From Palaeococcus pacificus DY20341 (lineage in GTDB: Archaea; Methanobacteriota_B; Thermococci; Thermococcales; Thermococcaceae): a stretch of DNA of 64,000 bases. Shown here in pieces: positions 1 through 64,000 of this stretch. Location of the stretch: NCBI RefSeq assembly GCF_000725425.1, contig NZ_CP006019.1, forward strand, positions 1,462,480 to 1,526,479, read 5' to 3'. The position numbers were made by a program, and so were the translations under genes. Under the pieces are notes generated by a model. The model saw nothing but the letters and a program-made list of their open reading frames with translations. It ran no database searches and was not told the origin of the DNA. Each line of letters begins with the position of its first letter. Position 1 is the first letter of the stretch.

Positions 1-255
1 CCCGTGAGAGCCCGGGAAGAGTATTGTGGGCAAATTGGAGCTCTCCTTTATTGCCTTAACGACATTGTCGAGAACTTCTCCTTCAGCTCCCGTAGAGCCT
101 CCGATCATTATAGCATCAACACCAAGTTCTTCACTCATTTTAGCCAGCTTTGATGCTAATTCAGGTGAGACATCATCTGGATCAAGAAGGACGAAGTGTA
201 ATTTTTCCTTCTCAATCTTTTCATGAATGTAAGACTCAACTTTTCCGATTTTCAT
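1..255 (-). CDS. Geranylgeranylglyceryl phosphate synthase, N-terminal part
   Basis: The first 85 residues of a TIM-barrel prenyltransferase are present; the rest lies beyond the window. The start ATG is at 253-255. The translation contains the LLDPDD segment near residue 23 and the GGSTGAEG segment near residue 52, both typical of the archaeal GGGP synthase/PcrB family. The enzyme joins sn-glycerol-1-phosphate to geranylgeranyl diphosphate, the first committed step of archaeal ether-lipid synthesis. Identification rests on these motifs; the catalytic C-terminal half cannot be inspected. Confidence 0.88.
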   Translation of the reverse strand, partial: MKIGKVESYIHEKIEKEKLHFVLLDPDDVSPELASKLAKMSEELGVDAIMIGGSTGAEGEVLDNVVKAIKESSNLPTILFPGSHG

Positions 256-284
256 AAGACACACCTCAATTCTTCCATTTACTT

Positions 285-722
285 CTAAGTTTCCATAATA
301 TCTCCCTCACTTTTAACCCTTTTCCACCTCAAGCCGAGATTACTCAAAAGGTTCTCCAATTTTTTCTCTGGATTAGCTTCGCCAAAGTAGTATAAGTTTG
401 TATGCACCCCCTTCAAGTCGCTCGCCCCAAAACCCTCTATCTCATCGCCAAACTTGGCCACATCTCTTGAAAGCTTCTCTTCCAAGCGCTCTTCACTTGG
501 GATTAGGTAGGCCTCTAAGAGCTCAGCTTCTTTTAGGAGAAAGTCAACGTGCCAGTGGAGCTTTTTATCTTTGCGGAAATGTCGAGCGACGCGCTTTTCG
601 AGTGAGTTCATAGCGGAGCCAACATAGACATAATAACCCCTGTTAAGTTTGAAGCTTTTTTTCTTAGTCTGCACTAACTTATCCCTCTCCAGCCAAATCA
701 CGAGAAAGTAAGAGCCTTTCAT
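285..722 (-). CDS. GIY-YIG-type nuclease family protein (DUF123/Uri)
   Basis: This 145-residue protein has an N-terminal GYYVYVGSA segment (about residues 29-37), which is the second half of a GIY-YIG motif, followed by an Arg/His-rich stretch with HWHVDFLL near residue 56. The layout matches the archaeal DUF123 or Uri family, small stand-alone GIY-YIG-like proteins whose substrate is not established. It lies 29 bp upstream of the GGGP synthase start on the same strand, so the two may share a transcript. The role in DNA repair or processing is inference only. Confidence 0.75.
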   Translation of the reverse strand: MKGSYFLVIWLERDKLVQTKKKSFKLNRGYYVYVGSAMNSLEKRVARHFRKDKKLHWHVDFLLKEAELLEAYLIPSEERLEEKLSRDVAKFGDEIEGFGASDLKGVHTNLYYFGEANPEKKLENLLSNLGLRWKRVKSEGDIMET

Positions 723-811
723 AAATTAAGCTCTGTGTTGAGGCTTTAATTCTTTCGGAATGCTACATTTTATAAACCCGCATGCAAACGCCTATGATGA
801 GGTGCATATTT

Positions 812-1198
812 ATGGATGATAAGGACGAAAGGAAAGAGAGAAGGCCTGTCGATGAGTTCCCCTGGCAGGAGTATGATAAAGAGGTGTTTGAGAAGGAATA
901 CCCTGCACTGGCGAGAGAGCTTGGAGGAGAAGGAATTAGGATTGAGAGCTACCGCGAAGATGAGGCCGAAGTTGGAGAGCTGGAGGATTTTTCCGGTTAC
1001 AGCCCCACAGTAATTGACTTCTTAAGAAGATGCGAGACGGATGATGAAGCTTTAGAGATTATAAACTGGTTGGAGGAGAGGGGCGAGATAACCCACAAAA
1101 TGGCCAAAGAGCTCAGAATTCAGCTCGTTAAAAAGGGCGTAAGAAGCTTCGGCTCCAAAAAGGAGTGGGGCTGGTACGAGAAGCACGGAAAGCATTAA
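812..1198 (+). CDS. DUF2095-like conserved protein
   Basis: This acidic 128-residue protein has no recognisable catalytic motif. The ATG at 812 is preferred to an in-frame ATG at 782 because ATGAGGTG at 796-803 gives a good ribosome binding site for it. A central segment (PTVIDFLRRCETDDEALEII) and a following helix-rich part resemble the archaeal DUF2095 family, which has no known function. It is followed 9 bp later by a nucleotidyltransferase-like gene, suggesting a two-gene operon. A TATA-like ATTTTATAAA lies near 769-778. Confidence 0.6.
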   Translation: MDDKDERKERRPVDEFPWQEYDKEVFEKEYPALARELGGEGIRIESYREDEAEVGELEDFSGYSPTVIDFLRRCETDDEALEIINWLEERGEITHKMAKELRIQLVKKGVRSFGSKKEWGWYEKHGKH

Positions 1199-1207
1199 GG
1201 TGAGTTC

Positions 1208-1912
1208 ATGCCCCGCGAAAAGGTTGTTAAAGTCTGGGACGAGCGTGAGGTGGTGTATTCCCCTAAGATGTGGGCTATTCTGTGGGAGAAACGGGAGAAG
1301 GCCCTAAAGATTATGGAACGCCTTAAGGACTTTGACCCTCACGTTTACGGAAGCGTCGCCCGTGGAGACGTTAGAAAAGACAGCGATATAGACATTATCA
1401 TTCCCTACAAAGTGCCGAGCTTTTTGGTTGAACTCGCTTTGGAGGGGCTTGTATTGAGGAGAAGAATAGTTATGGCAACGCCGTGGCACCTTATAAAGGG
1501 CCACATTGAGATTGACGAAGAAACAACGGTTACTTTCCCCTTAATCAACCCAAGCGACAGAGAGATTGAATTTTACAAGTGGGGCGGGATGCTCGATATA
1601 TGGGGCGTGAAGACGAAGGAAAGACTGCCCGGGGTGAATAAAAAGCTCATTCTCATAGTGCCAACAGAAAAGGGACACATAGAACAGGAAGTCGTTGGAA
1701 GAGAGAGCGAAGTTGCAAAGCTCCTTGGGGTGAGCATTGAGCTTGTGGAGGAGCGCGTTAAAATCCTCACGCGCAGAGATTCAATAGGAAGGACTGGCAT
1801 TTACTTAAACGAGGAAGTTCCTGATTGGATGAGCTTTGAGGAAGCTCTTAAAATGATAGCAGATAGAGACTCAAACGTGAGGAGAAAGGTTAGAGAAAGG
1901 GGCGGAATTTAG
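1208..1912 (+). CDS. Nucleotidyltransferase-domain protein
   Basis: This 234-residue protein has the polymerase-beta-type nucleotidyltransferase signature: G48-S49 followed by D60-x-D62 (GSVARGDVRKDSDID), the usual metal-binding pair. The C-terminal half (from about residue 150) is helical and basic and ends in a possible nucleic-acid-binding region (RRKVRERG). It follows the DUF2095-like gene by 9 bp and overlaps the 3' end of the convergent cyclase gene by 4 bp. The nucleotide transferred and its acceptor are not evident. It is longer than MNT/HepN antitoxins and has no HepT neighbour. Confidence 0.72.
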   Translation: MPREKVVKVWDEREVVYSPKMWAILWEKREKALKIMERLKDFDPHVYGSVARGDVRKDSDIDIIIPYKVPSFLVELALEGLVLRRRIVMATPWHLIKGHIEIDEETTVTFPLINPSDREIEFYKWGGMLDIWGVKTKERLPGVNKKLILIVPTEKGHIEQEVVGRESEVAKLLGVSIELVEERVKILTRRDSIGRTGIYLNEEVPDWMSFEEALKMIADRDSNVRRKVRERGGI

Positions 1913-2532
1913 TCCTCCAAAATCGCCACCGCCCTCACCGGGCTTCCGGAGCCGTTCTTAATTTTGAGCGGAAAAGCTATGAAAGTGAACTCCTTTCCGA
2001 TGAGCTTCTCCAAGTTTATCAAGTTCTCAAAAATCAGCACTTTATTTGCTAAGAGGGCCTTGTGAGCTTCAAAGTCGTGGTCTATGCTTGGCGCATCTAT
2101 TCCAACGGCCTTAATGCTAAGCTCGACCAAAAGTTCAGCTCCATCTCTGCTCAGCCCCCGCCACTCCTCACTCTTCGCTTTTTTGCTGTAGCCTGTGTAA
2201 ATCAGTACTATTTTGTCTTTAACCTCTCTTCCCCCAAGCTTATCCAAAAGAACTCCCCTCGTAATTTCCGCTTTTGGAGGAAGGTTGGACACATCAATCA
2301 CGAGAGCGTTTCCCATGAACCTCTCCAAAGGAACTTCCTCTATCGTCGCCCCACTTTTGATGAAGTGCGCTGGAGCATCGACATGTGTTCCGCTGTGCTC
2401 TCCAAAAGAAAGGGCATTCATGTAGTAACCATCCTTCCCAATGCTCGCCCAGGGCTTTATCTCAACTTTTGGGTCGCCCGGATATGTGGGGGTCTCTTTC
2501 GAGAGGCTCATGCTTAAATCTACGAGCTTCAT
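1909..2532 (-). CDS. Cyclase family protein (kynurenine formamidase-like hydrolase)
   Basis: This 207-residue protein carries the cyclase/KynB metal-binding motif H46-SGTH50-VD52-APAH56. The family (PF04199) comprises small metal-dependent amidohydrolases, including arylformamidases and isatin hydrolases. The N-terminal DLSMSLSKETPTYPGDP segment is also characteristic. No tryptophan-degradation genes are nearby, so the natural substrate is unknown. The gene is convergent with the nucleotidyltransferase gene and has a purine-rich stretch upstream (complement of 2545-2560). Confidence 0.8.
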   Translation of the reverse strand: MKLVDLSMSLSKETPTYPGDPKVEIKPWASIGKDGYYMNALSFGEHSGTHVDAPAHFIKSGATIEEVPLERFMGNALVIDVSNLPPKAEITRGVLLDKLGGREVKDKIVLIYTGYSKKAKSEEWRGLSRDGAELLVELSIKAVGIDAPSIDHDFEAHKALLANKVLIFENLINLEKLIGKEFTFIAFPLKIKNGSGSPVRAVAILED

Positions 2533-2609
2533 AAGACCACCGAAAAAAGTGGGGGGAGGAGGATAAAAGGCTAACGCATCACAGCCCTAGAGATAAAAAA
2601 TTAAAGGAT

Positions 2610-3425
2610 TCACTCAATTGTTGCTTTTTCAAATGAAATCATGGCTATTATGAGGAAGACTAAAGCTAATAAGCTTAGAACTCCAATGTCTGTTGTTAAT
2701 GAGAACCTTGTTAATGAGACCGTTGGTATGCCTGCTATTGAAGCTGTTGTAGATGTCGCTGGGACATTAACCAATATGTGCCTTGCTGCATCCACGGCAT
2801 AAGTTAAGGGGTTTATGTAAGCTAAGTACTGCATCCATGTTGGCATTGTCTCAACTGGATAAAACGCTCCGCTTAGGAACATGAGGGGGAGCATTAGAAA
2901 GCTCATTATCATTTGGAATCCTTCCATGCTGGTCATCCTCAATGCCAAGCTGACGCCGAAGCTTGAGAACGCTATTGCGAGCAGGAGACCTATGAGTATC
3001 ATTGGCAACACACCGGAAAACTTGAGGCTGCTCGCTATGGTGAATGTCAATAAAAGGATTATTAATCCCTGAAGGACTGCCATTATTGAGTCTCCGACTA
3101 TTCTGCCGGTTATAGCTTCCTTTCTTGATGCTGGAGCAACTAGAATCTCCTTGAGAAATCCAAACTGCTTGTCCCAGATAACGCTTATTCCTGCTATGAA
3201 GCTTGCGTTGAAGATTGTCATTGCCGTTATACCCGGTGCGAGGAATGAGAGATAATCAACTCCTCCAAAGAGCGCACTTGCTGTTGGGAAGTTGAAGACT
3301 TTGCTCCATCCCAACCCAAAGAATATGAGCCACATTAACGGATTTACAAACATTCCTATTACTCTTGATCTCGCTCTGAAGAATCTCTTAATCTGACGAT
3401 AAGCCATTGTTGTGAAGGCTTTCAT
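2610..3425 (-). CDS. ABC-2 type transporter permease
   Basis: This 271-residue integral membrane protein has about six hydrophobic segments and the ABC-2 (DrrB-like) arrangement, with the FLSGAFYPVETMPTWMQ segment near residue 185 preceding the last helices. Its start overlaps the stop of the upstream ATPase gene by 4 nt, so the two are translationally coupled. Together with the ATPase and the PadR regulator upstream it forms a three-gene exporter operon. Substrate is unknown; DrrAB-like exporters move drugs, lipids or polysaccharides. Confidence 0.87.
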   Translation of the reverse strand: MKAFTTMAYRQIKRFFRARSRVIGMFVNPLMWLIFFGLGWSKVFNFPTASALFGGVDYLSFLAPGITAMTIFNASFIAGISVIWDKQFGFLKEILVAPASRKEAITGRIVGDSIMAVLQGLIILLLTFTIASSLKFSGVLPMILIGLLLAIAFSSFGVSLALRMTSMEGFQMIMSFLMLPLMFLSGAFYPVETMPTWMQYLAYINPLTYAVDAARHILVNVPATSTTASIAGIPTVSLTRFSLTTDIGVLSLLALVFLIIAMISFEKATIE

Positions 3426-4411
3426 CTTGCAAACCTCCTTCTAACCATTGTTCTCATCATGTCGAGACTTCCTCCCTCCTCTTCTCTAAGCTCTCTACCC
3501 GTTAAGTACAGGAAAACATCATTGAGTGTTGGTCTGTGGTACGTAACCTCAAGAATCTTAATGCCACTTTGTTGAGCTAGCTCAAAGAGCTCTGGCAGAG
3601 CCTCGGCAGCATTTATGACCTCAAGTCTAACCCTCCCATCAGGGAGAACCTTACACCCTCTAATGAACTCTGCATTCAGGCATTGTGTACTCTCCTTTCC
3701 GTTTGCTATCCTAACGTAAATAACGTCATTTCCAACGAGTTTCTTGAGTTCTTCTGCAGTTCCCTCTGCTATGATTTTTCCATGGTCAATAATTGCTATC
3801 CTATCAGCCAACTGCTCTGCTTCATCCATGTAGTGGGTTGTGAGGAAGATTGTCATGTTGTGCTCCTCTTTCATCCTCTTTATGTACTCCCAAATGTGGG
3901 CTCTTGTTTGAGGGTCTAACCCTATCGTCGGCTCGTCCAAGAAGAGAATTTCAGGTTCATGGAGCAAGGCCCTTGCAATCTCAAGCCTGCGCTGCATTCC
4001 ACCGCTGAAGAACTTCACCTGCTTATCTTTGAAGTCTTCAAGCTCGACGAACCTGAGCATCTCCATAATCCTCTTCTCCAGCTCGATTCCACTCAGCCCG
4101 TAAATCTTTCCATGAATGTACATGTTCTCGTAAGCGGTTAGCTCTCTATCCAAGCTTGGATCTTGAAAAACGATTCCAATCTTTTTCCTGACCTTATCTG
4201 GCTCTTTTAGAACATCATGTCCGGCAACTATAGCTCTTCCAGAGGTTGGTTTTAAGAGCGTAACGAGCATGTGGATTGTTGTGGTCTTTCCAGCGCCGTT
4301 TGGTCCCAAAAAGGCGAAGATTTCACCCTTCTTAACTTTAAAGCTCACCCCTTTAACGGCTTCAAAGTCGCCGAACTTTTTGCCGAGGTTTTCAGCTTCA
4401 ATCGCGCTCAC
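3422..4411 (-). CDS. ABC transporter ATP-binding protein (DrrA-like)
   Basis: A 329-residue ATPase with Walker A GPNGAGKTT, the signature FSGGMQRRLEIARALL, Walker B LFLDEPTIGLDP and the switch histidine in LTTHYMDEAEQLADR. The C-terminal 90 residues form the extra domain typical of DrrA-type exporters. I place the start at the GTG at 4411, which has GGGAGGTGA just upstream. A longer reading frame would extend into the regulator gene. The start overlaps the end of the PadR gene by 14 bp, and the stop overlaps the permease start. Confidence 0.88.
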   Translation of the reverse strand: MSAIEAENLGKKFGDFEAVKGVSFKVKKGEIFAFLGPNGAGKTTTIHMLVTLLKPTSGRAIVAGHDVLKEPDKVRKKIGIVFQDPSLDRELTAYENMYIHGKIYGLSGIELEKRIMEMLRFVELEDFKDKQVKFFSGGMQRRLEIARALLHEPEILFLDEPTIGLDPQTRAHIWEYIKRMKEEHNMTIFLTTHYMDEAEQLADRIAIIDHGKIIAEGTAEELKKLVGNDVIYVRIANGKESTQCLNAEFIRGCKVLPDGRVRLEVINAAEALPELFELAQQSGIKILEVTYHRPTLNDVFLYLTGRELREEEGGSLDMMRTMVRRRFAR

Positions 4412-4868
4412 TGAGCTCACCTCCCAGCAGGATAAGTTTAACTTTCTTTGCAAATTCCTTCATGACTCTGCTCAACTCTTCTTTTTGCTCACCGTTAAGC
4501 TCAGGCAAGCTCTCCAAAACCATATGTAATGCCCTACCAACTTCCCTCCCCCCAAGTTCGGCGAACTCTTTGAAGACCTCTGCTCTCATTATAGCTTCAT
4601 GGAGTTCGTCTTCGTGGAGCTCGAGATATTCAAGTCCTTTCTTTGTTATCCTGTATGTTTTTTTCTCCCTCTTGCCTTCCCCGGCAACCTCTATGAGTCC
4701 GCTCCTCTTGAGACTTGCAAGGATAGGATAAATAGCACCAGCACTTGGATGGGGGATTCCAAATCTCTCGCTGAGCTTCTGCATTATTGCATAGCCGTGA
4801 ATGGGCTCTTCTTCAAGAAGACTCAAGATGAGGAGCTTTAGATGTCCTTTAATTTTAGGTCTCTCCAT
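4398..4868 (-). CDS. PadR family transcriptional regulator
   Basis: A 156-residue protein with an N-terminal PadR winged helix. Typical segments are HGYAIMQKLSERFG near residue 24, the AGAIYPILASLKRSGLIE recognition region near residue 42, and a KKTYRITKKG wing. The remainder is helical and probably dimerises. It is first in the operon with an ABC exporter, a common PadR arrangement in which ligand binding relieves repression of the exporter. An 18-bp inverted repeat sits 12 bp upstream of its start codon, suggesting autoregulation. Confidence 0.87.
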   Translation of the reverse strand: MERPKIKGHLKLLILSLLEEEPIHGYAIMQKLSERFGIPHPSAGAIYPILASLKRSGLIEVAGEGKREKKTYRITKKGLEYLELHEDELHEAIMRAEVFKEFAELGGREVGRALHMVLESLPELNGEQKEELSRVMKEFAKKVKLILLGGELSERD

Positions 4869-4879
4869 ATTATCACCCG

Positions 4880-4897
4880 ATATATCGTTAGATATAT
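4880..4897 (-). promoter_or_regulatory. Candidate PadR operator overlapping the exporter promoter
   Basis: A perfect inverted repeat, ATATATC-GTTA-GATATAT, lies just upstream of the PadR start. Being AT-rich it could overlap the TATA element of the leftward promoter. A repressor dimer bound here would block transcription of the regulator and the ABC exporter. The repeat is directly visible; its use as an operator is inferred. Confidence 0.55.
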
Positions 4898-4966
4898 TTA
4901 CCGTTATAAACTTTACGGTGGAAAAGGTTATAATTCTGGAGGCGGAAGTATTTCGAGGTGCGAGAG

Positions 4967-5404
4967 ATGAAGCTCATTTTAAAGCCTCTCTTCGATGCTG
5001 AGCTCCCTTCAGAGTTTGTTGATATTTTAAAGGCTAAGTTATTGGGGAGAGAAATAAAGGAAGGCCAAGAAATCGAAGTTGAGCTCCTTGGTAAGCCCCT
5101 TAGGTTTAGAGTGGTCTATGCCGAGCCCAAGGTCTTAAAAGCAGATAAGAGCCTAAGAATTGAACTCACAGGGGAAGAGATATCGAGTGTAACTCTCGAA
5201 TTTGAAAAGCCAGTTAGAGAGCTCATCGCTCTTGATAAAAGCTTTGCTGTGGTCTTTGACGATGAGGTTCTAATTTTAAACCACAAAGGACACAAAATTT
5301 ATAATCAAAAGTTCGAAGAACTTAAAGATGTTATGGCGATCAAAAACTCTATTGTGGTGATCCACAATGGTGGCAAAAAGCTCACACTCATTGCTCTCCC
5401 TTGA
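4967..5404 (+). CDS. Conserved hypothetical protein, possibly with a CDC48/VAT-N-like barrel
   Basis: A 145-residue soluble protein of unknown function. ATG 4967 is chosen over GTG 4958 because GAGGTG at 4955-4960 is a well-placed ribosome binding site. Residues about 25-75 (LLGREIKEGQEIEVELLGKP) loosely resemble the second barrel of CDC48/VAT N-terminal domains, and the C-terminal half looks like short repeated beta strands. Its last 38 bp overlap the start of the endonuclease III gene, so the two are probably cotranscribed. The fold suggestion is weak. Confidence 0.6.
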   Translation: MKLILKPLFDAELPSEFVDILKAKLLGREIKEGQEIEVELLGKPLRFRVVYAEPKVLKADKSLRIELTGEEISSVTLEFEKPVRELIALDKSFAVVFDDEVLILNHKGHKIYNQKFEELKDVMAIKNSIVVIHNGGKKLTLIALP

Positions 5405-6107
5405 GAGGTTCACCTTTGAGGAAAACTGGGATAAGAAGAAAGAAAGGGCGATTAAAATCGTCAAGAAGCTTATGGAAATGTATCCAAGGAGGACGAGAGG
5501 TGAGATTCTACAGGGCGAGCCTTATTTTACGTTGATTAGATGCATAATCTCCCAGAGAACTAAAGATGAAACAACAGATAAAGCAAGTGACGCACTCTTT
5601 AGAGTTTATCCCGATATGAAAGCCCTCGCAAGTGCGAAGGTAGAAGACATCCAAAAGCTCTTGAAAGAGAACGGAGTGGGTCTGTGGCAGAGCAAGGGGA
5701 GATGGATTGTTGAAGCTTCAAAGATCCTTCTCGAAAAGTACGAAGGGAGAGTTCCTGACAGCTTAGAAGAGCTCGTCAAGTTACCGGGCATTGGGAGAAA
5801 GTGTGCTAACATTGTCCTAGCGTATGGCTTTGGAAAGCAAGCTATTCCCGTGGATACGCATGTAAACAGGATAAGCAAACGCTTAGGCTTAGCACCGCCG
5901 AGAGTTTCACCTGAGAAGGTAGAGGAATATTTAACTGAACTTATTCCAAAGGACTTGTGGATTTACGTAAACCATGCAATGGTTGACCATGGAAAAATGA
6001 TATGCCGACCAATAGGACCTAAGTGTAAAGAGTGTCCTCTCAGTGAGCTCTGCCCATACTTTAGAGGCTTAGTTAGTGAAGACGACATAAAAAAGAAAGG
6101 GAAATGA
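5367..6107 (+). CDS. nth: Endonuclease III (DNA glycosylase/AP lyase)
   Basis: A 246-residue HhH-GPD protein. It has the helix-hairpin-helix LPGIGRKCA (139-147) with catalytic Lys145, the catalytic Asp163 in VDTHVNR, and a C-terminal iron-sulfur loop with Cys213, 220, 223 and 229 in C-x6-C-x2-C-x5-C spacing. It removes oxidised pyrimidines and cuts the strand in base-excision repair. Its start lies inside the preceding gene. The first 15 residues are not conserved-looking, so an internal start is possible, but GGTGAT upstream of 5367 supports the longer form. Confidence 0.93.
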   Translation: MVAKSSHSLLSLERFTFEENWDKKKERAIKIVKKLMEMYPRRTRGEILQGEPYFTLIRCIISQRTKDETTDKASDALFRVYPDMKALASAKVEDIQKLLKENGVGLWQSKGRWIVEASKILLEKYEGRVPDSLEELVKLPGIGRKCANIVLAYGFGKQAIPVDTHVNRISKRLGLAPPRVSPEKVEEYLTELIPKDLWIYVNHAMVDHGKMICRPIGPKCKECPLSELCPYFRGLVSEDDIKKKGK

Positions 6108-6187
6108 ACACTTTTGTACATCACTCTCTTCTTTTCTCCAGGAACATTTTTAAAGCCAATGCATTCTCCCACCGAGGGTGATACAAA

Positions 6188-6292
6188 ATGCTGAGGAAGA
6201 TACTTCGCGAGAAGATTATTGAAGGAAAAGTGAACTTCGCAGACCTGCCCCTGTTCCTGATATGTGGGCTTGCCAACATTGAAGAAGAGTGA
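6188..6292 (+). CDS. Possible 34-residue small protein
   Basis: A short frame starts at ATG 6188 after a strong GAGGGTGA ribosome binding site (6174-6181), with TATA-like TTTTTAAAG at 6147-6155. It ends in TGA at 6290-6292, just before a strong T-rich hairpin. The product is amphipathic with a basic N-terminus, a hydrophobic FLICGLA segment and an acidic tail. Having promoter, RBS and terminator for one short frame argues that it is expressed. No homologue or function is recognised. Confidence 0.45.
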   Translation: MLRKILREKIIEGKVNFADLPLFLICGLANIEEE

Positions 6293-6300
6293 ACCTTTTA

Positions 6301-6326
6301 TTTTTTCTTTATAAATAAAGAAAAAA
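6301..6326. terminator. T-rich/A-rich hairpin, likely bidirectional terminator
   Basis: TTTTTTCTTTAT and ATAAAGAAAAAA form a perfect 12-bp inverted repeat with a 2-nt centre. It sits between the small rightward frame and the stop codon of the convergent RCK_C gene at 6327. The T-run read from either strand fits archaeal termination in both directions. Confidence 0.6.
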
Positions 6327-6887
6327 TTATTCTTCAGCGAGCTCTTTGAGCTTGTCTAAGTCAGAACCAACGGCTATCAATGTATCCCCTTCTTCTATCC
6401 TATCATCCTTTGTGGGGTTGTAGATGTACCTCGTGCCCCTCTTTATGGCGAGAATTCTTACTCCAATTTTACTTGGAAGCTTGAGCTGCTTCAAAGTTTT
6501 CCCTATTAAAACGGAGCCTTTTTTAACCTCAACGCGTCCAAGCTCCTCTTCCGTGTCTTCCATTATGCGCCTTATTATTGGGTGAGGCTCGACATCCCTC
6601 AAAACTAGGTCCGAGATTTTGTAAGCAGCATCAGAAATCTGCTCGTTTATCATAGCCATATCAATTATGCTTAAGAGTTTTGTTGGCTTCTCCTCTTTCT
6701 TGGCAGCCTTTAGAGCGAGCTTTTTAACTTTTAAGGTAAGCTCATCCATGCGCTCCTCTAAGAGGTAAACCTCCTCAGCTATGTCCTCGCTGTTGTACAT
6801 GACAGAGGAGAAGGCCAAATCAACCATAAGGGATGACAAATCTTTCATCTCAACAAGGCAGTTTTTAATCTCTTCGAGCTCATTCAT
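6327..6887 (-). CDS. PhoU-like/RCK_C (TrkA-C) regulatory protein
   Basis: A 186-residue protein with two parts. The N-terminal helical bundle (about 1-95) resembles a PhoU half. The C-terminal RCK_C domain (about 100-186) contains VLIGKTLKQLKLPSKIGVRILAIKRG and a typical GDTLIAVGSDLDKLKEL ending. RCK_C domains bind small ligands and gate ion transporters. It overlaps its upstream paralogue by 8 bp and lies near a divergent MgtE-type transporter, so a role in controlling cation uptake is likely. Confidence 0.8.
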   Translation of the reverse strand: MNELEEIKNCLVEMKDLSSLMVDLAFSSVMYNSEDIAEEVYLLEERMDELTLKVKKLALKAAKKEEKPTKLLSIIDMAMINEQISDAAYKISDLVLRDVEPHPIIRRIMEDTEEELGRVEVKKGSVLIGKTLKQLKLPSKIGVRILAIKRGTRYIYNPTKDDRIEEGDTLIAVGSDLDKLKELAEE

Positions 6888-7491
6888 TGCTAACCACCTT
6901 TATTATTCCTCTCGCAATTTCTTTCAGATAGTCCATTGATGTCTGGGTTCCTCTCCCAATCAAGACGTCATGGGCAAATATCTTTACATCCCCTTCTGGG
7001 GCAAAAATCCACCTTTTTCCGCGCCTTATAGCTATAATCCAAACCCCTGTACTGCTCGCTAAGTCAAGCTCCTCTAGAGTTTTACCAACTAGGATAGAAT
7101 CCGGGGAGACTATGACCTTTCCAATAATTTCCTCACTTCCCAGAATCGCTTCTTTTATTACAGGATGAAGCTCCAGGCCATCCAAAACCATTTTGGCCAA
7201 ATCTGCAGCAGCATTAGATATGTCGTCTATTGAATGAGCCATTTGGAGTATTGAGGTGATTTGCTCCGCTTCTTTTGGACTTCTAGCTGCTAAAACTGCG
7301 TGAACCATTAAATGATAGTTGAGCAAATCCAAATACTCCTCAAGCTCTAAAACCTCCTCCGCTATCTCTTCTTCTCCAAAAAGCACGGAAGAGTAAGCCA
7401 AATCCACCATAAGCTCAGCGGTGTTTTTCATCTCGATAAAAATCTCCTTGACGTTTTTTGGTTTATACTCGTATTCGTCCCACTCTTCCAC
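6880..7491 (-). CDS. PhoU-like/RCK_C (TrkA-C) regulatory protein, paralogue
   Basis: A second protein of the same PhoU-like plus RCK_C design, with shared phrases such as ELMVDLAYSSVLFGEEEIAEEV and SILVGKTLEELDL. I use the GTG at 7491 (203 residues) because GGTGGG lies 6 nt upstream. An upstream in-frame GTG at 7521 would add ten residues. The two paralogues overlap and may act as a heteromeric sensor. The gene is divergent from the MgtE-type transporter with about 130 bp between starts. Confidence 0.78.
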   Translation of the reverse strand: MEEWDEYEYKPKNVKEIFIEMKNTAELMVDLAYSSVLFGEEEIAEEVLELEEYLDLLNYHLMVHAVLAARSPKEAEQITSILQMAHSIDDISNAAADLAKMVLDGLELHPVIKEAILGSEEIIGKVIVSPDSILVGKTLEELDLASSTGVWIIAIRRGKRWIFAPEGDVKIFAHDVLIGRGTQTSMDYLKEIARGIIKVVSNE

Positions 7492-7550
7492 CTTGCTCCC
7501 ACCAATTAAAAAGGGGTTCACGGGAGCTTATTTAGTTTTCGATGGGAAAA

Positions 7551-7558
7551 CTTATATA
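7551..7558 (+). promoter_or_regulatory. TATA box in the divergent mgtE-like/RCK_C spacer
   Basis: GGAAAA followed by CTTATATA resembles BRE plus TATA for rightward transcription of the MgtE-type gene (expected start about 7580). The complement also reads TATATAAG and could serve the leftward RCK_C pair. Direction is therefore not certain. Confidence 0.5.
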
Positions 7559-7620
7559 CTCCACAGCAAAATTTAAGTTAGTAAAAAGCACGGTGGTGGC
7601 GTTGATGGAGAGTGAGAGCA

Positions 7621-8799
7621 ATGGAGGTTCTTTTGGAGCTGAAAGCGAAGGTCAGAGAGGCCTATACCACCACATTAGTCTCGTTGATAGTGTCCTTAGT
7701 GATTGGTCTATTTGGCGGTACTTTTCTCGGTAAGTACTTTGCTAAGATACGCTCATCTTATCCGGGTTTGCTCATAATTCTGCCGGGAATGATGGGGTTG
7801 AGAGGCAACGTTTTTGGCTCTATGGCATCCAGATTCTCCACAATGCTCTACTTGGGTGATTTAGAGCCAAGCTTAAAGGATAAAAAAGTCCTCAAGAACG
7901 TCGTGTTAGGCTTAATGCTTTCCCTAATACCTATACTAATGCTCTGGACCGTAGGCGTCATACAAGGAATTAGGAAGAATACATTCGAGATTCTACTCAT
8001 TATTATAAGCTCCACCATAGCCGTCTCTCTCATCTTGGGCTATTTTACGGCTTTTATAACGATATTCACATTTAGACGCGGAAGCGACCCGGACAGCGTT
8101 GCCGCGCCCCTGGTGGCATCAGTCGGTGATTTACTAACAATCCCATCTTTAATAGCATTTATCCTCCTCCTAGAAAAGGCTAAATTTGAGTTTTGGGGAA
8201 CAAACATTCTTCTACTCTCAGTCTTTGTAGGGCTCATCCACTTCAGCCGTGTTAGAAAAAGAGAAATCCTAGGTCTGAAGGAGCTCTTCATGACCATAAC
8301 ATTTTTGGCTCTCCTATCTATAATATCTGGCTCTCTCTTAGAGCATTATAGTGAGGTAATCCAAGCCTCTATAATCCTTAGTTTTGCTTACCCTGCCCTG
8401 CTCAGTAGCTTTGGTAACTACGGTTCAGTTATCGCGGCAAAGACATCGACTAAGCTCCACTTGGGTGAAATTGAGCGCTATTTTAGTGTGGAACCCTTCT
8501 TGGATATAGTCGCGCTCTTCATGACAACCCCTATAATCGGCATTCTAATTAACTACCTAGGCCTCTTGGTCGCTAAGCTTACTCTAAACGTTCAAACAGC
8601 TCCGATAACGATATTGGCATTAACGTATCCGTTTATGGCGCTCTTTATAATGCTCTACTCCTATACCATCTCATACTTCCTTTTCAGAAAGAACATAAAC
8701 CCCGATAATGTAGCTATTCCACTCATAGCGAATAACAGCGATATATTTGGAACAATATACGCTATCTTAATAGCCAAAGCAATTGTAGGAGGGATTTGA
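7621..8799 (+). CDS. MgtE/SLC41-type divalent cation transporter
   Basis: A 392-residue membrane protein made of two homologous halves. Each carries the SLC41/MgtE signature: PGMMGLRGNVFGSMASR in the first half and the related SFGNYGSVIAAKTSTKLHLG in the second. It lacks the cytosolic N and CBS domains of bacterial MgtE. ATG 7621 is preferred to GTG 7612, which lies only 1 nt from the GGAG ribosome binding site. The adjacent RCK_C proteins may supply the missing regulation. Mg2+ is the likely substrate by family. Confidence 0.87.
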   Translation: MEVLLELKAKVREAYTTTLVSLIVSLVIGLFGGTFLGKYFAKIRSSYPGLLIILPGMMGLRGNVFGSMASRFSTMLYLGDLEPSLKDKKVLKNVVLGLMLSLIPILMLWTVGVIQGIRKNTFEILLIIISSTIAVSLILGYFTAFITIFTFRRGSDPDSVAAPLVASVGDLLTIPSLIAFILLLEKAKFEFWGTNILLLSVFVGLIHFSRVRKREILGLKELFMTITFLALLSIISGSLLEHYSEVIQASIILSFAYPALLSSFGNYGSVIAAKTSTKLHLGEIERYFSVEPFLDIVALFMTTPIIGILINYLGLLVAKLTLNVQTAPITILALTYPFMALFIMLYSYTISYFLFRKNINPDNVAIPLIANNSDIFGTIYAILIAKAIVGGI

Positions 8800-9558
8800 A
8801 TGCTTGGAGCATCAACCTCATGCCTAGCGGATAAAAGTTTAGGCGTAGCCTTGCACAAGCTCACCAAAGTTGATGGGCTTGACTTTGTTGAAATCGTTAA
8901 CGAAGGCTACCACGTTTTAGACGAGCATAATTACCGACTCCACCTCGAATCACTCGAGAGCTATAAATTGAAGAGCATTATCCACGCTCCTTTCAGCGAT
9001 GTAAACATAGCCTCGCTTAACGAGCGCATAAGGCGGACAAGCTTGGAGATAATATTCGAAACCCTCAAAATCGCCCAGAACATGGGATCACTCCTCGTGG
9101 TCCTACACCCTGGCCACCGCTCTCCATTGAGCGGGAGGTTTCCTAAGGCATATGAGAAAGTCCACAAGCGCTCTCTCGAGGAGATAGATAAAATTGCACA
9201 AAGGCTCGATGTTAAGGTCGCTTTGGAGAATATGCCAACGTTTCCTATTTTGGACGGACAAACGGTTGAGAGAATGTCCGAATTTCTCGATGGGACTGAC
9301 CTATACGTTACCTTTGACGTTGGGCACTTGAACACAGTCAACAGAGAGTTCAAGCATTTTATCGACACCTTAGGAGATAGGATAATCCACGTCCACCTCC
9401 ACGATAATGATGGGAAAAGCGATTCACACTCACCCCTTGGCGAAGGGAATATCCAGTGGGAAAAAATCCTTAAGCTCCTCCCGAAGAATGCTACATGGGG
9501 CTTGGAGATGAAGCGGATTGAAGATTTGGAGAAAAGCATAAAATTTTTAAAAAGATGA
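8800..9558 (+). CDS. Sugar phosphate isomerase/epimerase-like TIM-barrel protein
   Basis: A 252-residue protein of the xylose isomerase-like/AP endonuclease 2 superfamily. Visible elements are IIHAPFSDVN near residue 60, VVLHPGH near residue 100, the metal ligand glutamate in VALENMP, FDVGHLN near residue 170 and HVHLHDNDG near residue 195. These supply the His/Asp/Glu metal site. It starts immediately after the stop of the MgtE-type gene. Whether it acts on a sugar or on abasic DNA cannot be told from sequence. Confidence 0.8.
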   Translation: MLGASTSCLADKSLGVALHKLTKVDGLDFVEIVNEGYHVLDEHNYRLHLESLESYKLKSIIHAPFSDVNIASLNERIRRTSLEIIFETLKIAQNMGSLLVVLHPGHRSPLSGRFPKAYEKVHKRSLEEIDKIAQRLDVKVALENMPTFPILDGQTVERMSEFLDGTDLYVTFDVGHLNTVNREFKHFIDTLGDRIIHVHLHDNDGKSDSHSPLGEGNIQWEKILKLLPKNATWGLEMKRIEDLEKSIKFLKR

Positions 9559-9561
9559 GGC

Positions 9562-10755
9562 TCACTTGAGCCTCTCCTTCATGAACTTTTCGAGGTTGTC
9601 CATAGCCTTCTCGAGGACTTCGACAGGTGCTAGGAATATTGACCTGAAGTGGCCTTCGCCACCCTCGCCGAAGCCGGAGCCGTGGACAAACAAGACATGG
9701 GCGTTGTGGAGCACATCGAGGACAAATTCCTTGTCGCTCTTCCATGGTCCCTCCTCAATCTTCGGGAAGATATAGAACGCTCCCTCCGGCTTTTGGGTGC
9801 TTATGCCCGGCATCTCATTGAGACGTTTGTAAATGTAGTCCCTCCTTTCTTTGAGCTTAGCCATATATTCTTCGAGATAGTCCATTGAACCTCTAAGGCC
9901 AGCTATGGCCGCTTTTTGAGCTGGAGTGTTTGGACATAGCCTTATTCTCGCGAGCTTTCCAATTGCCTCCCTCACTTCAGCGAGCTTGTTCTCCGGGTCG
10001 ACGAAGTACATGTATCCCAAACGCCAGCCCGTTGCAAAGTAGATCTTTGAAAGGCCGTTCATTCCGATAACGGGCACATCCTTTGTGAGTGAGCTTGGAG
10101 AAACGTGCTTTCCTTCGTAGGTCATTAAGTCATAAATCTCGTCGCTTATTACGGGCAACTCATATTCGCCGGCCAAATCTATTATTTCCTTGAGCGTCTT
10201 CTTCTCATAGAGTGCACCAGTGGGGTTGTTTGGGTTTATAATTGCTATTGCCCTCGTCTTTTCGGTAATCTTCTTTCTCATGTCGTCGACATCAGGCTGC
10301 CAGCCTTCTTCCTCAATTGTCCTATACGCCTTAGGAACGCCTCCATAGAACTTGACTAAGCCAACATATGGGGGATAGCTTGGGCCGGGGATGAGGATTT
10401 CTTCACCGCCATCGATGAGAGCCCCAAAGAGGAACTGGAGCGCCTCAGTAACGGCAGCGGTAACTTGGACATCGTCGGCAGTTATGTCTATGCCGTTTTT
10501 CTTCCTTTCACGCTCGGCTATAGCTTCTCTAAGCTCCTTATCACCTTCACTATCGCCGTAATAGTTGTGGCCTTCCATAATAGCTTCACAGTAGGCCTTT
10601 TTCATGTGCTCTGGGGCATCGAAGTCAAATTTAACCGGGTCGCCTATGTTGAGCTTGATCAGCTTTATTCCCTTCTTTTCGAGCTCCCTTGCGGGAAGGA
10701 CAACATCTCTGATGGCATACTCAATACCCATGGCTCTTTTAGATGCGTGAATCAT
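9562..10755 (-). CDS. Alanine aminotransferase (class I/II PLP enzyme)
   Basis: A 397-residue fold-type I aminotransferase closely resembling the Pyrococcus alanine aminotransferase throughout. Visible features are LNIGDPVKFDF at the N-terminus, INPNNPTGALY for the cofactor-binding Asn, SDEIYDLMTY, the Schiff-base lysine in NGLSKIYFATGWRLG, and a C-terminal RSIFLAP segment with the substrate-binding Arg. The ATG at 10755 is chosen because GGTGG lies just upstream; a TTG would add five residues. It interconverts pyruvate and alanine, an electron and nitrogen sink in Thermococcales fermentation. Confidence 0.9.
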   Translation of the reverse strand: MIHASKRAMGIEYAIRDVVLPARELEKKGIKLIKLNIGDPVKFDFDAPEHMKKAYCEAIMEGHNYYGDSEGDKELREAIAERERKKNGIDITADDVQVTAAVTEALQFLFGALIDGGEEILIPGPSYPPYVGLVKFYGGVPKAYRTIEEEGWQPDVDDMRKKITEKTRAIAIINPNNPTGALYEKKTLKEIIDLAGEYELPVISDEIYDLMTYEGKHVSPSSLTKDVPVIGMNGLSKIYFATGWRLGYMYFVDPENKLAEVREAIGKLARIRLCPNTPAQKAAIAGLRGSMDYLEEYMAKLKERRDYIYKRLNEMPGISTQKPEGAFYIFPKIEEGPWKSDKEFVLDVLHNAHVLFVHGSGFGEGGEGHFRSIFLAPVEVLEKAMDNLEKFMKERLK

Positions 10756-10770
10756 TTCGACCACCATCAA

Positions 10771-11032
10771 AAGTTTTCAAATTTTGTTGAATTTCATCTC
10801 ATAAAAGGCTTTTCATCTGGGGCACAGGTTCTGATAGTGTTCTGTCATCATCCATGTCCCCTAAGTTACCCTCCTACCCTGCATTCTCCTAAATATGCTC
10901 TTGAATTTCAGAATAGTCCCGTGATACATATTTTCAGCTTACTTTCTGTCGTTCTGAAAGAGTACTAGAGAAAAGGGAACTCTGAAAGATACAGAAAGAA
11001 AACAGGACAACGCTCCTAGTGTAATAAATAAC
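10771..11032. other. Gene-free spacer with no recognised feature
   Basis: This is the gene-free part of the gap between the aminotransferase gene and the guide RNA described next. No convincing frame, repeat or RNA was found. The complement of 10830-10850 has a GATGATGA box but no matching CTGA box at guide-RNA spacing. Confidence 0.5.
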
Positions 11033-11040
11033 TTTAAAAA
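11033..11040 (+). promoter_or_regulatory. TATA box of the C/D box guide RNA
   Basis: TTTAAAAA lies about 27 nt upstream of the predicted 5' end of the guide RNA, the usual archaeal TATA-to-start distance. Confidence 0.5.
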
Positions 11041-11060
11041 AGAAAGTGCTTGAGTAGTAT

Positions 11061-11128
11061 CAGGCGATGACGATTAGCAAGCAAACTGACTTGATGCGTA
11101 ATGATGACGTGAACACCCTCTGAGCCTA
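11061..11128 (+). ncRNA. C/D box 2'-O-methylation guide RNA
   Basis: The order of elements is a terminal stem AGGC (11062-11065), C box ATGACGA (11067-11073), a 12-nt spacer, D' box CTGA (11086-11089), C' box ATGATGA (11101-11107), another 12-nt spacer, D box CTGA (11120-11123), and closing GCCT (11124-11127), which pairs with AGGC. Equal 12-nt spacers are a hallmark of archaeal C/D RNAs. The D guide (11109-11118) is identical to 61991-62000, the complement of the 23S rRNA, so it pairs for 10 bp plus one G-U. The fifth base from the D box pairs with the U equivalent to E. coli U2552 in the ribosomal A-loop. The C box has one deviation from RTGATGA. The RNA's 3' stem overlaps the stop codon of the convergent GH130 gene. 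Confidence 0.85.
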
Positions 11129-12052
11129 TTCCCAGTAAGCTAAGCCAATGTATCTGTCTGCACCTCCATAGTAGAGGTAAATTCTTCCCTCGTGCTCAAC
11201 TAGCCCTTCTACAAAAACAACATTGTCAACCCATCCGTTGATTTCCCACTCATAAGTGGGTTCTAAGATCGGTTCTTGGGTCCTGGCTATTAGCTTAGTT
11301 GGATTTTCCTTGTCAAAAACGGCAATGCCCACTTTGTATTTTCTAACTCCTTCATCCATCCCTGCGCTGTTGTAGATAAGCACTATCCCAAAGTCAGTCA
11401 TTATTGTCGGTGGCCCGGGTTCAACAAGAATGCTGTCGAAGTTCCCCTTCCTTGGTCTCAAAACAGGCTCTTCCACGTATTCCCAGTGGATTAAGTCCTT
11501 TGAGTGGGCCAGCCAAATATTTGAGTCTCCGAAATACATTATGTACTTCCCTTTGAACTCGCTTTTTTTCATCTTTAATGGAAGGATTGCTCCGCTTTTT
11601 GTCCAGTCGTTGGTTTGGGGAAACTCATCAAAAATTGGCCCGTGCTTTTTCCAGGTTACCAGGTTTTTTGACGTTGCTAAACAGAGCTTTGCGGTTTTCC
11701 CGTCATAGCCGGTGTATGTCATGTAGTATGTGTCCCCAACTTTAACAACCCTCGGGTCTTCGACGCCCTTCTTTTCGTACTCATACTCAGGCTCAATTAT
11801 TGGCTCTGGATGTCTCAAGAACTCCACGCCGTCTTTGCTCAAGGCTAACCCAATCCTTCCCGTTATATCATCATCTTTGCTCTCCGCCCTGTAGAGCATT
11901 ACAATAGCATCCCGCTCTTTTATCACTGCAGCGTTGTATACGTTCTTTGAATCAAATCCCTCCCTTGATGGTGACAAAATAGGAAATGGGAGCTTTTTTA
12001 TAGGGGGAGCAATAGCTTTCCCATCTTGAACCTTTATTATCTCCTCAATCAT
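11126..12052 (-). CDS. GH130 family glycoside phosphorylase/hydrolase
   Basis: A 308-residue five-bladed beta-propeller protein. The VEDPRV segment near residue 95 carries the family's conserved catalytic Asp, and repeated blades show YYMTYTGYDG, KYIMYFGDSN and IYLYYGGADR. GH130 enzymes phosphorolyse or hydrolyse mannosides and related glycosides. ATG 12052 is preferred because GGTGAT lies upstream; a TTG at 12058 would add two residues. It overlaps the end of the upstream debranching-like gene by 8 bp and belongs to the sugar island. Phosphorylase versus hydrolase cannot be settled by eye. Confidence 0.82.
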   Translation of the reverse strand: MIEEIIKVQDGKAIAPPIKKLPFPILSPSREGFDSKNVYNAAVIKERDAIVMLYRAESKDDDITGRIGLALSKDGVEFLRHPEPIIEPEYEYEKKGVEDPRVVKVGDTYYMTYTGYDGKTAKLCLATSKNLVTWKKHGPIFDEFPQTNDWTKSGAILPLKMKKSEFKGKYIMYFGDSNIWLAHSKDLIHWEYVEEPVLRPRKGNFDSILVEPGPPTIMTDFGIVLIYNSAGMDEGVRKYKVGIAVFDKENPTKLIARTQEPILEPTYEWEINGWVDNVVFVEGLVEHEGRIYLYYGGADRYIGLAYWE

Positions 12053-13964
12053 GTCCAATCACCACTTTTTCGCCGTGGAACTTCATAACAACTTCGACCT
12101 TACCCAGCTCCTTTGGTAGTGTTGGGCTTATCCTAAGATCTCCATTTTCAACCCCAGCACCCAACATCGCAGTTAAGAAAGCAAAAAGACTTGCAGCACT
12201 CCAAGCTTGAGGAACGTTGGCCCTTGGGACTATCAATGGCACTTCGCTTTCAACACCGCTAAAGAGCTCGGGCATTTGGAAGTTAGGAAGCAATGTCCCG
12301 GCTTTCAAGAACGTGCTTCCAAGAAGTGCAGCTTTTTCTCTTTCCCCAACTTTTGATAATCCAAGGGCTATTATGGCGTTGTCGTGGGGCCAAACACTGC
12401 CGTTGTGGTAGCTGAATGGGTTGTAGGCTTTTTCTTTAGAACTTAGGGTTCTAATTCCCCATCCCGAAAACATATCTCTTTCAAACAGCCTTTGTGCAAT
12501 TTCCTTCTCATGCTCAGCTATGCCTGTGAAAAGCAGATGACCCGGGTTTGAAGAGATTACCTTTGAGGGCTTATTCTCTCCACTTAGGGCTATTGCGTAG
12601 AATTTTTCCTTTTTCATCCAAAAGTCTCTGTTAAACCGTCTCTTAAGCTTTGAAGCCTCACTCTTCAACAGCTTTTCATTAACATCTAAGACGTCTGAGA
12701 GTTCTGCCATATCGAGTAGTGCCTTGTATGCATAGCCTTGAACTTCAACCAATGCTACCGGGTGCTGGGTTGGTTTTCCATCCTCATCAGGAATGCCCTC
12801 AGTGGAATCCTTCCACCCTTGATTTCTAAGGCCTTTGAGAGAAAGGCTTGAGTACCTAACGTACCCATCGCCCTCTTCAATCTTTGCGAGCAGCCATTCA
12901 ACGGCTTTGTTTAGACTTTCCTTGAGCTCTCTTATTGTCTCATAGTCCCCCGTCCATTTTAGGTACTCCCCTGCTAGGATTAAGTAGAGGGGAGTTGCAT
13001 CTATTGTGCCGTAATATAGGTTGAATGGCAACCTTCCTCCCTGCGAGAGCTCGCTAAACCTAAATTCGTGGAGGATTTTCCCGGGCTCCTCACCCCTCAT
13101 TGAGTCAAAAGCTTTTCCTTGAAGCCTTGAGAGGATTCTAAGCGTCCCTTCTGCATATTCAGGGAAGTAAGGTAAGAGGAAGAGGGATGTTATTATGCTA
13201 TCCCTTCCAAAGAGGCTTACGAAGAAGGGAACGCCAGCAAATATTGTTACTCCATGAGCGGTTGAGACAGTGAGAGCACTTAAATCTTTGAGGGCAATTC
13301 TAAACACTTCGTTTATCTTACTGCTGCTGGTTTTCACTATCTCATCAAGCTTAAAATGGAGCTTTTCTTTCAGCAGGGCCTGAAGGCTCTCCTGATAAAC
13401 TTTTGGATAGAAAATTACCTCTACCTCCTCACTCCTTAGGGGATCTAATGTAATTCTTCCCATGAATCCGCTTTCGTTTGGAACCAGCTTTGTGCTCTTC
13501 GCTATCAGCTCCCTTTTAACCCCATCAATGCCAGAATAGTAGTATTTCCTTCCGTCTTTTTGCTCTTCAAACTTAATCTCCCTCGTAATCCCCGGATATC
13601 TCCTGACCTCAAAAATGTCGTCAAATGAGATTTTGAATAGGTAGTTTATTAAGATCTCCTTAGGCTCGTGCGAAAGGTTGTAAAAAGTCAGCACTTCCCT
13701 GTATGTCCAGTTTTCAGCAAGTTCTCTTTTTCTAACTAGTAAAATTGAACTCTTTCCACTTTTTAGGAGCATGTGAGAAATTGAGGCGTGCGATGCAAGC
13801 TCAACATGTCCGAGGAGCTGCTTTTCATAGTGCTCTACCTCGAGTGAGATATCGCTTACAAACCTTGTGTCAAAGGCATAAAATCCGTGATATTCGCCGT
13901 TCATGTCTCCTTTTACATCGGACACAACAAAAGCTCCGTTAGAAGACAATATGACCCTGGTCAT
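12045..13964 (-). CDS. Amylo-alpha-1,6-glucosidase-like (alpha/alpha)6-barrel protein
   Basis: A 639-residue protein. The N-terminal beta domain (about 1-195, with GFYAFDTRFVSDISLE) fits the GDE_N_bis family. The rest is an (alpha/alpha)6 barrel with FVSLFGRDSIITSLF, YYGTIDATPLYLI and NPFSYHNGSVWPHDNAII, as in glycogen-debranching and GH63/GH15-like enzymes. The acidic residues in GRD, TIDAT and the WKDSTEG segment are candidate catalytic sites. It has its own TATA box and is followed by GH130 with an 8-bp overlap. The substrate is unknown; an alpha-glucoside or mannoside is likely from context. Confidence 0.75.
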   Translation of the reverse strand: MTRVILSSNGAFVVSDVKGDMNGEYHGFYAFDTRFVSDISLEVEHYEKQLLGHVELASHASISHMLLKSGKSSILLVRKRELAENWTYREVLTFYNLSHEPKEILINYLFKISFDDIFEVRRYPGITREIKFEEQKDGRKYYYSGIDGVKRELIAKSTKLVPNESGFMGRITLDPLRSEEVEVIFYPKVYQESLQALLKEKLHFKLDEIVKTSSSKINEVFRIALKDLSALTVSTAHGVTIFAGVPFFVSLFGRDSIITSLFLLPYFPEYAEGTLRILSRLQGKAFDSMRGEEPGKILHEFRFSELSQGGRLPFNLYYGTIDATPLYLILAGEYLKWTGDYETIRELKESLNKAVEWLLAKIEEGDGYVRYSSLSLKGLRNQGWKDSTEGIPDEDGKPTQHPVALVEVQGYAYKALLDMAELSDVLDVNEKLLKSEASKLKRRFNRDFWMKKEKFYAIALSGENKPSKVISSNPGHLLFTGIAEHEKEIAQRLFERDMFSGWGIRTLSSKEKAYNPFSYHNGSVWPHDNAIIALGLSKVGEREKAALLGSTFLKAGTLLPNFQMPELFSGVESEVPLIVPRANVPQAWSAASLFAFLTAMLGAGVENGDLRISPTLPKELGKVEVVMKFHGEKVVIGHD

Positions 13965-14002
13965 TGAACCACCTTCTAAATATTCCTATGATGCCTTTGA
14001 AA

Positions 14003-14012
14003 CTTTATATTT
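14003..14012 (-). promoter_or_regulatory. TATA box for the debranching-like/GH130 transcription unit
   Basis: On the minus strand ATATAAAGTT preceded by A-rich sequence lies about 40 bp upstream of the start codon at 13964, giving a short leader that includes AGGTGGTT. The GDE-GH130 pair can therefore be transcribed apart from the GH65 operon. Confidence 0.5.
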
Positions 14013-14045
14013 TTTTAGGGAGATAAAAAGTCCAAAAATAAAATG

Positions 14046-16286
14046 TCAGCCTCTTAGGACTACTTCGTCCCCGGGCCCTAAAGAGCTCTCTTTACCAAAA
14101 GCACGGATTTTAACACGTCTGTCGTTGATGACTTTAGCTTTCACCTCATCGTTCTTGAGCTCCAGTTCAACCAGAGCCCCCTTAAAGAAGAACTTCATCT
14201 TCACCGATGTCCACTTTTGCGGAAGCCTTGGAGCAATCTCCACGATGTCGTCTTTTACGTCAATCCCACAGAACCCCCTAAAGAAGATTTGCCAAACTCC
14301 TCCGGCGGTTGCTAAGTGAAATCCGTCTTGAGTGTTCCCATAGATGTTGTTGAGGTCTATGAAAGCACACTTCATAAAGTAGTCATAAGCCAAATCGTCA
14401 TAGCCGAGCCATGACGCTATTATGCTGTAGGTAGGCATTGAGAGAGACGATGCATGAGTTGTTCTAACGATGTAATAGTCAAAGTTCTTTCTAATTGTCT
14501 CCAAATCGAACTGCTCTTTAAGGAGGTATTGGGCCGCTATAACATCAGCTTGCTTGATTAGTCGCGTCTTTCTTAAGTTTCTCCTCACTTCCTCAGGAAG
14601 CCTCTTCTCTCCAAGACCATAAGGATCAACAGTGTAATCTGCTAGCTCAAAGTAGCCGTCGAACTCCTCAAATACTCCACCTATTTGCCTCGGGAGATAT
14701 ATCTTCTCCGCAATCTCAGTCCACGTCTTTACTTCCTCCTCGCTTACACCTATCCTTTGCACTGTTTCATGCCAAGTTCCCCCAAGCTTTTTAGCCTTTT
14801 CAAAGTACCTAACCGCCAAAAGGAGGTTGTATTTTGCCATTAAATTTGTAAAGAAGCTGTTGTTTATGTGCTCATGGTACTCGTCCGGGCCAATGACTTT
14901 TTCAATGACATAGCCCTTATCGCTCTCATATTCCACCCTGCTGGCCCAAAACCTTGCGGCTTCAAGGATAATCTCAAGCCCGTATTTGGACATGAACTCC
15001 TCATCTTTGGTGAACCTGTAGTAGAGCTCCACAGCATACGCCACGTCAGCTGTTATGTGGTGCTCCTCCTCGCCGGTGTAAATTCTAACAGCCTCTTTTC
15101 CCACAATATCGAGTGGAATTAGAGGAGGTGTGGCTTCATAGCCATCATCGGCTGACTCCCATGGGAACTGGGCACCCTCATAACCATTGAGTCTCGCATT
15201 CTCCCTTGCGGCATCTAGATTGTTGTAGCGATATTTTAGCATATCTCTTGCCTTTTTCGGAAAAACTGCCATAAAAAATGGTAGCGCATAGATATCGGTA
15301 TCCCAAAAAACGTGTCCTCTATAACCAAACCCATGAATTCCCCTAGCAGTCAAAGAAATTTTGTCGTTTATTGGTGCGGACTGAATGAGGTGGAACAAGC
15401 TAAAGGCCAAACCCCTTTCCGCTTCCTTATCACCTTCTATCTCCACTTTAGCCAAGTTCCAGACTTCTTGCCAATAATTCTTGTGCTCCGTATAAAGCGC
15501 TTCAAAGCCGAGCTCTTTAGCATCTTGAAGCTCTCTAATGGCCTTTTCCTTGACTTCGGGGCTTTCTGATGAAACTATAGTTATATACTTGGTGAACTCG
15601 TAGCTTTTACCCTTCTCCACGTTAAGTGTCAAAATCTCGCTTATGCCCCCAGCATTTTTAAGAAAGCTCCTCTTAGCCTTGCTCTTGCTCACAAGAGAGC
15701 TTGCAATTCCAATCTTATATTTCCCATCTAATGTTCGGGTTCCAGCGTAGATATAATCCTCATGGGCTTTAAGCTCTTCAACGTCAATGTGCCTAACTGT
15801 AATGTCATCTCTATAAGATGGATTAGCGACATCTGTCTTTATTGGACTTATGATCGTTAAAATTCCATCTTCGCTAGCTTTGATCGCAAACTTAAGAAGA
15901 ACTATATTTTTTCGCTTTCCGTGAACAATCCTTATGCTCTCGTACTCAATATTTGTTCCATTTTGAGTTTCTAGACATAAGGCAGTTTTTAGTGTTGCAT
16001 CTTCAATGTTGAGCTCCCGCTCATACTTCAAAAGCCTTTGAGTGCTTAAGCTTAGTGGCTCTCCATTAAAAAACGCTTGAATTCCAATCACTCTCGGAGC
16101 ATTGACTATCTCCCTATAAAAGTAAGGGGCATAGTCATAAACTCCTGCTATTGTCGTGCCGTAAATCGTTGGCTCTAACTCTATCTCTCCCCTAATTCCA
16201 ATGTGACCATTTCCCAATGTCAACACTGTTCCATAAACAGCTTCTTCCTTGGGAGTATACTCTTTGAACTTGAAGTTGTACTTCAT
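14046..16286 (-). CDS. GH65 family disaccharide phosphorylase
   Basis: A 746-residue enzyme with the four-part GH65 layout: N-terminal beta-sandwich (about 1-260), linker helices, (alpha/alpha)6 barrel and C-terminal beta sheet. Visible motifs are GYRGHVFWDTDIY (glucose binding), VIGPDEYHEHINN with the general acid Glu, and THASSLSMPTYSI (phosphate binding). GH65 enzymes invert maltose, trehalose, kojibiose, nigerose or glucosyl-polyols to beta-glucose-1-phosphate. The acceptor loop (TGEEEHHITADV) does not let me name the disaccharide. It overlaps a beta-phosphoglucomutase gene by 4 bp, which supports phosphorolysis rather than hydrolysis. Confidence 0.9.
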   Translation of the reverse strand: MKYNFKFKEYTPKEEAVYGTVLTLGNGHIGIRGEIELEPTIYGTTIAGVYDYAPYFYREIVNAPRVIGIQAFFNGEPLSLSTQRLLKYERELNIEDATLKTALCLETQNGTNIEYESIRIVHGKRKNIVLLKFAIKASEDGILTIISPIKTDVANPSYRDDITVRHIDVEELKAHEDYIYAGTRTLDGKYKIGIASSLVSKSKAKRSFLKNAGGISEILTLNVEKGKSYEFTKYITIVSSESPEVKEKAIRELQDAKELGFEALYTEHKNYWQEVWNLAKVEIEGDKEAERGLAFSLFHLIQSAPINDKISLTARGIHGFGYRGHVFWDTDIYALPFFMAVFPKKARDMLKYRYNNLDAARENARLNGYEGAQFPWESADDGYEATPPLIPLDIVGKEAVRIYTGEEEHHITADVAYAVELYYRFTKDEEFMSKYGLEIILEAARFWASRVEYESDKGYVIEKVIGPDEYHEHINNSFFTNLMAKYNLLLAVRYFEKAKKLGGTWHETVQRIGVSEEEVKTWTEIAEKIYLPRQIGGVFEEFDGYFELADYTVDPYGLGEKRLPEEVRRNLRKTRLIKQADVIAAQYLLKEQFDLETIRKNFDYYIVRTTHASSLSMPTYSIIASWLGYDDLAYDYFMKCAFIDLNNIYGNTQDGFHLATAGGVWQIFFRGFCGIDVKDDIVEIAPRLPQKWTSVKMKFFFKGALVELELKNDEVKAKVINDRRVKIRAFGKESSLGPGDEVVLRG

Positions 16287-16999
16287 AGCCGAACCCCCTT
16301 TGACTCTATTAAAGACACAATTTTTTCCAAGCTAAGCTCACTAAAGTCCCTAAAGGTCAAATCGGCATCCAACTTAGCTTCTCTTACATAACCCAAAGTG
16401 ATCATTCCAAGCTCCTTACCTGCTTTTACCCCAGTAGGAGCGTCTTCAACAACCAAAAAAGCCCTAAGCTCGGGGAACTTGATTTTTAACTTCTCCAAAG
16501 CCATCTCAAAAACAAGCTTTTTATTCGGGGCTAACCCACTCACATTGATATCAAAAAGTTCGTTAAGCGATATTTTCTGGCCTTTATACTCAACTTCGAT
16601 TTTCTTGGCAAGTTTGGCTGCATTTTTAGATGCAGAAGCTAAAGCATGTTTAATCCCAGCTTCCTTTGCTTGTATCAGAAAAGCTATAGCATTTTCGTTA
16701 ATCTCATATTCCTTGTTTTCAAACATATCGTTTACAATTTTATTCTTAAACTCAGCGAACTCATGGAGGAGTTTTTGCTTTTCCTCATCTGTTTTAGCAT
16801 TAAACTTATCATAAACTCCCTTTAGCATTAATATATTATCAGCACCTTCATAACGAGGCTTTCCTGAAACATACTGAACGTAAAATTCGTGATCAAAGTC
16901 ATCAACACCATAGTGCTTAGCGGCTCTTCTCCAAGCTTCTTCATGCGGAGTAAAAACTAAAACACCATCGAAATCCCAGACAATACCAATGTTTTTCAT
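16283..16999 (-). CDS. HAD-family beta-phosphoglucomutase-like protein
   Basis: A 238-residue HAD protein with DFDGVLVFTP (nucleophile and acid/base Asp pair), a helical cap, ALASASKNAAKLAKK (motif II Ser) and VVEDAPTGVKAGKELGM (motifs III-IV). These match the beta-PGM subfamily. It would convert the beta-glucose-1-phosphate released by the GH65 enzyme, encoded immediately downstream with an ATGA overlap, into glucose-6-phosphate. The cap lacks an obvious standard beta-PGM TxR-xxR pattern, so a simple phosphatase role is a minor alternative. Confidence 0.82.
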   Translation of the reverse strand: MKNIGIVWDFDGVLVFTPHEEAWRRAAKHYGVDDFDHEFYVQYVSGKPRYEGADNILMLKGVYDKFNAKTDEEKQKLLHEFAEFKNKIVNDMFENKEYEINENAIAFLIQAKEAGIKHALASASKNAAKLAKKIEVEYKGQKISLNELFDINVSGLAPNKKLVFEMALEKLKIKFPELRAFLVVEDAPTGVKAGKELGMITLGYVREAKLDADLTFRDFSELSLEKIVSLIESKGVRL

Positions 17000-17014
17000 G
17001 CTTACACCTCCAAG

Positions 17015-18067
17015 TCATCTCTCGACTTTTTGTATTGTCACAAGTTGAGCTTCCACATCCTCTAATTCTGCATCAAAACCTCCTATTGTGAAGATACCGC
17101 TCTCATTTTCCAAAACAAAGTTGCTAACTATTCCATACCTGTTCACAGATTTTACCGCCCCATTAAGAGTTATATAATTCCCCTCTTTGATGTCCCTGCC
17201 TTCAACGCTTACTATTGGTAAATATCCCAGTCTCAAGAGGGCTTCTAATTCATCCAAAACCATTGAGAACTCGATGAATAATTTTGGATATATCTCTGGC
17301 CTGGGCTTCCAGCATAGCACTTCCTTTGCCTTAACCCAAAGATTGTTGTGGATATTTAGAAGCCTCAGCAGGAGATCTTTCTCATGGATTATGTAGCCAT
17401 AAATCTCAGTACTTGAAATTGGGGCCCGGTGAACGCTGAAAAACCTCCTTTTTGAGTATATAGCGCTTGAAAGATCCGAGATTACTAACAAAAAGTTTCC
17501 GAGTTCGGAAGTCTTAATCTTTAACTGATCCCTATATTGTTCAAATTCTTCTATTGGTCCCATTCTTGGATAAACAAGCAGATAGAGATTTACTCCTCTT
17601 TGAAGAGCGCCTAGGAGATAGGGTTTAATTTCTTGAAATATTGAATATGGCATTTCAGCTCTAATCTCGACTTGGGCACTGTTGATAACTTCAAGAATTC
17701 CTGAAACAACACCTTCCAAACCTCTCACAAGTGAGATATAAGGTGCTTCCTCTTCTGAAGTGAGGCTTATTTTCTTGAGTTCCTCCTCAAGAGTTGTTTT
17801 TAAAATATCCAGCTTTATCTTTTGAACTTCTATCAGTGACCCTATATCAGTAGCAGTGTAAATTCTTGGCCTTCCTGCAGAGGCCCTTATGAATCCCTTC
17901 CTAATCAAGCTTTGGATTATATTGTAAAGTTGGGGCTGATGAATGTCCAAGTAATCGAGAAGATCTTTAACTGTGGCGCCTTTTTTAGCGAGAATAGTTA
18001 GATAGACTTCAGCTTCCCTTTTTGTGAGACCTAACTCCTGAAGTCTCTCCACTAGGGCCATTTCCAA
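17015..18067 (-). CDS. TrmB-family sugar-responsive transcriptional regulator
   Basis: A 350-residue protein. The N-terminal winged helix has LGLTKREAEVYLTILAKKG and a recognition helix HQPQLYNIIQSLIRKGFI. A coiled-coil follows, then a C-terminal sugar-binding TrmB domain (about 110-350). Thermococcales TrmB proteins repress maltose/trehalose transporters and are released by sugars. It is the first gene of the GH65 arm and divergent from the transporter arm, so it probably controls both. The TTG at 18067 has the best spacing to GGAGG; an ATG two codons later is the alternative start. Confidence 0.87.
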   Translation of the reverse strand: MEMALVERLQELGLTKREAEVYLTILAKKGATVKDLLDYLDIHQPQLYNIIQSLIRKGFIRASAGRPRIYTATDIGSLIEVQKIKLDILKTTLEEELKKISLTSEEEAPYISLVRGLEGVVSGILEVINSAQVEIRAEMPYSIFQEIKPYLLGALQRGVNLYLLVYPRMGPIEEFEQYRDQLKIKTSELGNFLLVISDLSSAIYSKRRFFSVHRAPISSTEIYGYIIHEKDLLLRLLNIHNNLWVKAKEVLCWKPRPEIYPKLFIEFSMVLDELEALLRLGYLPIVSVEGRDIKEGNYITLNGAVKSVNRYGIVSNFVLENESGIFTIGGFDAELEDVEAQLVTIQKVER

Positions 18068-18118
18068 TATTATCCCTCCTATATTGTTGCACGCATCACA
18101 TATTTTTTATGTATTTTA

Positions 18119-18210
18119 ATACTATTTAAATTTATTGCATACTAATACGGAAAAGTTTATATAATATAATTATAGTATAAACTTCTGAGGACTGTAGTGT
18201 ACTACATAGT
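18119..18210. promoter_or_regulatory. Divergent control region with candidate TrmB sites
   Basis: ATACTA occurs at 18119-18124 and 18139-18144, exactly 20 bp apart, and its complement TAGTAT at 18173-18178. TGTAGT-GT-ACTACA (18193-18206) is an inverted repeat that runs into ACTA-CA-TAGT (18201-18210). The rightward TATA box TTTATATA is at 18156-18163, so the inverted repeat covers the expected transcription start near 18187 and beyond. The half-sites resemble the TACT/AGTA elements known for Thermococcus TrmB. Binding is inferred. Confidence 0.55.
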
Positions 18211-18224
18211 GGAGGGATGTAAAA

Positions 18225-19580
18225 ATGAGAAAAGCCCTCTTTGGAGTGTTTTTAGTTTTTGTTATGCTTTTTGCAGTTGCAGCTTCTGGCTGCATAGGTG
18301 GAGGAGAAACTACGACAACTACGGAGACACAAGTTAAGACCGAAACAAAAGTGGAAACGCAAACCCAAGTTCAAGAGAAAGTGTTTATAAGATTTGCCGG
18401 TTGGAGTGCCGGAGAAACAGAGATGAAAAACTACCAAAGGATGATATCCCAATTTGAGAGCAAGTATCCAAACATAGGCGTTAAGTATGAGGTCATAACC
18501 CAGATGTTCCACGAGAATATATTGGCATCCTTCGGTGCTGGAGTTGCCCCAGATGTCTTCTACGTCGATAGCTCATGGTCCCCAATGTTCATAGACAAAG
18601 GTGCTCTTTATCCAGTTTCAGACCTTGCAGATAAAGCATTCATCGACCAGTTCTATCCATTCCTCTTAGAGCCTTTTAAGAAGGGTGACAAACTCTATGG
18701 TCTTCCAAAGGACTGGAGTATGTTGGCACTTTTCTATAACAAGAAGCTCTTTGAGCAGGCTGGTCTTACAAAGCCACCAGAGACTTGGGAAGAGCTCGAA
18801 CAATACGCAAAGATAATAGCTGAAAAGACTGGAAAGCCAGGTTTAGCAATCTATTTGGGTGGATTTAACAGGTATGTACCTGTTGCTGTCAGCAACGGCG
18901 CTTCAAAACCATGGTTCGAGAAGCCTGAGGATGCTTCTTGGTTCGACAACCCAACCGTAAAGGAAACACTAACATGGTACATCAACTTGTATAGAGTGGG
19001 CAAAGTAGAGATGGAGAAAGAAGGTAAAACCCCCTATGTTGTTCAACCAGGTGATGTAGGTGCAGGATGGCTAGGAGATGCTTTTGGACAGCAAGAGGTT
19101 GCTATGGTGATAAGCGGTAACTGGATGATTCCATTCTTATCCGACCAATTCCCGGACTTCAAGTATGGCGAAGATTGGGACATCGCTCCATTACCCGCTG
19201 GAAAAGAGGGTAGGGCTACAATGGCATATACCGTTATTCTCGGAATAAACGCTAAAACCGAGCACCCACAAGAGACATGGAAGTTTGTAGAATATCTCCT
19301 AGGTCCAGAGGGACAAAAAGAACTTGTCGTTAAAGCAGGTCAAACATTACCAAGCATAAAGGGATTTGAGAACGATCCAGACATGTGGCCACAACACAAG
19401 AAGACGCTCTCATTCATGCCAGACTACAAGGAGGTCGTAGTGTTCATATGGGGACCCAAATCAGGTCCGCTTGAAGGTAAATTCAGCGATGCAATGGCTG
19501 CAGCAATGAGGGGAGAGATGACTCCCGAAGAGGCCATCGATATTATGAAGCAAATTGTGCAAGAAGAACTAAGCGGTTGA
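18225..19580 (+). CDS. Sugar ABC transporter substrate-binding lipoprotein
   Basis: A 451-residue family 1 extracellular binding protein. The signal peptide ends in ASGC with lipidated Cys23, followed by a Thr/Glu-rich linker (about 27-48) that tethers it to the membrane. The body has the MalE-like fold with FAGWSAGETE, LPKDWSMLALFYNKKLFEQAG, and aromatic-rich C-terminal residues such as FIWGPKSGPLEGKF. It is first in a transporter operon next to GH65, so an oligosaccharide ligand is likely. Its leader carries the candidate TrmB operator. Confidence 0.9.
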   Translation: MRKALFGVFLVFVMLFAVAASGCIGGGETTTTTETQVKTETKVETQTQVQEKVFIRFAGWSAGETEMKNYQRMISQFESKYPNIGVKYEVITQMFHENILASFGAGVAPDVFYVDSSWSPMFIDKGALYPVSDLADKAFIDQFYPFLLEPFKKGDKLYGLPKDWSMLALFYNKKLFEQAGLTKPPETWEELEQYAKIIAEKTGKPGLAIYLGGFNRYVPVAVSNGASKPWFEKPEDASWFDNPTVKETLTWYINLYRVGKVEMEKEGKTPYVVQPGDVGAGWLGDAFGQQEVAMVISGNWMIPFLSDQFPDFKYGEDWDIAPLPAGKEGRATMAYTVILGINAKTEHPQETWKFVEYLLGPEGQKELVVKAGQTLPSIKGFENDPDMWPQHKKTLSFMPDYKEVVVFIWGPKSGPLEGKFSDAMAAAMRGEMTPEEAIDIMKQIVQEELSG

Positions 19581-19590
19581 GGTGGTTTTT

Positions 19591-20532
19591 ATGTTTTCTA
19601 AATTTTCTTCTTTTTATGAGAAAGCTAGGAATAAGGAGATTGTAGCTGGTCTTTCGCTAATTTCTATTGCTGTTTTGCTCAACTTGGTTTTTGGATACTT
19701 TGCTATGATATTTGCATTCTATTTAAGCTTCTTTAAGTGGGACTATATTGGTGAGATGCAATTTGTTGGCTTAAAGAACTACGCTATTGTTGTTAGAGAT
19801 TTAATAAGAGGTATTAACGGTGCTTCCTACCTCCTCTCTCCTTTCTATACTGGTCTGAAAAACATCTTAGTGTACACTGCAATAGTTGTTCCTGTCCAGA
19901 CGTTTTTAGCAATAGTTTTAGCTTCATTTGCAAATCAAAAGATTAAGGGCCAACAGTTTTTCAAAGTCTCCTACTTTCTCCCAGCAACAACAAGCTCCGT
20001 CATAATAGCCCTCATCTTTATCTGGCTCTTCATGAAGAACGGCTTCATAAACTACGTCTTGACCACAGTAGTGCCCGGATTCCAACCAATAGACTGGATA
20101 AATGACAAAAGCTACCTGCTTTTGGCCATAGCTCTCGTTGCCATATGGGGAACAAGTGGCCACTTTATGGTGTCATTTCTAGCAGCAATGCAGGCTATAC
20201 CAAAGGACATATATGAAGCTGCAATGCTGGATGGTGCAGGACCGATAAGGCGATTCTTTTTCATAACCATCCCCATGCTAAGGCCAATGATAGTTTACGT
20301 CGTTGTAATGGGCTTAATTGGTGCACTTCAAATGTTCGACTTGGCATGGGTGATGGCCGGAGCTAACGGAGGACCAGGTGGTGCAGGCTATACTGTTGCA
20401 CTAGATATTTACAATGAGGCATTTACGCGCATAAACCCCGGTGTTGCAGCAGCAAAGAGCTGGTTCCTGTTCGCAATAATATTTACGACGACATATCTCT
20501 TCCAGAAAAAGTATGGAGGGGCTATGAGATGA
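19591..20532 (+). CDS. Sugar ABC transporter permease (MalF-like)
   Basis: A 313-residue membrane protein with about six helices and the binding-protein-dependent permease EAA loop (EAAMLDGAGPIRRFFFITIPMLRP shortened here to EAAMLDGAGPI). ATG 19591 follows GAGGTGG at the usual distance and is preferred to GTG 19582. It lacks the large periplasmic insertion of E. coli MalF, as is usual for archaeal homologues. It overlaps the next permease gene by 4 bp (ATGA). Confidence 0.9.
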   Translation: MFSKFSSFYEKARNKEIVAGLSLISIAVLLNLVFGYFAMIFAFYLSFFKWDYIGEMQFVGLKNYAIVVRDLIRGINGASYLLSPFYTGLKNILVYTAIVVPVQTFLAIVLASFANQKIKGQQFFKVSYFLPATTSSVIIALIFIWLFMKNGFINYVLTTVVPGFQPIDWINDKSYLLLAIALVAIWGTSGHFMVSFLAAMQAIPKDIYEAAMLDGAGPIRRFFFITIPMLRPMIVYVVVMGLIGALQMFDLAWVMAGANGGPGGAGYTVALDIYNEAFTRINPGVAAAKSWFLFAIIFTTTYLFQKKYGGAMR

Positions 20533-21377
20533 CACCAAAAGAGAAGGAGATGCTCATAAGGAAGATATGGATTTTAATAACCTATGCAGTACTTCTAACG
20601 TTTGCTTTAGTTTATTTAATGCCGTTTATACGATCATTAGTAGCTTCTTTCATGACTTGGGCTCAAGCATCACGATATCCTCCTGACTGGATTCCAAACC
20701 CCTTCACACTAGAGAACTACCAAAAGCTCTTCAGGCTCGACCTCTTCCCCAGGTGGATTAGGAACACCGCCCTATATGCAGGTATCATAATAGCAGGCAA
20801 CATCCTGTTTTCAAGCATGGCAGGCTACGCTTTCGCCCGTCTGAAATTTCCGGGAAGGGACATCATATTTTCCGCCCTGCTGTCTCTATTGATGATACCA
20901 ATGTTCGTGACCCTCGTCCCCAACTATATCATCATCTACAAGCTCGGCCTGATAGACAATATCTTTGGACTGGCACTCCTGGGCCTTGTGAACGTCTCAA
21001 GCATATTCCTCATGAGGCAGTACTTTATGTCGCTCTCCAACGAAATCTTTGAAGCGGCCCGCCTGGACGGGTGCGGCCCTATAAAGGCCTTTTTCTACAT
21101 TGCTCTCCCACTTTCCAAGCCCGTTTTAGGGGCGGTGGCAGTTTATCAATTCCTCGGTTCGTGGAACGCATTCATCGGACCCCTCATCTTCTTAAGATCC
21201 CCCGAGAACTTCACACTACCTGTCGGACTTAGCTTTGCTTTCCAAAGGGCAATGTGGACTGAGTACACCCCAATAATTGCGGGTTCTCTTGTAGCCTCTG
21301 CCCCTACGATACTAATGTTCCTAATACTAAACAGGTACTTGATTAGGGGAATAGTCATTACAGGAGGGAAAGGCTAA
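20529..21377 (+). CDS. Sugar ABC transporter permease (MalG-like)
   Basis: A 282-residue membrane protein with six helices and the EAA motif EAARLDGCGPIKAFFYIALP near residue 175. It is the second half of the transmembrane channel. The start overlaps the stop of the MalF-like gene, and its stop overlaps the start of the ATPase gene by one base, giving a fully coupled transporter operon. Confidence 0.9.
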   Translation: MTPKEKEMLIRKIWILITYAVLLTFALVYLMPFIRSLVASFMTWAQASRYPPDWIPNPFTLENYQKLFRLDLFPRWIRNTALYAGIIIAGNILFSSMAGYAFARLKFPGRDIIFSALLSLLMIPMFVTLVPNYIIIYKLGLIDNIFGLALLGLVNVSSIFLMRQYFMSLSNEIFEAARLDGCGPIKAFFYIALPLSKPVLGAVAVYQFLGSWNAFIGPLIFLRSPENFTLPVGLSFAFQRAMWTEYTPIIAGSLVASAPTILMFLILNRYLIRGIVITGGKG

Positions 21378-22450
21378 TGGCTAGAGTCGTGCTTAAAGAT
21401 GTTACTAAAAAGTTTGGTGATGTTTTGGCAGTTAATAAGCTCAACCTTGAGATTAAGGACGGGGAATTTATGGTTCTCTTAGGCCCGAGTGGCTGTGGGA
21501 AGTCCACTACTTTAAGAATGATAGCAGGGCTGGAAAATCCAACAGCAGGCGAGATATGGATTGGAGAGCAACTGGTCAATGATTTAGACCCCACTAAGAG
21601 GAATACCGCAATGGTGTTCCAAAGTTATGCTCTCTATCCTCACATGACGGTCTTCGGCAATATCGAGTTCCCATTGAGAATGTCAGGAGTTCCTAAGCAG
21701 GAGAGAGCTAAAAAAGTTAAAGAAGTCGCGGAATTCCTCGGCATAAGTGAGCTTTTGAACAGAAAACCAAGTGAGCTCAGCGGTGGACAGCAGCAGCGTG
21801 TGGCCTTAGCGAGAGCTTTGGTGAGAGAGCCCAAAGTCTTTCTCCTAGATGAACCATTGAGCAACTTGGATGCAAAGATTAGGACCCAAATGCGCTTTGA
21901 GCTCAAGAGGCTCTTAAGCTATGAGCTCGGCATAACAACCGTTTACGTTACGCACGACCAAGTAGAGGCCATGACAATGGCAGACAGGATTGCTGTTTTG
22001 AATAAAGGCTCTCTTCAGCAGGTCGGTACTCCCGATGACATATTCTACAGACCCGCTAATACATTCGTGGCAACATTTGTAGGAAGTCCTCCGATGAATT
22101 TAATTAACGGAGACGTAATGAGAAAAGAGGGTAAGGTGCTCTTTGACAGCGGCCACTTTACATTGGAGCTCCCCACTGATGTTGAAGTGGAGGGTAAAGT
22201 AATACTCGGCTTCAGACCGCAGCATACAGAGGTGAGCATAGAGCCCAAAGAAGGCTTTGTGAAAGGGAAGCTTTTGGGAATTGAAAAGCTCGGAGTGGAA
22301 AGCTATGGACACCTACCCTACGATGACTTGGAGATTGTTATCCAGCTTCCGGAAGAGATACCCCCAAGCACAAAAGAAATATACTGGCGGCCGAGGCACG
22401 AGAGGACTTACATCTTCGACGGGAAGACCAGAAAGTTAATCTATGGTTAG
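21377..22450 (+). CDS. Sugar ABC transporter ATPase (MalK/UgpC type)
   Basis: A 357-residue ATPase with Walker A LGPSGCGKSTT, Q-loop MVFQSYALYPHMTV, signature LSGGQQQRVALARAL, Walker B VFLLDEPLSNLDAK and switch YVTHDQVEAMTMADR. A C-terminal regulatory OB-type domain (about 240-357) is present, as in MalK. It energises the upstream permease pair. Archaeal MalK-type proteins can also contact the TrmB regulator. Confidence 0.91.
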   Translation: MARVVLKDVTKKFGDVLAVNKLNLEIKDGEFMVLLGPSGCGKSTTLRMIAGLENPTAGEIWIGEQLVNDLDPTKRNTAMVFQSYALYPHMTVFGNIEFPLRMSGVPKQERAKKVKEVAEFLGISELLNRKPSELSGGQQQRVALARALVREPKVFLLDEPLSNLDAKIRTQMRFELKRLLSYELGITTVYVTHDQVEAMTMADRIAVLNKGSLQQVGTPDDIFYRPANTFVATFVGSPPMNLINGDVMRKEGKVLFDSGHFTLELPTDVEVEGKVILGFRPQHTEVSIEPKEGFVKGKLLGIEKLGVESYGHLPYDDLEIVIQLPEEIPPSTKEIYWRPRHERTYIFDGKTRKLIYG

Positions 22451-22493
22451 CTTTTCTGTTCTATTATTTTCCACACAGCTTTGAGGTGATGCT

Positions 22494-23696
22494 ATGAGGA
22501 TAGCCATGATAACACCGCATGGAGATCCATTGGGAAAGTTGGGAGAACCCGATACCGGCGGGCAGTGTGTTTACGTTAAGGAGTTAAGCAGGCATTTGGG
22601 GAAGCTTGGGGCTGAAGTGGACATTTTTACAAGGCAAAGGGGAGGAAGAAAGGAAATAGAGCACATAAGCGAAAATGTGAGAGTGATTAGGATAGAGTGT
22701 GGACCTGAGGGGTTCATCCCTAAAGAAAAGCTGATGCCATATTTACCAGAGTTTACTGAAAAAGTCGCCGAATATGTAGAAGAGAGAGAATACCGCGTAG
22801 TTCACACTCATTACTGCGATGGCGGCTTTGTAGGGTTAAAGCTCAAAGAGCGCTTTGGGGTTAAGATGATTCACACTTCTCACTCTCTCGGAATTTTGAA
22901 AGCCAAAGCTTTGGGGGATTTTGAACCATATAAAGAAAGGATTGCCCTTGAAAAGGAGATTTATGAGAAGAGCGATGCAATAATTGCAACGACAAAGATT
23001 GAGAAAAATGACATAGCAACGCTTTATGAAATTGAAGAGAGCAAAATTCATGTAATCCCTATAGGCGTTGACACAGGTTTTTACAGACCAATGGGTGATA
23101 AGGACAACCTCAAAAAAGAGCTCAACTTGCCTGAAATTCCACTAGTCTTTGCACTGGCAAGGCTTGACCCGAGAAAAGGTCTTGACCTTCTCATAAAGAG
23201 CGTTCCCTACATCAAGGAACACTATAACGGAGACTTTTTGGTTCTACTAAGCACCGGTACTGGAGCCAAGGAAGAGGAGAAAGAGATGAACAAGCTTTTG
23301 GCTCTAATAAAAGAGCTCAATGTGGAGGATAAAGTAAGGATAATACCCGCAATTGCGCCAGTGGAGCTAGTTCCCAAGTACTACTCAGCGGCTGATGTCT
23401 TTGTGCTTCCATCTCCATATGAGCCTTTTGGAATAGTTATGCTTGAGGCGATGGCATGCAAAGCTCCAATGGTTGCGACAAAGTTTGGAGGGCCAGCAGA
23501 GGTGCTCCAAGACGGTTATGACGGCTTTTTAGTCGATCCAAAAAACTCGGAAGAGATGGGAGCTAAGATTGCAGAGCTTTTGAGAGAGGAAGATAAGAGG
23601 GAGCTCTTTGCAGAAAGGGCTTATCAAAAAGTGCTCAGCAAGTATTCATGGGACAGCGTTGCAAAAGAAGTGTTAAATCTCTTTGAGAACGTTTAA
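22494..23696 (+). CDS. GT4 glycosyltransferase, sucrose-phosphate-synthase-like
   Basis: A 400-residue GT-B protein. The N-terminal GEPDTGGQCVYVKELSRHL segment is typical of the sucrose-phosphate synthase/sucrose synthase group. The C-terminal donor domain has ARLDPRKGLDLLI and the E-x7-E segment PYEPFGIVMLEAMA. It lacks the plant regulatory and phosphatase extensions. It follows the sugar transporter ATPase by 43 bp and precedes a PfkB kinase by 11 bp. It might cleave or form a hexosyl-fructose-like sugar with a nucleotide; the actual donor and acceptor are unknown. Confidence 0.8.
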   Translation: MRIAMITPHGDPLGKLGEPDTGGQCVYVKELSRHLGKLGAEVDIFTRQRGGRKEIEHISENVRVIRIECGPEGFIPKEKLMPYLPEFTEKVAEYVEEREYRVVHTHYCDGGFVGLKLKERFGVKMIHTSHSLGILKAKALGDFEPYKERIALEKEIYEKSDAIIATTKIEKNDIATLYEIEESKIHVIPIGVDTGFYRPMGDKDNLKKELNLPEIPLVFALARLDPRKGLDLLIKSVPYIKEHYNGDFLVLLSTGTGAKEEEKEMNKLLALIKELNVEDKVRIIPAIAPVELVPKYYSAADVFVLPSPYEPFGIVMLEAMACKAPMVATKFGGPAEVLQDGYDGFLVDPKNSEEMGAKIAELLREEDKRELFAERAYQKVLSKYSWDSVAKEVLNLFENV

Positions 23697-23707
23697 AGGG
23701 GGTTCAG

Positions 23708-24568
23708 ATGAAGGACATACTATCCATTGGAGAGGTGCTGGTAGACTTAAAAATTATCGGCGGTAAGATGGGCCTCCACACAGGGGGTTCCGCTCTCAAC
23801 CTTTCATTTTACGCTGAACAAGCGGGAGCAAAGGTGAAGTTCATTGGAGCCATTGGAAACGACTTTTTAGCAGAGCACATAGAAGAGGAGCTTAAAAGAT
23901 TAAACTTCAGTCAGAGGCCTATAAGAGTGGATGCAAGCACGACTCTTGTTTTGATAAAAGCTGAGGGAGAAAAGCTGACCCCGATAATATACCGCGCCGC
24001 TGATAGGATGTTAAGTTATGAGATAATAGATGCCAATTGGGAAAGGGCTGAGATAGTCCATACCTCAGCTTTTGCGCTCTCTCTTGAGCCAGCGAGCACT
24101 GCCATACTAAGGGCTTTGGAGAGAGCAAAAGAGGAGGGTGCTTTAATCAGCGTTGACCCAAACTATAGGAGAAAAATTTGGAGAACGTGGGGGGCAGGGA
24201 AAGAGGCCCTGCTTAAGGCAATTTCCATGGCGGATATAGTAAAGCCTTCAATAGAAGATGCCCAAGAGCTTTTTGGGGTCAAAACACCGCAAGAGGCTTT
24301 AGACGCTTTTAAGCTGGCTGGAGCAAAAAACATAATCCTGAGCATGGGTGGGAGAGGAGTTATAGCACTAACTGAGGAAAACGAAATAATTAAAGTTCCA
24401 GCTAAAAATGTAAGAGTTTGTGAGCCAACCGGTGCAGGTGATTCGCTATTCGGGACAATTTTAGCAAAGTTCTCAAAGGGCTGGAGCTTAAAGGAGGCCA
24501 TAGAAGAAGGCGTAAAAGTAGCAGCTAAAGTGGTGAGCAGACCCGGAACACTTGTAAAAGTAGATTAA
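23708..24568 (+). CDS. PfkB-family carbohydrate kinase
   Basis: A 286-residue ribokinase-fold protein with the N-terminal GGSALNLSFYAEQAGA signature, SVDPNYRRKIW near residue 148 and the C-terminal PTGAGDSLFG with catalytic Asp245. It is probably a fructokinase or a kinase for another sugar set free by the neighbouring phosphorylase or glycosyltransferase. It is last in the transporter arm and its end overlaps the convergent carbamoyltransferase gene by 4 bp. Substrate is assigned by context only. Confidence 0.85.
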   Translation: MKDILSIGEVLVDLKIIGGKMGLHTGGSALNLSFYAEQAGAKVKFIGAIGNDFLAEHIEEELKRLNFSQRPIRVDASTTLVLIKAEGEKLTPIIYRAADRMLSYEIIDANWERAEIVHTSAFALSLEPASTAILRALERAKEEGALISVDPNYRRKIWRTWGAGKEALLKAISMADIVKPSIEDAQELFGVKTPQEALDAFKLAGAKNIILSMGGRGVIALTEENEIIKVPAKNVRVCEPTGAGDSLFGTILAKFSKGWSLKEAIEEGVKVAAKVVSRPGTLVKVD

Positions 24569-26163
24569 AAGTGGATAACAAAGCTCTCTAAAACCAAAAT
24601 ATCGAGCTTTGCTTTTCTAAAGCTCTTCAGTGCATCTTGAGGCGAGCACACTATGGGTTCTCCATGCATGTTGAAGCTCGTGTTTAATACGATTCCAACG
24701 CCCGTGGCTTTTTCAAAGCGTTTAATGATTTCATAATACCTTAGGTTGTCTTCATTCGTCAGCGTTTGAGGCCTTGTAGTCCCATCGATGTGAACAACGG
24801 CTGGCGCTTCCTCAATCATTCTCTCCGTTGCCATATAACTCATCGTCATGAACTTGTTGGGATAGGCATCTTCAAGGTATTCATCTATGCGCTCCTCAAG
24901 CATTGAAGGAGCAAAGGGCTGGAAAACGTCCCTATTCAAAGCTACGTTTAGCTTCTTCTTAACGCCCTCATCCCGTGGGTCGGCCAAAATGGAGCGGTTG
25001 CCCAAAGCCCTTGGCCCATACTCCATAGCACCTTGGAAGTAGCCTACGAGCCTGCCCTCAACTAAGGAATCAGCAACAAAAGAAGGAACATCTCCCACTT
25101 CCTCATATTTAACGCCCTCTTCTTTCAATACTGTTTCAATTTGCTCCTCATCGTAAGATGGGCCCAAATAGACGTGTTCAAGTTTGAATGGCTTCCATTT
25201 TCCATCGAGTCTCTCAAACTGGGCCTTCACGAAGAGAGCTGCTCCCAAAGCTAAGCCACCGTCGTCCATAGCGGGAAATACCCAAATATCAGGGAAGTGG
25301 GCTCTAAGGACAGCGTTAGCTTTGACATTTTGGGCAACGCCGCCAGCATAAGCTAATGGAAGGCCATATTCAGTGAGCTTAATACCGAGTTCATCTACAA
25401 GCTCTTCAAGATGTTTTTGAGCAGAAGCCGCTATCTCGATGGCCTTTCTTTGGATTTCACCTTCAAGACTGCCTTTCTTCATCTGCAGCGCTATTTCCTT
25501 AGCCTTTGATAAGGGATAGCTAAAAAGTTCAGCAAGCTTTTTAGTTGCCTCAACCCCAATTAGGCCCAGCTTATTATCAAAGCTTAGCCCGTTGAGCTCT
25601 ATTATGTTCGAGAGGTCGTAGGTCGGCTCCCCATAAGCGGCCAAGCTCATCACTTTACCTTCGTGACGCATGGGCTTGAAGCCCAAAAGCTCCGTAATGG
25701 AGGCATAGAAGTCACCTAAGGAGTCTAGATAAGTGCTCTGGGAAATCCTAATCATCTCACCATCTCTTCCAATGTAAATGGAAGAGCTCAATCCGTCACC
25801 AGCCGCGTCTATGCTTAGAGCTAACGCCTCTCTCCAGCCAGAGGTGTAGTATGCTGAGGCTGAGTGAGCTAGATGGTGCTCGACAAAGAGGATTTTTCTC
25901 TTGAATTCATTCCCAAAAATCGCTTTGAGGTTAGCTTCAAGCTCCAGAAGCCGGGAGCGCTTTCTAAATATACCAGCTACCGCTATAAGTTCAATATCCT
26001 CTGGAGTAGCTTGGGCCATCTCGAGGACTTTCTTTAAGCTGAGCTCAGGGAAGCCGCGGTACTTCTTAACCCTATTCAAACGCTCCTCGTTAACTGCATA
26101 GATTTTTTCCCCGTCGATTAGCACTGCTCCCGCATCGTGGCCGTCGTGGATTCCTATTATCAT
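24565..26163 (-). CDS. NodU/CmcH-family carbamoyltransferase
   Basis: A 532-residue protein. The N-terminal ASKHA-like domain has IGIHDGHDAGAVLIDG, VEHHLAHSASAYY and LSIDAAGDGLSSS. The C-terminal domain has GAMEYGPRALGNRSILADPRD and LNTSFNMHGEPIVCSP. The family uses carbamoyl phosphate to form a carbamoyl-adenylate and passes the carbamoyl group to a hydroxyl of a sugar or small molecule. The start is ATG 26163; a longer frame upstream runs antisense into the TatD gene and lacks conservation. The acceptor is unknown. Confidence 0.88.
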   Translation of the reverse strand: MIIGIHDGHDAGAVLIDGEKIYAVNEERLNRVKKYRGFPELSLKKVLEMAQATPEDIELIAVAGIFRKRSRLLELEANLKAIFGNEFKRKILFVEHHLAHSASAYYTSGWREALALSIDAAGDGLSSSIYIGRDGEMIRISQSTYLDSLGDFYASITELLGFKPMRHEGKVMSLAAYGEPTYDLSNIIELNGLSFDNKLGLIGVEATKKLAELFSYPLSKAKEIALQMKKGSLEGEIQRKAIEIAASAQKHLEELVDELGIKLTEYGLPLAYAGGVAQNVKANAVLRAHFPDIWVFPAMDDGGLALGAALFVKAQFERLDGKWKPFKLEHVYLGPSYDEEQIETVLKEEGVKYEEVGDVPSFVADSLVEGRLVGYFQGAMEYGPRALGNRSILADPRDEGVKKKLNVALNRDVFQPFAPSMLEERIDEYLEDAYPNKFMTMSYMATERMIEEAPAVVHIDGTTRPQTLTNEDNLRYYEIIKRFEKATGVGIVLNTSFNMHGEPIVCSPQDALKSFRKAKLDILVLESFVIHF

Positions 26164-26223
26164 GGTCTCAAATTGAAAAGGTGAGTTTAAAAAGTTCTCC
26201 CTCAAATTTAATCCGGTGATGCT

Positions 26224-27069
26224 ATGATAATCCTTGATAATCACTTTCATGTTGACCCCTACAAAGGGCTGTTCCTCGAGGCAGTCAAACAGTTTCACCG
26301 CGCTGGGGGAACGCATCTAAACGTTGTCTACAAAACGGCCCATGACTATGGCTTTGAAGGAATGAAAGCGGAGGACTTCATTAAAGCTATGGACTTCCAC
26401 ATAAAGCTTGTCGAAAAGATAAATAAAGAAACTGAAGTTAGAGCGTTCGCCGTTGTCGGCGTCCACCCAGCGGAGTTCGTGTATTTAGCCGAGAAAAAAG
26501 GCCTTGAATATGCAAAAAGCGAAGTTATGAGGGCGTTAGAGTACGCGCAAAAGCTCTGCCTCGAGAGAAAGGCGATAGCCATAGGCGAGATTGGGAGGCC
26601 GCACTATGAGGTAAGCGAAGAGGTATGGGAGGCGAGCATTGAGCTCATGAAGTATGGGATGAGCCTTGCTAAAGAAGCTGACTGCGCTGTCCAACTGCAT
26701 ACGGAGAGTTTCAACGAGGAAAAGTTTAGAGAGCTTGGAAAAATCGTTAAAGAAGTTGGCATAAAGCCATACCGCGTTGTGAAGCACTTCTCGCCGCCGC
26801 TCGTCAAGGTCGCCAAAGAAGTAGGGGTCTTCCCATCGATTATAGCGAGCAAAAAGAACATCGCAGAGGCAATAAAACAGGGAAACCGCTTTATGATGGA
26901 GACGGACTATATAGACGACAAGAGAAGGCCGGGAGCGGTTTTAGGGCCTAAAACCGTGCCAAAGAGGACAAAAGCCTTCCTCCAAAACGGCCTCTTTAGC
27001 GAGGAGGACGTTTACAAAATCCACATGGAGAACCCGAAAAAAGTGTATGGAGTGGAGCTGGAGGAATAA
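26224..27069 (+). CDS. TatD-family metal-dependent hydrolase
   Basis: A 281-residue amidohydrolase-fold protein with the N-terminal DNHFHVDP metal motif, AFAVVGVHPAEF near residue 78, AIGEIGRPHYE near residue 118, QLHTES near residue 160 and METDYIDD near residue 223. These supply the metal ligands found in TatD-like nucleases and archaeal relatives. GGTGATGCT precedes the start. It is divergent from the carbamoyltransferase with 60 bp between starts. Nuclease activity is by family only. Confidence 0.82.
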   Translation: MIILDNHFHVDPYKGLFLEAVKQFHRAGGTHLNVVYKTAHDYGFEGMKAEDFIKAMDFHIKLVEKINKETEVRAFAVVGVHPAEFVYLAEKKGLEYAKSEVMRALEYAQKLCLERKAIAIGEIGRPHYEVSEEVWEASIELMKYGMSLAKEADCAVQLHTESFNEEKFRELGKIVKEVGIKPYRVVKHFSPPLVKVAKEVGVFPSIIASKKNIAEAIKQGNRFMMETDYIDDKRRPGAVLGPKTVPKRTKAFLQNGLFSEEDVYKIHMENPKKVYGVELEE

Positions 27070-27090
27070 TCAAAAGTAAAGAGAGTTAGA

Positions 27091-28062
27091 TCATAACCTC
27101 TCAAAGAGCGCCGCCACCATGAAGGGCAGCAAAACAGTTACATCGCCTTCAACGGTTACATAGCGCGCATCTTCTCTAACTTTTCCCCAGGATACAGCCT
27201 CCCTCAAGCGCGCGCCGCTTAAAGATCCATCCCACTCTGGAGCGGTGGTGATGTAAACGGCGTAGTCAAGTCCCTCCTTGTAGAACTGGTTCCACCAGAT
27301 TGTGTGGTGCTTGCTTATACCTCCTCCAAGCATTAAGGCACTGCTCTTGATGTTCTCGGCATCAAGGGTGGCCATTATCTCATCGAGCTTGCTCTCGTCT
27401 CTAAATACGTCAATGATAAAGTCGCTCTTGTCCTGAGCAAACATCCATATCTGGTAACCGACTGCTCCATCCGTAATACCCGGCACGAAGATTGGGATTT
27501 TGTTTTTATAAGCCCAGTAGATTAGCGAGTTTTCTTTGCCCTCCTCATTCTCCAAGCGTTTGCCAATCTCCCATATGAGCTCATAAGTAGCTAATCTCCT
27601 CTTCCCTTCATCGTAAATTTCTTGAAGAATCTTTTGAAGCTTCTCCTCCACTACCCAATAGCTGTCGTTTGGCACTAAGACGTTGCCCAACCTGTTTATG
27701 CCTTGATGCCTGAGCTCCTTATCGTCCATCAAAAAGCTCCCGTGGTAGTAAGGCTTCCACAAGCGCGCTAAGTCGTGGTCTAAAGTGCCGCAGGTTGTAA
27801 TTATCGCATCAAAGAGCTTTCTCTTAACGAGCTCTACCAGAATTCCCTTTGTTCCTGTAGCCATGATGCACGCAGGAAAGCTCAAGAAGCGGAAGATTTT
27901 CTCTTCCTTCATCATCTTCTCGAGTATATCAACAGCTAAGGCGAACTTTTTAGCGGTAAAGCCCCCGCTCTCAAAGAGCTCCCTAACTATCTCGTCAGCA
28001 GTCATGCCTTTCTCAATTTTAATATCCTTAACAACCTTCTGATCATCTAAGTTAATCTTCAT
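27091..28062 (-). CDS. Deoxyhypusine synthase
   Basis: A 323-residue protein with the family's NAD-binding and active-site segments. GGGISKHHTIWWNQ near residue 248 contains the lysine that forms the enzyme-spermidine intermediate. CGTLDHDLARLWKPYYHG near residue 90, GITDGAVGYQIWMFAQ and the C-terminal VSWGKVREDA are also typical. It transfers the aminobutyl group of spermidine to aIF5A. ATG 28062 follows GAGGTG at 6 nt. An essential archaeal housekeeping gene. Confidence 0.93.
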   Translation of the reverse strand: MKINLDDQKVVKDIKIEKGMTADEIVRELFESGGFTAKKFALAVDILEKMMKEEKIFRFLSFPACIMATGTKGILVELVKRKLFDAIITTCGTLDHDLARLWKPYYHGSFLMDDKELRHQGINRLGNVLVPNDSYWVVEEKLQKILQEIYDEGKRRLATYELIWEIGKRLENEEGKENSLIYWAYKNKIPIFVPGITDGAVGYQIWMFAQDKSDFIIDVFRDESKLDEIMATLDAENIKSSALMLGGGISKHHTIWWNQFYKEGLDYAVYITTAPEWDGSLSGARLREAVSWGKVREDARYVTVEGDVTVLLPFMVAALFERL

Positions 28063-28110
28063 GAGCATCACCTCTTTATATTGTGCAAAGAGAAAGAGCT
28101 TTTAAAAGTT

Positions 28111-28986
28111 TTAGCTTTTTGAAAATAAAATTTCTAACTCCTTTCTTTCGTCCATAGGATGGGCATCATACCCTAAACCGCGCAAAATCTTAGCAAACTC
28201 TTTAGCATAACCATATCGCGTGTATATTTTTTCAGGCTTGACTTTTTCCACAATACGCATAAGCTCCCAGAAATCAGCATGATTGCTCAGCTTTAAGCTC
28301 CCAAAACCTGAAACAAAGAGCTCAGAAGGATGTAAACCATTTTCAGGCTTCACACTCCTAAAGCCTCTCAAAACCACTTCTCCATCTCTATCGATATTGT
28401 GGAAACTAATTCCAAACTTTTCGTAAACTTTGGCAACTTTAATAATCTCACGCGAAGCTTTAACGGTATAACCATGCACATCGAGGATTTTCAAAAGCTC
28501 CTGTGCTTTCCCCATTTGATTAGCATATAGAGTGGGCGTCTTTTTCATATCCAAAGCCTCTTCGATGAACGCGATTAACTTCTTCTCTGCTTCTCTCGGC
28601 GAGGGAAAGTTAAAGTGCGGCACTCCAAAAGTGGCTTCAATTATCAAAACATCGGCCTTTTTAAATCGGCTCTTTTCAGCGGTGCGAAGCTTAAACCATT
28701 TTACATCTCCAGTGTACAAAAGGGAAAACTCGTCAAACTCAATGTAGATTTGAGCAGAGCCGAGCATGTGCCCAGCTGGGAGTAGCTTAGCTTTGTAATC
28801 CCCAATGTAAAAGCTCTTTCCTAAGGGGTGAACCTTGTAGAAGCCGCCCTTTCGAAGATGGCTCAGATATTTAGTTGCTTTCGTTGAAACTATCATATCC
28901 CCACTAACGAAGTGGTCGGTATGAGCATGGCTCTGAAAGGCCACTTTAGCTGAAGAGTCGAGTCCTATGCCGTTTATAACAACCAT
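28111..28986 (-). CDS. Metallo-beta-lactamase-fold nuclease-like protein
   Basis: A 291-residue MBL protein with the SHAHTDHF zinc motif near residue 19, GHMLGSAQIYIEF near residue 72, the YTGDVKWF Asp near residue 92 and a C-terminal LSNHADFWEL segment that resembles the beta-CASP histidine region. The layout is that of the archaeal RNA/DNA-processing exonuclease group (YSH1/SNM1-like). Its start overlaps the stop of sfsA by one base, so the pair is cotranscribed. The nucleic-acid substrate is not evident. Confidence 0.8.
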   Translation of the reverse strand: MVVINGIGLDSSAKVAFQSHAHTDHFVSGDMIVSTKATKYLSHLRKGGFYKVHPLGKSFYIGDYKAKLLPAGHMLGSAQIYIEFDEFSLLYTGDVKWFKLRTAEKSRFKKADVLIIEATFGVPHFNFPSPREAEKKLIAFIEEALDMKKTPTLYANQMGKAQELLKILDVHGYTVKASREIIKVAKVYEKFGISFHNIDRDGEVVLRGFRSVKPENGLHPSELFVSGFGSLKLSNHADFWELMRIVEKVKPEKIYTRYGYAKEFAKILRGLGYDAHPMDERKELEILFSKS

Positions 28987-29684
28987 TAGACCTCAACCTT
29001 TAAACTATCGTTTTCCAGCACAATCTCACCGCTCGGCAGGAGACTTATGCATATCGCCCTTATTTCAACGCCTTTGGCTTTTGCTTCTCTTAGGAGCTCA
29101 GCTATTTTAGGATCGCCTTTTTCGTATGGCTTGAACTTCTCAACCCCTGGAAGGGCACCTATAAAGAGTATCATCGCCTTCGAGCCTTTTTCTTTAAGCT
29201 CTATAAGCTCTTTAATATGCTTCTGCCCCCTAACACTAGGGCAGTCGGGATACATGGCATATTTGCCTTCTCTCAGAACGGCACTTTTCATCTCGGCCCA
29301 CACTTCTCCATTAGGACCCTCAAAGAGATAATCCAAGCGAGATTTTCCCACTTTAACTTCCTTGCGCTTTATTCGACAGTCTTTAAGCCAAGAAATCATG
29401 CCTTTTTCAACAGCTTTTTCAAAAGCCCTCGCTTGAGTTCTTGTATCAATTATCGCCCCTCTTCCATTTTCTTCTGCAAAGCCTATCAAAATACAATCCG
29501 TCTTACCTCCTAGTTTTGGCATGCAGAAAGCTTTCCTCCCCGTGACCATAAACTCCTCCAAACGCCCAGTGTTGGTAATCAACGCCCTCTTAATCTCGCC
29601 GTTAATCTTGACTAAACCAACAAATCGATTAAGCCTCTCCAAAAATTCACACTCTACAATGTTAAGCTTGGCTATTATTTTCAT
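28986..29684 (-). CDS. sfsA: SfsA family protein (sugar fermentation stimulation protein homologue)
   Basis: A 232-residue protein with the SfsA hallmarks: an OB-like N-terminal domain with ITNTGRLEEFM, then a restriction-endonuclease-like core with DYLFEGPNGEVWAEMKSAVL and CPSVRGQKHIKELIEL. The PD-ExK-like core suggests nucleic-acid binding or cleavage, but the function in archaea is unknown. ATG 29684 has GGAGGG 5 nt upstream. It is followed directly by the MBL gene. Confidence 0.88.
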   Translation of the reverse strand: MKIIAKLNIVECEFLERLNRFVGLVKINGEIKRALITNTGRLEEFMVTGRKAFCMPKLGGKTDCILIGFAEENGRGAIIDTRTQARAFEKAVEKGMISWLKDCRIKRKEVKVGKSRLDYLFEGPNGEVWAEMKSAVLREGKYAMYPDCPSVRGQKHIKELIELKEKGSKAMILFIGALPGVEKFKPYEKGDPKIAELLREAKAKGVEIRAICISLLPSGEIVLENDSLKVEV

Positions 29685-29752
29685 CACTACCCTCCATTAA
29701 TTCCACCTAAAGCTTTAAATATTATTCACATGACATTAAGATGAACATCTAA

Positions 29753-30817
<1,065 letters not shown>

Positions 30818-30822
30818 GCTTT

Positions 30823-31107
30823 TTATTCTCTTTTTTCTAAAATTTCATCAGCAATTTCTTTGTGCTGGCTGATGTTAGAAATTTGAACCTCCTTTTTGGC
30901 AGTTTTACCCAGTTTATGCCATTCATAAACAAAATAAGCTCCCCCGAGGAGGATTCCAAGCATCAGGAAAGGTGCCTTTGATGGCAATGGAAGGCCTCGA
31001 TGCCACTTATAAAGGAGGTAGTTTTGATAGAAAAACAAATATCCTAACCATACCAAAAGCAGGGAGATTATGATCTCTTCAATTAGCTTTAGCTCTTTTG
31101 TTCCCAT
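30823..31107 (-). CDS. Small membrane protein of unknown function
   Basis: A 94-residue protein with two predicted membrane helices (about 10-28 and 45-62) and a charged C-terminal tail. No family is recognised. It is convergent with the M42 peptidase gene, 5 bp apart, and shares a T-rich end with it (30818-30839). It stands alone on its strand. Confidence 0.6.
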   Translation of the reverse strand: MGTKELKLIEEIIISLLLVWLGYLFFYQNYLLYKWHRGLPLPSKAPFLMLGILLGGAYFVYEWHKLGKTAKKEVQISNISQHKEIADEILEKRE

Positions 31108-31218
31108 TTTAACCCCTAACTCTCTAAGCTAAATCCAATTATAAAGCTTTTTGATAGAAATGGGCACAAAGATCGGTCAAAGGATGTTTGTATTCATAAA
31201 ATTTAGACCTTCACCACG

Positions 31219-31226
31219 TTTATATA
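31219..31226 (+). promoter_or_regulatory. TATA box for the 102-residue protein gene
   Basis: TTTATATA, with expected start near 31248, gives a very short leader before ATG 31259. This also argues against the longer reading frame that begins at 31151. Confidence 0.6.
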
Positions 31227-31258
31227 CTTCAAGGTACATATTATATTGTGTGAGGGAA

Positions 31259-31567
31259 ATGGAACCGGCGATATTTTTTGAACTTCCCATTCCACCTGAG
31301 CCCGATAGAAGAATTGTAGAAAGAGAGAAAGACGTCGTAGAGTTCATTGCAAATTATATTTGGAATAAAGCTGAAATATACGACTTTACAGGCCCTTCAG
31401 GAGTATTTTATGGCGAATTTAAACAGATTGTAAAAAAGAACCAGAGCAAAATTAGAAGATGGCTTAGAATGGAATGTTCTTGGGAAAAGCTCATTGAACA
31501 GATTTATTATGACTTTGCTGAGTTTTTGAGATTAAAAGCAATTTCAGAGCAGCCTTATTATTCATGA
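31259..31567 (+). CDS. Hypothetical protein, 102 residues
   Basis: A soluble helical protein with no recognised family. ATG 31259 is supported by GTGAGGGA just upstream and the TATA box at 31219. The N-terminus (FFELPIPPEPDRRIVE) is proline-rich and the middle is basic (KKNQSKIRRWLRME), so nucleic-acid or protein binding is possible. It precedes UMP kinase by 70 bp, with a separate TATA-like element (TTATAAAC) between them. Confidence 0.55.
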   Translation: MEPAIFFELPIPPEPDRRIVEREKDVVEFIANYIWNKAEIYDFTGPSGVFYGEFKQIVKKNQSKIRRWLRMECSWEKLIEQIYYDFAEFLRLKAISEQPYYS

Positions 31568-31604
31568 CTTTTTCAAAATTTCGTTTCGAGCGGAAAGATT
31601 ATAA

Positions 31605-32315
<711 letters not shown>

Positions 32316-32348
32316 TCTTTCTCCATTTCTCCTAAATCTTCGCTATTT

Positions 32349-33047
32349 TTACACTAGTAAAACTGCAAGTATTCCCGCTAAGAATATACCGTCGAAAGTT
32401 CCTGCACCGCCTATGCTTGCCATTGGAGCCCCGAGCTGTTTTATCTTATCCATATTCATCAAATCAGCGCCAATAAGAACTCCCATCGTTCCGCTCATAT
32501 ATGCAACTAAGGGTTTGTTATCTCCTATTATTAGAGCCAAGGCAATTGCAACGAGTGGAGGAATTAATGTTGGAACAGCTATGCCTAAACCCCTTACAGG
32601 CCTTGCAAAGGAGTGAATTATTACACTCGCTATTAATGTTGCCACGAGAGCTTTTGCAAGCAAGGAGTAGTCCTGGATCAAAATCAATCTTAGAACTTCA
32701 TAGGTAACGATGCTCAGCGGAACTAATGCTCCCCCAACATTAACAGCTATAACCGTTTTCTGCTCCCCCCAATCCACGTAGGGGATAGGATACGTTATTC
32801 CAAAGAAGGAAACTTCTTTTACCTTAACTATGGGTCCATAACTAGTTACCTCCGTGATTGGGAGGTTTATGAAGCTCCCTATTAGTGCGGCCCAAAAGAG
32901 GGTGTATGCTACAGGGAGAGGCAACCCTAATCGCTGAAATGCTAAAGTTATCGTTCCAGCGAATAGGAAAAAGAGAATTGGGAGTAGCAGCACTAGGAGG
33001 AGTAAAAACGGAAGCGCTAATGGCGGGAAGAAGTAACGCCTTCTCAT
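32349..33047 (-). CDS. DUF1614-family membrane protein
   Basis: A 232-residue protein with about seven hydrophobic segments. The Gly-rich stretches VNVGGALVPLSIVTYE (near residue 103) and IGGAGTFDGIFLAGILAVLL (C-terminus) are typical of DUF1614, a conserved archaeal and bacterial membrane family of unknown function. Its start overlaps the stop of the ASCH gene by 4 nt. Convergent with pyrH. Confidence 0.75.
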   Translation of the reverse strand: MRRRYFFPPLALPFLLLLVLLLPILFFLFAGTITLAFQRLGLPLPVAYTLFWAALIGSFINLPITEVTSYGPIVKVKEVSFFGITYPIPYVDWGEQKTVIAVNVGGALVPLSIVTYEVLRLILIQDYSLLAKALVATLIASVIIHSFARPVRGLGIAVPTLIPPLVAIALALIIGDNKPLVAYMSGTMGVLIGADLMNMDKIKQLGAPMASIGGAGTFDGIFLAGILAVLLV

Positions 33048-33397
33048 ATTTTCAACCTCCTAACGTTGGCCCATATCTGAGCGCCGTTAGCTATCTCGAC
33101 CTTTTTTGGATTGTCAAACTTTTCGGCATCACTCAAGACCCAAGCATAGAGAGGTTTGCCCTTTGAGTATGATTTTAAAAACTCATAATCAGCTAAGTGT
33201 TTGTCCTTATGCTTTACGAGCTCCTCAGCCGTGAAGGGGCCGAGGACGTCGACAAGCCTGACCTTGCCTAAGGCCCTCCTCTTGTTGATTATCAAAATCT
33301 CTCCCCTAATTTTGGTGTTCTGCTTTCTAATCTCCCAAATCTTTTTTCCCTCAACAATCCATGTTGCGTAGGGTTCTCTAACAATTAAGCCTCTCAT
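33044..33397 (-). CDS. ASCH-domain protein
   Basis: A 117-residue protein matching the ASCH fold. RGLIVREPYATWIVEGKKIWEIRKQ shows the characteristic G-x-K-x-x-E-x-R type ligand motif, given here in shortened form GKKIWEIRK near residues 18-26. Later segments include ILIINKRRALGKVRLVDV. ASCH domains relate to PUA/YTH folds and often bind RNA or nucleotides. ATG 33397 is chosen; a longer frame to 33427 has no better signal. It is coupled to the DUF1614 gene. Confidence 0.75.
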   Translation of the reverse strand: MRGLIVREPYATWIVEGKKIWEIRKQNTKIRGEILIINKRRALGKVRLVDVLGPFTAEELVKHKDKHLADYEFLKSYSKGKPLYAWVLSDAEKFDNPKKVEIANGAQIWANVRRLKI

Positions 33398-33527
33398 ATT
33401 ATTCACACTTTGATTATTTTTGCCCATGTTTATAAATTCAACTATCTCGATTCATTTTATGTCTTTTGGCTGGTAATGAGCATTAACTTTATAATTTTCA
33501 AAGGTAGGAACTACTTAGGGAAAGGTT

Positions 33528-34502
33528 ATGAACGCTGTTGAAGTCAAGAACCTCAAGAAAAGCTATCCCAAAAAGATACCTCTACCATTTAGGAAAGTTG
33601 AGTGGCTGGAGGCAGTTAAGGGTATAAGCTTTAATGTCAAGAGAGGTGAACTCTTCGGGTTATTGGGGCCTAACGGGGCAGGCAAAACAACCACAATAAA
33701 GATGCTCACCACACTTTTAGAGCCAAGTGATGGAGAGGCTAAAATTTTAGGTCTCGACTTAAAGAGAGATGCAAGGGAGATAAGAAAGCGCATCAATTTG
33801 GTTGCTGAAGGTGAAAGAACCCTCTACTGGAGATTGAGTGCCTACGAAAATCTGAAGTACTTCGCAAGGATTTATTATGTTCCAAAGAACAAAGAACAGA
33901 AGAGAATTAAAGAGCTTTTGGAATTGGTAGGGCTTTGGGAGCGTAGGAATGATCTGGTTATGGGCTTTTCAAGGGGTATGAAGCAGCGCTTGGCAATTGC
34001 AAAGGCACTCATAAACGACCCTGAGGTTCTTTTCCTAGACGAGCCTACCCTAGGACTGGATGTTCAAAGCGCCCTCTTCGTTAGGGAATTCATCCGAAAA
34101 TTGGTAGATGAGCAGGGAAAGACTGTTCTGCTCACCACGCACTACATGGCTGAAGCCGAGGAGCTGTGCGATAGAATAGCAATCATAGACCATGGCAAAA
34201 TAATTGCCTTAGACACCCCAGAGAGGTTAAAAAGGTTTGTGAGAGATGAAGACGCCGTTGAAATAAAAGTAAAAGACTTCAATCCCGCTAAGCTCAATGA
34301 AAGCCCCTTTAGACTGGCAGTTGTGAAGGAAGACCCTTCACTAAACGTGCTCCTCCTTAGAGGCCAAGTGGATGAAGAAGACCTCCCAAGGCTTGTGGAG
34401 TGGCTCGTTAAAAACAATGCTAAAATTTTGAGCGTCGAAGAGAAAGAGCCCACTTTGGAGGATGTCTTCATAAAACTGACCGGGAGAACTATAAGAGATT
34501 AG
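33528..34502 (+). CDS. ABC transporter ATP-binding protein
   Basis: A 324-residue ATPase with Walker A GPNGAGKTTT, signature FSRGMKQRLAIAKAL, Walker B LFLDEPTLGLDVQ and switch LLTTHYMAEAEELCD. The signature has FSRG in place of the usual SGG. The C-terminal 90 residues are the DrrA-like extension. It is the first of three genes of an ABC-2 exporter with two different permeases. Confidence 0.88.
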   Translation: MNAVEVKNLKKSYPKKIPLPFRKVEWLEAVKGISFNVKRGELFGLLGPNGAGKTTTIKMLTTLLEPSDGEAKILGLDLKRDAREIRKRINLVAEGERTLYWRLSAYENLKYFARIYYVPKNKEQKRIKELLELVGLWERRNDLVMGFSRGMKQRLAIAKALINDPEVLFLDEPTLGLDVQSALFVREFIRKLVDEQGKTVLLTTHYMAEAEELCDRIAIIDHGKIIALDTPERLKRFVRDEDAVEIKVKDFNPAKLNESPFRLAVVKEDPSLNVLLLRGQVDEEDLPRLVEWLVKNNAKILSVEEKEPTLEDVFIKLTGRTIRD

Positions 34503-34510
34503 GTGAGAGT

Positions 34511-35314
34511 ATGTCGCTTTTAGCTGTAATTGAAAAGGAACTTAGGATGTTTTTCCGATATCCGCTTAGAGTTGTAAGCTCTGTGGTGGTTGGGATAGTC
34601 TTCTTAGTCCAGTTCATATTCTTTGGGCAGGCCGTTTTAGGCGGGCGCTACTCTCAAATGCTCGCCGCCACAACCGGGATGGGGGATTACCCCACCTATG
34701 CCCTAATAGGGTATATATTATGGTGGCTCTTCGCTTCCCCTATAGATGCTTATGTATGGGGAGTGAGGAGAGAGCTCCAAAGGGGAACGCTTGAAGTTAA
34801 TGTTTTGGCCCCTATAAGCATGATAAAGTTCCTGGTGGGGTTAGCGTTAGGGTGGATCGTGATAGACAACGTTTTAATGGGGGTAGTCTTCGTTTTTGGC
34901 GTTGTGCTGTTCAAGATCCCCCTGAGTGCGGCTGTGCTCCTAAAGTCTTTTCCAATTTTAGTTTTGGCATTTTTGGCTTTTTTGGGGTTTGGGATGATCT
35001 TTGCTGGCATAGTAATGCTCGTAAAACATATCGGGCCGCTGGCACAAATTTTTGAGTTTGGAGTTATGTTCATCGCAGGTGTATTCTTTCCAACGAGCGT
35101 CATGCCGCGTGCAGTCCAAGCCTTTGGAAGTGTTATTCCACTAACCCATGCAATATCACTAGTTAGGGGCATATTCATGGGGAAGAGTTACTTTGAAATG
35201 ATTTCCAGTTTAAGAGCGCTTTTAGTCTTGACAGTGGCTTACTGGTTTATCAGCTACACACTCTTCAAATACAGCGAGAAGCTTACAAGGGTGGTTGGAT
35301 ATGGCGGCTACTGA
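34511..35314 (+). CDS. ABC-2 type permease
   Basis: A 267-residue membrane protein with six helices, a conserved VWGVRRELQRGTLEVNVLAP cytoplasmic loop near residue 80, and GVFFPTSVMPRAVQAFG before the final helices. It starts 8 bp after the ATPase gene and overlaps the second permease by 14 bp. The pair probably forms a heterodimeric channel. Confidence 0.87.
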   Translation: MSLLAVIEKELRMFFRYPLRVVSSVVVGIVFLVQFIFFGQAVLGGRYSQMLAATTGMGDYPTYALIGYILWWLFASPIDAYVWGVRRELQRGTLEVNVLAPISMIKFLVGLALGWIVIDNVLMGVVFVFGVVLFKIPLSAAVLLKSFPILVLAFLAFLGFGMIFAGIVMLVKHIGPLAQIFEFGVMFIAGVFFPTSVMPRAVQAFGSVIPLTHAISLVRGIFMGKSYFEMISSLRALLVLTVAYWFISYTLFKYSEKLTRVVGYGGY

Positions 35315-36122
35315 TGAGCTTAGGGCTCTCTGGGGTGTCGTGGTTAAAAATTGGCGCATATTCCTAAGTTATAAGGTGTGGTTCGCAAGCGATATAGCCT
35401 TTGGACTCTTCTTTGTTGGACAGGCCCTTCTGATAGGCATAGGGCTCACGGGCGAGCGCAACTCCCAGGCCCTCCAAAACATAACGGGGTACTCCGACTA
35501 CGTCGCATTCGCTGTTTTGGGCTTCATGGTGTTGAGTTTTGGACTAACTTTTATGGGGGGCTTCGTCTGGAGCGTAGTGGATGAGCTATATGCTGGAACC
35601 CTCGAATACAATTTTGCATCGCCGATGAACCGATTAACTTTCTTTCTCGGCAACGTTCTCCTTAGAATAGTGATGAACGGGATTTACTTGGTTTTTTACA
35701 TGCTCATATTTAAGCTGATCTTCAACATCCAGCTCAACTTTGTGAACTTTGCAAAAGCACTTCCAATTCTGCTCTTGGGCTCCATTGGAATGATAGGCTT
35801 TGGATTGGCTGCAGCTGGAATAGTGCTGTACCTGAGAGACCCAGGGCCGTTTATAAACATCCTCGAAATGCTTATCTTCGCATTAAGCGGCGCCATGTAT
35901 CCAGTGAGCATACTCCCCAAAGGACTCCAAATTCTTGCAAAAGCCTTGCCCTATGCTCCCACCACAGATGCAATCAGGAAAATAGTGGCCTTTGGATACT
36001 CTCAGTCTTCTGGAGAGATTTCTTATTTGGTATTCATATCTTCGGTATACGCTTTTATAGGATACATTACATACAAATGGAGCGAGAAACAGGCGAGAAC
36101 CGTAGGATTAAAGAGCTATTGA
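35301..36122 (+). CDS. ABC-2 type permease, second subunit
   Basis: A 273-residue membrane protein similar in design to its upstream partner, with VVDELYAGTLEYNFASPM and GAMYPVSILPKGLQILAK. ATG 35301 has GGTGG upstream and lies inside the end of the previous gene. A TTG at 35295 is the alternative. Substrate of this exporter is unknown. Confidence 0.87.
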   Translation: MAATDELRALWGVVVKNWRIFLSYKVWFASDIAFGLFFVGQALLIGIGLTGERNSQALQNITGYSDYVAFAVLGFMVLSFGLTFMGGFVWSVVDELYAGTLEYNFASPMNRLTFFLGNVLLRIVMNGIYLVFYMLIFKLIFNIQLNFVNFAKALPILLLGSIGMIGFGLAAAGIVLYLRDPGPFINILEMLIFALSGAMYPVSILPKGLQILAKALPYAPTTDAIRKIVAFGYSQSSGEISYLVFISSVYAFIGYITYKWSEKQARTVGLKSY

Positions 36123-36131
36123 GGTGGTGAA

Positions 36132-36857
36132 ATGAGAGCTGTCGCATTTGTTGGGTTTAAGAAAAGCGGAAAGACGACGACAGTTGAGAAAGTAGCGAGA
36201 GTATTGAAGGATAGGGGCTACCGCGTTGGCATCGCTAAGAGCATGCACGCTCCTTTTGATAAAGAGGGAAGCGATACACAGAAGTTTTCTCAAGTAGCCG
36301 ATTATGTCATCGTTAGAGCTCAGGATACGGATGCGCTGCTCTTCAAAGCCAAGGATTTAAACGCTCTCCTTTCCATTGGAGAAGATGTAGACTTCCTCCT
36401 CTTAGAGGGGTTCAAAAACGTAAAGCATATGCCAAAGATTATCTGTGCAAAGAGCGAAGAGGAAGTGAGAGAGCTCAACGATGGGTTGGCAATAGCCGTC
36501 AGCGGGATCATAGCAAATGAAAAGAGCAGCGAGATCAATGGTCTGCCAATAATAAGCGATGCCGAGGAGCTCGCTAATCTTGTGGAGGAAAAAGCATTCA
36601 TGCTCCCGAACATAGACTGCCACATGTGCGGCTTTGACTGCTACGGAATGGCAAAGCTAATCGTTAACGGCGAAAAAACGACAAAAGACTGCGTTGTTTT
36701 GAGCTCAAAGCCCAAAGTTGTGGTTAAGATAGACGGCAAAGTTTTGCCCATGAAGGACTGGGTGCAGGAGTTAATGGAGAAGACTATTAAGGGAATGCTC
36801 TCGGCAATGAAAGGATATAAAGATGGCAAAAAGATAGAAATCATCATACAAGAATGA
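36132..36857 (+). CDS. mobB: MobB-like GTPase with C-terminal cysteine motif
   Basis: A 241-residue protein. Residues 1-155 match MobB (molybdopterin-guanine dinucleotide pathway), with Walker A GFKKSGKTT (8-16) and LLLEGFKNVKHMPKI near residue 90. The C-terminal part has Cys163, 166, 170 and 187 in C-x2-C-x3-C-x16-C spacing (CHMCGFDCYGMAKLI), resembling the FeS (PF04060) domain. This suggests an iron-sulfur extension. It follows the ABC exporter by 9 bp and overlaps the convergent JAMM gene by 14 bp. Confidence 0.82.
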   Translation: MRAVAFVGFKKSGKTTTVEKVARVLKDRGYRVGIAKSMHAPFDKEGSDTQKFSQVADYVIVRAQDTDALLFKAKDLNALLSIGEDVDFLLLEGFKNVKHMPKIICAKSEEEVRELNDGLAIAVSGIIANEKSSEINGLPIISDAEELANLVEEKAFMLPNIDCHMCGFDCYGMAKLIVNGEKTTKDCVVLSSKPKVVVKIDGKVLPMKDWVQELMEKTIKGMLSAMKGYKDGKKIEIIIQE

Positions 36858-37242
36858 GCTCTACTTCTTCTATCTCCTCATTTTCGTCTAGCATGAAAGC
36901 CCCATAGTTCCCCTTATTATCTACTATAAACCAAGCCACGGGCCAGTTTCTCATTCCCTTAAAGTCCTTCTGGGATGGGAGGGGCTCGCAAAGATGGGAA
37001 TGAAAGATGCCTACAACATCTAACCCGTTTTCATCAGCCCATTCTAAAACCTTCACCATCTCCTCGGGCTCCATCTCGAATGCCACCGGAGAGTTCAGGC
37101 GATTTTTCATGAAAACGACTTTCTTCACAACCGCGGTATCACCTTCAAATACACCAAGCAAAAAGCCGCATATCTCGATTTTGCTCTCGGTAGCTCGTTT
37201 TAAAATCTTCTCAACGTGCCCTTCCATAATCCTGAGCTTCAT
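36844..37242 (-). CDS. JAMM/MPN-domain metalloprotease-like protein
   Basis: A 132-residue MPN+ protein. The catalytic Glu candidate is Glu23 in EICGFLLG, and the metal site is HSHLCEPLPSQKD near residue 81. There are six residues between the second His and Ser, one fewer than the usual JAMM spacing (H-x-H-x7-S-x2-D), though both His, the Ser and the Asp are present. Archaeal JAMM proteins cleave ubiquitin-like SAMP conjugates. The partner here is unknown. Confidence 0.8.
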   Translation of the reverse strand: MKLRIMEGHVEKILKRATESKIEICGFLLGVFEGDTAVVKKVVFMKNRLNSPVAFEMEPEEMVKVLEWADENGLDVVGIFHSHLCEPLPSQKDFKGMRNWPVAWFIVDNKGNYGAFMLDENEEIEEVELILV

Positions 37243-37318
37243 TGCATCACCAAGTTAATTAGGGCATTGGAGTACTTAGGGATAGTGCTTCGAAGATTAA
37301 AAGAAAAAGTTTAAACAC

Positions 37319-38242
37319 TTACATCTCTTTTGACTCCTCTTTCTCTTCAGCAGATTTTTTGGGATATCTGTCGTATAGCTTTTTGCCGATAATGAGGAGG
37401 ACTACGAAAGGCGATGCAATTATGGCCAAAGCTATGAGTCCGTTTATTATTCCTATGAGGATGATTACTGCCTTATAAACCGTCTCCCTGAAGCCAAGCT
37501 CCACTTCAAAAACGGGCTTCTCTTTGCTCTCCACCGTCACATGATAGGTTATATAGTCCGTTACTTTCTCATAGTAGTCCTTTTGAAGGTAGAGGTAGTT
37601 CAAACGGGAATTTATGCTGCTTATTCTGTTCTCAAGCATCATCAAATCATCAACGTCATTGGACAGGTTGTAGAACCCAAGGAGCTTTGCTTTTTCCGCT
37701 TCAAGGCTCTCTATCTCAGCCACTATCTTGTTGTACTGGCTCGTAACATCCTGTGTCTCCAGACGAAGGCTTTTTACATTATATCTCTCAAAAAGTGCAC
37801 CTATCTTTCCCTCATTTTCGACCGTATTGGGCACTCTAAACTCTAAGTAATACACAACTCTCTCTTCGCTCTTATCCAGGTTCTCGCTTATTACGTATCC
37901 GCCAAGAATGGAAACTTCCTTTTTAATCTCAGATGCAACATTAATAGGAGCTTCATCTTGGATTAAGACGTAGTAGTCCTTCTTAAGCCTTTGAGGCACT
38001 CCTTGGGCTGTCTGTGTTGTTTGAGCATGGGTGGCGACTGTCGCTGTTTCGGTGTATGTCCCAGCCCTCGTGTATGTAGGTGCAAACCAGCTCCCGCTTT
38101 CGGCTTTGGCCGTCTCGTACACCATGTCATAACGTTGATATGACGCTTTACCGCTTATCCTAAAGAAAGTCACAACATAAGCTGTCCCAATTATAAATGC
38201 CAGAACCACCAAAAGGCTTACAACCTTCCATCTTCTCTGCAT
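37319..38242 (-). CDS. DUF4349-family membrane-anchored coiled-coil protein
   Basis: A 307-residue protein. An N-terminal membrane segment (about 8-28), a Thr/Ala-rich linker, and a DUF4349 domain with YVISENLDKSEERVVYYLEFRVPN (near 133) come first. A coiled-coil (about 180-230, KIVAEIESLEAEKAKLLGFY) and a C-terminal membrane helix (about 262-285) follow. The bulk should lie outside the cell between two membrane anchors. Function is unknown. It is downstream of the Cys-rich CGP-CTERM gene on the same strand. Confidence 0.72.
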   Translation of the reverse strand: MQRRWKVVSLLVVLAFIIGTAYVVTFFRISGKASYQRYDMVYETAKAESGSWFAPTYTRAGTYTETATVATHAQTTQTAQGVPQRLKKDYYVLIQDEAPINVASEIKKEVSILGGYVISENLDKSEERVVYYLEFRVPNTVENEGKIGALFERYNVKSLRLETQDVTSQYNKIVAEIESLEAEKAKLLGFYNLSNDVDDLMMLENRISSINSRLNYLYLQKDYYEKVTDYITYHVTVESKEKPVFEVELGFRETVYKAVIILIGIINGLIALAIIASPFVVLLIIGKKLYDRYPKKSAEEKEESKEM

Positions 38243-38326
38243 GATATCACCTATTTAAAAATATACGTTTATTACACTTAAGGGTTGTCAAAGCTTCAAA
38301 ATGGTTTGAAGTGAAAAAAGGAAAAG

Positions 38327-39538
38327 TCACCGCTTGCGCCTTTTAATTAGAGCAGGCGTTAGAGTAAGGGCTAAAATTAGTGAAGGGCCACATACACCAT
38401 CGGGAACTGCAGTTGGAGTTGTGCTAGTACTCGAGGTCGTTGGGGTGTCCTTTAAAACTACGCTTCCTTGGGGGAGCTCGTATTTCATGGGCTCCCCTAT
38501 GCACTTAAGCAGTTTTGGATTTTTGCTCTCATCATAGGGGATCCAAGCGTATTTCCCGCTCTTAGTCTCATACCATCCTATGTGAGAGTTGTAGCCCGCT
38601 TTAGCCCTCTCAGCGACACCCACAATGGCATTGATATCCTCTTCGCTTATATTAACCACTCCATTCTCCTTGAGCCACTCGAGCTCCACTCTTAGAGCTT
38701 CTTTGAAGTTGAATGTATACTCATCAACAACTCCTACTGGGAAGTTGGTGTATTGGGTTTTAAACGTAGCATTCTTTAAGGCACAGCTTATACCAAGCTC
38801 GGAGAAGAGTGTTTCAAGCTCTTTCAAATCATTTTCACTCGGTTTTTCCTTATTGTAAACAGCTACCCAAATAGCTGCACTTGGCATCTTTATGACCTTT
38901 TCTGGATCCACTCCGTGCTCCCTCAAGCACTTCTCAAAATCTTGATTGGGCTTCCAAGTGCACACTCCATTCACACAGCCGCAGTTCGTCATGCGAAGAC
39001 AATCATACCACTCTCTGTAAACGCATATTGAAACTATCTCTTTGGCATTTTCTCTAGTGGTGCATATCTCACCGGAGCACCCTCCCGCTGCGCAGTCGCT
39101 ATCGCTTTGGCACTCACTTCCCCTTTGAGGCGTTATTTGGACGAGTAGATTTTCCTTCTTAAAGGTATAGTTTCCTTCAATTGTCCACCCAAGTTCATTG
39201 AGCTTCCTTAGAGTGTCGTTGGGGATCAGCATAGAAGTTTCAAACTCTGCAAAAGCATAGCTTGAGTTGAAGCTCTTTGCGGGAATTTCTATCCTTATGT
39301 GAAGAGCTTCATCCTCTCTCAGAATCACAGCGACTCTTTCGTCATAGTGGGAGCGGTATATGAACGTTCCGTTCTCGACAATTATGTTCTGGGCCCCTTT
39401 TAGCATGCTCAGGTTGTAGCTAATACCCGGCTTGTTGAGGTACACCTCCACAGCTAGCATATCGGAAGGGGAAAAGCATGCGCTCATAAAGGGGAGCACC
39501 ATCAAAAGCAGTATAAGTACCAAAGCTGTTTTCCTCAT
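38327..39538 (-). CDS. Cys-rich CGP-CTERM surface protein
   Basis: A 403-residue exported protein. It has an N-terminal signal segment, a ten-cysteine cluster at about residues 135-200 (SECQSDSDCAAGGCSG onward), and a Thr/Ser/Pro-rich linker. The C-terminal tail is VCGPSLILALTLTPALI followed by RRKR. CGP plus a hydrophobic helix plus basic residues is the Thermococcales CGP-CTERM sorting signal, probably a lipid-anchor site. ATG 39538 follows GGTGGG. The cysteines suggest disulfides in the extracellular domain. Function is unknown. Confidence 0.85.
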   Translation of the reverse strand: MRKTALVLILLLMVLPFMSACFSPSDMLAVEVYLNKPGISYNLSMLKGAQNIIVENGTFIYRSHYDERVAVILREDEALHIRIEIPAKSFNSSYAFAEFETSMLIPNDTLRKLNELGWTIEGNYTFKKENLLVQITPQRGSECQSDSDCAAGGCSGEICTTRENAKEIVSICVYREWYDCLRMTNCGCVNGVCTWKPNQDFEKCLREHGVDPEKVIKMPSAAIWVAVYNKEKPSENDLKELETLFSELGISCALKNATFKTQYTNFPVGVVDEYTFNFKEALRVELEWLKENGVVNISEEDINAIVGVAERAKAGYNSHIGWYETKSGKYAWIPYDESKNPKLLKCIGEPMKYELPQGSVVLKDTPTTSSTSTTPTAVPDGVCGPSLILALTLTPALIKRRKR

Positions 39539-39737
39539 TTTCCCACCATTCAATACTTGGCTTTCAGGTATATACGCCTATCGACAGCTTTAAATGAAGT
39601 TGAAGTGATGCGGAAACCAAAACTTCTACTTTTAGCTAGTGCATTCTTTTAGCTACTATATGTCAAAGACCATTTATCCCCAACTTTTTTGTCATATTGT
39701 CAAAAAATTACCCAAAAAAATTAAATAATCTTCAACA

Positions 39738-39753
39738 AATCAAAGCTTTGATT
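39738..39753. promoter_or_regulatory. 16-bp perfect palindrome before the symporter gene
   Basis: AATCAAAGCTTTGATT sits between a TATA-like ATTAAATAAT (39718-39728) and the ribosome binding site GAGGTG (39759-39764). A second, imperfect AT-rich inverted repeat, TTTTTTGTCA...TGTCAAAAAA, is at 39685-39707. Position over the expected transcription start suggests a repressor site; the protein is unknown. Confidence 0.45.
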
Positions 39754-39771
39754 ATCGTGAGGTGCACGAAA

Positions 39772-41212
39772 ATGGACATGGTTGGGGCGACAGTTGTTCT
39801 ATACATGGGAGCAATGCTTGGAATCTCGGTATATGCAAGGAAGTACATCAAAACCTCGGCCGACTTTTTGGTGGCCGGAAGGAGGCTTGGACTAGTACTA
39901 ACAACAGCTACTCTCGCAGCCACTCACTATGGTGGTGGCTTTCATCCTAGGAGGAGCTAGCTGGGGAGCCACCTATGGGTTTGGAGGTATTTGGTATGGT
40001 TTTGCCTGTGGCTTGGGGCTCTTATTGCTCGGCCTAACATTGGCAAAGCCGATGAGGGCTTTAGCTCTCTACACTGTACCAGATGTTTTGGAAATGCGAT
40101 ATAATAGCAGGGCAATAAGATTCTTAGCAGCGGTGCTCTCACTCCTTGCCCTCGTTGGGATTTTGGGAGCACAAGTATGGGCTGCATCAGCTATCTTTGA
40201 GGCTATTGGCCTGCCCGGCACTCTTGGCGCAGTCTTCGCCACGCTAATATTCATAGCCTACACAGCTTTTTCAGGACTGTGGGCAGTTGCTCTAACGGAC
40301 TTCATCCAAATAATACTTGGAAGCATAGGCGTCTTTGTAGCAGTGGTGCTCGGATTAATAAAAGTTGGAGGCATTGATGGACTCAGACTTGGACTTTCAA
40401 AGATGCCCGACTTGCCTCAGACACCTGGGGAGTACTTCAACATAATGTCTCTTGGAATATCCCTCTTTGCTTTGACCTTAATGGCTACAGTAATGTACAC
40501 ATTAATAGGTCAGGACTTTTACCAAAGACTCTTTGCTTCAAAAGACGAAAACACAGCCAAGAGAGGAGCTATCTACAGTGGACTGCTGTTGATGGTGCTC
40601 TCATTCCTCCCAGCGCTGGCGGGGATGCTTGCTCTGACGTTATCAAGCGATCCTCAGGCAATAATAACATCCCCCAAAACGGCCGTACCTAAGCTGGTGA
40701 TAGCGGTATTTGGAAGGGGTATAGGGGCGATATTTGTGGCGGCAATACTGGCGGCCGTAATGAGCACTGCGGATTCACTGCTTTCGGCAGCAACTTCGCA
40801 CATTGTAAAAGACTTTTACCAGAGCTTTCGGCCTGAAACAGATGACAAAAGGCTTCTAAGACTCTCAATAGGTACAACAATTGGAGTTGGCCTTTTAGCA
40901 CTGGCAGCCGCTCTTACAATACAAGGCATCGTTGAGTTGCTCATATACTCTTACGATATCTATACCTCGGGTGTCTTTGTTCCCTTGGTACTTGGCATCT
41001 ACTGGAAGAGGGCAACAAAAGAGGGGGCTTTACTTGGAATGCTCGCGGGTTCACTGACAGCAGTATTGGGCATAAGCGGCATCGTGAGCTTCACCTACTG
41101 GGAATACATCTATGTAAGTGGAGCCGTAGTTTCTGCTGTTGTCATGGTGCTGGTCAGCTTAGCGACAAAAGTTAAGCCGGTGGATGAAGAGTTTGAGAAG
41201 GCCTTTGCTTAG
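39772..41212 (+). pseudogene. Sodium:solute symporter gene with a single-base frameshift
   Basis: Two overlapping frames together encode a full SSS-family transporter of about 479 residues with over ten membrane helices. The first frame (39772-39960) ends ATHYGGGFHPRRS-stop. The second begins within THYGGGF and continues ILGGASWGATYGFGG. Dropping one T of TTT at 39940-39942 joins them into the expected ATHYGGGFILGGASWG. Everything downstream, to 41212, is intact. It could be a recent pseudogene, a sequencing error or recoding. Substrate unknown (proline/pantothenate-like family). Confidence 0.8.
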
Positions 41213-41718
41213 CCTTCTTCTTCACTTTCTATTTTTATAGGCATCCTTGAAAAGGCAAAAATTAGATGTATTCTCCCTATAAGGGCTAATATCCCACCAA
41301 TTAGTATGGGCAATGTTAATACTCCATACCAAAGCCACTTTGCAGCATCATAAAACTCCCCCGTGCGTGTTATTTTGTAAATTCCAATCCAAGTTTCTTT
41401 TTCAAAGTATACTGTTGCAACAAAGAGACCCCATAAAAAGAGCAGGAATATTAAAGTTTCCCCTGTTGAAAAGTCATCTCTAAGTTTTAGCAAAGCTATA
41501 AAAGATGCAATTCCACCAATTCCAATTATAGTTGAGTAGATGAAGTTCTTATATGGCCGTATATCATTGGCAACGTGAGATATGTCCCTTACTGTGAGCA
41601 AAAGCAGTATGAAGCCTATAAATTGAAGTAGTCCACCAATAGTTGGTGTTAATATTCCTATAAGCATTAACATGGCTCCCCATTTACCCCTCTCACGAGC
41701 TTCCCTTACATACGGCAT
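41209..41718 (-). CDS. DUF996-family membrane protein
   Basis: A 169-residue protein with four to five membrane helices. The N-terminal GKWGAMLMLIGILTPTIGG and IGFILLLLTVRDIS segments resemble DUF996, a common archaeal membrane family of unknown function. It overlaps the end of the convergent symporter gene by 4 bp. Confidence 0.65.
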   Translation of the reverse strand: MPYVREARERGKWGAMLMLIGILTPTIGGLLQFIGFILLLLTVRDISHVANDIRPYKNFIYSTIIGIGGIASFIALLKLRDDFSTGETLIFLLFLWGLFVATVYFEKETWIGIYKITRTGEFYDAAKWLWYGVLTLPILIGGILALIGRIHLIFAFSRMPIKIESEEEG

Positions 41719-41785
41719 GACACCACCAAAAGTTATAGAGCATTACTCGTTTAAATAGTTTTTGAATTAATAAGGAAAAGAGGAT

Positions 41786-42487
41786 CTAGATATACCCAAA
41801 CTTCTCCAGAATATGGAGTATTCCCTCCGCTCCACCCTCACCGTAAGGCTTCTTCGTTATGTAGTCTGCCTTTGCTTTCAATGATTCGGGCGCTTGAGCT
41901 ACTGCAACTCTATAGCCCACAACGCTAAAGGCATCCAAATCATTCTCCCCATCGCCTATGTGAGCAACTTCGCTCGGCTTAATCCCGAGGATCTCGCAGG
42001 CCCTCTTTATGCCTGTGCCCTTGTTCACCCACGGCTGCTTTACATGGATAGCGAAGCCTGAATCAACGGCTACCAAATTCAAACCGAGCTCCTCTATGAT
42101 GGCCCTTACAACCTCAACTGTGACTGTTCTCCTCAATACCAAACCCGCTTTCCTCTCGCCGTACTTCATTGTGTAGCTCATCTCCGCCTGAGGGTAGCGC
42201 TTTTTGAGCTCGCTCCATAAAATAGCGGTCTCTCCCATGTCGCCGAGATAAACGCGGTTGTCCCCCTTGGAGTCGGCTATAACCCCACCGTCCTCCGCTA
42301 TTATGGGCCCACTCGTGCCTATTAAAATTGAAGCACCCATGGCAAAGCCCGCAGTATTTCCTGTGACAAGCATTACTTTAACACCCAAGCTCTCCGCAAG
42401 GCGTATCGCTTTTAGTGCCTCCTCATGCAATCGTCTATCAGGATAGGTAATCGTCCCATCGATATCTGTTGAGATTGCTTTTATCAT
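41786..42487 (-). CDS. Phosphoglycolate phosphatase, archaeal HAD type
   Basis: A 233-residue HAD-IIB protein with [15 protein letters not shown] (nucleophile motif), [13 protein letters not shown] (motif II), and [23 protein letters not shown] (motifs III-IV). These are close to archaeal phosphoglycolate phosphatases such as that of Thermoplasma. It removes phosphoglycolate or similar compounds. GGGTGAG lies just before ATG 42487, preferred over a longer frame to 42499. Confidence 0.87.
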
Positions 42488-42541
42488 ACTCTCACCCAAA
42501 GCTTAATTTTGATGGAAGCTTAATACAATTTTGGTGGTTGA

Positions 42542-42940
42542 ATGATTGCATTAGTGGAAGAGAGCTTAAGGTTAATAGAGAAAAATTTCCCAGAGACTTT
42601 TGAGGAGTTCAAATCTCTCGGCTTAGCAAAAGACGGCATGTACAAGCGCTTAGAATTCTCAATTCAGCTCCTCTTGGACGAGCTATCCAAAATAAGGAAA
42701 GACCTTTCTGAAGAGCCAGTTTTTAGCTATGGGGATATAATAAAAGAACTCCATGAGAAGGGAGTTCTCAGCGATGATGCCAAGGAGAAAGTGGACTTTC
42801 TAATTCAGCTACGTGAGATTTTAATTTACAACTACGATTTGTTGAGCGATGAAATAGCGTTCAGGAACATGAAAGAGTACATAAACACGATTAGAGAGGT
42901 TTTAAGTGCTGTAACCACTTATCTGGAGGAGACCAAATGA
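42542..42940 (+). CDS. DUF86/HepT-like protein with altered active site
   Basis: A 132-residue all-helical protein of the HepT/DUF86 fold. HepT toxins carry R-x4-H-x-Y. Here the matching segment LREILIYNYDLL has Arg91, Tyr96 and Tyr98, so the His is replaced by Tyr. No MNT-type nucleotidyltransferase is adjacent. It is first in a three-gene run with archaemetzincin and a CYTH protein, each overlapping by 4 bp. It may be an inactive or repurposed HepT. Confidence 0.65.
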   Translation: MIALVEESLRLIEKNFPETFEEFKSLGLAKDGMYKRLEFSIQLLLDELSKIRKDLSEEPVFSYGDIIKELHEKGVLSDDAKEKVDFLIQLREILIYNYDLLSDEIAFRNMKEYINTIREVLSAVTTYLEETK

Positions 42941-43512
42941 TCGGGATACTCCCTATCGAAGGGAAAGAATTGAATGAAAAGATAATTAAAGAATTGCATA
43001 ATTACATAAGTGAATACTTCGGCAGGTTTGGGCTCAATGGTGAAGTTCTTCAGAAAGTGAGCATCAGGCCGTTTTTATATGCTTATGATGAGTTTAGAGG
43101 ACAGTTCCTAGCGAGCGAGATTGCATATAAACTTTCAAAAATCTGCAGAGAGAAGAGACTAACAGCCCTCTTGGGAGTAACGGATGTGGATTTATATGTG
43201 CGGGGCTTGAACTTCGTCTTTGGCGTTGCTCTTCCACCTTATAAGAGCGCAATAATTTCCCTTCACAGACTTGACCCCCGCTTTTATGGCGAACCCTTTG
43301 ATTATGATCTCTTTAAGGAGAGGGCTATAAAGGAAGCAGTGCATGAACTCGGGCATGTCTTTGGATTGGGACACTGTGCAGACCCAAGATGCGTTATGCA
43401 CTTCTCAAATTCTATTTTAGACACAGATTTTAAGGGAGTAGCTTTCTGCAGGTCATGCGAAGAAAAGATAAAATACAACATTGCCCTATTGAACTTGGAG
43501 GGGGATGAATGA
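42937..43512 (+). CDS. amzA: Archaemetzincin
   Basis: A 191-residue zinc protease-like protein. The motif HELGHVFGLGHC is at 136-147, with Cys152 and Met154 following, and the CRSC pair at 171-174 makes a second zinc site. This fits the archaemetzincin HExxHxxGxxHC-x4-C-x-M...CxxC pattern. Activity of archaeal members on proteins is poorly known. It overlaps its neighbours by 4 bp on each side. Confidence 0.9.
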   Translation: MIGILPIEGKELNEKIIKELHNYISEYFGRFGLNGEVLQKVSIRPFLYAYDEFRGQFLASEIAYKLSKICREKRLTALLGVTDVDLYVRGLNFVFGVALPPYKSAIISLHRLDPRFYGEPFDYDLFKERAIKEAVHELGHVFGLGHCADPRCVMHFSNSILDTDFKGVAFCRSCEEKIKYNIALLNLEGDE

Positions 43513-44039
43513 TTGAAGTAGAGCTTAAAGGCTATGCAAATGAGGAAATCTTTGAGCGCGTTAGGGAAAAGTTTGAGTTTCTCAGAAAGGAGATTCACGA
43601 AGACACTTACTATCAGCACCCGTGTAGAGATTTTTCAAAAACGGATGAGGCCCTTAGAGTTAGGATTAAGCGCTTCAACGGACATTTTGAGGCCTTTTTG
43701 ACGTATAAAGGGCCGAAACTTGATGAGTTCTCGAAAACAAGGAAAGAAATAGAAGTTCCAATCGAGGACCCTGATAAGTACGAGGAAATATTAAAAGAGC
43801 TGGGCTTTAAGGAGGTTTTAACTGTTAGGAAGGTCAGGGAGAAATATTTCGTAAAAAAAGGTATTATAATCACCCTTGACGAAATTGAAGAGCTTGGAAA
43901 GTTTGTTGAAATTGAAGCAATGGCGCAGGAAGAGGAAGATATCGACAAGCTTGTGAACAGCCTCAAAAAAATTCTAAAAGAGATTGGAATTAAAAAATTC
44001 GAGAGAAAGTCCTATTTGGAGCTGCTCCTCGAGCGCTAA
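43509..44039 (+). CDS. cyaB: CYTH-domain protein (class IV adenylate cyclase-like)
   Basis: A 176-residue protein starting MIEVELKG, with the EXEXK-type N-terminal strand, RVRIKRFNGHFEAFLTYKGP and REKYFVKKGIIITLDEIEELGKFVEIE. The charged residues line the CYTH tunnel that binds triphosphates. Members act as adenylate cyclase (CyaB, AC2) or thiamine/inorganic triphosphatase, so cyclase activity is not certain. It ends overlapping the convergent HD gene by 4 bp. Confidence 0.85.
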   Translation: MIEVELKGYANEEIFERVREKFEFLRKEIHEDTYYQHPCRDFSKTDEALRVRIKRFNGHFEAFLTYKGPKLDEFSKTRKEIEVPIEDPDKYEEILKELGFKEVLTVRKVREKYFVKKGIIITLDEIEELGKFVEIEAMAQEEEDIDKLVNSLKKILKEIGIKKFERKSYLELLLER

Positions 44040-44650
44040 ATCTCTCCTTCGATTTCCTTTCTTATTCTCTCAACGAACTCCTCGACGTAGCGGTGCCTCT
44101 CGAGGGCCATCTTCTTGGCAGTTTCAGTGTACATCAAATCTTTAAGCTTTAGTATCTTTTCCTCAAAATGCTTGAGCGAAGTTTCTATATCTCTACCATG
44201 CTCGCCCGAATACATGAAAACCCTTGCAATACCTATAGCACCTATTGCATCGAGCTTATCAGCATCGCTTAGTATTTTGGCCTCCAAAGTTCTGGGCTCT
44301 GGTGGGCGGGAAAAACGGTGTGCCTCAATGGCGTGAGCTACTTTCTCAACTTTTGGATAATCGAATTTCGTTAAAAACTTTCTCGCAATTTTTGCACTCT
44401 CCTTTGCGTGGTCATCCACTTTCCCTAGGCTCTCCAAAGGGCGCGCGACATCATGGAGAAGCGCTGCCAGTGCTAAAACCTCTAAATCTGCCTCCTCTTC
44501 TTTTCCTATATGCATGCAGAGCGCTAGAACTCTCTCTGTATGGCTGAAACCATGCGTCCCTTCGCGTTCAAAAAAGCTCTTTGCAAACTCTTCCACCGTT
44601 TTAATTAATTCCAAACTCTGCTTATTTGAGATATAGTTCTCCATTCTCAT
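44036..44650 (-). CDS. HD-domain phosphohydrolase
   Basis: A 204-residue protein with HGFSHTERV (first His), ALAALLHDVARP (HD pair) and ILSDADKLDAIGAIG (last Asp). The layout matches small archaeal HD hydrolases that act on nucleotides. GGGTGG precedes ATG 44650. It is last in a leftward run with DUF4392 and methyltransferase genes. Confidence 0.85.
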   Translation of the reverse strand: MRMENYISNKQSLELIKTVEEFAKSFFEREGTHGFSHTERVLALCMHIGKEEEADLEVLALAALLHDVARPLESLGKVDDHAKESAKIARKFLTKFDYPKVEKVAHAIEAHRFSRPPEPRTLEAKILSDADKLDAIGAIGIARVFMYSGEHGRDIETSLKHFEEKILKLKDLMYTETAKKMALERHRYVEEFVERIRKEIEGEI

Positions 44651-44663
44651 AGGAACCACCCGT

Positions 44664-45476
44664 TTAAGGTGAGATTCTATCCACTATTATTTCTTTCAAA
44701 AGCTCTACAAACCTCTCGTGAAGGTCAACGCTGAGGCCATCAACACTTAAAGTTTCTTTCTTGAGGACTCCATCTATTAATCCAGCTTTCACAATCGTTT
44801 CAAGGTTTTCTCTCTCATCCCATCCTTTGAAAAGATTTTTTCCAAAATCCAGAGATGCTTGAGCTACTAATCCATAAGCGCCCCAGTTTGAAACAGCTGA
44901 GAGAACAAGCTCGTCCGTTTCGACAATGCTGGCAATTTTTTCCCCGAGGGGGACGTGTTTTTTGATGAGCCTTCTTACAATCCCCATCCCTACCTCATTG
45001 CCGCCATCTCCAATCCCTATCGTAGGGATTCTAAGTTCCCTAGCATCTAAAAAGAGGCCGTCGAAGGGCTTAGCCTTAACTCTATGCCCACTCATTGAGT
45101 AATATCCCCAATCTTTAGCCCTTCCAGGCAGTTCTACACTTATCAAAAGGGAGTAGTTCTTCAAAAGGGGAGCATCCGTAAAGCGGACTCCAAAAGGCTT
45201 TAACGCTTCTTTAACCTCATTATAAGTTAAAATATCCGCTTTTCCACCCAGCTCTTCAATTGCATTGTAGAGAGCCAAAGCGCCTAATGGTCCATCAGTT
45301 TCACAGATATCCAGTGGTGGGATTGGAAAGCCCGTAACAATTAAAACCCTATCATTATGCTCCAAAAGAAGCGAAGACGCCCTATTGAGGAACCTCGGAT
45401 TGCTCTTCCGGTAGTCTAGATACACATTCAAAATACCACGATTTCCAATATCTGTGTTTATTAGGTGTGCTATCAT
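44664..45476 (-). CDS. DUF4392 / D-glutamate cyclase-like protein
   Basis: A 270-residue protein. Segments VTGFPIPPLDICETDGPLGALAL (near 50), IGDGGNEVGMGIV (near 158) and ETDELVLSAVSNWGAYGLVA (near 190) match the DUF4392 or D-glutamate cyclase C-terminal-like family. The eukaryotic relative converts D-glutamate to 5-oxo-proline; the archaeal role is unproven. It follows the methyltransferase gene by 1 bp. Confidence 0.75.
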   Translation of the reverse strand: MIAHLINTDIGNRGILNVYLDYRKSNPRFLNRASSLLLEHNDRVLIVTGFPIPPLDICETDGPLGALALYNAIEELGGKADILTYNEVKEALKPFGVRFTDAPLLKNYSLLISVELPGRAKDWGYYSMSGHRVKAKPFDGLFLDARELRIPTIGIGDGGNEVGMGIVRRLIKKHVPLGEKIASIVETDELVLSAVSNWGAYGLVAQASLDFGKNLFKGWDERENLETIVKAGLIDGVLKKETLSVDGLSVDLHERFVELLKEIIVDRISP

Positions 45477-45477
45477 T

Positions 45478-46164
45478 TCACTTCCTCCTAAAGACCTCTA
45501 AGTAAGAGTTTTCCCTAATCTCTATACTCTTCTCCTTGATGAAGTAGAGCTTTGAGAGCAAATCAACAGCAGTTTTTCCCCAGAGGTTGAACTTTACTTC
45601 GAATATTCCTTCGGGGCTCTCAAAGACGGCTATGAAATACTTCTCGTCTTTGTCCTTATATATCCTGTTCACCCAGTACCCATCCGCTATAACCTCACTT
45701 CTCTCAAGAAGGGGCAAAACAGCCCGCATATCATTGTAGTTGAGAATAAACTGTCCCCAATGCTTTAAGACACGTTTTATCTCTTTAAAAACTTGATTAA
45801 GTTCAGTGGGGGTGAAGTGCACTATGCTATTGCCTAAGAAAACAACGTAATCAAAGCTCTCATCTTTAAAGGGCAGTTCTCTTGCATCACCCTTCACAAA
45901 CTCGACTTTTGAGTTCTTTTCTTTTGCATATCTCTTAGCTTTTTCCAAGAGAAAGTCGCTTATATCGAGCCCGACTACTTCGTGTCCTAACTCCTCAAAG
46001 AAAAACGAAAATCCTCCAACACCGCACGCTAAATCCAAAACTCGGCCTTTTTGCTGAAGTATCTGGGATAGATAGGGAGTGAGCTCTTCCATACGTTTTT
46101 TATACTCCGGTGAGTCTATGTCATTGTATGTCTTCGAAAAGATGTAATACTTCTCGAAATCCAT
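45478..46164 (-). CDS. Class I SAM-dependent methyltransferase
   Basis: A 228-residue Rossmann methyltransferase with VLDLACGVGGFSFFFEELGHEVVG (motif I, given here as VLDLACGVGG), VEFVKGDARELPFKDESFD (motif II) and FVFLGNSIVHFT-like motif III. The target is unknown. It is first in the leftward run with DUF4392 and HD genes; a shared pathway is possible but not shown. Confidence 0.8.
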   Translation of the reverse strand: MDFEKYYIFSKTYNDIDSPEYKKRMEELTPYLSQILQQKGRVLDLACGVGGFSFFFEELGHEVVGLDISDFLLEKAKRYAKEKNSKVEFVKGDARELPFKDESFDYVVFLGNSIVHFTPTELNQVFKEIKRVLKHWGQFILNYNDMRAVLPLLERSEVIADGYWVNRIYKDKDEKYFIAVFESPEGIFEVKFNLWGKTAVDLLSKLYFIKEKSIEIRENSYLEVFRRK

Positions 46165-46263
46165 GCTAACACCTAAATCATTATCGCAGAACTACTTAAA
46201 AATGATTATGGGAAACCAAAGACTTTTAAGATGACGCAACAAAAGTTGGATAGGTGAGAAAAG

Positions 46264-46686
46264 ATGCCAGTATTAGGAATAAACATAAGAAAGATTAGCA
46301 TTGAAAAAATTAAAGGGCCAACGGCCCAAGTTGAGGTAGATTTGACTCCAAAGATAAAAGAGCTTAGATTGGGAGAGATAAGAACACCCAGTGGAAGAGT
46401 CAACGGAATAGAGGTTCTATTTGAATATACAATCACATACAAGCCTGATGTTGCAAGGGCTTTCATTGAGGGACTCGTATTCTATACCCCTAAGAACAAG
46501 GAGGATACAGATAAGATCCTCGATACTTGGGAGAATGAAAATAAAGTTGATCCATACCTCTTCGCTGAAGTTGTTAATGCAATAACAAACGAAATCATGC
46601 CAACGCTGATGAGCCTCTCAAAGCAGCTCCGTCTACCTTACCCAATTCCTCTCCCAAGGGTTAACGTTAGCGCTAAGAGGGAGTAA
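46264..46686 (+). CDS. Conserved hypothetical protein, 140 residues
   Basis: A soluble alpha/beta protein with no recognised domain. It begins MPVLGINIRKISIEKI with repeated beta strands, then an acidic helical segment and a basic tail (LPRVNVSAKRE). GGTGAG precedes the start. It stands upstream of tRNA-Leu. The size and simple strand pattern resemble conserved archaeal proteins of unknown function. Confidence 0.6.
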   Translation: MPVLGINIRKISIEKIKGPTAQVEVDLTPKIKELRLGEIRTPSGRVNGIEVLFEYTITYKPDVARAFIEGLVFYTPKNKEDTDKILDTWENENKVDPYLFAEVVNAITNEIMPTLMSLSKQLRLPYPIPLPRVNVSAKRE

Positions 46687-46760
46687 TCTCCTCTATTTAT
46701 ATTTTATGATGAGTCCAACCGAAAGTTTTTTAACTGTGTGACTTCATCACTATTTCGAGC

Positions 46761-46845
46761 GCGGGGGTGCCCGAGCCTGGCCAAAGGGGACGGACTTAAG
46801 ATCCGTTGCCGAAGGGCTACGCGGGTTCGAATCCCGTCCCCCGCA
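46761..46845 (+). tRNA. tRNA-Leu (TAA)
   Basis: An 85-nt class II tRNA. Acceptor GCGGGGG pairs with CCCCCGC (46838-46844), the anticodon loop CTTAAGA holds TAA at 46797-46799, a long variable arm follows, and the T arm is GCGGG-TTCGAAT-CCCGT. CCA is encoded at 46846-46848. No intron is seen. Confidence 0.96.
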
Positions 46846-46989
46846 CCAAAAAATAGATTCTAAGTTGTAGTCACTCTTCTTCCTGATCGATCCTAAAAGA
46901 ATCTCCCCAGTTAGGGGCGTAGAAAAAGAAATATGCAAATCCCTATAAATGTCTTTCTCAAAAAACAAAAAATTTTAGAAGAAACGGGA

Positions 46990-47766
46990 TCACTTGAGCT
47001 TTCTCATAATCTCCAATGCCCCAACTTCTATTAGTATCTTCCAGATTCTCTCGTCGTAGCTTGGATGAGTCTCCATGAAAGTCCTCTTTTGCTTTCTCTC
47101 AATGTTTGGCTCGATTCCAGGTAGGGCGCTTTCTTTAACTTTAATTCTCAGGTCTTCGTAATACTTAATCTCCTCGAGGGCATCTTTTAAATCGAAAGGT
47201 CTATCTAAAATATGCAATGCAGCTTCATCCGCTAGAAATTCTCTCTCTTTAAAGAAGCGAAGTCTTTGAGCTTCATATAATCCACAAAGGACTAGTGAGC
47301 CCAAAATAGCATGAACATTGGTTGAGAGTAAAAGCAGTAAGGATAGGGTCATCATCCAATACCTTCCATAGGAGACTATTGGAAAGAGCAGAGTATCTTT
47401 GTTTTTGATGTGTCCTACTTCATGAGCTGCAACGCCCAAGATCTCATTTTCCTGCAGAACCTCAAACAACCCTAAGGAAAGCACTATCGAATTTCCAAAT
47501 GAGTAAGCATTTGGTATATAATCCTCCAGAATGTATATCTTTGGGGTCTTGATATTTGCTTTTTTGGCCATTCTTGCAACAGCATCATAAAGCCAGGGCA
47601 TTTCCTCATATTTCAGCACAGTATGGCCTTTTTTCAAGCTATTTTTTGTTATCCAAAAGTATATTGCCACTAAAACAAGAGTTGAAAGTAGGGTCATAGC
47701 TACCCCTAACTTACCAAGATAGAGAAACACCAGCAAAAGTTGTGTGAGTACTATAAGTCTCAACAT
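46990..47766 (-). CDS. M48-family membrane metalloprotease (HtpX-like)
   Basis: A 258-residue protein with two N-terminal membrane helices (about 1-45), the zinc site AAHEVGHIKNKD near residue 132, and a further pair of helices near 150-180 followed by the third ligand in FLADEAALH. It is coupled to a BlaI-type regulator upstream. A GTG at 47775 that overlaps the regulator stop is the alternative start. Such proteases degrade membrane proteins or cleave a repressor. Confidence 0.87.
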   Translation of the reverse strand: MLRLIVLTQLLLVFLYLGKLGVAMTLLSTLVLVAIYFWITKNSLKKGHTVLKYEEMPWLYDAVARMAKKANIKTPKIYILEDYIPNAYSFGNSIVLSLGLFEVLQENEILGVAAHEVGHIKNKDTLLFPIVSYGRYWMMTLSLLLLLSTNVHAILGSLVLCGLYEAQRLRFFKEREFLADEAALHILDRPFDLKDALEEIKYYEDLRIKVKESALPGIEPNIERKQKRTFMETHPSYDERIWKILIEVGALEIMRKLK

Positions 47767-47771
47767 CTTGA

Positions 47772-48146
47772 TCACTTTTTGATTTTGGACAAGTAGGCAA
47801 ATGTTGCCTCTTTGAAGTTATTCATTAGTGCATCAAAGATGCTTTCGACGACTTTCTGTTCAAACTCCTCCCTAGTAGTTGTGACTTTATAGACATACCT
47901 AAGTCCGCCCCTTCCCTTTCCGACCTCTCTTTCCAAAAGTCCCCTTTCACAGAGGCGGTTCATTAGTATGCTTACTGTTGAGCGCCTTAAATCGGGATAT
48001 TTGCTTTTTAAGTACTCATAAACTTCACCAGCAGTTGCTACCTTTGCTTCCCACATATATGTCATTATCTCTGCTTCCAGCGGAGGTAAAACGGCTTTTA
48101 ACCCCTCTTCAGTTAGCTTAAATTCATGGGGCTCTAGTGACTTCAT
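47772..48146 (-). CDS. BlaI/MecI-family transcriptional regulator
   Basis: A 124-residue winged-helix protein with LEAEIMTYMWEAKVATAGEVYEYL and RRSTVSILMNRLCERGLLERE, as in BlaI/CopY repressors. It is first in an operon with an M48 protease. In bacteria the analogous pair is BlaI with the M56 protease BlaR1. No beta-lactamase genes are present here, so another signal is sensed. Confidence 0.85.
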   Translation of the reverse strand: MKSLEPHEFKLTEEGLKAVLPPLEAEIMTYMWEAKVATAGEVYEYLKSKYPDLRRSTVSILMNRLCERGLLEREVGKGRGGLRYVYKVTTTREEFEQKVVESIFDALMNNFKEATFAYLSKIKK

Positions 48147-48203
48147 ACGTTATCCCTCATTTATTATTTCTCATGTCATTACATAAATCTTATGCCAACA
48201 ACA

Positions 48204-48211
48204 TTTATAAA
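48204..48211 (+). promoter_or_regulatory. TATA box of the deoxycytidylate deaminase gene
   Basis: TTTATAAA with expected start near 48232 leaves a leader of about 10 nt before ATG 48243. This supports the shorter protein over the frame that begins at 48192. Confidence 0.6.
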
Positions 48212-48242
48212 ATTGAGGTTCTCAATTTCACATGGTGGGCAA

Positions 48243-48791
48243 ATGGTAGAAGTGTTTTTGGATTCTCAAAAGGCGGGGAGAATTAAGAAAATAAGACCAA
48301 CGAAGGATGAATACTTCATGCTCATAGCAAAGCTTGTAGGGCTTAGGGCTACCTGTCCTCGTTTGAGGGTGGGTGCAGTTGCTGTTAAGGATGGATATAT
48401 CTTAGCTACTGGATACAATGGAGCGCCTAGGGGTATGGAGCACTGCATCGACGTGGGCTGTCTCATAGTTGACGGCCACTGCCACAGAGCTGTTCATGCG
48501 GAGCAAAACGTCATAGCAATGGCCGCCCGCAAGGGGATAAGCCTTGAAGGGGCTACGCTCTATGTTACACATTTTCCCTGCGACACGTGCTTTAAAATAG
48601 TGCTGAACGCAGGTATAAAGGAAATAGTCTATGAAGAGATGTATCCAAACGAAGCCACTGAAATCCTGCTTAAAGAGGCGCAAGAAAAAGGAATAGTAAA
48701 GATTAGACAATTCAAGCTTTCAAGGGATAGGGTAAAGCTATTCTTGGAGGAGCTCTTTGGGAATGAATTTTGCAAAAAAGAAGAGGATTAA
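48243..48791 (+). CDS. Deoxycytidylate (dCMP) deaminase
   Basis: A 182-residue zinc deaminase with ATCPRLRVGAVAVKDG, TGYNGAPRGMEHC, VHAEQNVIAMAAR (zinc His and catalytic Glu) and THFPCDTCFKIVLNAGI (two zinc Cys). Converts dCMP to dUMP for thymidylate synthesis. ATG 48243 has GGTGGG upstream. It overlaps the convergent DUF2304 gene by 4 bp. Confidence 0.9.
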   Translation: MVEVFLDSQKAGRIKKIRPTKDEYFMLIAKLVGLRATCPRLRVGAVAVKDGYILATGYNGAPRGMEHCIDVGCLIVDGHCHRAVHAEQNVIAMAARKGISLEGATLYVTHFPCDTCFKIVLNAGIKEIVYEEMYPNEATEILLKEAQEKGIVKIRQFKLSRDRVKLFLEELFGNEFCKKEED

Positions 48792-49153
48792 TCTTGTTTT
48801 TCCAACTTTTTCAGCTTGTCATTAATCTCCTCGAGCTCTATAGCAATCTTTCTCGTTAGTTCAGTTATCTCCCTCTCAGTTTTGTCGATGGCCAAGTACA
48901 CTCTAAATATCAAAATGTAGCTTAATCCAATAGCCACTGCAAACAGAGAATCTAAGCCCCTGCCCAATCCTAAAATTCTCTTTACTGCCATTGAAATTTC
49001 AATAGGAAATGCCGCAACGAGGAGCATTACTACAAGCAGCGTTTCCCAAAAGAGAAAGTCTCTCCAGTCAAATTCTTTCTTTCCGTATTTGCCTAAAACA
49101 TAGATCATCATAGCTAAAATTATGACTATGGCTATGTATTGAACCGCATACAT
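48788..49153 (-). CDS. DUF2304-family membrane protein
   Basis: A 121-residue protein with three membrane helices (about 2-22, 34-50, 68-88) and a C-terminal coiled-coil (TEREITELTRKIAIELEE). DUF2304 proteins often accompany GT2 enzymes that act on polyprenyl-linked sugars. It follows the HAD-GT2 gene by 5 bp, fitting that role. Confidence 0.8.
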   Translation of the reverse strand: MYAVQYIAIVIILAMMIYVLGKYGKKEFDWRDFLFWETLLVVMLLVAAFPIEISMAVKRILGLGRGLDSLFAVAIGLSYILIFRVYLAIDKTEREITELTRKIAIELEEINDKLKKLEKQD

Positions 49154-49158
49154 CTATA

Positions 49159-50481
49159 TCACCTCAGCTTATCAATTAGCAAGTTCAGCGCGATTTTAAC
49201 ACCTTCCAAAACGTTAGTACCTTTCTTGGCCGCATAATCCGTGTAAATCGCTTTTATCGGCACTTCTATGATTTTACATCTGTTTTTACTTACTTCAATT
49301 ATTATCTCACTCGAAACAGCGTAGCGGTCACAAGTAATCTTTATCTTCGAAGCACACTCTCTGTTGAAGCATCTTAGGCCACTTTGTGAGTCACTAACGT
49401 ATTTACTCGCAAATAGTGCGGTTATTGAGTCCAAAACGAAATTTCCAAAGCGCTTAACAAAGGGCATCTCGCTTATGTCTCCCTTTAAACGTGAGCCAAC
49501 TGCAAAGTCTGCTCTTCCCTCTGCAACAGGCTTCATAACCTTTAACGCATCACTAACTAAGTGCTGCCCATCGGCATCGAATGTAATAATTAGTTCAGCG
49601 CCTTTCTTTAGGGCATATGCTATTCCCGTCCCAAGGGCGCCACCAAGGCCTCTATTAACAACGTGAGTTAGCACGTGAACACCCTTACTCTTAGCTATTT
49701 CGGGGGTTCTGTCATTACTTCCATCGTTTACCACCACTAGGTGCTCCGCTTTAAAGTATGCTTTTAAATCGTCGAGGACTCTCCCGATTGTCTTCTCTTC
49801 ATTGTATGCTGGAATGACCACATAAGCCTTTAAAAGTCTTTTAAAGAGTGGAATAGCATCTCTAATCGTTGGTACCTCAAAGCTGGGCTCTTCCTCAACG
49901 CTGAAACTCATCCTACCGCTCTCGTGAGAAGTTATGAGAATGCTTAAAGTGCCCGCTTTTTTAGCAGGAATGACATCATAGCCATGGTCTCCTATGACTA
50001 CCGCTTTAGTGGGTGGAACTCCGAAGTGCTCCAAAATCGTTTTAATATGGCCGTCATTCGGCTTTATATCCTCCAGAGGCAAATCATCCCTCGTAACTAT
50101 TAAGTCAAAGTAATCTTTAATTCCATGCATTTCTAAGGCCAAAATCGTCCCGTTCCTACAGTTTCTTGTCATAATCGCCATTTTTATGTTTTTGCTCTTC
50201 AAGAACTCCAAAAGCTCTTTTACACCGTCGAAGATAAAACTCTGCTGTATTCTCCTAATCTCGAGCTCTTCAAGAACTTTTTTCAGCTCATCAACATCCC
50301 TTCCCGTCTGCTCAGCTATCCTAAACAGGCTTTCATACATCGGCGTCAAATCGCTTACGACTTCTTTACTTATCCCTAACTGCAACAATCTCTCCTTAAG
50401 CTCTTCTTTTATCTGCTGGAAGTTTATGGGTGCTCCGATTAAAGTTCCGTCGAGATCGAATATGGCCAATCTAATGTCCAT
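49159..50481 (-). CDS. HAD phosphatase fused to GT2 glycosyltransferase
   Basis: A 440-residue two-domain protein. Residues 1-215 are a HAD hydrolase with IFDLDGTLIG (Asp9 and Asp11), MTRNCRNGT and VIGDHGYDVIPAKKAG. Residues 220-440 are a GT2 domain with VVIPAYNEEKTIG, VVNDGSNDRT, the metal motif TFDADGQH and a late DSQSGLRCF segment, as in dolichyl-phosphate sugar synthases. ATG 50481 has GGTGA upstream. The fusion may couple sugar-phosphate trimming to transfer. It overlaps a stand-alone HAD paralogue. Confidence 0.88.
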   Translation of the reverse strand: MDIRLAIFDLDGTLIGAPINFQQIKEELKERLLQLGISKEVVSDLTPMYESLFRIAEQTGRDVDELKKVLEELEIRRIQQSFIFDGVKELLEFLKSKNIKMAIMTRNCRNGTILALEMHGIKDYFDLIVTRDDLPLEDIKPNDGHIKTILEHFGVPPTKAVVIGDHGYDVIPAKKAGTLSILITSHESGRMSFSVEEEPSFEVPTIRDAIPLFKRLLKAYVVIPAYNEEKTIGRVLDDLKAYFKAEHLVVVNDGSNDRTPEIAKSKGVHVLTHVVNRGLGGALGTGIAYALKKGAELIITFDADGQHLVSDALKVMKPVAEGRADFAVGSRLKGDISEMPFVKRFGNFVLDSITALFASKYVSDSQSGLRCFNRECASKIKITCDRYAVSSEIIIEVSKNRCKIIEVPIKAIYTDYAAKKGTNVLEGVKIALNLLIDKLR

Positions 50482-51097
50482 CTTCTTCACCTATGAGCTT
50501 TTTTAGTAGGCTTACTGCTTCCTTTAGGTTTCTAGCGTTGTAGTCCCCTTTAACCTTATCGCCGATTATTATCTTCACACTTTTTACTGGAAGCAAATCT
50601 GCTTCACTGTCCCCTATCAAAATAGCCTCTTCTTCTTTAGCTCCAAACTCTTCTAAAAGTTTCAGATAGCACTTTGTGTTGGGCTTCATATCTTCTAGAG
50701 CACACTCATCTCTTGTGAGCAGAGCATCAAAATAATCCTTAATCCCATGCTTTTCAAGGGCGTAAAGCACAGCTTTTCTGCAGTTGCCCGTTAAAAGTGC
50801 AATTTTAATATTATTCTGCCTTAGAAAATCTAACAACTCTCTGGCTCCTTCGATGAGGTAGCTCTTCTTCATACGCTCAAGCTCTATTTCCTCCGCCGCT
50901 CTCTCAACATCCTTTACATCTATGCCAAGCTTTTCTGCTACATTAAAAACACTCTTATATTCGTGCGTGAGCTCTTTAACAATTTTCCACAAATTCCTGC
51001 GCTTGAACTCTTCTTTTTTATGCTCTTTTACATCGTAGAATCCAACTTCACTCCCTACTAAAGTGTAGTCAAAATCTAGCACTACTAGCTTTATCAT
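50471..51097 (-). CDS. HAD-family hydrolase, paralogue of the fused domain
   Basis: A 208-residue HAD protein with VVLDFDYTLVG (Asp8 and Asp10), LLTGNCRKAVLYALE and ILIGDSEADLLPV. Its sequence parallels the N-terminal domain of the next gene over the full length, including HGIKDYFDALLTRDE, so the two arose by duplication. The nucleophile motif has Tyr where most have Gly (DFDYT). It overlaps the fusion gene by 11 bp and is divergent from the MraY-like gene. Confidence 0.85.
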   Translation of the reverse strand: MIKLVVLDFDYTLVGSEVGFYDVKEHKKEEFKRRNLWKIVKELTHEYKSVFNVAEKLGIDVKDVERAAEEIELERMKKSYLIEGARELLDFLRQNNIKIALLTGNCRKAVLYALEKHGIKDYFDALLTRDECALEDMKPNTKCYLKLLEEFGAKEEEAILIGDSEADLLPVKSVKIIIGDKVKGDYNARNLKEAVSLLKKLIGEEDGH

Positions 51098-51150
51098 TGC
51101 TTTCACCGAAGGGTTTATTTAATGTCGTGCACTTTTTCTTTGAGGGTGTT

Positions 51151-52056
51151 ATGGTGTTGATCCCATTACTTATAGGATTGTTGCTTTCCATCGTACTCAC
51201 ACCTTACATAGCTCAGCTAATGAAAAAAGCAGGGATAGTTGGTAGAGATATTCACAAGAAGGAGAGGCCAGAGGTTGCAGAAATGGGAGGATTGGCTATT
51301 TTAATCGCTTTAACTTTGGCTCTCATCCCTATTTTAAACGAAGCTCTTTCCAAAGCCCTTTTGGTCTTTCTCCTCTTTGGCTTGGTCGGCATTCTGGACG
51401 ATCTAACGGTTTTAAAGCAGTCCCATAAGGTTGTGCTGTCGTTATTAGTTGCCATTCCAGTCATCTTAATTTCAACCGATGCTACGCTAAATCTCTTTGG
51501 TATTTCTATAAACCTCGGCTTAGCCTACTACATTTTTGCAGTGCTTTTCATCACGGGTTCCGCGAATTTAGTAAATATGCTTGCTGGATTTAATGGCTTG
51601 GAAGTAGGAACTTCGATGATAGCTTTACTATTCCTGGCACTGATTACTACGGGAGATGCTCGGCTTTTGGCATTAGCAGGTGTTGGGACCTCATTAGGCT
51701 TTTTATGGTGGAACAAATACCCAGCGAAGATTTTTCCAGGGGATGTGGGAACTCTGAGCTTGGGAGCCCTCATAGGCATGGTTGGTATTCTAGGAAAGGT
51801 CGAAGTTTTCACAGCAGTTTTATTAATTCCCCATGCAGTTGACTTTTTGCTCAAAATGAGGATACGCTTTAAAGGAAAAGCTAAAGGAAAAACAGAAGTC
51901 TTAGAGGATGGGACTTTAAAAGCTCCGCCCTATCTAAGTTTCCTAGGACTGATAATGAGAGCTAAGAGAGTAAAAGAGTGGCAGCTCGTGGCTATAGTTT
52001 GGCTGCTTGAATTTGCTCTGGGGATAGTGGTCTATCTCCTTCATCTATCACTTTAA
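51151..52056 (+). CDS. MraY-like polyprenyl-phosphate sugar-1-phosphate transferase
   Basis: A 301-residue membrane protein with about ten helices. HKKERPEVAEMGGLAIL near residue 37, GILDDLTVLKQSHK near residue 86, NMLAGFNGLEVGTS near residue 144 and FPGDVGTLSLGALIG near residue 193 are the active-site loops of the GPT/MraY/AglH family. It likely transfers GlcNAc-1-phosphate to dolichyl phosphate, the first step of N-glycan synthesis. ATG 51151 follows GAGGGTG. Its last 65 bp overlap the antisense cas6-like gene. Confidence 0.87.
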   Translation: MVLIPLLIGLLLSIVLTPYIAQLMKKAGIVGRDIHKKERPEVAEMGGLAILIALTLALIPILNEALSKALLVFLLFGLVGILDDLTVLKQSHKVVLSLLVAIPVILISTDATLNLFGISINLGLAYYIFAVLFITGSANLVNMLAGFNGLEVGTSMIALLFLALITTGDARLLALAGVGTSLGFLWWNKYPAKIFPGDVGTLSLGALIGMVGILGKVEVFTAVLLIPHAVDFLLKMRIRFKGKAKGKTEVLEDGTLKAPPYLSFLGLIMRAKRVKEWQLVAIVWLLEFALGIVVYLLHLSL

Positions 52057-52762
52057 CCATTCCAAAGCCGAACCTCGTTTTGTCTCCAAACCCATTTTCA
52101 TAGCCAAACTTTGCTATGTCTTTTGAGCCATAGTATCTAAACACCATAAGCGAACCTCTATAGTAAACATCCCGTACCCTTATGCGAACGGGTTTGTGCT
52201 TTATGACCTCTATAGTAAACTCCTTGTCCTCAGGCATCTCCCCCACGAGCTCTGAATAACGCATCAGCATTATCTTCCTTAGCTTCTCGTAGAACATCTT
52301 GTCGTTTGGATACAGATCCCATATTTTCATTTTGTTATCTTCAAGCTTTATTGTCCGCACCACTATGGGGCTAAGAGTTGATAAAAGCACTCCTTCCTTA
52401 AATTCGGGCTCTTTTAAGACTTTTATTCTTTCCACAAAGAACCTTATATCCTCTATCGTCAATATTGGATTATCCATGAATCCCTCGACTATTGATTTTA
52501 TGACTTCAGGCATGAACGAGGAGACATAAAGGCACACATCGTCGGAGAGTATCTTAATGCCCTTGTCCGGAATCAGTTCTCTAGACCTCACCATAATTCT
52601 AGAAAAAGTGAAGTAATCCGAGGGAGTTGTTTTAGTAATTTCCGCCATTTCTGGAGAAGCAAGTTCAATTTTATTAATCAACTGACTGTAAACATCGTAA
52701 TTGTAGTTAAAAGGCAGTATAGTTCCTTTATTCTCAGGGCGGAACTTGATTTCTATCCTCAT
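51992..52762 (-). CDS. cas6: Cas6-like protein lacking the catalytic histidine
   Basis: A 256-residue protein with the two-ferredoxin Cas6 layout, ILTIEDIRFFVERIKVLKEPEF in the middle, TLSPIVVRT near residue 129, and the glycine-rich loop GYENGFGDKTRFGFGMVKV (220-238). Pyrococcus Cas6 uses Tyr31, His46 and Lys52. Here no His occurs before residue 189, and the matching region (about 30-50) lacks all three. It may bind repeats without cutting, like reported non-catalytic Cas6 proteins. There is no CRISPR array or other cas gene in the window. Confidence 0.82.
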   Translation of the reverse strand: MRIEIKFRPENKGTILPFNYNYDVYSQLINKIELASPEMAEITKTTPSDYFTFSRIMVRSRELIPDKGIKILSDDVCLYVSSFMPEVIKSIVEGFMDNPILTIEDIRFFVERIKVLKEPEFKEGVLLSTLSPIVVRTIKLEDNKMKIWDLYPNDKMFYEKLRKIMLMRYSELVGEMPEDKEFTIEVIKHKPVRIRVRDVYYRGSLMVFRYYGSKDIAKFGYENGFGDKTRFGFGMVKVIDEGDRPLSPEQIQAAKL

Positions 52763-52870
52763 ATAACCAAACCCTCCTCACTAGCATTATATAATTAAAA
52801 TGCTCATTATTAATAAACATTTCGTGGAAAATGATATTACAATGAGCGTGTATGAAATAAGAACCAAATA

Positions 52871-52877
52871 TTTATAA
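52871..52877 (+). promoter_or_regulatory. TATA box of the PAN gene
   Basis: TTTATAA within AAATATTTATAAC, with expected start near 52898, implies a leader of about 80 nt that includes a short frame before the PAN start. Confidence 0.55.
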
Positions 52878-52910
52878 CATGAGTATCAATTTTAAAGCAG
52901 GCGAGTCACA

Positions 52911-52973
52911 ATGAAGATGTTTTTAAGGATAGAGTTAAAAGCCCTTTTACCAAACTATATTATGGAGGTGTGA
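52911..52973 (+). CDS. Possible 20-codon leader peptide upstream of PAN
   Basis: ATG 52911 opens a 20-residue frame that ends TGA at 52971-52973, 2 nt before the PAN start codon. The PAN ribosome binding site (GGAGGTG, 52964-52970) lies inside its last codons, so reading it would affect PAN initiation. A weak GGCGAG precedes it. No homologue is known and it may be chance. Confidence 0.3.
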
Positions 52974-52975
52974 GA

Positions 52976-54175
52976 ATGTCATTTGAGGATGACGTCAAAT
53001 TTGAGAGGGAAGAAACTTACGATGATTACGTAATCTACTTAAAGCGTAGAATAAGGCAGCTTGAGCTCCAGGTGAGAACTCTTGAGGCAGATAAAGAGAG
53101 ATTGGAGAGAGAACTTTCGCGTTTGAGGATGGAAATGTCCAGGATGAAGCAGCCTCCCGCATTTGCAGGGACACTAATAGAAATGCTCGATGATGAGAGA
53201 GCAATTGTTCAAAACTTCAATGGTCCACGCTTTGTTGTGAGAATAGCACCATGGATCGAGAGAGAAAAGTTAAAGCCCGGCTCAAGGGTGGCTTTAGACC
53301 AAAGAACGATGGCAGTAATTGAGCTCCTTCCTTCACAGAAGGACCCAAGCGTTTTAGGTTTTGAGGTAATTGACAAACCAAGGGTCAGCTACAGCGATAT
53401 TGGAGGATTGAAGAAGCAGATGCACGAGCTCAGAGAAGCCGTTGAGCTTCCATTGAAGCACCCTGATCTATTTGAAAAAATAGGCATTGACCCACCCAAA
53501 GGCGTTTTACTCTATGGTCCGCCAGGATGCGGAAAAACACTCATGGCAAAAGCTGTAGCAAAGGAGGTTAATGCAACCTTCATTAGAGTAGTAGGCAGTG
53601 AACTTGTTAGAAAATACATTGGAGAAGGAGCGAGATTAGTCGGAGAACTTTTTGAACTCGCAAGAGAGAAGGCTCCTACAATAATCTTCATTGATGAAAT
53701 TGATGCAATAGGTGCCAAGAGAATGGACGAAACCACGGGCGGTGAAAGAGAAGTCAATAGAACACTGATGCAGCTGTTAGCAGAGTTGGATGGATTTGAC
53801 CCAAGAGGCAATGTTAAAGTCATTGCTGCTACAAATAGGCCCGATATTCTTGACCCGGCCCTCTTAAGGCCTGGAAGATTTGATAGGCTAATAGAGGTTC
53901 CACTGCCCGATTTCGTTGGAAGGCTTGAGATACTAAAAGTCCACACAAGAAAGATGAATCTCAAAGATGTTGACTTGAAAGCAATAGCTGAGATGACAGA
54001 TGGAGCAAGTGGTGCTGACCTAAAGGCAATAGTCACGGAGGCAGGAATGTTTGCAATTAGGGCGAGAAGAGGTTATATCAAACACGAAGACTTCATTAAA
54101 GCAGTAGAAAAAGTCATTGGTGGAGAGCAAAAGCTTGCCCAACAGATAGCAGCACATGAAGTTATATACGGCTGA
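52976..54175 (+). CDS. pan: Proteasome-activating nucleotidase
   Basis: A 399-residue AAA+ ATPase. An N-terminal coiled-coil (about 15-60), an OB domain (about 60-130), then the AAA core with [15 protein letters not shown] (Walker A), [14 protein letters not shown] (Walker B), [20 protein letters not shown] (sensor and Arg finger) and a C-terminal HbYX-type tail VIYG. It unfolds proteins and feeds the 20S proteasome. GGAGGTG precedes ATG 52976. Confidence 0.95.
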
Positions 54176-54179
54176 TCTT

Positions 54180-55289
54180 TTATTTTTTGTTTTTCTCCAG
54201 CCATATTAAGCCAATTGAAATGGTGTACATTAGTGGGATTGTATAGAATGCTTTTTCATAGCCCAATCTATCAATTAAGAGCCCCAAAAAGTAGGGGCCA
54301 ACAGTTGCACCAAAAAAGCCCATCATGTTAACAAACCCCATAACCGAGCCTCTGTTTTCATCCGACGCAAGCTCTGAGGTATATGCAGTTACAATCGGAC
54401 CAACGGCATAAAAGAAAATCCCCAAAATTGGAACAATGACAGGTAGGGCTGTTTTGGCCAATGCCAGTGATAAAAGAGCATTAAACATTAAAGCAACCAT
54501 CATGCTAACTTTTTTGAACCTATCATAGAGTGCTCCACCAATTAAGGATCCAAAGATGCCGACTATAGAAAGTATTGAAAAGTACAATGAAGATTCCTCC
54601 AAGCTCCTGCCATTATTAACAAAGAAATCCGGCAAGAACGTTAGTATTCCAAAGAAAGCTGCCAAAACAATGAAATTCATGAGACTTAGCCAAAAAACGT
54701 GCTTTGGAATTAGCAACTTCGGATTATCCACCTCATGAACTTCTCCCTTCACAGCTATAATCAGTGCCAAGCCTATTAAAGCACTCATTATTGAGAGGAC
54801 TAAGAAAGCATAGCGCCATTCTAACGCCAATGCTATCGGAACAACTATCAATGGGGCTATCCCGCTCCCTATAGGCGGTCCAACCATAAAAATACCTAAA
54901 GCCGAGCCTTTCTTTCTCCCATAAATTTCGCTAATTAACGCCGTCGCCGGAGCATAATAAAGACCTGCAAAGAAACCATATAGCGCTCTAACGGCCAATA
55001 AATGCCAGTAATGCCTCGTAAAGATCATAAATGCGCTCGCTATGGAATATCCGAAAATACTTATAACCACAAGCCGTTTCCTTCCTATCCTATCGCCCAT
55101 ATAACCAGCGGGGACTTGAATTAAGGCGTAGGGCAAAAGTAGAGATGTCATTAAAAGGCCCGCTTGGGCGTTGCTTATACCCAGCTCACTCTTTATAATA
55201 GGTATAAGCGGAGGAATTGCCATTCTATGTGCGTAGTTAAATATCCAGCCCAATGAAAGCAGTCCCAGCAGGAAGTGATTTTTCTTCAT
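54180..55289 (-). CDS. Major facilitator superfamily transporter
   Basis: A 369-residue membrane protein with about twelve helices and the MFS loop GYMGDRIGRKRLVV between helices 2 and 3, plus GGALYDRFKKVSMM between helices 8 and 9. No substrate signature is evident. It is convergent with PAN, 4 bp apart, and shares a T-rich terminator-like stretch (54177-54194). Confidence 0.85.
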   Translation of the reverse strand: MKKNHFLLGLLSLGWIFNYAHRMAIPPLIPIIKSELGISNAQAGLLMTSLLLPYALIQVPAGYMGDRIGRKRLVVISIFGYSIASAFMIFTRHYWHLLAVRALYGFFAGLYYAPATALISEIYGRKKGSALGIFMVGPPIGSGIAPLIVVPIALALEWRYAFLVLSIMSALIGLALIIAVKGEVHEVDNPKLLIPKHVFWLSLMNFIVLAAFFGILTFLPDFFVNNGRSLEESSLYFSILSIVGIFGSLIGGALYDRFKKVSMMVALMFNALLSLALAKTALPVIVPILGIFFYAVGPIVTAYTSELASDENRGSVMGFVNMMGFFGATVGPYFLGLLIDRLGYEKAFYTIPLMYTISIGLIWLEKNKK

Positions 55290-55381
55290 GTTTTGAGATA
55301 ATCAGCTAAGCGTTTAAAAACATATCTCCCACCATAGAATTTAAAAGTTGAAGGGTAACTTAAAGCTGGAGAGGGAGGAAA

Positions 55382-56305
55382 ATGGTAAGTAAAATGCTTG
55401 CTTTGGATGTTTATCCAAACCTCAAGGACGTTGATTTCAGAGTGTTGAGAGGAGTAGAACTTAATATGCGCTATCATGAGTGGGTTCCCCTTGAGGTCAT
55501 CGCTAAGTTCGCAAGGATGGATGTGGATAGCGCATCCCATCGCTTGGGAAAGCTCGATAACTGGAAGCTGGTTATTAGGAGGAGCGACATTGGATATATC
55601 GGTTATCAGCTTACCATCCACGGCTACGACACTCTAGCCATAAGGACTTTTGCAAGAAAAGGTGTGATCAAGGCTTTGAGCTCAACACAGATAGGGGTTG
55701 GCAAAGAAGCTGACGTCTACGTGGCACTAACGCCTCAAGACGATAAAATAGCAGTTAAGTTCAATCGCATTGGATTGAGGACAAGCTTTACAAGGATTAA
55801 GCTTTATAGGAGAGAGTTTGTTGATAAGAGGCATATTTCTTGGCTCTACGTTTCTAGATTAGTTGCGGAGAGGGAGTATGAAGCTCTAAGGTTGCTCTCG
55901 CCGATAGCAAAAGTTCCAAAGCCCATAGCGTGGAACAGGCATGCAATTGCAATGGAGTTTATTGATGGCGTTGAGCTAGTTGAGCTTAGAGATACAGACC
56001 TGACAAAGGAAGAAGCAGGGAATATATTGGATGCGGTTCTTGAAGAGTACAAGAAGATAGTTGAGTTTGGAATAATTCACTCAGATTTAAGTCTCTATAA
56101 CATTGTCCTAAAAGATAACGGGGACATCTTGATAATCGATTGGCCTCAATACGTAACAACCACATTCCCACAGGCAGAGTACTATCTCGAGAGGGATTTA
56201 AGAGTCATTTTGAACGCTTTCGAGAGAAAGTGGAGAGTAAAGAAAAACTGGGAAGACGTTTGGAAAGAGTTTAAAAGTGCTTTTAAAGAAAGCCTCAAAG
56301 AGTAA
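55382..56305 (+). CDS. rio2: RIO2-type serine/threonine kinase
   Basis: A 307-residue protein. An N-terminal winged helix (about 1-90) is followed by the RIO kinase domain with IGVGKEADVYVAL (P-loop), IAVKFNRIGLRTSF (catalytic Lys), HSDLSLYNIVL (catalytic Asp) and ILIIDWPQYVTT (metal Asp). RIO2 acts in small-subunit ribosome maturation. The start ATG follows GAGGGAGG. Confidence 0.93.
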   Translation: MVSKMLALDVYPNLKDVDFRVLRGVELNMRYHEWVPLEVIAKFARMDVDSASHRLGKLDNWKLVIRRSDIGYIGYQLTIHGYDTLAIRTFARKGVIKALSSTQIGVGKEADVYVALTPQDDKIAVKFNRIGLRTSFTRIKLYRREFVDKRHISWLYVSRLVAEREYEALRLLSPIAKVPKPIAWNRHAIAMEFIDGVELVELRDTDLTKEEAGNILDAVLEEYKKIVEFGIIHSDLSLYNIVLKDNGDILIIDWPQYVTTTFPQAEYYLERDLRVILNAFERKWRVKKNWEDVWKEFKSAFKESLKE

Positions 56306-56350
56306 GGCTAATATACTTCAAAAGTGATTTACTCGTAGGAGTGATGAAAA

Positions 56351-56842
56351 ATGGACGCCAACGAAAAACGGAAGTACATCTCTCAACTTTTCAAAGAGGC
56401 TTATGAAGCTGTCAACATGAAAGAGCTGGATTTGGCAAAGAAAAAGTTTGATGAAGTACTGGAACTCTCAAAAGAAGAATTTCCAGAGATTTATTTTGAA
56501 GCGTGCTTTAGGTTGGGAGATATTTTCTTTGAGCAGGATAACTATAGAGGCTGTGTAAAGTGTGCGCTAATGGCAATAAAACATGCTCCTACTCAAGAAC
56601 TCTATCTAGTGGGAATAAGCAGGCTTAGGGATATACTTTACATACTGAAGCAACAGGAAGTTCTCAACGTGCTTGCCAATGACATGGATAGTACACTGTC
56701 ACTACTGAAAGAAAATAAAGAGCTATACGCATTCACCCGTGCATTAATAGAACTCGCAAAAGGGCACAACAAAACCGTAGCAGAACTTACAAGAGATATA
56801 AAGACAAAAGAGCTCAAAGAAATTGTAGAGTCTCTATTGTAA
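56351..56842 (+). CDS. TPR-like helical protein of unknown function
   Basis: A 163-residue all-helical protein whose first 90 residues (FKEAYEAVNMKELDLAKKKFDEVLEL and EACFRLGDIFFEQDNYRGCVK) look like two degenerate tetratricopeptide repeats. No specific partner is evident. It lies 45 bp after rio2 and its end overlaps the convergent radical SAM gene by 9 bp. Confidence 0.65.
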   Translation: MDANEKRKYISQLFKEAYEAVNMKELDLAKKKFDEVLELSKEEFPEIYFEACFRLGDIFFEQDNYRGCVKCALMAIKHAPTQELYLVGISRLRDILYILKQQEVLNVLANDMDSTLSLLKENKELYAFTRALIELAKGHNKTVAELTRDIKTKELKEIVESLL

Positions 56843-57781
56843 CATCATTATGCTTTTGCCTACATACTCTTTTTCTGGCTTGGTTGGGAAATTGTAAGGC
56901 TCTTTGCTTGGCTTTTCGTTATAGTACGGCCTGTTGCATCCTGGGCATCCGTGGGTCATGAAGGCACTCTCTTTCAAAATCTTCTCCAGATCTTCTTGTT
57001 TCATACCAAAACCAACTAAGTTCTCATTTTCATCGAACTCAAAGTCTTCTACCCTCTTAATTCCGCTTTTAATTAAATAGTGGCCAATTTGCAGTTTTCT
57101 ATACCTCTTCAAGCTTGGAGGTTTATACTTTTCCAATCGTGTGCCCCTAATAGGTGTAAATGCAAACAGGGAAACTTCAGCCCCAATTTTATATGCCCTT
57201 TCAACAGTGTCTAAAAACTCCCTGTCTGTCTCTCCGAGCCCAGCTATTAAGTGTATAAACGCATTTCCTCTTCCAAAAACTTCTAAAGTTTCTTCTGCAA
57301 ATCTCCACATCTCCCCCCAAGAGTAAAGTGACTCTTTTATCTCAGGATATATCCTCTCGCTAGCAGCATCTATCCCAACACCGATATAATCAACCCCAAG
57401 CGCTTTAAACTTCTTCAAATATCTCTTATCTACAGGCGTTATGGAAAGCGATATTGGGATTTCAAGAGTGTAGAGCGCACCTAGGAGCGCTAAAACATCT
57501 TCTTCCAGACCCTCATAATCTACTGTTTGGAGACATATTCTTGCAAATTTGCCCTCTTTTAATTTTTTCACAACATCTCTAAGCTCAAAAGTTGGCCAAG
57601 TAATCCTCGAAAGCTTCTTCAAGTCTGCCCGGCTCTCTCTAGCTTGTGGACAAAATGCACAGTTGTTTATGCATCTATTCTCATGATGAATCATCAGATA
57701 GGCTGTTGTGGGTCTTGCAAGCATCTTGGCTTTTATCAGCCCCATTGTGATTGCGGTTCCATAGGATACTCTAATTAACAT
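56834..57781 (-). CDS. Radical SAM protein
   Basis: A 315-residue protein with the iron-sulfur motif Cys37-x3-Cys41-x2-Cys44 (CINNCAFC), a TIM-barrel core with VGVGIDAASERIYPEIK, and HLIAGLGETDREFLDTVERA. A C-terminal HGCPGCNRPYYNE offers further cysteines. It resembles biotin-synthase-like radical SAM proteins of unknown function. The start is ATG 57781, following GGTGG. Confidence 0.83.
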   Translation of the reverse strand: MLIRVSYGTAITMGLIKAKMLARPTTAYLMIHHENRCINNCAFCPQARESRADLKKLSRITWPTFELRDVVKKLKEGKFARICLQTVDYEGLEEDVLALLGALYTLEIPISLSITPVDKRYLKKFKALGVDYIGVGIDAASERIYPEIKESLYSWGEMWRFAEETLEVFGRGNAFIHLIAGLGETDREFLDTVERAYKIGAEVSLFAFTPIRGTRLEKYKPPSLKRYRKLQIGHYLIKSGIKRVEDFEFDENENLVGFGMKQEDLEKILKESAFMTHGCPGCNRPYYNEKPSKEPYNFPTKPEKEYVGKSIMMLQ

Positions 57782-57837
57782 CCAACCACCACAAAGAAAT
57801 TGAAAGCACAATATAAAAAATTTCGCCTTAGGAATAC

Positions 57838-57845
57838 TTTTATAT
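57838..57845 (+). promoter_or_regulatory. TATA box of the uridine phosphorylase gene
   Basis: TTTTATAT with an expected start near 57868 leaves a short leader containing GGAGGTGGAG before ATG 57881. Confidence 0.6.
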
Positions 57846-57880
57846 CCGCTTGAGTCTCAATAAACCTTGGAGGTGGAGAC

Positions 57881-58714
57881 ATGAAAAAGTTTGTATCTGC
57901 AGATAGACCTCAAACAGAGGAAGGATATCAATATCATATAGCCTGCAGGCCAGGAGATGTTTCAAGATATGTCTTGCTACCCGGAGATCCTGAGAGAGTC
58001 CCAAAGATAAGCTCTCTCTGGGATGAGGCTAAAGAAATCGCTTATCACCGCGAGTATAGAACTCATACAGGAACTTACAAAGGTGTTCCTATAAGCGTTG
58101 TCTCAACAGGGATAGGAGCTCCCTCTACGGCGATTGCAATAGAAGAGCTAGCTGCTATTGGGGCGGATACTTTCATAAGAGTCGGCTCAACAGGGGCAAT
58201 CCAACCCGGCATGGAGATAGGGGATTTGATTATCGCAAAGGCAGCTGTGAGATTAGAGGGTACTTCAAAGCAATATGTTAGGGTTGAATACCCAGCGAGT
58301 GCTGATTATGAGGTTACTCTAGCTTTAATTGAAGCTGCGGAAAGCTTGGGACTTCGCTATCACGTAGGAATTGCTGCATCTACGGATAGCTTCTACATAG
58401 GCCAAGCTAGGCCAGGACTGAAAGGCTACTTCCCAAGCTTTGCAAAACATTTGATCGACGATTTAAGGCAAGCAAATGTTACAAACTTCGAAATGGAAGC
58501 GGCTACGCTCTATACACTAGCTAATATTTATGGACTAAGAGCAGGCTGTGTTTGTGCGGTCTTTGCCAATAGGGTAACGAATGAATTTGGCACAAAAGGC
58601 GAGAGAGAAGCAGCAATGGTTGCTAATGAAGCTGTTAAAATCCTCCATGAGTGGGATGAGGAGAAGGAGAAGAAGGGCAAGAAGTACTGGTTCCCAAGCT
58701 TGAGCAGGGTCTGA
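57881..58714 (+). CDS. udp: Uridine phosphorylase
   Basis: A 277-residue nucleoside phosphorylase with LLPGDPERVPKIS (phosphate loop), VSTGIGAPSTAIAIEEL, FIRVGSTGAIQPGMEIGDLI and NFEMEAATLYTLANIYG, the last two marking the uridine/purine phosphorylase family. It releases uracil and ribose-1-phosphate for salvage. A T-rich stretch (58720-58740) follows the stop and probably ends transcription before the tRNA. Confidence 0.92.
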   Translation: MKKFVSADRPQTEEGYQYHIACRPGDVSRYVLLPGDPERVPKISSLWDEAKEIAYHREYRTHTGTYKGVPISVVSTGIGAPSTAIAIEELAAIGADTFIRVGSTGAIQPGMEIGDLIIAKAAVRLEGTSKQYVRVEYPASADYEVTLALIEAAESLGLRYHVGIAASTDSFYIGQARPGLKGYFPSFAKHLIDDLRQANVTNFEMEAATLYTLANIYGLRAGCVCAVFANRVTNEFGTKGEREAAMVANEAVKILHEWDEEKEKKGKKYWFPSLSRV

Positions 58715-58794
58715 GTTCTTTACTTTTTTATTATCTTTGTGATTTTGAAAAATTCTCAAACTTCAACATGCGGAGACAAAGTTTACAAGAATGG

Positions 58795-58879
58795 TGCGGG
58801 GGACGGGATTTGAACCCGCGAACCCCTACGGGACGGGACCCTGAATCCCGCGCCTTTGGCCAGGCTCGGCAACCCCCGC
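58795..58879 (-). tRNA. tRNA-Leu (CAG)
   Basis: An 85-nt class II tRNA on the minus strand. The acceptor begins GCGGGGG at 58879 and closes with CCCCCGC, with CCA encoded at 58792-58794. The anticodon loop TTCAGGG holds CAG, at 58841-58843. The D arm matches tRNA-Leu(TAA) at 46761. No intron is seen. Confidence 0.96.
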
Positions 58880-58920
58880 ATGCACAAGAATGTAAAGGTG
58901 GGAAGGGTTTTAAATTTTTT

Positions 58921-59487
58921 CTACTCTGCCCATCTCACTTTTAAGCTATCTTTCCTTACTTTTAAAAACTCCTTTTGAATGGCATTGCCAGTTACATCCA
59001 TAAACTCCTCAATGTCTTCAATTCCCAATTCCCTCAGTCCAACAGCATCAACACCTTTTGGAATCCCCTTAGTTTCGACATTAATTCCTATGTGAATTTT
59101 TATGCTCACAGGGGATACTGTAGCTATGGATATACTGAGCTTTTTGCCATCTACATAGATATCATCACCTTTCCTCAAAGTGCCAACACCATAATCGTTC
59201 AAAACTTCGCAGAGCTTCGCTATGAAGAGCTTTTGAAGCGCTGAAGCGAGGAGTACGTTGGGAAAGTCAAAAACCTCAATGATGTAGTGAACCATGTCAT
59301 CACTTTTGATTTCTTTGCTCGCTCTCAAGTCTTCGATATCAATCATTTCTTCGACCTTTACATCGCATTTCCCTCTAAACACGACTATTGAGTTTCCCAA
59401 CATTCCAAAATTTCTGTATGCCCAGTGGCTCTTTATTGCGCTCCCATCGTAGTCAATCCTCTTATCCTTAATCACCTTTAACTCCAT
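58921..59487 (-). CDS. DUF366-family protein
   Basis: A 188-residue protein beginning MELKVIKDKRIDYDGSAI with HWAYRNFG, MVHYIIEVFDFP and HIGINVETKGIP segments that match DUF366, a small conserved archaeal family of unknown function. Its start overlaps the stop of the upstream MDP-1-like gene by one base. Confidence 0.8.
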   Translation of the reverse strand: MELKVIKDKRIDYDGSAIKSHWAYRNFGMLGNSIVVFRGKCDVKVEEMIDIEDLRASKEIKSDDMVHYIIEVFDFPNVLLASALQKLFIAKLCEVLNDYGVGTLRKGDDIYVDGKKLSISIATVSPVSIKIHIGINVETKGIPKGVDAVGLRELGIEDIEEFMDVTGNAIQKEFLKVRKDSLKVRWAE

Positions 59488-59960
59488 TACAGTCCCTCCA
59501 AAACACTTTTCAACTCTTCAAAGCTCTTAACATCAACCCACATATGAATGAATTTAACGTTTGGCATACGTCTCTTTATATCCTCAATGTGAAGAGTTCT
59601 GTCGTCCACATATATGACCTCATCGATTTTATATCCTGCATTTGTTAGCTGCTCTAAAGTTCGCTCTATCATATCTGCTTTGTTGGGATGATTTTCAATC
59701 TTCGGGAAGAGAAAGTACTCCCAAAGCCCAAGACTTTCTAAAATTAGTTTTACGACGTCTTCAACATTCCAGCTCGCTATTGAGAGAATGAAGTGCTCAC
59801 TTGCCCAGTCCAAAAACTCTTTAACACCTTCAAAAAGTTCGAGCTTTCTTCCATAGGCATCAACTACCCTGTTTCCATATACTTCAAATGGAGGAACCAT
59901 GCGTGATGCGTCTTCGTGATCCCAAAGGGTGCCGTCTAAATCCAGAACTAAGAGCCTCAT
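59487..59960 (-). CDS. Magnesium-dependent phosphatase-1-like HAD protein
   Basis: A 157-residue minimal HAD with LLVLDLDGTLWDHEDASR (nucleophile), LSIASWNVEDVVKLIL (motif II) and VIYVDDRTLHIEDIKRR (motif IV). The layout fits MDP-1-type phosphatases, which act on protein or sugar phosphates. It is coupled to the DUF366 gene. Confidence 0.85.
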   Translation of the reverse strand: MRLLVLDLDGTLWDHEDASRMVPPFEVYGNRVVDAYGRKLELFEGVKEFLDWASEHFILSIASWNVEDVVKLILESLGLWEYFLFPKIENHPNKADMIERTLEQLTNAGYKIDEVIYVDDRTLHIEDIKRRMPNVKFIHMWVDVKSFEELKSVLEGL

Positions 59961-60000
59961 TCAATCACCAAAAGAGAAAGTAAAAGAGAACCTTATAAAG

Positions 60001-61479
60001 CTATCTAAGTTCAATCCGCACTTTCCCTTCAAAGTCGGGTTCCTTAAGACTAAAGGAAACAATGCCGCTAAATGAGCTTAGATCTATCACATTCCTGCCC
60101 TTTTTGATGTCGAAGCGTTCCTCATATGCCTGAGTTGGTGGGAGCAGTAAATCATACTCATAAACGCTCAGCTCGTTGTCTTTATCCGCATAGATTATTA
60201 ATCTAGGCTCTTTGTATCCTTCTAAGGGTATTCCTCCAAAATTCCCAACGCTGTATTGAGTCATGGCTATTGATGGGAAGATTAGGGGCAAGGAAAAACT
60301 GAGTGCGGGTGGATTCTCTTGAAGAATCTTCTCGTCTAAAACAAGTATATCCTTGCTTCCGGTATCAAAAGGTGTGGCCTCTAAAGCGCCAGTATTGGGT
60401 GTGGTATTGGTTCCAAGGAGTATTTTTCCTCCAGCCTTCTCTATGCTCGTAATCCTCGCTCCAAAAGCCCCTACAATTTTAACCATTGGTGGTGCAATAT
60501 AAACCAGAACACTTGGCCCTACTATTGTATTTGTAAACCTTGCAAATTCTTTTTCATCCTCTTTTCTTGGCTGATATATGGCATCGTGCATTGAATTGTA
60601 GGCTATTAATAAACCGCCGCCTATTGGCAGCGCATTAGTTCTCATGGGGGCATAGAACGTGTAGAACTCAAACAAACGGAAGAAGCTCATGGCTTCGCCA
60701 TTTAGGGGATTACCCACAAAGAGGCCACCTCTAACGAAAGCAAAAACTCTGTTGTAGGCACTTGCCATATCTCCCAAGAGGGGCCTTATGAAAGGAGCCC
60801 CGTCAACTGAGTCTCCAACCGGAAAGGTCTCCCACTTACCGGTTATCAAATCGAGGCAGTGAATTCCCTCGAGGCCGTTGGTAAAGTTGTGGCCAACACC
60901 AAAGCATGCGTTATCGTGGATTATGGCTCCTTTTAAGCTTCTCTTTGGATTTAAAAGCTCGCTTTTTCCGCTCTTCCTATCAACAGCATAGATTCCTAAA
61001 TTTTTATGGCCATCTTCTCTGGCTATCAAAAGTCTATCGTTATATGGGTCATAAAGAATATCGCTAACTTCTCCTGCCCAATCCGTTGGATGATGTATAG
61101 AATCCTTCCAAACTAGCCTTATCTCGTCGTTCTCAATATCATACTCGTGAATGTGGGAGTACTTGTTGACAAAGTTTATGGTAGAAGCATGGCCCTTTCC
61201 GTTGTAAATAGCGGGGGCATGAATCCATCCGCCGAAGTATATGAACTCATCAACGACATCGACAGCATTATAGGTATCCCCACCAGAGGTTGGCTTTTCA
61301 CCGACTAAATCAAATTCGTAAATCTTCTCATGCTCGTCTCTAACAAAGTGGGCTTCTCCTTCAAAGGCTACTGTATAGTAAAGGACGTCTTTGTAGTATT
61401 TTAGTCCAAATATTCCTCCACTTCCCCATTCTGGACCATAACGAGGGGGAAAACGATAGAGTTTCTCCCAAATAGCCAT
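60001..61479 (-). CDS. DUF2139-family protein, likely beta-propeller
   Basis: A 492-residue soluble protein with repeated beta-strand blocks containing Gly/Tyr/Asp (YGPEWGSGGIFGLKYYKDVLY, LLIAREDGHKNLGIYAVD). These fit DUF2139, a family of archaeal proteins likely to be beta-propellers. No signal peptide or catalytic motif is evident. It stands alone next to the 23S rRNA gene. Confidence 0.72.
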   Translation of the reverse strand: MAIWEKLYRFPPRYGPEWGSGGIFGLKYYKDVLYYTVAFEGEAHFVRDEHEKIYEFDLVGEKPTSGGDTYNAVDVVDEFIYFGGWIHAPAIYNGKGHASTINFVNKYSHIHEYDIENDEIRLVWKDSIHHPTDWAGEVSDILYDPYNDRLLIAREDGHKNLGIYAVDRKSGKSELLNPKRSLKGAIIHDNACFGVGHNFTNGLEGIHCLDLITGKWETFPVGDSVDGAPFIRPLLGDMASAYNRVFAFVRGGLFVGNPLNGEAMSFFRLFEFYTFYAPMRTNALPIGGGLLIAYNSMHDAIYQPRKEDEKEFARFTNTIVGPSVLVYIAPPMVKIVGAFGARITSIEKAGGKILLGTNTTPNTGALEATPFDTGSKDILVLDEKILQENPPALSFSLPLIFPSIAMTQYSVGNFGGIPLEGYKEPRLIIYADKDNELSVYEYDLLLPPTQAYEERFDIKKGRNVIDLSSFSGIVSFSLKEPDFEGKVRIELR

Positions 61480-61613
61480 GATATCACCAAGAAACGAATA
61501 ATGCGTGAGAACAATTAAGCTTTATGGTTGTTTAAGATTGCGCAAGAAGTTTTGGGAAGGGTTTTAGTGGGTCGTGCACAGGCAGACTAACCTTTCAAAC
61601 GCCCAGCCCCCAA

Positions 61614-64000
<2,387 letters not shown>

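Follow-up and report, generated by a model that had tools for sequence, protein, structure and literature searches.

The methylated uridine Um2552 (E. coli numbering) lies in the catalytic centre of the ribosome, and unrelated systems make it in different lineages. In Pyrococcus, the passage of Grosjean et al. (2008) that deals with this site records P. abyssi sR25 as predicted by Gaspin et al. (2000) for U2669, the equivalent of E. coli U2552 (PMC2584109). The same authors reported that H. volcanii has a homologue of RlmE and that a guide could not be found there (PMC2584109). Dennis et al. (2015) predicted guided methylation of the A-loop U in five of seven archaea, in a survey without any Thermococcales; these guides share the predicted target of the RNA described here, and it is by that target that we liken them to it (PMC4644070). 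In yeast, the C/D guide snR52 serves the equivalent Um2921 and uses the fibrillarin homologue Nop1 (PMC2584109, PMC12123411), although this system is eukaryotic and the stand-alone enzyme Spb1 can methylate the same U too. RlmE (FtsJ/RrmJ) has the same predicted product, Um2552, but it is a stand-alone protein and is missing from the Thermococcales.

We analysed a stretch of 64,000 nucleotides from Palaeococcus pacificus DY20341 (hereafter, the window). Judged from its sequence and its homologues, the locus at 11061-11128 on the plus strand very probably encodes a double-guide C/D box sRNA, an orthologue of sR25, that would guide methylation of the A-loop U (E. coli U2552). The initial annotation of the window had put forward this idea, which is supported as right, yet was already known from the sR25 prediction: the comparison with known Pyrococcus sR RNAs that it recommended leads to an RNA with the same predicted target, U2669 = U2552, and its implied novelty falls with the Grosjean et al. 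passage (PMC2584109). A text search of papers for the guide sequence returned nothing relevant.

Among the relatives, we take one genome to be that of P. abyssi and one genus, with nine genomes, to be Pyrococcus. A homologue is present in 9/9 genomes of that genus, and the presumed P. abyssi genome contains one strong covariance-model match only; counted from the Rfam boundary, the A-loop U of this genome has number 2670, a difference of one from the published 2669. Because the predicted target is the same (the 23S position of P. abyssi U2669 and E. coli U2552) and a single locus matches, the window RNA is best called the sR25 orthologue of Palaeococcus pacificus. It is like Pyrococcus sR25 in the kind of RNA and in predicted target, but it differs from the Pyrococcus copies in its D'-C' linker (11 nt, compared with 3 nt) and in box C (ATGACGA, compared with ATGATGA).

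At the Rfam gathering threshold, no family matched at the locus. The sR3 model (RF01133), which has the same box layout, scored the window copy at 35.5 bits, short of the 41 bits required; some homologues reach this threshold by a narrow margin. Since both guide sequences differ from those of sR3, this match reflects generic boxes, and on these grounds and that of the score membership in sR3 was rejected. The fifth base of box C and the second of box D (alignment columns 11 and 61, at 11071 and 11121 of the window) form a divergent kink-turn pair: most genera have C/C, A/C or C/T here (box C base first), and the genus taken as Pyrococcus has mainly T/T. This divergence may be one reason for the low Rfam model scores of the RNA. 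Box D reads CCGA in many homologues. At another of the loci read (L037, 5458-5560, minus strand), the H/ACA sRNA Pab19 is found a short distance upstream of the 16S gene.

Anatomy and conservation of the guide RNA

Direct reading of 11061-11128 (+) bears out the terminal stem, four boxes and two 12-nt spacers of the initial annotation (Table 1). Boxes C, D', C' and D follow one another in the layout of archaeal C/D box guide sRNAs and are closed by a terminal stem of 4 bp (AGGC/GCCT), which, with one further base, runs straight into box C, matching the kink-turn expectation. The C-D' and C'-D spacers are both exactly 12 nt in the window copy, and its box C departs from RUGAUGA once, at position 5 (T to C).

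Table 1. Positions of the sR25-type RNA, its promoter element and its predicted 23S rRNA targets in the window.
Feature	Position	Strand	Remark
TATA-box-like TTTAAAA	11033..11039	+	begins 29 nt upstream of the stem
C/D box guide sRNA gene, sR25-type	11061..11128	+	full-length homologues in 89/94 Thermococcales genomes
Terminal stem, 5' arm AGGC	11062..11065	+	direct reading of the sequence
Box C, ATGACGA (variant of RUGAUGA)	11067..11073	+	sequence and homologue alignment
D' guide TTAGCAAGCAAA	11074..11085	+	part TAGCAAGC complementary to 23S helix 89 GCUUGCUA
Box D', CTGA	11086..11089	+	direct reading
Box C', ATGATGA	11101..11107	+	direct reading
D guide CGTGAACACCCT, antisense to 23S A-loop	11108..11119	+	ten Watson-Crick pairs and one G-U
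Box D, CTGA	11120..11123	+	direct reading
Terminal stem, 3' arm GCCT	11124..11127	+	direct reading
D-guide target in 23S A-loop, GGGGTGTTCAC	61991..62001	-	predicted methylated U at 61997 (E. coli U2552)
Probable D'-guide target in 23S helix 89, GCTTGCTA	62052..62059	-	predicted target C at 62058 (about E. coli 2491)

BLAST detected the RNA in 84/94 Thermococcales genomes, and a covariance model recovered it at full length in 89/94, including all 74 high-quality ones, with a wide score gap between the top match and any second match. The remaining five genomes comprise four incomplete assemblies and one in which the copy is cut by a contig end. In the alignment of 73 distinct homologues the D-guide core GTGAACACCC is unchanged and the terminal stem is 96.9% paired, its outer pair alternating between G-C and A-U. 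The 12-nt spacers are kept in the 79 homologues parsed by a strict pattern; the D'-C' linker ranges from 3 to 11 nt and is variable in sequence too. Furthermore, the motif TT[TA]AA[AG] is found about 26-30 nt upstream of the RNA (40 in a few) in 80/83 homologues, compared with 2.45 expected from shuffles; the RNA probably has a TATA promoter of its own, from which it would be transcribed. A sigma-70 promoter scan was set aside as inapplicable to archaea.

These observations bear on whether there is a functional RNA at all, as the boxes might instead have come together by chance or overlie the 3' end of a gene. The 3' stem arm does overlap the stop codon of a convergent GH130 gene (11126-12058, minus strand). 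In addition, a D pairing as good anywhere in 16S and 23S rRNA was reached by 4/400 shuffled guides, about 1%, and by 13/800 random 12-mers of the window, and the D-guide match taken alone (p about 0.01-0.016) is not extreme; it becomes decisive only in combination with order-wide conservation and a fixed TATA box. However, boxes and spacers in this arrangement are found at a single place in the window and in 0/60 Markov-resampled windows, and the sequence downstream of the RNA differs between genomes while the RNA is retained regardless, so the overlapping gene does not explain its conservation. With full-length copies in 89 genomes, we regard the absence of a functional RNA as refuted in practice by conservation and give it a negligible probability.

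Predicted targets of the two guides in 23S rRNA

As the initial annotation had claimed, 11109-11118 (GTGAACACCC) is identical to 61991-62000 of the plus strand and hence complementary to 23S rRNA, and T at 11119 stands opposite G at 62001 (a G-U pair); read directly, the D guide and 23S GGGGUGUUCAC form ten Watson-Crick pairs and one G-U. A11115, the fifth base upstream of box D, faces U61997, the counterpart of E. coli U2552 in the alignment, as the annotation had held of its target (N+5). Nowhere else in the rRNAs does the D guide match as well as in the A-loop, where U2552 is at N+5. Target complementarity that places the modified base at N+5 is thus found for the D guide, and it is weaker for the D' guide (8 nt in the window copy).

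The A-loop has a single sequence in all Thermococcales genomes in which it was found at full match. Co-variation between guide and target is invisible within the order because both are invariant. Positions 2551 and 2557 of the A-loop are G and A in Thermococcales but U and G in the sister orders, and both order-specific bases (G2551 and A2557) are paired by the D guide. Scattered matches in four genomes were all that a search pattern for generic A-loop guides (CGAACAGCCNCTGA) returned. One divergent A-loop copy (G063:C38:2521-2547) was seen, in an incomplete, 4%-contaminated assembly, and possibly belongs to another organism. The P. pacificus genome itself carries two A-loop copies on opposite strands (G000:C1:767539-767567 and window 61982-62010), which probably means two 23S genes.

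The D' guide probably targets helix 89 of 23S rRNA, as judged from its complementarity. Its core TAGCAAGC is invariant in the homologue alignment and is the exact complement of GCUUGCUA in helix 89, at a site 61 nt upstream of the D target; the pairing covers 8 nt in the window copy and up to 10 in Pyrococcus. The D' guide might have its real target elsewhere, for example at 16S GGGGCTTGCTGG, a reading that is compatible with the A-loop target of the D guide. Once G-U pairs are allowed, the D' guide of the window copy matches other rRNA sites with an equal score, and in the genus taken as Pyrococcus two copies have a slightly longer pairing at the 16S site. Yet several copies in that same genus form 10 Watson-Crick pairs with helix 89, the invariant 8-mer complements it exactly, and double guides often have closely linked sites. 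We therefore consider the 16S site a weaker alternative, and another target for D' unlikely. Close to the helix 89 site, 23S ACCUCGCUGUCGG (window 62046, minus strand) has C where E. coli has A2503; this C was read in the genome itself and in the other Thermococcales copies examined (L091-L100).

Guide RNA and RlmE across the class

To function as a methylation guide, the RNA would work with fibrillarin and Nop5, and the genes for these two proteins adjoin each other in the genome. We infer the following sequence of steps. After transcription from the RNA's own TATA promoter, L7Ae, Nop5 and fibrillarin would form a complex on both the C/D and the C'/D' motif. Once the D guide had annealed to the 23S A-loop, fibrillarin would add a methyl group to the 2'-OH of U2552 (E. 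coli numbering), the U whose pairing partner lies five bases from box D. Helix 89, 61 nt upstream, would be the docking site of the D' guide, which may either direct methylation of a C there or merely hold or chaperone the rRNA.

The protein known to make the same modification was not detected: the RlmE model TIGR00438 had no match at E <= 1e-15 in the 94 Thermococcales genomes. FtsJ Pfam matches occur in every Thermococcales genome, but we rejected them as RlmE, as they are weak and resemble other methyltransferases. The single SpoU-family protein found in the P. pacificus genome is TrmJ-like. Among the 21 other genomes of the class, TIGR00438 matches 19, and the guide-RNA covariance model gave no convincing match in any of these 21. 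One 99%-complete genome of a sister order (G102) has neither RlmE nor the guide RNA.

These protein searches bear on a further possibility, that the locus is a real C/D sRNA acting mainly as an rRNA chaperone that bridges helix 89 and the A-loop, and that methylation of the A-loop U is the work of a stand-alone protein. The two guides have their 23S matches 61 nt from each other, and chaperone roles have been proposed for archaeal C/D sRNAs (PMC4644070). Protein enzymes methylate this U elsewhere, namely RlmE and, in Thermus, the SPOUT enzyme RlmR (PMC12123411). We nevertheless hold this division of labour to be very unlikely, since RlmE is found in 0/94 Thermococcales, the one SpoU-family enzyme found is TrmJ-like, and the D pairing has the exact N+5 geometry of methylation. 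RNA-guided methylation of the A-loop U, as claimed by the initial annotation, remains the best reading of the sequence data, with a D guide invariant in 73 homologues, fibrillarin and Nop5 genes, and no RlmE.

No report of the reciprocal pattern of RlmE and guide RNA was found in the papers searched. The pattern amounts to one evolutionary event and therefore suggests, rather than proves, that RlmE was replaced by a guide RNA in Thermococcales. About evenly balanced, in our view, is the more detailed proposal that at the base of the order RlmE was swapped one-for-one for the guide RNA, together with a change from U2551/G2557 to G2551/A2557, by which, in one lineage, a near-universal ribosomal modification would have come under RNA guidance instead of being made by a protein. 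The window RNA itself is an expected member of the family described in Pyrococcus. Taken together with its relatives, it offers a clean case in which Thermococcales appear to use a guide RNA where sister orders carry RlmE.
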